From Dehalococcoidia bacterium (GTDB lineage: Bacteria; Chloroflexota; Dehalococcoidia; SHYD01; SHYC01), in the NCBI GenBank assembly GCA_016844365.1, contig JAENIT010000001.1:1-14696 (forward strand): 14,696 bases of DNA, in the 5' to 3' direction. The translations under genes and the position numbers were made by a program. Below are positions 1 to 14,696 of the stretch, in pieces. The notes under the pieces were generated by a model. It worked only from the letters and a program-made list of their open reading frames with translations. It was not told the DNA's origin and searched no databases. The stretch's first letter is position 1, and every line of letters starts with the position of its first letter.

Positions 1-378
1 CTCGCCGACGAAGGTTGCGATGCCCGAGACCTCCAGATCAGAACGACCTCGGCCCGCGACGAGAGGATTGGGATCAAGAGTGGCGATGTGGATCTGCGCG
101 ATCCCGGCTTCGACGATGGCTTTGGTGCAAGGGGGAGTGCGACCTTGGTGGCAACAAGGCTCCAGGGACACATACATAACCGCTCCGCGTGCCCTATCCC
201 CAGCTTGCGTTAGCGCCATGACCTCGGCGTGCCAAGAGCCCAGGGGTTGAGTGCGTCCCTCCCCTACCACAACGCCCCCATTAACTATGACCGCGCCTAC
301 GGCTGGATTGGGGCTGGTGTAGCCCTGAGAGCGTTTCGCGAGCTGTATGGCTCGCTTCATGTAGCCTGTGGATACCAT
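1..378 (-). CDS. ribD: RibD riboflavin biosynthesis deaminase (N-terminal part, runs off the left edge)
   Basis: The visible 126 residues are the deaminase domain of RibD, which deaminates 2,5-diamino-6-ribosylamino-4(3H)-pyrimidinone 5'-phosphate in riboflavin synthesis; the reductase domain expected downstream lies outside the window. The cytidine-deaminase zinc site is clear: H50-A-E52 (in SWHAEVMAL), C75 (in LEPCCHQGR) and C84 (in TPPCTKA), plus the substrate-loop motif TSPNPAVGAV at 21-30. The ATG at 378 gives MVSTGYMKRAIQLAKR, which matches the usual RibD N-terminus; an ATG at 360 is also possible. No strong SD precedes either start. The gene lies 433 bp downstream of dcd on the same strand, so it may have its own promoter (candidate at 753-781). 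No FMN riboswitch core was recognised in front of it. Confidence 0.92.
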   Translation of the reverse strand, partial: MVSTGYMKRAIQLAKRSQGYTSPNPAVGAVIVNGGVVVGEGRTQPLGSWHAEVMALTQAGDRARGAVMYVSLEPCCHQGRTPPCTKAIVEAGIAQIHIATLDPNPLVAGRGRSDLEVSGIATFVGE

Positions 379-420
379 CCGATGTAGTCTCAGCTCACTA
401 GGGTCTGCATTATGGGAAAC

Positions 421-440
421 GCCCGGGGCCAAGCCCGGGC
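421..440. repeat. GC-rich hairpin upstream of ribD
   Basis: GCCCGGG (421-427) pairs perfectly with CCCGGGC (434-440) around a 6-nt loop. Neither strand has a T-run directly after it, so it is not a clear intrinsic terminator. It lies about 40 bp upstream of the ribD start and could be a leader structure. Confidence 0.4.
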
Positions 441-519
441 TTACATAGATTAAACGCGGAGTTACGCTTTATGCAAAGTACCCTAAGAGTCCAAAGGATA
501 CAAGTAAAGTATATACTAC

Positions 520-549
520 CCGCCTCGTCATAAACCAAGGCGGTTTTTC
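520..549 (+). terminator. Terminator-like hairpin with T-run, plus-strand orientation
   Basis: CCGCCT (520-525) pairs with AGGCGG (538-543) and is followed directly by TTTTT on the plus strand, the form of a rho-independent terminator. No plus-strand gene lies upstream, so it would end only antisense or non-coding transcription. On the minus strand there is no T-run after the stem. The loop is long (12 nt), so the call is weak. Confidence 0.3.
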
Positions 550-611
550 TAGTTATATCTCTTCACATCGCCTGCTAGTTTAGCGGCCCACACGGAGTCG
601 CAGAATGTGTG

Positions 612-707
612 TCATTCCACAGTATCGGCCACACCTATGACCGATACGACTCCTCCACCAAAGAACAGGTCAAGGACATACCCAATCGCCCTTTTTACTG
701 TCTCCAT
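612..707 (-). CDS. Possible 31-aa small hydrophobic protein or leader peptide
   Basis: An ATG at 707 is preceded by AGAGG with 6-nt spacing and opens 31 codons ending in TGA at 612-614. The peptide begins METVKRAIGYVLDLFF and continues through GGGVVSVIGV, so it is mostly hydrophobic, with a charged start and acidic end. It sits about 40 nt downstream of a candidate promoter and about 230 nt upstream of ribD. It could be a small membrane protein, a leader peptide or a chance ORF. I do not recognise a family. Its 3' half also encodes the 622-647 hairpin, which fits an RNA-level role as well as a protein one. Confidence 0.25.
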   Translation of the reverse strand: METVKRAIGYVLDLFFGGGVVSVIGVADTVE

Positions 708-752
708 GTCAGTCCTCTCAACAAAGAATCCACGAAGTGTAGTTCAATGTTT

Positions 753-781
753 ATGATACTGCTTGTCAGCCACGGGTGCAA
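753..781 (-). promoter_or_regulatory. Candidate sigma-70-type promoter before the small ORF/ribD
   Basis: Minus strand: TTGCAC (781-776), a 17-bp spacer, then TATCAT (758-753). The -10 matches the consensus at 5 of 6 positions and the -35 at 3 of 6. It would start RNA near 746, just before the 31-codon ORF, and could drive ribD separately from dcd. Motif-based only. Confidence 0.35.
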
Positions 782-811
782 TATTTAGGACGCAGGCTCA
801 CTACAAACTGG

Positions 812-1372
812 TTAAAAGTCCTTATAGAACCTGCTAGCCGTTGGGTCCGTCTGTCCCTGATACTTGCTGCCCAGAGCCGCAGAACCGTACACATTCTCTG
901 CAGGCGTTGTAAGCCTGAGAAAGGAGAGCTGCCCAATCTTCATCCCGTAATAAAGGGTTATGGGCAGGTTAGCCACGTTGCTGAGCTCAAGAGTCAGATT
1001 CCCTTGCCAGCCTGGGTCCACGTATCCCGCGGTGGAGTGGATAAGGAGCCCCAACCGACCCAGAGAGCTTTTACCCTCCAGCCGCGCCACGATGTCATCA
1101 GGGATGGTAACGCTCTCCAGTGTGCTGGCCAGGACAAACTCCCCAGGATGAAGGATAAATGGGTTGTCTCCCTCTATCTCCACCATATCAGTAAGGTCGT
1201 CCGTGTTCTGGCGAATATCTATGTAAGGCCGACGGGAGTTGCGGAAGACCAGGAACTTTCGGTCAAGGTGGACGTCGACGCTGGCGGGCTGGATGCAGGA
1301 CTCGTCCAAGGGGTCTATGACCAGTCGTCCCTTTGCAAGCTCTTCTCGTATTGTGCGATCGCTAAGTACCAT
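812..1372 (-). CDS. dcd: dCTP deaminase, probably bifunctional dCTP deaminase/dUTPase
   Basis: A complete 186-aa trimeric dUTPase-fold protein that deaminates dCTP on the route to dUMP for thymidylate synthesis. The core motifs are [10 protein letters not shown] at 100-109, [10 protein letters not shown] at 112-121 and TLELSN at 127-132, with E129 as the expected catalytic glutamate and the small residue A115 next to it. The [10 protein letters not shown] and VANLPITL segments closely resemble the Mycobacterium tuberculosis enzyme as I recall it, which both deaminates dCTP and hydrolyses dUTP, rather than the deaminase-only E. coli form (VHVTAHRIDPGW). Bifunctionality is inferred from this. 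The ATG at 1372 starts 10 bp after the stop of the upstream aminopeptidase gene, with a weak SD (GAGA) there, so the two genes are probably co-transcribed and perhaps translationally coupled. Confidence 0.95.
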
Positions 1373-1382
1373 AACCGTATCT

Positions 1383-3968
1383 CTAACTACCGGTAGAGTC
1401 TCCCTTGGGTAGCCGCGCCTCCAAGCTGTCTAGACGGTCCTGAAGCTTGCGGTTCTCATCCCTCATCTTATCCAGGTCTTCCTGAACCTTCCGCACATCA
1501 TCGGCCCTATCCCGACCCTGGCGGATACGGGCCAATGCTTCCCGGGCCCGGCGCTGCACCCGGCCGTCCAAGTCCCGCACTACCAGTCGGCCCAAGGCCG
1601 GTAATGCCCTATCCACTTTCATGAACTCGAGAGCGCCGATAGCCACAAGTTTCACCCTGAGCCATGGGTCATCAAGAAGCTCGATCAACCTGTCTACGAT
1701 CTTGTCCTTCTTCTCCCCTTCAGCCAGATCACCCAGCCTGCCCAGACAGGCCACGGCGAGGCTCCTAGCATTTGGGTGCCTTCCGTACTGGGAGTACTCC
1801 ATAGCTATGGGGACTGCTCGCTCATCTTTCAGCTCGGCGAAGCCGTCGAAGGCGGTGGCCCGTATAATATCCACGAAGGAGTCCTTAGCCAAAGTGCCTT
1901 GAATGGCCTCGAAGGCTCTGGGAGACCTGGTTTTGCCGAGAGACCTGGCGGCCTCCGCCTCTACAAAGTAGCTCTCGTCCCCGGCCAGCGGCCCCAGGAG
2001 AGCGTCCACTGCCGCCTCATCCTTGAACTCTCCCAAGGCAGCAACCACTGCGCGCCGGGCTTTGGGGTGTGACACCGATAGCCCTTCCCGTAGTGCGTCA
2101 AGGGCCGTTGCCGAGCGGATAGAGCCCAAAGCCTTGGCCGCCTCAGACTGAACGGCCCAGAAGCCGTCCTTCATCAAGCTCTCTTTGAGGGCCTCTACGG
2201 CTTCTGGGGAGGCATCCCTGCCCAGAGCTCTGACCGCCTCGATACGACCTACGGCATCTTCAGAGTTCTTTACCTGGAATATAAGCATCTCCTTGGGCTT
2301 GCGGAAGTCCATACTCTTCAGGATCCAGTTGCCAGGATCGAAGCGCACCATAGAGGGCTTAGCCTTAAGGGGGAAGTGGAAGCTCTGCTCCTTCTCGGCC
2401 ACCTCCACTTTGAAGGTCTCGTATCCTTCATTTCCGTTGAAGCAGATCTCTACAGGCATCCTAAACAGGGAAGTCGCTTCATCCAGGGCTTGGGTCTGGG
2501 AGACAGCGACACGAGCAGTCTTGGAATCCTCGTTCCACTGATACTCCACTTTATACTCCGGGTAGCCGGCCTTGTAGACCCATTGCTCAAAGAACCAATC
2601 AAGGCTGCGGCCCGTGGCTTCCTCTACCGCCTTTTGTAGGTCTGCGGTTACCACGCACTGCTCTCGATACTTGGTTACGTAGTGGTTTATAGCTTTCCAG
2701 AAGAGGATGTCTCCCAAGACGTAGCGGAGCATGTGCAGCACCACTCCGCCCTTTTCATAGAGGTGGCGGTCAAAGAGGTCCATAGGCTCATGGTAGACAT
2801 TAGTTACTAGCGGTCGGCGGTAGCGGTCTCTGTCTTCCCTTATGTATATATCAGCCACCTGAGACATCTCGTGCATGAACTCATCGCGGCCCTCATGATA
2901 CTCCTTGTAAAGAGCCTCGAAATAGGTAGCGAAGCCCTCGTTGAGCCAGGCGTGGGACCAGTCCCGACAGGTAAGCAGGTCCCCAAACCACTGGTGAGCC
3001 AACTCGTGGGCTACCAAGTCCTCAGAGGAGAAGTCCAGGTGAGCCCTCGCGTCATGAAGAGTGTTTTCCGTCAGAGTGGTGGCTGTGGTGTTCTCCATAC
3101 CGCCGAAGATGAAGTCGGCCACTACTATCTGAGCATATTTATTGTAGGGATAGGGCACACCAATCTTATCCGCAAAGAAACGGAGCATGTCCGGAGTGTT
3201 GCCAAAGGAGCGCCGGGCGTCCTCTTCTCGGCCAGGGGGCACATAGTACTGCACTGGAATGCCGTCCACATAGTCGGTGATCTCAACGTACTCTCCCGCC
3301 ACCAGAGTGATAAGATAGCAGGAGTGGGGGACCTCCTGCGTCCAGTGGTAGGTCTTGGTGTTCTGCTGGGCGCTCTCCTGCACACCCAATAGTCTTCCAT
3401 TGGAGAGTGCGAAGAACCTAGCTGCGACTGTTACAATAACCTCGCTGGTGGATTTCTCGTTCGGAAAGTCGTAGCAGGGGAACCAGTAGCGAGAGTCCTC
3501 GTCTTCTCCCTGGGTCCAGGCTTGCTGGGGTTTATTGGGGTAGCTTTCGTCTGGCCCCACAAAGTACAGGCCGCGCCTGGGAGCTGCCTGGTAAGCTACC
3601 ACCACCGTCATCTCCTCCCCAGCCCTCCGCTCACCACCTAGGAACACCCTTAACTTTTCATCACTCAATTCATAAGCCAGAGACTCGCCAGAAGAGAAGG
3701 AGACGGATGTTATGTCGAGCTCAACACTATCGAAGTCTACATAGGAGACTCCGTCATTTATAGGGGCCAAAGTGGTGGATGCAGTGCCCTTTATCCCACG
3801 GCCCTCCATGGCCACGGACAACTCCAGTTTGATATGCTTTATATCCACAACCCGGTCTCTGGCGTAATTGGGCTTGTCTCCAGGAAGTGGAAAGGGCTTG
3901 TAGGGGCTATCAAAGGCCACCGCGCTAGCCCACAGGCAGTCGTCTCGACTAGTCAGTAGATACTTCAA
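1383..3968 (-). CDS. M1 family zinc aminopeptidase with C-terminal HEAT repeats and coiled coil
   Basis: 861 residues. The N-terminal beta domain (about 35-240) is followed by a gluzincin catalytic domain: exopeptidase motif GGMEN at 289-293, zinc site HELAH at 321-325 with the third ligand E344 in [10 protein letters not shown], and the transition-state tyrosine Y404 in [12 protein letters not shown]. The enzyme should remove N-terminal amino acids from peptides. Instead of the usual ERAP-like C-terminal domain, residues about 570-815 form repeated helical pairs of HEAT/PBS-lyase type ([41 protein letters not shown]). Residues about 822-855 look like a charged coiled coil. No signal peptide is visible, so it is likely cytoplasmic. 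The start is TTG at 3968, chosen because GGAGG lies 6 nt upstream. It is the first gene of an operon with dcd, behind an extended -10 promoter. Confidence 0.93.
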
Positions 3969-4047
3969 GGCACTCCTCCAGAAGGGGTCACTTCAGGATT
4001 ATTACGATTCTTCTGTATATATTAAGCGATTAATTTTGCCATGAGTG

Positions 4048-4056
4048 ATTATATCA
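4048..4056 (-). promoter_or_regulatory. Extended -10 promoter for the M1 aminopeptidase-dcd operon
   Basis: Minus strand: TGATATAAT (4056-4048), i.e. TGn joined to a perfect TATAAT. There is no good -35 at 16-18 bp (TTTTTC only), as is common for extended -10 promoters. It predicts a start near 4041 and a leader of about 70 nt. A TTGACG at 4083-4088 is 29 bp away, too far to be its -35. Confidence 0.5.
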
Positions 4057-4116
4057 GGAAAGTTAGCCAGGAAAAAGAAATCCGTCAATAGTTTGGGTGG
4101 ATACCCTAAGAGCAAT

Positions 4117-4144
4117 CGGGGGGCGAAGAATGATTCGCCCCCCG
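4117..4144 (-). terminator. Strong GC-rich hairpin after the crotonase gene
   Basis: CGGGGGGCGAA (4117-4127) and TTCGCCCCCCG (4134-4144) form a perfect 11-bp stem with a 6-nt loop, starting 25 bp after the crotonase stop. The sequence after it on the minus strand (ATTGCTCTT) is only moderately T-rich. It is likely the terminator of the crotonase gene and separates it from the aminopeptidase promoter. Confidence 0.65.
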
Positions 4145-4169
4145 GTTAGGTAACAGTCTTCTGTCCCTC

Positions 4170-4973
4170 CTAGCGCAGTTTCCACTGAGGCTTGCGCTTC
4201 TCCACAAAGGCCCTTGCCCCTTCTTTGGAGTCCTCCATACGACCTATGGGCCCAAAGAGAGCTCTGCCGTAGGCCTCCAAAGCTCCGATACCCATGTCCC
4301 GGCCATTATAGATCATCATCTTGTGGTTTCTGACCGAGGCTGGAGCCTTATCTGTCACTGTATCCGCGTACTCCATGGCCGTCTCCATCAGCTTATCAGC
4401 AGGGACCACCTTGTTGACGAAGCCAATTTCATAGGCCCGCTGGGCCGAGATGCGCTCGCCCCACAGCAGCATCTCGCAGGCGATGCTGATAGTGGGGAAG
4501 TACTCCAACCGAGCACCAAAGCCTGCCGAGCGGTTCCAGCGAACCTCCGGCATCCCTATCTCAGCGGTGTCCGCGGCTATACGGATGTCACAGGTCATGG
4601 CCATGTGGAAACCGCCGCCCAGAGCAAACCCGTTTAGGGCGGCGATAGTTGGCTTCCAGGAGGGCACAGGCGAATGGGGGTTGACAGAGGAGGGCACGAG
4701 GAAAGACGACTCTCCTGTAGCCTCCCCACTCTCAGCAGCAGCATCCCTATCAGCAGCCGCTCTTAGGTCGGCGCCGGCGCAGAAGGAACGACCTACCCCG
4801 GTGAGAATCCCTACCCAAACTTCGTCGTCCTTGTTGATCTCGTCCCAGAAATGTCGGACACGCTGGGGGAGCCCGCCACCTAGAGCGTTAAGCCGCTCGG
4901 GCCGGTTCATGGTGATAATCCCCACGTGTCCTCTTTTCTCGTACAGCACTACATCTGGTCCATCTACAGGCAT
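4170..4973 (-). CDS. Enoyl-CoA hydratase/isomerase (crotonase) family protein
   Basis: 267 aa, typical length for the crotonase fold. Family motifs: NRPERLNAL at 23-31; the first oxyanion-hole segment GRSFCAGADL at 61-70; the second, ALNGFALGGG at 112-121; and CDIRIA at 128-133. It should bind an acyl-CoA thioester and stabilise its enolate. Of the two catalytic glutamates of classical enoyl-CoA hydratase, the one in QPE is kept (E143 in MPEV), while the one after GGG (Glu144 in rat mitochondrial hydratase) is replaced by H123 in GGGFHMAM. Simple hydratase activity is therefore doubtful; isomerase, hydrolase, decarboxylase or other crotonase chemistry is possible. The ATG at 4973 follows AGGAG with 6-nt spacing. 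It appears monocistronic: a 325-bp divergent region lies upstream and a strong hairpin downstream. Confidence 0.88.
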   Translation of the reverse strand: MPVDGPDVVLYEKRGHVGIITMNRPERLNALGGGLPQRVRHFWDEINKDDEVWVGILTGVGRSFCAGADLRAAADRDAAAESGEATGESSFLVPSSVNPHSPVPSWKPTIAALNGFALGGGFHMAMTCDIRIAADTAEIGMPEVRWNRSAGFGARLEYFPTISIACEMLLWGERISAQRAYEIGFVNKVVPADKLMETAMEYADTVTDKAPASVRNHKMMIYNGRDMGIGALEAYGRALFGPIGRMEDSKEGARAFVEKRKPQWKLR

Positions 4974-5298
4974 TGTAGTCTCCTTTCAAAGGTTTTTTAC
5001 ACCGGTGCAACGGCAGATAGTTTATTCGCTCAGACTCTTTGAAGTTTCAACTGAAGGCATCACCTCCTGTACCTACGATCAATTCTGGAGGCTCTCTGTG
5101 GCGCAAGTATGCCACCTCACGATGTGTTAGTCAATAGTTTCTCGCTATCCGCGAGTTATTTCCTATGTAGCGCGCTGGGTTTCAAACACTCCGTCAACGG
5201 ACACCTCCGTTGCTTCAACGGGTTGGCAGTGGTAAAGTGAACGAGGAACAGGGCCCAATCATACACTTCACCAAGAGATCAATCACTCCATAAGAGAC
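4974..5298. other. Divergent intergenic region with three small hairpins
   Basis: This separates the minus-strand crotonase gene from the plus-strand formyltransferase gene. Three short perfect inverted repeats lie in a row: GTGGC/GCCAC (5098-5102/5111-5115), CTCGC/GCGAG (5141-5145/5151-5155) and CAACGGA/TCCGTTG (5195-5201/5206-5212, 4-nt loop). All are on the formyltransferase side and could be operators or leader structure. I found no tRNA, and no strong sigma-70-type promoter in either direction; a weak plus-strand candidate is listed separately. Confidence 0.5.
5210..5238 (+). promoter_or_regulatory. Weak candidate promoter for the formyltransferase gene
   Basis: TTGCTT (5210-5215), a 17-bp spacer and TAAAGT (5233-5238) match the consensus at 3 of 6 and 4 of 6 positions. 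The -35 overlaps the right arm of the 5195-5212 hairpin. The placement about 60 bp before the ATG is reasonable, but the match is poor. Confidence 0.25.
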
Positions 5299-6114
5299 AT
5301 GCTGCGAATTGGATGGTTTTCCACCGCCCGAAGCGAAACGGGAAGAAGACTGCTGCGGGCAACTTACGATAGCATCCGATCTGGCGAGTTGGATGCAGAG
5401 ATAGCCTTTGTCTTCTGCAATCGGGAGCCGGGTGAGAGCCCGGAGACAGACCTCTTTTTCGAGCAGGTGCAGAGCTATGGCATTCCTTTGGTCCACCTCA
5501 CATACGAGGGATTCAGGACCCATCACGGACAAGGCCCGGCCATGCATGGGGGACGGCCCTCTCAATGGCGCGTGGAGTACGACCGGCAGGTTATGGAGTG
5601 TCTTGAGGACTACCAGATGGACTTGGGTGTGCTGGCGGGCTACATGCTTATTACCAGTGATGAGATGTGTCAGCGCTACGACCTCATAAACCTCCATCCC
5701 GCCGCTCCCAACGGCCCTACTGGTATGTGGCAGCAGGTTATATGGCGGCTCATTGAGACCAGAGCCAAGGAAAGCGGGGTATTTATGCACCTGGTGACGC
5801 CGGAGCTGGACCGTGGCCCTATCGTAACCTACTGCACCTTCTCGCTGCGCGGCGGCCCCTTTGACCCTTTATGGCACGAGCTGGGAGATAGCCCCGTGGA
5901 AGAGATCCAGGCGCGCTACGGGGAGGAGTTCCCACTCTTCCAGATTATACGGCGCTACGGTGCAGCACGGGAGACACCCTTGATCCTAGCAACATTGAAG
6001 GCGTTCAGCCGGGGTAAGGTGCGAATTAGGTTGAAAGTGGTGGTTGACGGGGATGGAAATCCTATCAGCGGCTATAATCTGTCCAAAGAGATAGATAGTG
6101 TGGCGCAGGTGTAG
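5299..6114 (+). CDS. PurN-like formyltransferase family protein
   Basis: 271 aa with the formyl-transferase Rossmann-type fold. The pattern follows glycinamide ribonucleotide formyltransferase (PurN): DLGVLAGYMLIT at 108-119, then LINLHPAAPNGPTG at 129-142 and ELDRGPIV at 169-176. These supply the Asn-His-Asp set used for formyl transfer (N131, H133, D171). The family uses 10-formyltetrahydrofolate. It differs from PurN: the N-terminal phosphate loop (GSGNGSNL in PurN) is ARSETGRRLL here, the arginine after LAGYM is missing, and there is an extra C-terminal region of about 60 residues. The substrate is therefore uncertain; it could be a divergent PurN or a formyltransferase for another amine. 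The ATG at 5299 is the only reasonable start (no ATG, GTG or TTG between it and an in-frame stop at 5233-5235), though its SD (AAGAGA) is weak. It is convergent with clpX, with 21 bp between the stops. Confidence 0.82.
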   Translation: MLRIGWFSTARSETGRRLLRATYDSIRSGELDAEIAFVFCNREPGESPETDLFFEQVQSYGIPLVHLTYEGFRTHHGQGPAMHGGRPSQWRVEYDRQVMECLEDYQMDLGVLAGYMLITSDEMCQRYDLINLHPAAPNGPTGMWQQVIWRLIETRAKESGVFMHLVTPELDRGPIVTYCTFSLRGGPFDPLWHELGDSPVEEIQARYGEEFPLFQIIRRYGAARETPLILATLKAFSRGKVRIRLKVVVDGDGNPISGYNLSKEIDSVAQV

Positions 6115-6135
6115 AGAACGTGATCAGTGCTGAGT

Positions 6136-7431
6136 TTAAGCTGGCTCTCGCTCTAGCTCCTCAGGGGGAGCAGCAACAGTCCGCTGGCCGCGAGTGCTAA
6201 GGATGGGCTCGCTCTTGCGAGCCACCACATCGGCGTTTATGGTGCATTTACGAACGTCGCCCCTAGAGGGGATTTCGTACATCACATCCACCAGCAGTTC
6301 CTCCATGATGGTCCTGAGCCCCCGAGCCCCAGTTTTGTGCTTCAGCGCTGCTTCGGCTACGGCCTCCAGCGCATCGCGAGTAAACACCAGTTCAACTCCA
6401 TCCAGATCAAAAAACCTCTGGTACTGCTTGACCAGAGCGTTCTTGGGCTCCGTCAGGATCCGCACCAAATCCTCCGTTGTGAGAGGAGTCAGGGCGACGG
6501 TGGTGGTCATACGACCTACAAACTCTGGAATCAGCCCGTAGTGGAGCAGATCATCCGGAGTTACTTCTGTTTTGTTGCTGTAGCTTCGAAACCCTGAGTT
6601 ATTCTGGTTGCCCCTAACAGAAAAACCAATCCCGGCAGCCTGATTTACCCTCTTCTCTGTAATTTTATCCAGACCCTCAAAGGCCCCGCCACAGATAAAC
6701 AGGATATTAGAGGTGTTTATCTGTATAAACTCCTGATGGGGATGTTTCCGGCCCCCCTGGGGCGGTACATTGGCCACACAGCCCTCAATGATCTTCAGTA
6801 GAGCCTGCTGCACTCCCTCTCCAGACACATCTCTGGTTATGGAGGGGTTAGCCGATTTTCGGGCGATCTTATCAATCTCATCAATGTATATGATGCCACG
6901 CTCAGCCTTAGCGATATCGTAATCAGCCCTTTGGATCAGACGGAGGAGGATGTTCTCCACATCCTCGCCCACGTAGCCGGCTTCTGTCAAAGAGGTAGCG
7001 TCGGCTATACTAAAGGGCACATCTAAAATCGCGGCCATGGTGCTAGCCAGAAGGGTTTTTCCCGAACCAGTAGGCCCAACAAGTAAAATGTTGCTCTTTT
7101 CTAGCTCTACATCGCCCTTCTGCAAAGAGCTGCCGACGCGTTTGTAGTGGTTGTACACCGCTACGCTAAGCACCTTCTTGGCCTGCTCCTGGCCTATAAC
7201 GTACTCGCTTAGCAGCTCGTAGATACGCTTTGGTGGAGGGATTCTGGAAGAGGTAGTCTGGCGCTGGGATGATCTACCGGTATCCTCAGCAATGATCTCC
7301 TTGCATAGCTCCACACACTCGTCGCAGATATACACGGCCCCAGGACCAGCTATCAGGCGCTTTACCTGATCCTGGCTCTTACCACAGAAGGAACATCCGT
7401 ATTGAGATGAGTTACGCCTTGCTCCAGGCAT
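6136..7431 (-). CDS. clpX: ClpX, ATP-dependent unfoldase subunit of the ClpXP protease
   Basis: 431 aa, complete. The N-terminal zinc-binding domain uses C13, C16, C36 and C39. The AAA+ module has Walker A GPTGSGKT at 119-126, Walker B IIYIDEID at 180-187, pore-1 loop GYVG at 152-155, the RKH pore loop at 228-230 and sensor-2 GARGLR at 368-373. The IGF tripeptide at 268-270 is the loop that docks into ClpP, so it should work with the adjacent clpP product. It recognises, unfolds and threads substrates into ClpP in the cytoplasm. The ATG at 7431 is preceded by AGGA with 8-nt spacing. It is the last gene of the tig-clpP-clpX operon, 80 bp after clpP; that gap holds a small inverted repeat TAGTGA/TCACTA (7472-7486). 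No terminator hairpin is visible before the convergent formyltransferase gene. Confidence 0.97.
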
Positions 7432-7511
7432 ATTTATGTCCTAACATTTTTTTAACTACCGGAGTGACAGCTAGTGATACTCACTAACTCCCCACCTTGA
7501 ATTCAGGAGCG

Positions 7512-8153
7512 CTACACGGAGGCATTCACAGGAGGCTGGGTCAGCACCTCGTCAATTATCCCGTACTCCTTGGCCTCCAGAGCGCTCATGTAGAAGTCTC
7601 GGTCGGAGTCATGAACAATCTTCTCAAAAGTTTGCCCTGTGTGCTCGGCCAGGATCTTTCTGATGACCTCCTGGTTCCGCAGAATCTCTTTAGCGGCGAT
7701 CTCTATGTCTGAGGCCTCACCGGTAACGCCTCCCCGGGCCTGATGGATGTGCACTGTCGAATGAGGCAAGGCATACCTCTTACCCTTAACGCCAGCGCAG
7801 AGAAGCACCGTAGCCATGCTTGCAGAAACCCCTACGCATATAGTGGAAACCTCGGGACGGATGAGCTGCATCGTATCGTATATGGCCAGACCCGAGGATA
7901 TTATGCCGCCAGGGCTGTGTATATAAATACTAATATCTTTGTCAGGATCCTCCCTCTCCAGGTAGAGAAGCTGAGCGATTATGACGTTGGCGACATGGTC
8001 GTCTATTGGGGTACCCAGAAATATTATACGCTCCCTAAGAAGCAGGGAGTAAATGTCAAAGGCGCGCTCCCCACGGGCGCTGGTCTCAACCACCATAGGG
8101 ATTATGTTGCGCATTGGCCAGAAGCTATTGCTCTCAGTCTCCTTCATAGTCAT
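7512..8153 (-). CDS. clpP: ClpP, serine protease subunit of ClpXP
   Basis: 213 aa from the chosen start. With residues counted from the alternative TTG at 8183, the catalytic triad is S122 (in SASMAT), H147 (in VHIHQARGG) and D196 (in SDRDFYMS). From the ATG at 8153 subtract 10, giving S112, H137, D186. [20 protein letters not shown] and [13 protein letters not shown] are classic ClpP N-terminal segments. The residues around the serine read [16 protein letters not shown] rather than the usual GQAASMGAFLLAAG. The ATG at 8153 follows AGGAG with 10-nt spacing; the TTG at 8183 follows GAGG with 4-nt spacing and would add 10 residues. I prefer the ATG on codon and SD. It lies directly downstream of tig and upstream of clpX, the common bacterial order, and forms the tetradecameric proteolytic chamber. 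Confidence 0.96.
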
Positions 8154-8195
8154 ATTCAGTTCACTCCTACCGCTAAAATGCAATTTGCCTCGATA

Positions 8196-9575
8196 TTAGC
8201 TCTCGGTCCCCTCTTTTTCAGGAGGAGCCGCCTCACTATCTGAACCCTCCTCATGTGAGGAGGGTTCATCCTCTTTAGTCTCAGGATTTTGAGCGCCACG
8301 ACCCGTGACTACATCCATCAGCCTTTGGAGTGTTTTCCTGCCCATCAGGTTCCGACCTATGGTATCGCGACCAGCCTCTGAGTTCAGTAGGGTACGTAAG
8401 CCCAAGGCAGACTCTCCAGCGCCACCAGAGAGACGGTCGATCTCAGCCTCTATGTCCTCTGCTGTTACCTCTATACTCTCAACTTCTGCGACTTTTGATA
8501 GGACTATAGAACGCATAACCTTCTTGAACGCTGCGGGTCGCCATTCCTCCCTGAACTCTTCCTCGCTCTTGCCTATACTCTGTAGATATTCGTCTACTCG
8601 TCCCTGGCTGTCGCGGTTAGCAGAGATTTGGTCCTCTATCAGATGGTTTACCTCATGCTCCACTAGTATCTCTGGGTAATCTATGTTAGCAATGCCCACC
8701 ACAGCATCCACCACCTGCTCCTCCATTTGCCTCAGGGCCTCCTGCTCAGCATTAGCTCTAATATTGTCCCTCATCTTTTCCCGTAGCTGCTCCAAAGTGT
8801 CCGTGGGGTCCCTAACGGTCTTCGCGAACTCGTCGTCAAGCTCTGGGAGCTTCTTCTCCTTCACCTCTTTAACAAGAACGTGGAATGATACGTCCTGACC
8901 CGCCAAGGTGGGGTCATCGTGGTCCTCCGGCATGGGAAGGGAAAACTCCTTTTCCCCCCCAGGATCGATCCCAACCAGTTGCTCAGGAAATCCTGCGACT
9001 GGCACTGGAAATCCCTGTATAACTGGGTAGGTAACCTCAGAGTCGTTGATAAGGTCTCTTTCACCAAGACGGCCCGCTACATCCAGGGTAACCCTATCCC
9101 CAAATTCCACCGGCCTCTCCACTGGCTCCCACACGGCATATATAGAGCGCAGATCCTCCAGGGCGGTATCAACTTCAGTTTCGGAGACCTCGATGGGGTC
9201 TATATTAAAGGAGAGTTGGCTGTAATCTCCCAGCTCAACCAAGGGACTGACAGGGACGGTGGCCTTGAAGATCACCGGCTCCCTCTGAACTAGCTCTATC
9301 TGGGGCTGCGCGACGGGGTCAATATCGTTCTCCTGAACCGCCTGCCTATATGCATCTGGGATAAGTTGCTCCAGAGCCTCGTCCAGGATTACCTCTCTAC
9401 CCAGTAACCTCTCGACCATGGCCCTAGGGGCCTTGCCCCGGCGAAAACCGGGTATGTTGGCCTTCTGGACAATGCGTCTATAGGCTCGTTCCAGTGAGCG
9501 CTCTAGGCTTTCTGAGTCAACTTCCACATTGAGTACAACCCGCCTGCCTTCGATCTGCTCCGTGGATACCTTCAA
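8196..9575 (-). CDS. tig: Trigger factor, ribosome-associated chaperone and prolyl isomerase
   Basis: 459 aa. The N-terminal ribosome-binding domain carries the signature GFRRGKAPR at 43-51, which docks at the nascent-chain exit. An FKBP-type peptidyl-prolyl isomerase domain covers about 158-240 (FGDRVTLDVAGR onward), and the helical SurA-like chaperone domain about 255-425. The last 30 residues are a low-complexity acidic tail rich in E, S and P, longer than in E. coli trigger factor as I recall it. The start is TTG at 9575: AGGAGG lies 9 nt upstream and KVSTEQIEGRRVVLNVEVD aligns with known N-termini. It is the first gene of tig-clpP-clpX, a short distance (12 or 42 bp, depending on the clpP start) from clpP and directly behind a good promoter, so it sets expression of nascent-chain folding and degradation together. 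Confidence 0.96.
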   Translation of the reverse strand: MKVSTEQIEGRRVVLNVEVDSESLERSLERAYRRIVQKANIPGFRRGKAPRAMVERLLGREVILDEALEQLIPDAYRQAVQENDIDPVAQPQIELVQREPVIFKATVPVSPLVELGDYSQLSFNIDPIEVSETEVDTALEDLRSIYAVWEPVERPVEFGDRVTLDVAGRLGERDLINDSEVTYPVIQGFPVPVAGFPEQLVGIDPGGEKEFSLPMPEDHDDPTLAGQDVSFHVLVKEVKEKKLPELDDEFAKTVRDPTDTLEQLREKMRDNIRANAEQEALRQMEEQVVDAVVGIANIDYPEILVEHEVNHLIEDQISANRDSQGRVDEYLQSIGKSEEEFREEWRPAAFKKVMRSIVLSKVAEVESIEVTAEDIEAEIDRLSGGAGESALGLRTLLNSEAGRDTIGRNLMGRKTLQRLMDVVTGRGAQNPETKEDEPSSHEEGSDSEAAPPEKEGTES

Positions 9576-9599
9576 TCTAACAACCCTCCTACATGAGAC

Positions 9600-9627
9600 A
9601 TTATACCACTAAAGCTAACGCTGTCGA
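9600..9627 (-). promoter_or_regulatory. Promoter of the tig-clpP-clpX operon
   Basis: Minus strand: -35 TCGACA (9627-9622, 5 of 6), a 16-bp spacer and -10 TATAAT (9605-9600, perfect), with TG in the extended -10 position (TGGTATAAT). It predicts a start near 9593 and a short leader of about 18 nt before the TTG. This is the best promoter in the window. The -35 overlaps an inverted repeat (9625-9648). Confidence 0.7.
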
Positions 9628-9648
9628 TAGTGAAGATGAGCACTATCG
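9625..9648. repeat. Inverted repeat over the plsX stop codon and the tig -35
   Basis: CGATAGTG (9625-9632) and CACTATCG (9641-9648) form a perfect 8-bp inverted repeat with an 8-nt centre. It covers the plsX stop (9643-9645) and the first bases of the tig -35 element. It could be a weak terminator of plsX or an operator for a repressor of the chaperone/protease operon; there is no T-run directly after it. Confidence 0.5.
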
Positions 9649-10662
9649 GCCTCCAGAGCTGGTCAGCGCTACCCCAGGCTGGCTGGAGATGCCCTCTAGA
9701 ACGGACACAATATCCCGCTCCACTGCCCCTTTGGCAGATAGGATGGAATTCTTTATGGACTTGGCGTTGCTCCTACCATGGGCGATAACTACTACTCCAT
9801 TAACTCCCAACAGTGGCACTCCCCCATACTCGGCATAGTCCGTCTTTACCGCCAGCTCTTTTAATGCCGGCTTCAGAAAGGATGCAGCTAATTTGTAGTG
9901 CGGCTTTTCCTCCATGACCCTGCGGAGCTCTCGAAACATTGCTTCCCCTACGCCCTCAATAACCTTAATCACCACATTGCCGGTAAAACCATCGGTAACA
10001 ACTACATCGGCTGCTCCGATAACGAGGTCCTTGCCCTCCACAAAACCCTGAAAATTAAGCCCAGATTGCCTTAATAAGGGAGCCGTTTCCTTAACAAGTT
10101 GGTTGCCTTTAGTGTCTTCCTCCCCGTTACTCAGGAGGGCAACCCTTGGGCTTTTAACCCCTAAAACCTTCTCCATGTAGTAGCTGCCCATGTATGCGAA
10201 CTGAAGTAGATAAGATGGCTTGCAATCGGCGTTGGCTCCGGCGTCCAAGAAAAGACACGCGCCGTTAGAAGTGGGGATTGTGGCGGCCAAGGCGGGTCGG
10301 TCAATGCCGGGGATCCTACCCAGGGTAAAGAGTGCCGCGGCCATCACAGCCCCGGTGTTGCCAGCAGATACAAAGGCCGCCGCCGCCCCTCGCTTAACCA
10401 AGTCCAGGCCCACCACTATGGAGGAATCGCCCTTTTGCCTTACTGCCTCTATGGGGGGCTCGGACATTGATATTACCTGGCTGGCGTGGGCTACCACCAA
10501 TGCCGGTCTGGTGGTCACATATTTGGCCATCTCTCCCTGAACGACATCCTCAGGGCCCACCAGAATGACCTCAATCCCATGCTCCTTGGCCGCCTCCACA
10601 GCTCCCAACACTATGTCGTGGGGAGAATGGTCGCCACCCATGGCATCCAGCGCTATCCTCAT
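9643..10662 (-). CDS. plsX: PlsX, phosphate acyltransferase (acyl-ACP:phosphate)
   Basis: 339 aa. PlsX makes acyl-phosphate from acyl-ACP and phosphate, the donor for PlsY in the first step of membrane phospholipid synthesis. Diagnostic segments: IALDAMGGDHSP at 3-14, VSAGNTGAVMAAAL at 98-111, GRIPGIDRPALAA at 115-127, LDAGANADCKP at 139-149, then NGEEDTKGN and DGFTGNVVIK further on. The start is the ATG at 10662, where AAAGGAG has 6-nt spacing. A 17-residue upstream extension (from 10713) lacks family similarity and would overlap the methyltransferase stop, so I left it out. It lies 47 bp after the methyltransferase gene and is probably co-transcribed with it. An inverted repeat overlaps its stop codon. 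Rare for this gene, it is not next to fabH, fabD or rpmF in this window. Confidence 0.96.
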   Translation of the reverse strand: MRIALDAMGGDHSPHDIVLGAVEAAKEHGIEVILVGPEDVVQGEMAKYVTTRPALVVAHASQVISMSEPPIEAVRQKGDSSIVVGLDLVKRGAAAAFVSAGNTGAVMAAALFTLGRIPGIDRPALAATIPTSNGACLFLDAGANADCKPSYLLQFAYMGSYYMEKVLGVKSPRVALLSNGEEDTKGNQLVKETAPLLRQSGLNFQGFVEGKDLVIGAADVVVTDGFTGNVVIKVIEGVGEAMFRELRRVMEEKPHYKLAASFLKPALKELAVKTDYAEYGGVPLLGVNGVVVIAHGRSNAKSIKNSILSAKGAVERDIVSVLEGISSQPGVALTSSGGR

Positions 10663-10709
10663 ACTGTGCTCCTTTGGACAACGATAGCCAGTCTTAGGAT
10701 ATAAGTGTA

Positions 10710-11501
10710 TCATCCTTGAGGACGGGCTACAAAGATCATCCTCTCGCTATGGGCTGCGTATGCATCCAAATCATAGGATCCGTATACTGCCTCTACCCGG
10801 TAACCACTACAATCGAGGAGCAGCTCCATCTCACTTTGGTAACTGTACCTGAGACGGAACGACGCCATTGTGCGCCTGACTACACTGTCCTCGCCGACTT
10901 CATCATAGATGAAGGTTATGTGCTTGAGTTGCGTCTCAGGCTCTTTCCAGGCGCTAACTAGTTTCATAACGTAGCCCTTAGAGTCAAGCGCTGGTCTGAC
11001 CCAGTCCAACAGGAGGCCACCGCTGCCTTCATTGAGGAACAGGCTCTCCGGATTGTCCAGATCCAATATAAGAAGTCCGCGGGGTTCTAAGTGTCTCCTC
11101 ACAGACTCCAGGACGGATGCCTGGTCCCTTTGGGTGGTTATATGGCCGAAGGTGTTAGCGGCAGAGAAGACCATATTGAAGCGCAGGCCTAAGTCCAGGT
11201 TCCGGAAATCGCCCTGGACTAGTTTCAGGCGTTCACTAAGCCCGCCCCTCAGCTTCTTGCGGCAAAGCTCCAGCATCCCGACCGAAGCGTCAACACCTAC
11301 CACCTGGTGGCCGGCCAAGGCCAGGGGTATAGCCACCCTACCAGTACCGACCCCAAGCTCCAGTATAGGTGACCCTGTGCGCTTGGCATAATTAAGATAG
11401 AATTCCAAGTCTTGATCGTAGTCCCCGTAGTCTTGATCGTAAAAAGGAGCTATACGCTCAATAGCGCCCAGCTCCACATTATCGGGTTGCTCAACCGTCA
11501 A
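10710..11501 (-). CDS. Class I SAM-dependent methyltransferase
   Basis: 263 aa. Motif I is ILELGVGTGRVAIPLA at 46-61; the acidic residue binding the SAM ribose is D71 in VVGVDAS; the adenine-contact motif is QGDFRNLD at 96-103; and LLILDLDNPES at about 143-153 is the post-motif strand. It is of the Methyltransf_25/YcgJ type. The second half (LKHITFIYDE, SYQSEMELLLDCSGYRVEAVYGSYD) resembles small-molecule methyltransferases, but the substrate cannot be read from sequence. The start is TTG at 11501 with GGGGAG at 8-nt spacing; I found no better start before the upstream in-frame stop. A TATAAT at 11534-11539 fits as its promoter. It precedes plsX by 47 bp, suggesting shared transcription but not an obvious shared function. 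Confidence 0.88.
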   Translation of the reverse strand: MTVEQPDNVELGAIERIAPFYDQDYGDYDQDLEFYLNYAKRTGSPILELGVGTGRVAIPLALAGHQVVGVDASVGMLELCRKKLRGGLSERLKLVQGDFRNLDLGLRFNMVFSAANTFGHITTQRDQASVLESVRRHLEPRGLLILDLDNPESLFLNEGSGGLLLDWVRPALDSKGYVMKLVSAWKEPETQLKHITFIYDEVGEDSVVRRTMASFRLRYSYQSEMELLLDCSGYRVEAVYGSYDLDAYAAHSERMIFVARPQG

Positions 11502-11533
11502 ACCGTAATCTCCCCTTATCTCAATCGCACTCT

Positions 11534-11539
11534 ATTATA
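11534..11539 (-). promoter_or_regulatory. -10 box of the methyltransferase-plsX transcript
   Basis: A perfect TATAAT on the minus strand, 33 bp upstream of the TTG start, giving a leader of about 26 nt. The hexamer 17 bp upstream (GTTCCA, 11562-11557) is a poor -35. Confidence 0.45.
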
Positions 11540-11632
11540 TACCTCATTTGCAAGTCTGGAACAAGATTGACCCTAACCCTCATACATCCAATAATGAATA
11601 TCGCAATCATCCAACGGCATAGAAGCGCACAA

Positions 11633-11673
11633 AGACAAGCATGGGCCTCCCTAGTGGCGGCCCATGCTTGTCT
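11633..11673 (-). terminator. Terminator of the amt-P-II operon
   Basis: AGACAAGCATGGGCC (11633-11647) and GGCCCATGCTTGTCT (11659-11673) form a perfect 15-bp stem with an 11-nt loop. It begins 24 bp after the P-II stop codon, and TTTGTG follows on the minus strand. The position and strength fit the end of the amt-P-II transcript, although the T-run is short. Confidence 0.75.
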
Positions 11674-11697
11674 CGGAGGATATAGATGGTATAGGCG

Positions 11698-12051
11698 CTA
11701 TATAGCGGTTTCACCTTTTTCACCTGTTCGAACCCTGACGGCGTCCAACACAGGTGTAACGAAGATCTTTCCGTCACCTATCTCCCCATCACCCGCGCTG
11801 CGGGCTGCTGCGATGATCGCTGCGATGACCGCTTCTTTCATGTCGTCAGCAACTACAGTGCGGATCAATGTCTTGGGGACTGCTGACCTGCGTGCCATTT
11901 GGCCGCTCCTGCCTACGAAGACCTCTATACCTCGCTGCCGGCCCTGTCCGGTCACGTTCACATAATAGAAGCCCGGGCATCCAATCTCTTCCAGAGCCTG
12001 AGCGACGTGGTTCACACGCTCTGGCCTGACAATAGCTTCAATACTAATCAT
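11698..12051 (-). CDS. P-II family nitrogen regulatory protein with an atypical T-loop
   Basis: 117 aa (classical P-II proteins are about 112). The core is typical: IEAIVRPERVNHVAQALEEIG at the N-terminus, GQGRQRG at 35-41 with R38 and Q39 of the 2-oxoglutarate/ATP site, GDGKIFVTPV at 92-101 (B-loop) and RVRTGEKG at 106-113 (C-loop). P-II trimers sense ATP/ADP and 2-oxoglutarate and block or release targets, most often the Amt channel. The T-loop is unusual: GIEVFVGRSGQMARRSAVPK replaces the common GHTELYRGAEYVVDFLPK. It is two residues longer, basic, and has Q at position 51 instead of the modifiable Tyr51. There is also an insertion before GDGK. Uridylylation or adenylylation at Tyr51 is therefore not possible. 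The ATG at 12051 has GGAGG 4 nt upstream. It is co-transcribed behind amt, which supports a GlnK-like role on the transporter. Confidence 0.93.
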   Translation of the reverse strand: MISIEAIVRPERVNHVAQALEEIGCPGFYYVNVTGQGRQRGIEVFVGRSGQMARRSAVPKTLIRTVVADDMKEAVIAAIIAAARSAGDGEIGDGKIFVTPVLDAVRVRTGEKGETAI

Positions 12052-12065
12052 TTGGCCTCCTTCCT

Positions 12066-12118
12066 AATCGCCCGCAAAATTTCATACCCGAGCTTGCGAT
12101 AATCGCTGAAAGGCGATT
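12066..12118 (-). promoter_or_regulatory. Alternating complementary hexamers between amt and the P-II gene
   Basis: On the plus strand AATCGC occurs at 12066-12071 and 12101-12106, and its complement GCGAT(T) at 12096-12100 and 12113-12118. In the mRNA the copies alternate, so 12118-12113 can pair with 12106-12101 or with 12071-12066, and 12100-12096 with 12071-12067. The last copy lies directly before the SD of the P-II gene. The elements may form mutually exclusive hairpins that tune P-II translation or protect a processing site; this is inference from the pairing. Confidence 0.35.
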
Positions 12119-12121
12119 CGC

Positions 12122-13333
12122 TCAGTCTGCTCCATCCTGCACATATGCTCGCTCCCCATGGGCGGTGATGTCCATACCTTGCGCTTCAGCAGATTCTGGG
12201 GCGCGAAGGCCCAGACCAGGTATAACGTCCAGGATCTTCAAGATGATTAGCGTTCCGATGCCGGAGTAGGCAAGGGTAGCCAACACTCCGATAACCTGGG
12301 TTACCACCTGTGCTGCGTTGCCTTCTAGTAGGCCGGCTGTACCGCCAATGGCTGCTGCTGCGAAAATACCTGTGGCAATAGACCCCCAGATTCCACAGAC
12401 ACCATGGACGGCGAACACATCCAGAGAATCATCAAGACCGGTCTTCGGACGAAGATAAACGGCAAAGTACCCAAAGAGACCAGCCCCAATGCCGATAGCG
12501 ATCGCACTCATAGCTCCCACGTAGCCGGCCGCCGGCGTTATTGCTACAAGGCCTGCCACGGCTCCGGTGGCTACACCCACCGCGCTCATGCGACGGTTTT
12601 GAAACTGAGAAAGCAATCCCCACGTCAGCGCTGCGGCGGCTGCTGCTGTGTTCGTGACGAGGAAAGCGCTTACTGCCCGTCCATCGGCATTGAGCGCTGA
12701 ACCTGCATTGAAACCAAACCAGCCGAACCAGAGGAGACTAGCGCCCAGCACCACATACGGTACGTTGTGCGGCTCAAGGCCGGGATCGCGGCGTTTGCCC
12801 AATAACATGGCAGCTGCCACCGCTGCAACGCCAGCGTTAATATGGACCACTGTGCCACCGGCATAATCCAAAGCTCCCCGTGTAAACAACCATCCATTTG
12901 GCGCCCAGACCCAATGAGCTATTGGAGAGTAGATGAAGGTCAGCCACAACACCAAGAAAACCAAGTACGTGGTGAACTTAAACCGCTCTACTATCGCCCC
13001 TGTAATGAGCGCTGGAGTGATGATGGCAAACATCATCTGGAATATAACGAAGAGTAGTGTCGGGATGTCACCGCTTAAGTCGTCAATACCAATGCCGGCG
13101 AGACCAACGGCCGAAAGGTCTCCTATGAAGGCGTTACCTTCGCCAAAGGCAAGGCTGTAACCCCAAGACACCCAGACTAAGCTAGCCACCGCCATGGCGA
13201 TGAAGCTAAACATAATGGTGCTTATGACGTTTCTACCGCGTACCAGTCCTCCGTAGAAGAAAGCCAGCCCTGGCGTCATAAGCAGGACCAGTGCAGAAGA
13301 AGCCAGAATCCATGCCGTGTCGCCTGTATCCAT
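12122..13333 (-). CDS. amt: Ammonium transporter (Amt/MEP/Rh family)
   Basis: 403 aa, about 11 membrane segments, trimeric inner-membrane ammonium channel. The N-terminus DTAWILASSALVLLMTPGLA and FFYGGLVRGRN are hallmark Amt segments. The pore histidine pair is H164 (in GGTVVHINAG, with D156 in ALDYAGG) and H310 (in VFAVHGVCGIWG). WFGWFGFNAGSAL at 202-214 is the Amt signature. The cytoplasmic tail GLGLRAPESAEAQGMDITAHGERAY is the region P-II proteins bind. The start is the ATG at 13333, with AAAGGAGG 6 nt upstream; the 16-residue upstream extension (from 13381) is non-family and was left out. The P-II gene follows after 70 bp. Upstream lie a -10 box and a six-element 11-bp-period array resembling GlnR boxes, so expression is probably nitrogen-controlled. 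Confidence 0.97.
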   Translation of the reverse strand: MDTGDTAWILASSALVLLMTPGLAFFYGGLVRGRNVISTIMFSFIAMAVASLVWVSWGYSLAFGEGNAFIGDLSAVGLAGIGIDDLSGDIPTLLFVIFQMMFAIITPALITGAIVERFKFTTYLVFLVLWLTFIYSPIAHWVWAPNGWLFTRGALDYAGGTVVHINAGVAAVAAAMLLGKRRDPGLEPHNVPYVVLGASLLWFGWFGFNAGSALNADGRAVSAFLVTNTAAAAAALTWGLLSQFQNRRMSAVGVATGAVAGLVAITPAAGYVGAMSAIAIGIGAGLFGYFAVYLRPKTGLDDSLDVFAVHGVCGIWGSIATGIFAAAAIGGTAGLLEGNAAQVVTQVIGVLATLAYSGIGTLIILKILDVIPGLGLRAPESAEAQGMDITAHGERAYVQDGAD

Positions 13334-13351
13334 ACGTATCCTCCTTTTGGA

Positions 13352-13380
13352 ATTATACTCGATGGCCTGAAAAACGTTCA
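13352..13380 (-). promoter_or_regulatory. Candidate promoter of amt
   Basis: Minus strand: perfect -10 TATAAT (13357-13352) with, at 17-bp spacing, a poor -35 TGAACG (13380-13375). It predicts a short leader of about 12-15 nt before the ATG. The weak -35 would suit an activator, but the GlnR-like array ends about 110 bp upstream of this -10, farther than usual, so another promoter closer to the array may exist. Confidence 0.4.
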
Positions 13381-13465
13381 CCAGGAGCAGTAATCAGAGA
13401 TGTCTCGATGCTAATACCTATTCCTCCTAATGTGTAAACTCTATCTATCAGTCTAGTCTGGAATT

Positions 13466-13525
13466 GTTACAGTTTTATTTCCTTGTGATGACGATTAGAT
13501 TAAATCCGTGTGAACTTTGCGTTAC
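13466..13525 (-). promoter_or_regulatory. GlnR-box-like array: six 5-bp sites at 11-bp period, upstream of amt
   Basis: Read on the minus strand from 13525, six pentamers are each separated by exactly 6 bp: GTAAC (13525-13521), TTCAC (13514-13510), TTAAT (13503-13499), GTCAT (13492-13488), GAAAT (13481-13477), GTAAC (13470-13466). The actinobacterial GlnR box is known as alternating GTnAC and GAAAC with 6-bp spacers, and other OmpR-family regulators also bind 11-bp direct repeats. The second spacer (ACGGAT) is identical, and the first (GCAAAG versus CTAAAG) similar, to those of the array at 14232-14280. The likely ligand is the adjacent winged-helix protein; this is inferred. Confidence 0.65.
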
Positions 13526-13615
13526 GGAGAACAATCGCTTGAGGGCGCTCCTAGACTTACCTCCATCAACGATCTTTACTCCGAGTGATCTAGGGTAGAT
13601 AACAAGCATAAAGAA

Positions 13616-13636
13616 AGGAGGCACATGGCGCCTCCT
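13616..13636 (-). terminator. Terminator of the winged-helix regulator gene
   Basis: AGGAGGC (13616-13622) and GCCTCCT (13630-13636) form a 7-bp stem with a 7-nt loop, 31 bp after the regulator stop; on the minus strand it is followed by TTCTTTATG, a T-rich run. This has good intrinsic-terminator form. Confidence 0.7.
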
Positions 13637-13666
13637 GCTGCTCCAATCAATATATAATGCCTACCC

Positions 13667-14041
13667 TTAATCGTCTCTACTGTTTTTGTCTGAGGGCCGT
13701 TCAGTAGCCAGACCGTACCCTCTTTTGTTCACAGTAACGATGCGGTGAGGGCTCAATCTCGCTAGTTTCTTTCTGAGCCGGGCTATGTGGACATCCACCT
13801 TCCTGACCTCTTGCCCCAGCTCTTCCCCCCAGGCCTCTCGCATCAGAGTCACTCGATCAGTGATCTGGCCGACATGGACGGCTAGGAACTTCAGAAGCTC
13901 GAACTCTTTGTAGGTCAGGTCCACGGGCTTGGAATCAACAATAACAGAATAGCGGGATGTGTCTAGAACAAGATTGCCTATCCGCACTGTATCATCGCTC
14001 GGCCCCCCAGTTTCTAGAGAGACCTGTGAAGCTCTCACCAT
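13667..14041 (-). CDS. Stand-alone OmpR/GlnR-type winged-helix DNA-binding protein
   Basis: 124 aa consisting almost only of a Trans_reg_C winged-helix domain (about 18-112): VDLTYKEFELLKFLAVHVGQ at 40-59, the recognition-helix region VRKVDVHIARLRKKL at 79-93 and the wing IVTVNKRGYGLAT at 101-113. The segment DLTYKEFELLKFLAVHVG is very close to the actinobacterial nitrogen regulator GlnR (DLTFKEFELLKYLAQHPG, from memory), though the motif is shared across OmpR-type proteins. No receiver domain is encoded: an in-frame TGA lies four codons upstream of the ATG (14053-14051). The ATG at 14041 has GAGG with 7-nt spacing. Its neighbours are amt, a P-II gene and a nitrite/sulfite reductase, and 11-bp-period arrays flank it. 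The likely role is a nitrogen-assimilation regulator; the name GlnR is not assigned without experiment. Confidence 0.88.
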   Translation of the reverse strand: MVRASQVSLETGGPSDDTVRIGNLVLDTSRYSVIVDSKPVDLTYKEFELLKFLAVHVGQITDRVTLMREAWGEELGQEVRKVDVHIARLRKKLARLSPHRIVTVNKRGYGLATERPSDKNSRDD

Positions 14042-14217
14042 GTATAGCCCTCATAGAACGCTAATATTCCCACTACCGTTGATGATTCGCCTTCTTCACA
14101 ACACAACCAGGAAGCGCTACCTAGACTAGGAACTTCCCATCGAAAGCAACTGCAGCGCACATGACCTCTGCTGGTACTAATTGGCCTCAACGCTAATTAT
14201 CGCTTCCTACTATGTAT

Positions 14218-14246
14218 GTTATATCTAATATGTTTCAGGATAATTA
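14218..14246 (-). promoter_or_regulatory. Weak candidate promoter of the regulator gene, overlapped by the array
   Basis: Minus strand: -10 TATAAC (14223-14218, 5 of 6); 17 bp upstream lies TAATTA (14246-14241), a poor -35 inside the repeat array. It would give a leader of about 170 nt. The overlap of array and -35 fits autoregulation by the array-binding protein. Confidence 0.3.
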
Positions 14247-14280
14247 CTGTATTGTTAAGCTGAAGTAACATCCGTGTTAA
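14232..14280 (-). promoter_or_regulatory. GlnR-box-like array: five 5-bp sites at 11-bp period, upstream of the regulator gene
   Basis: Read on the minus strand from 14280: TTAAC (14280-14276), GTTAC (14269-14265), TTAAC (14258-14254), GTAAT (14247-14243), GAAAC (14236-14232), each separated by exactly 6 bp. A sixth, degenerate AGTTG (14291-14287) keeps the register. This matches the GTnAC-n6-GAAAC layout of GlnR boxes. It shares the spacer ACGGAT and similar flanks with the amt array, which argues for one common binding protein. It lies between the reductase stop and the regulator start, so it can serve only the regulator gene on this strand. Confidence 0.65.
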
Positions 14281-14325
14281 CTTTAGCAACTTTGCATGCC
14301 TGACAGTGTGTGTCCACCTAAGCAG

Positions 14326-14696
14326 TTACAAAGCCATTGCAACAACGGGCTCCTGGATAAGAGATTTACCCACAGCGACCTCTGGTGCAAGGCGGTCTTG
14401 TTGGCCGAGAAGCCCCATTACAATATCAGGCAGATCGGAGCAGGGCACATTCTCCATGACCTTAGTAGAGAGGCTGGGCTCGGCGCCGGAGCGTCCGCCC
14501 ATGTAAATGTCTACAGCATCCACAATCTCACCGTTGATGCGCACTCTCTTCCCCTCCAATCCAATGTCTGCCACGTGATGATTACCGCAACCCGCGGGGC
14601 AACCGGACCAGTACATGGTGAAGGGTGCGGTGTCCCCAAGCCTCTCCTCAAGGGCTTTTGCTGTCTCCATAGCCAGCTCTTTGGTCTCGATAAGGG
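14326..14696 (-). CDS. Ferredoxin nitrite/sulfite reductase, C-terminal part (5' end outside the window)
   Basis: 122 residues of the C-terminal siroheme/4Fe-4S domain. LIETKELAMETAKALEERL follows the usual position of the first cysteine pair (just outside the window), and MYWSGCPAGCGNHHVADIGL contains the C-x3-C pair that ligates the [4Fe-4S]-siroheme centre. VDAVDIYMGGRSG is the typical following segment. The family reduces nitrite to ammonium (NirA) or sulfite to sulfide. The reading frame stays open to the window edge, so the ATG at 14670 is internal. Position next to the GlnR-like regulator, amt and P-II favours assimilatory nitrite reductase, but the visible part does not settle the substrate. 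No clear terminator hairpin follows the stop. Confidence 0.88.
   Translation of the reverse strand, partial: LIETKELAMETAKALEERLGDTAPFTMYWSGCPAGCGNHHVADIGLEGKRVRINGEIVDAVDIYMGGRSGAEPSLSTKVMENVPCSDLPDIVMGLLGQQDRLAPEVAVGKSLIQEPVVAMAL

Follow-up and report, generated by a model that had tools for sequence, protein, structure and literature searches.

A predicted GlnR-type array at the amt-glnB promoter of a Dehalococcoidia bacterium and its conservation in the class

Upstream of the ammonium transporter gene amt of a Dehalococcoidia bacterium (Chloroflexota), pentamers recur on the minus strand every 11 bp. The GlnR pentamers GTAAC/TTAAC/GAAAC and their consensus have been published, and GlnR monomers are described as binding head to tail at such half-sites (PMC10704036, in the portion of the review available). 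Does this array reflect GlnR-type nitrogen control outside Actinobacteria, as an earlier note on this DNA had claimed, and which protein would read it? Here we describe the array in its window (the whole stretch of DNA analysed, 14,696 nucleotides), its conservation in relatives and the candidate regulators. Our preferred reading, to which we assign a probability of roughly 85%, is that it is a predicted binding array for a GlnR-type activator in the amt-glnB promoter. The features of the window that bear on this question are the following.

13466..13525, minus strand: array of six half-sites at 11-bp steps upstream of amt, located in the sequence by scan and matrix
13525-13521 (GTAAC), 13514-13510 (TTCAC), 13503-13499 (TTAAT), 13492-13488 (GTCAT), 13481-13477 (GAAAT) and 13470-13466 (GTAAC), minus strand: half-sites of the amt array
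13450..13455, minus strand: predicted -10 hexamer TAGACT of amt, 10 bp past the final GTAAC, placed by the spacing rule of the class
14232..14280, minus strand: second array, before the 124-aa regulator gene, with five half-sites (TTAAC, GTTAC, TTAAC, GTAAT, GAAAC)
14216..14221, minus strand: predicted -10 hexamer TAACAT, 10 bp past GAAAC of the second array, placed by eye
14326..14694, minus strand: ferredoxin-nitrite-reductase-like gene, 3' part, cut by the window end
13667..14041, minus strand: 124-aa winged-helix (Trans_reg_C) regulator without a receiver domain
13616..13636, minus strand: terminator-like hairpin with a stem of 9 pairs, located after the regulator gene and before the amt array
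12122..13333, minus strand: amt, ammonium transporter, ATG start at 13333 chosen by eye
11698..12051, minus strand: P-II (glnB-like) gene downstream of amt

The six pentamers that had been reported at exact 11-bp steps were all confirmed at their positions. Along 13525-13466 of the minus strand the array reads GTAAC-n6-TTCAC-n6-TTAAT-n6-GTCAT-n6-GAAAT-n6-GTAAC. Both window arrays consist of pentamers of the GTnAC/GAAAC type with 6-nt spacing, and the six-site array stands upstream of a nitrogen gene, amt. The earlier note had also considered six half-sites unusual, and this part of it did not hold. Six are found in 5 of 22 arrays from the Chloroflexota class, and 16 Actinomycetota arrays include three with six sites and three with eight. 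Arrays of this length are already known, since Actinomycetota have six- and eight-site arrays and three boxes are described on S. coelicolor amtB (PMC10704036, portion available). Eight consecutive half-sites were seen in the Actinomycetota amt regions L350, L353 and L357.

The order on the minus strand is nitrite-reductase-like 3' end, array, 124-aa regulator gene, hairpin, array, amt and P-II gene. This order suggests that amt-glnB forms one transcription unit and the regulator gene another, each with an array of its own. The hairpin has the longest stem of seven such matches in the region, against 2.3 expected from shuffles. The nitrite-reductase-like fragment scores below cut-off with NIR_SIR, and its match to PRK09566 (91 bits, E 5.8e-26) lies below the curated cut-off. 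A possible sixth pentamer of the second array, GATAT (14225-14221), was tallied by our scripts; it is left out of the five because it overlaps the predicted -10 hexamer of the regulator gene. Under the scripted -10 rule this array extends by one more step, and TAACAT was not counted. The longest ORF of amt begins with a GTG at 13381; the probable start is instead the ATG at 13333 behind AAAGGAGG. An RNA-element search gave no Rfam match at the gathering score, and a scan for consensus sigma-70 promoters gave 3 matches with 3.1 expected by chance.

A run of short degenerate pentamers might arise by chance in AT-rich DNA. The first window scan used weights set after the motif was known and was replaced by a scan whose matrix came from 20 arrays found in other genomes. 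These are 20 of the 22 class arrays; one near-duplicate and one 3-site array were dropped, and longer arrays contributed their last four sites. With this matrix from relatives the two arrays ranked first and second in the window, with six-site scores of 32.0 (second array) and 29.0 (amt array). Both exceed every six-site shuffle, the maximum over 300 Markov-shuffled windows being 7.2. Shuffling the amt upstream region 2000 times gave p<=0.0005 for the amt array. Over four sites the scores are 23.9 (second array) and 20.4 (amt array), and one shuffled window in 300 reached 21.9. Because this value is above that of the amt array, the significance rests on array length. The test is fair, though not wholly independent, because the training arrays were selected with post-hoc weights. 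Chance is a practically negligible explanation despite that one four-site hit, given six-site scores far beyond every shuffle, an 11-bp register conserved at amt, and a fixed offset to the -10 hexamer that had no role in array selection.

Conservation was assessed in two ways. Counts for the closest Amt relatives, the class, the phylum, glnA, recA and nitrite/sulfite reductase used the unweighted published consensus, a pass being at least 13/16 over four sites. A weighted score with a cut of 13.5 selected the 22 class arrays and the 16 Actinomycetota arrays. The window Amt has 65, 63 and 63 percent identity to its three nearest records, which suggests that the window belongs to the class treated below. 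An array is present in 11 of 78 amt upstream regions of its closest Amt relatives (80 loci minus L031 and L069, which are without upstream sequence). It was found in 8 of 14 Chloroflexota-titled regions and in only 3 of 64 others, two Actinomycetota-titled and one Deltaproteobacteria-titled (L036). The L036 array reads GAAAC-GAAAC-CACAT-GAAAC (14/16) about 60 bp before the Amt match. The two regulators obtained from that genome are of the ordinary type, and the bin may be mislabelled or a transfer may have taken place.

Within the class of G001 (titled Dehalococcoidia; the genome of L001), the period-11 array occurs in 16 of 30 amt regions, while control periods 9, 10, 12 and 13 give 0, 0, 0 and 1 in the same regions. 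The register at orthologous amt regions, which the earlier note had set as a test, is therefore conserved. This sample takes one locus per genome from the best 30 of 49 class genomes with amt, and weighted scoring finds 22 arrays in it. The phylum sample (27 of 30 loci, the three already in the class set being left out) has 4 amt regions that pass at period 11 and 1, 0, 0 and 0 at periods 9, 10, 12 and 13. The positives L287, L291 and L296 come from genomes that the class searches sampled as well; L309 is degenerate. As these positives are mostly class genomes, the signal within Chloroflexota looks restricted to one class.

Enrichment at nitrogen genes more broadly had been named as support; it held for amt and was weak or absent at the other two genes examined. 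Upstream of glnA the array is found in 3 of 30 regions (30 of 47 rows, those with loci), with 0, 0, 2 and 0 at periods 9, 10, 12 and 13. Upstream of nitrite/sulfite reductase it is found in 2 of 25 (25 of 44 rows; L248-L252 of the 30 loci omitted), no better than the 2, 0, 2 and 0 of the same control periods, and nitrite reductase was rejected as an array target. No array was found in 21 recA upstream regions, which represent the 26 RecA rows after removal of five that were weak or paralogous.

The arrays are also fixed in their distance from a putative -10 hexamer. In 15 of the 22 class arrays the last half-site is followed, at a distance of exactly 10 bp, by TAnnnT, whose start lies 15 nt from the first base of that half-site. 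Shuffles gave a mean of 0.36 at this offset and at most 5 at any position. The arrays had been found without use of the downstream letters and the set of 22 is unpicked. CATAAT, GACAAT and CATCAT are near misses among the class arrays that lack TAnnnT. Of the 16 Actinomycetota arrays, which come from 30 loci sampled among 45 amt-bearing genomes, 9 show the same offset as a raw count, and so do 20 of 36 hand-picked arrays that include the two of the window. The window itself has GTAAC, 10 nt, TAGACT before amt and, by eye, GAAAC, 10 nt, TAACAT before the regulator gene. The E. coli pho boxes are likewise 11-bp direct repeats, 10 bp upstream of a -10 TAN3T/A (PMC1906773, portion available). As far as sequence can tell, this spacing is the layout of an activator that would replace the -35 element.

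Candidate regulators were sought in the relatives. Genomes with amt arrays have full-length proteins whose winged helices form, together with actinobacterial GlnR, a clade of 42 rows separate from ordinary response regulators; its support is only 96/73, in a tree of few columns. None of 36 GlnR-like proteins keeps all five phosphorylation residues of the receiver, compared with 19 of 20 ordinary regulators; the phosphorylation Asp is kept in 18 of the 36. In nine genomes (G005, G010, G037, G049, G055, G083, G127, G147 and G154) the GlnR-like gene lies directly upstream of amt with an array between, and in six (G001, G002, G003, G004, G038 and G300) it adjoins glnA. At 13 of 57 sampled loci a GlnR-like gene lies upstream of amt in the same orientation, and at 11 of these the weighted array score is at least 13.5. 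A second GlnR-like paralogue with the AWMEFQLLKFLMEN signature, preceded by an array of its own, was noted at L098:1495-2169 (-) and L101:1474-2268 (-), the former near a P-II-like match.

Array and regulator also occur together. In the class sample, among the matches listed, a profile match at E 1e-22 was found in 18 of 22 genomes with an array and in 2 of 8 without (p=0.007); the test is coarse, with a profile derived from receiver-less proteins and no more than 10 candidates scored per genome. G067, G017, G039 and G045 have an array and no regulator match at this threshold among the matches listed. The regulators obtained from G011-G014, Chloroflexota-titled genomes without the amt array, two per genome, fall outside the GlnR clade.

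Several points count against the GlnR reading: the 96/73 support of the clade in a tree of few columns, the scores with the Pfam GlnR_1st model (PF21695), the 27 of 30 glnA regions without an array although glnA is the classic GlnR target, the 8 of 30 class amt regions without one, and the four genomes with an array and no regulator match. None of eight full-length proteins exceeds the PF21695 cut-off of 27, two having weak scores of 16.6 and 20.4 bits, and the full-length candidates score best with MtrA and PhoB models, all below cut-off. These best scores, together with the 11-bp repeats of the pho boxes 10 bp before their -10 (PMC1906773), would fit arrays that bind another OmpR/PhoB-family regulator, PhoB- or MtrA-like rather than GlnR-type. 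We consider this improbable, as the half-sites GTAAC/TTAAC/GAAAC are the published GlnR pentamers (PMC10704036, portion available), the arrays stand at amt and are absent at recA, and the linked regulators, whose receivers are non-phosphorylatable, fall with GlnR in the tree. GlnR-type control outside Actinobacteria, the central proposal of the earlier note, is as a prediction well supported by the conserved register, the fixed -10 and the GlnR-like regulators beside amt or glnA.

The regulator encoded in the window itself is of another form. Trans_reg_C is the sole domain found in the 124-aa protein, which has no N-terminal receiver domain, and upstream of its gene there is no room for one, the space being occupied by its own array and the nirA end. 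Its best solved relatives are the OmpR-family/transcriptional regulatory proteins 8hih, 8hig and 8hml (E 1e-19 to 5.5e-19), which we take to be GlnR of M. tuberculosis and A. mediterranei. It lies outside the GlnR clade, in a clade of its own with P0002, L111, L114 and P0006 (support 100/96). The recognition helix VDVHIARLRKKL has Ala as in GlnRII, where GlnR has Arg, and Lys where GlnRII has Arg. It does not share a clade with P0005, which was taken as GlnRII-like by helix and length, and its apparent GlnRII likeness is a lead and not membership.

Short-frame matches to the profile number at least seven among 393 class genomes, six of which were examined; G208 is the seventh. Five of the six short genes immediately precede an amt in the same orientation, as confirmed with Pfam (L312 in G046, L313 in G294, L314 in G186, L324 in G083 and L336 in G282); that of G123 does not. 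Four of these five short genes stand behind an array, that of G282 being the exception. The 124-aa protein is a receiver-less relative with its own clade and with kin that also stand beside amt; lacking a receiver and lying outside the GlnR clade, it is a candidate binder of the arrays at most.

The arrays might serve the 124-aa protein alone. In this lineage it would then have taken the place of full-length GlnR, as a local regulator of amt with a single domain and control over its own gene. That gene adjoins amt and has its own array, and five of the six short relatives examined immediately precede amt, four with an array before them. However, a longer-frame match of the same profile is present in four of the five genomes (G294, G186, G083 and G282), the same amt arrays occur in genomes whose obtained regulators are full length, and the recognition helix is unlike that of GlnR. 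We regard this explanation as unlikely. Somewhat less doubtful, and still tentative, is a two-tier GlnR system in the class. The receiver-less protein beside amt, its gene behind an array of the same kind, would bind head to tail on GlnR half-sites and tune, back up or compete with full-length GlnR; the array would be read by DNA-binding domains alone, and array length would replace the receiver contacts of GlnR.

Under the preferred reading of a GlnR-type activator array, winged-helix monomers would occupy the half-sites head to tail, one every 11 bp. The last monomer would lie 10 bp from the -10 hexamer, and the array would span the -35 position. Because the array runs through that position and ends 10 bp before the -10, the bound regulator may replace the -35 element for polymerase recruitment. 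It would recruit RNA polymerase at nitrogen shortage, and the second array would put the 124-aa regulator gene under the same control as amt. A full-length GlnR-like protein, expected elsewhere in the genome, and the 124-aa protein would both use the arrays, presumably with a division of labour between them.

If this is true, GlnR control would no longer be a trait of Actinobacteria alone and would be shared by a large, mostly uncultured class of Chloroflexota. It would supply a grammar for the nitrogen-responsive promoters of the class: pentamers repeated at 11-bp intervals, with TAnnnT 10 bp after the last of them. The natural receiver-less regulators would offer a means to ask the purpose of the odd, non-phosphorylated receiver of GlnR. 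A literature search on GlnR with Chloroflexi or Chloroflexota, with most subscription papers outside its coverage, returned no title on GlnR control in the phylum. The available portion of PMC5924519 contains nothing on GlnR control in Chloroflexota, and the word Chloroflexi is absent from that of the review PMC10704036, which treats Actinomycetes.

Four known systems invite comparison. NnaR of mycobacteria and Streptomyces combines HemD with a winged helix. The 124-aa protein resembles it in a weak PRK07239 match (40.3 bits, cut-off 273) and in the nitrite reductase gene that adjoins its own gene. It differs in that no HemD domain was found in it, and the NnaR motif is palindromic with a spacer of 16 nt (PMC6277429, portion available). 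A protein above the NnaR model cut-off was found in 0 of 24 genomes, the best seven matches covering the HemD part only. The E. coli pho box and PhoB share with the arrays tandem 11-bp repeats that end 10 bp before the -10 (PMC1906773) and the same fold family; they differ in repeat sequence, in the phosphorylation of PhoB by PhoR and in their phosphate genes.

GlnRII of Streptomyces has a GlnR-like winged helix without phosphorylation sites and the recognition-helix Ala (PMC10704036, portion available). It binds the same promoters as GlnR, with a role described as unknown (PMC3087709, portion available). The window protein is shorter (124 aa), lies beside amt and not glnII, and has Lys for Arg. 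Closest is GlnR of Actinomycetota, which is alike in its pentamers, 11-bp step, amt target, degenerate receiver and TAnnnT offset. The system described here differs in its occurrence in a Chloroflexota class, in receivers that score below the cut-off of the Pfam GlnR receiver model, in arrays mostly at amt and seldom at glnA, and in a regulator gene that stands beside amt or glnA.
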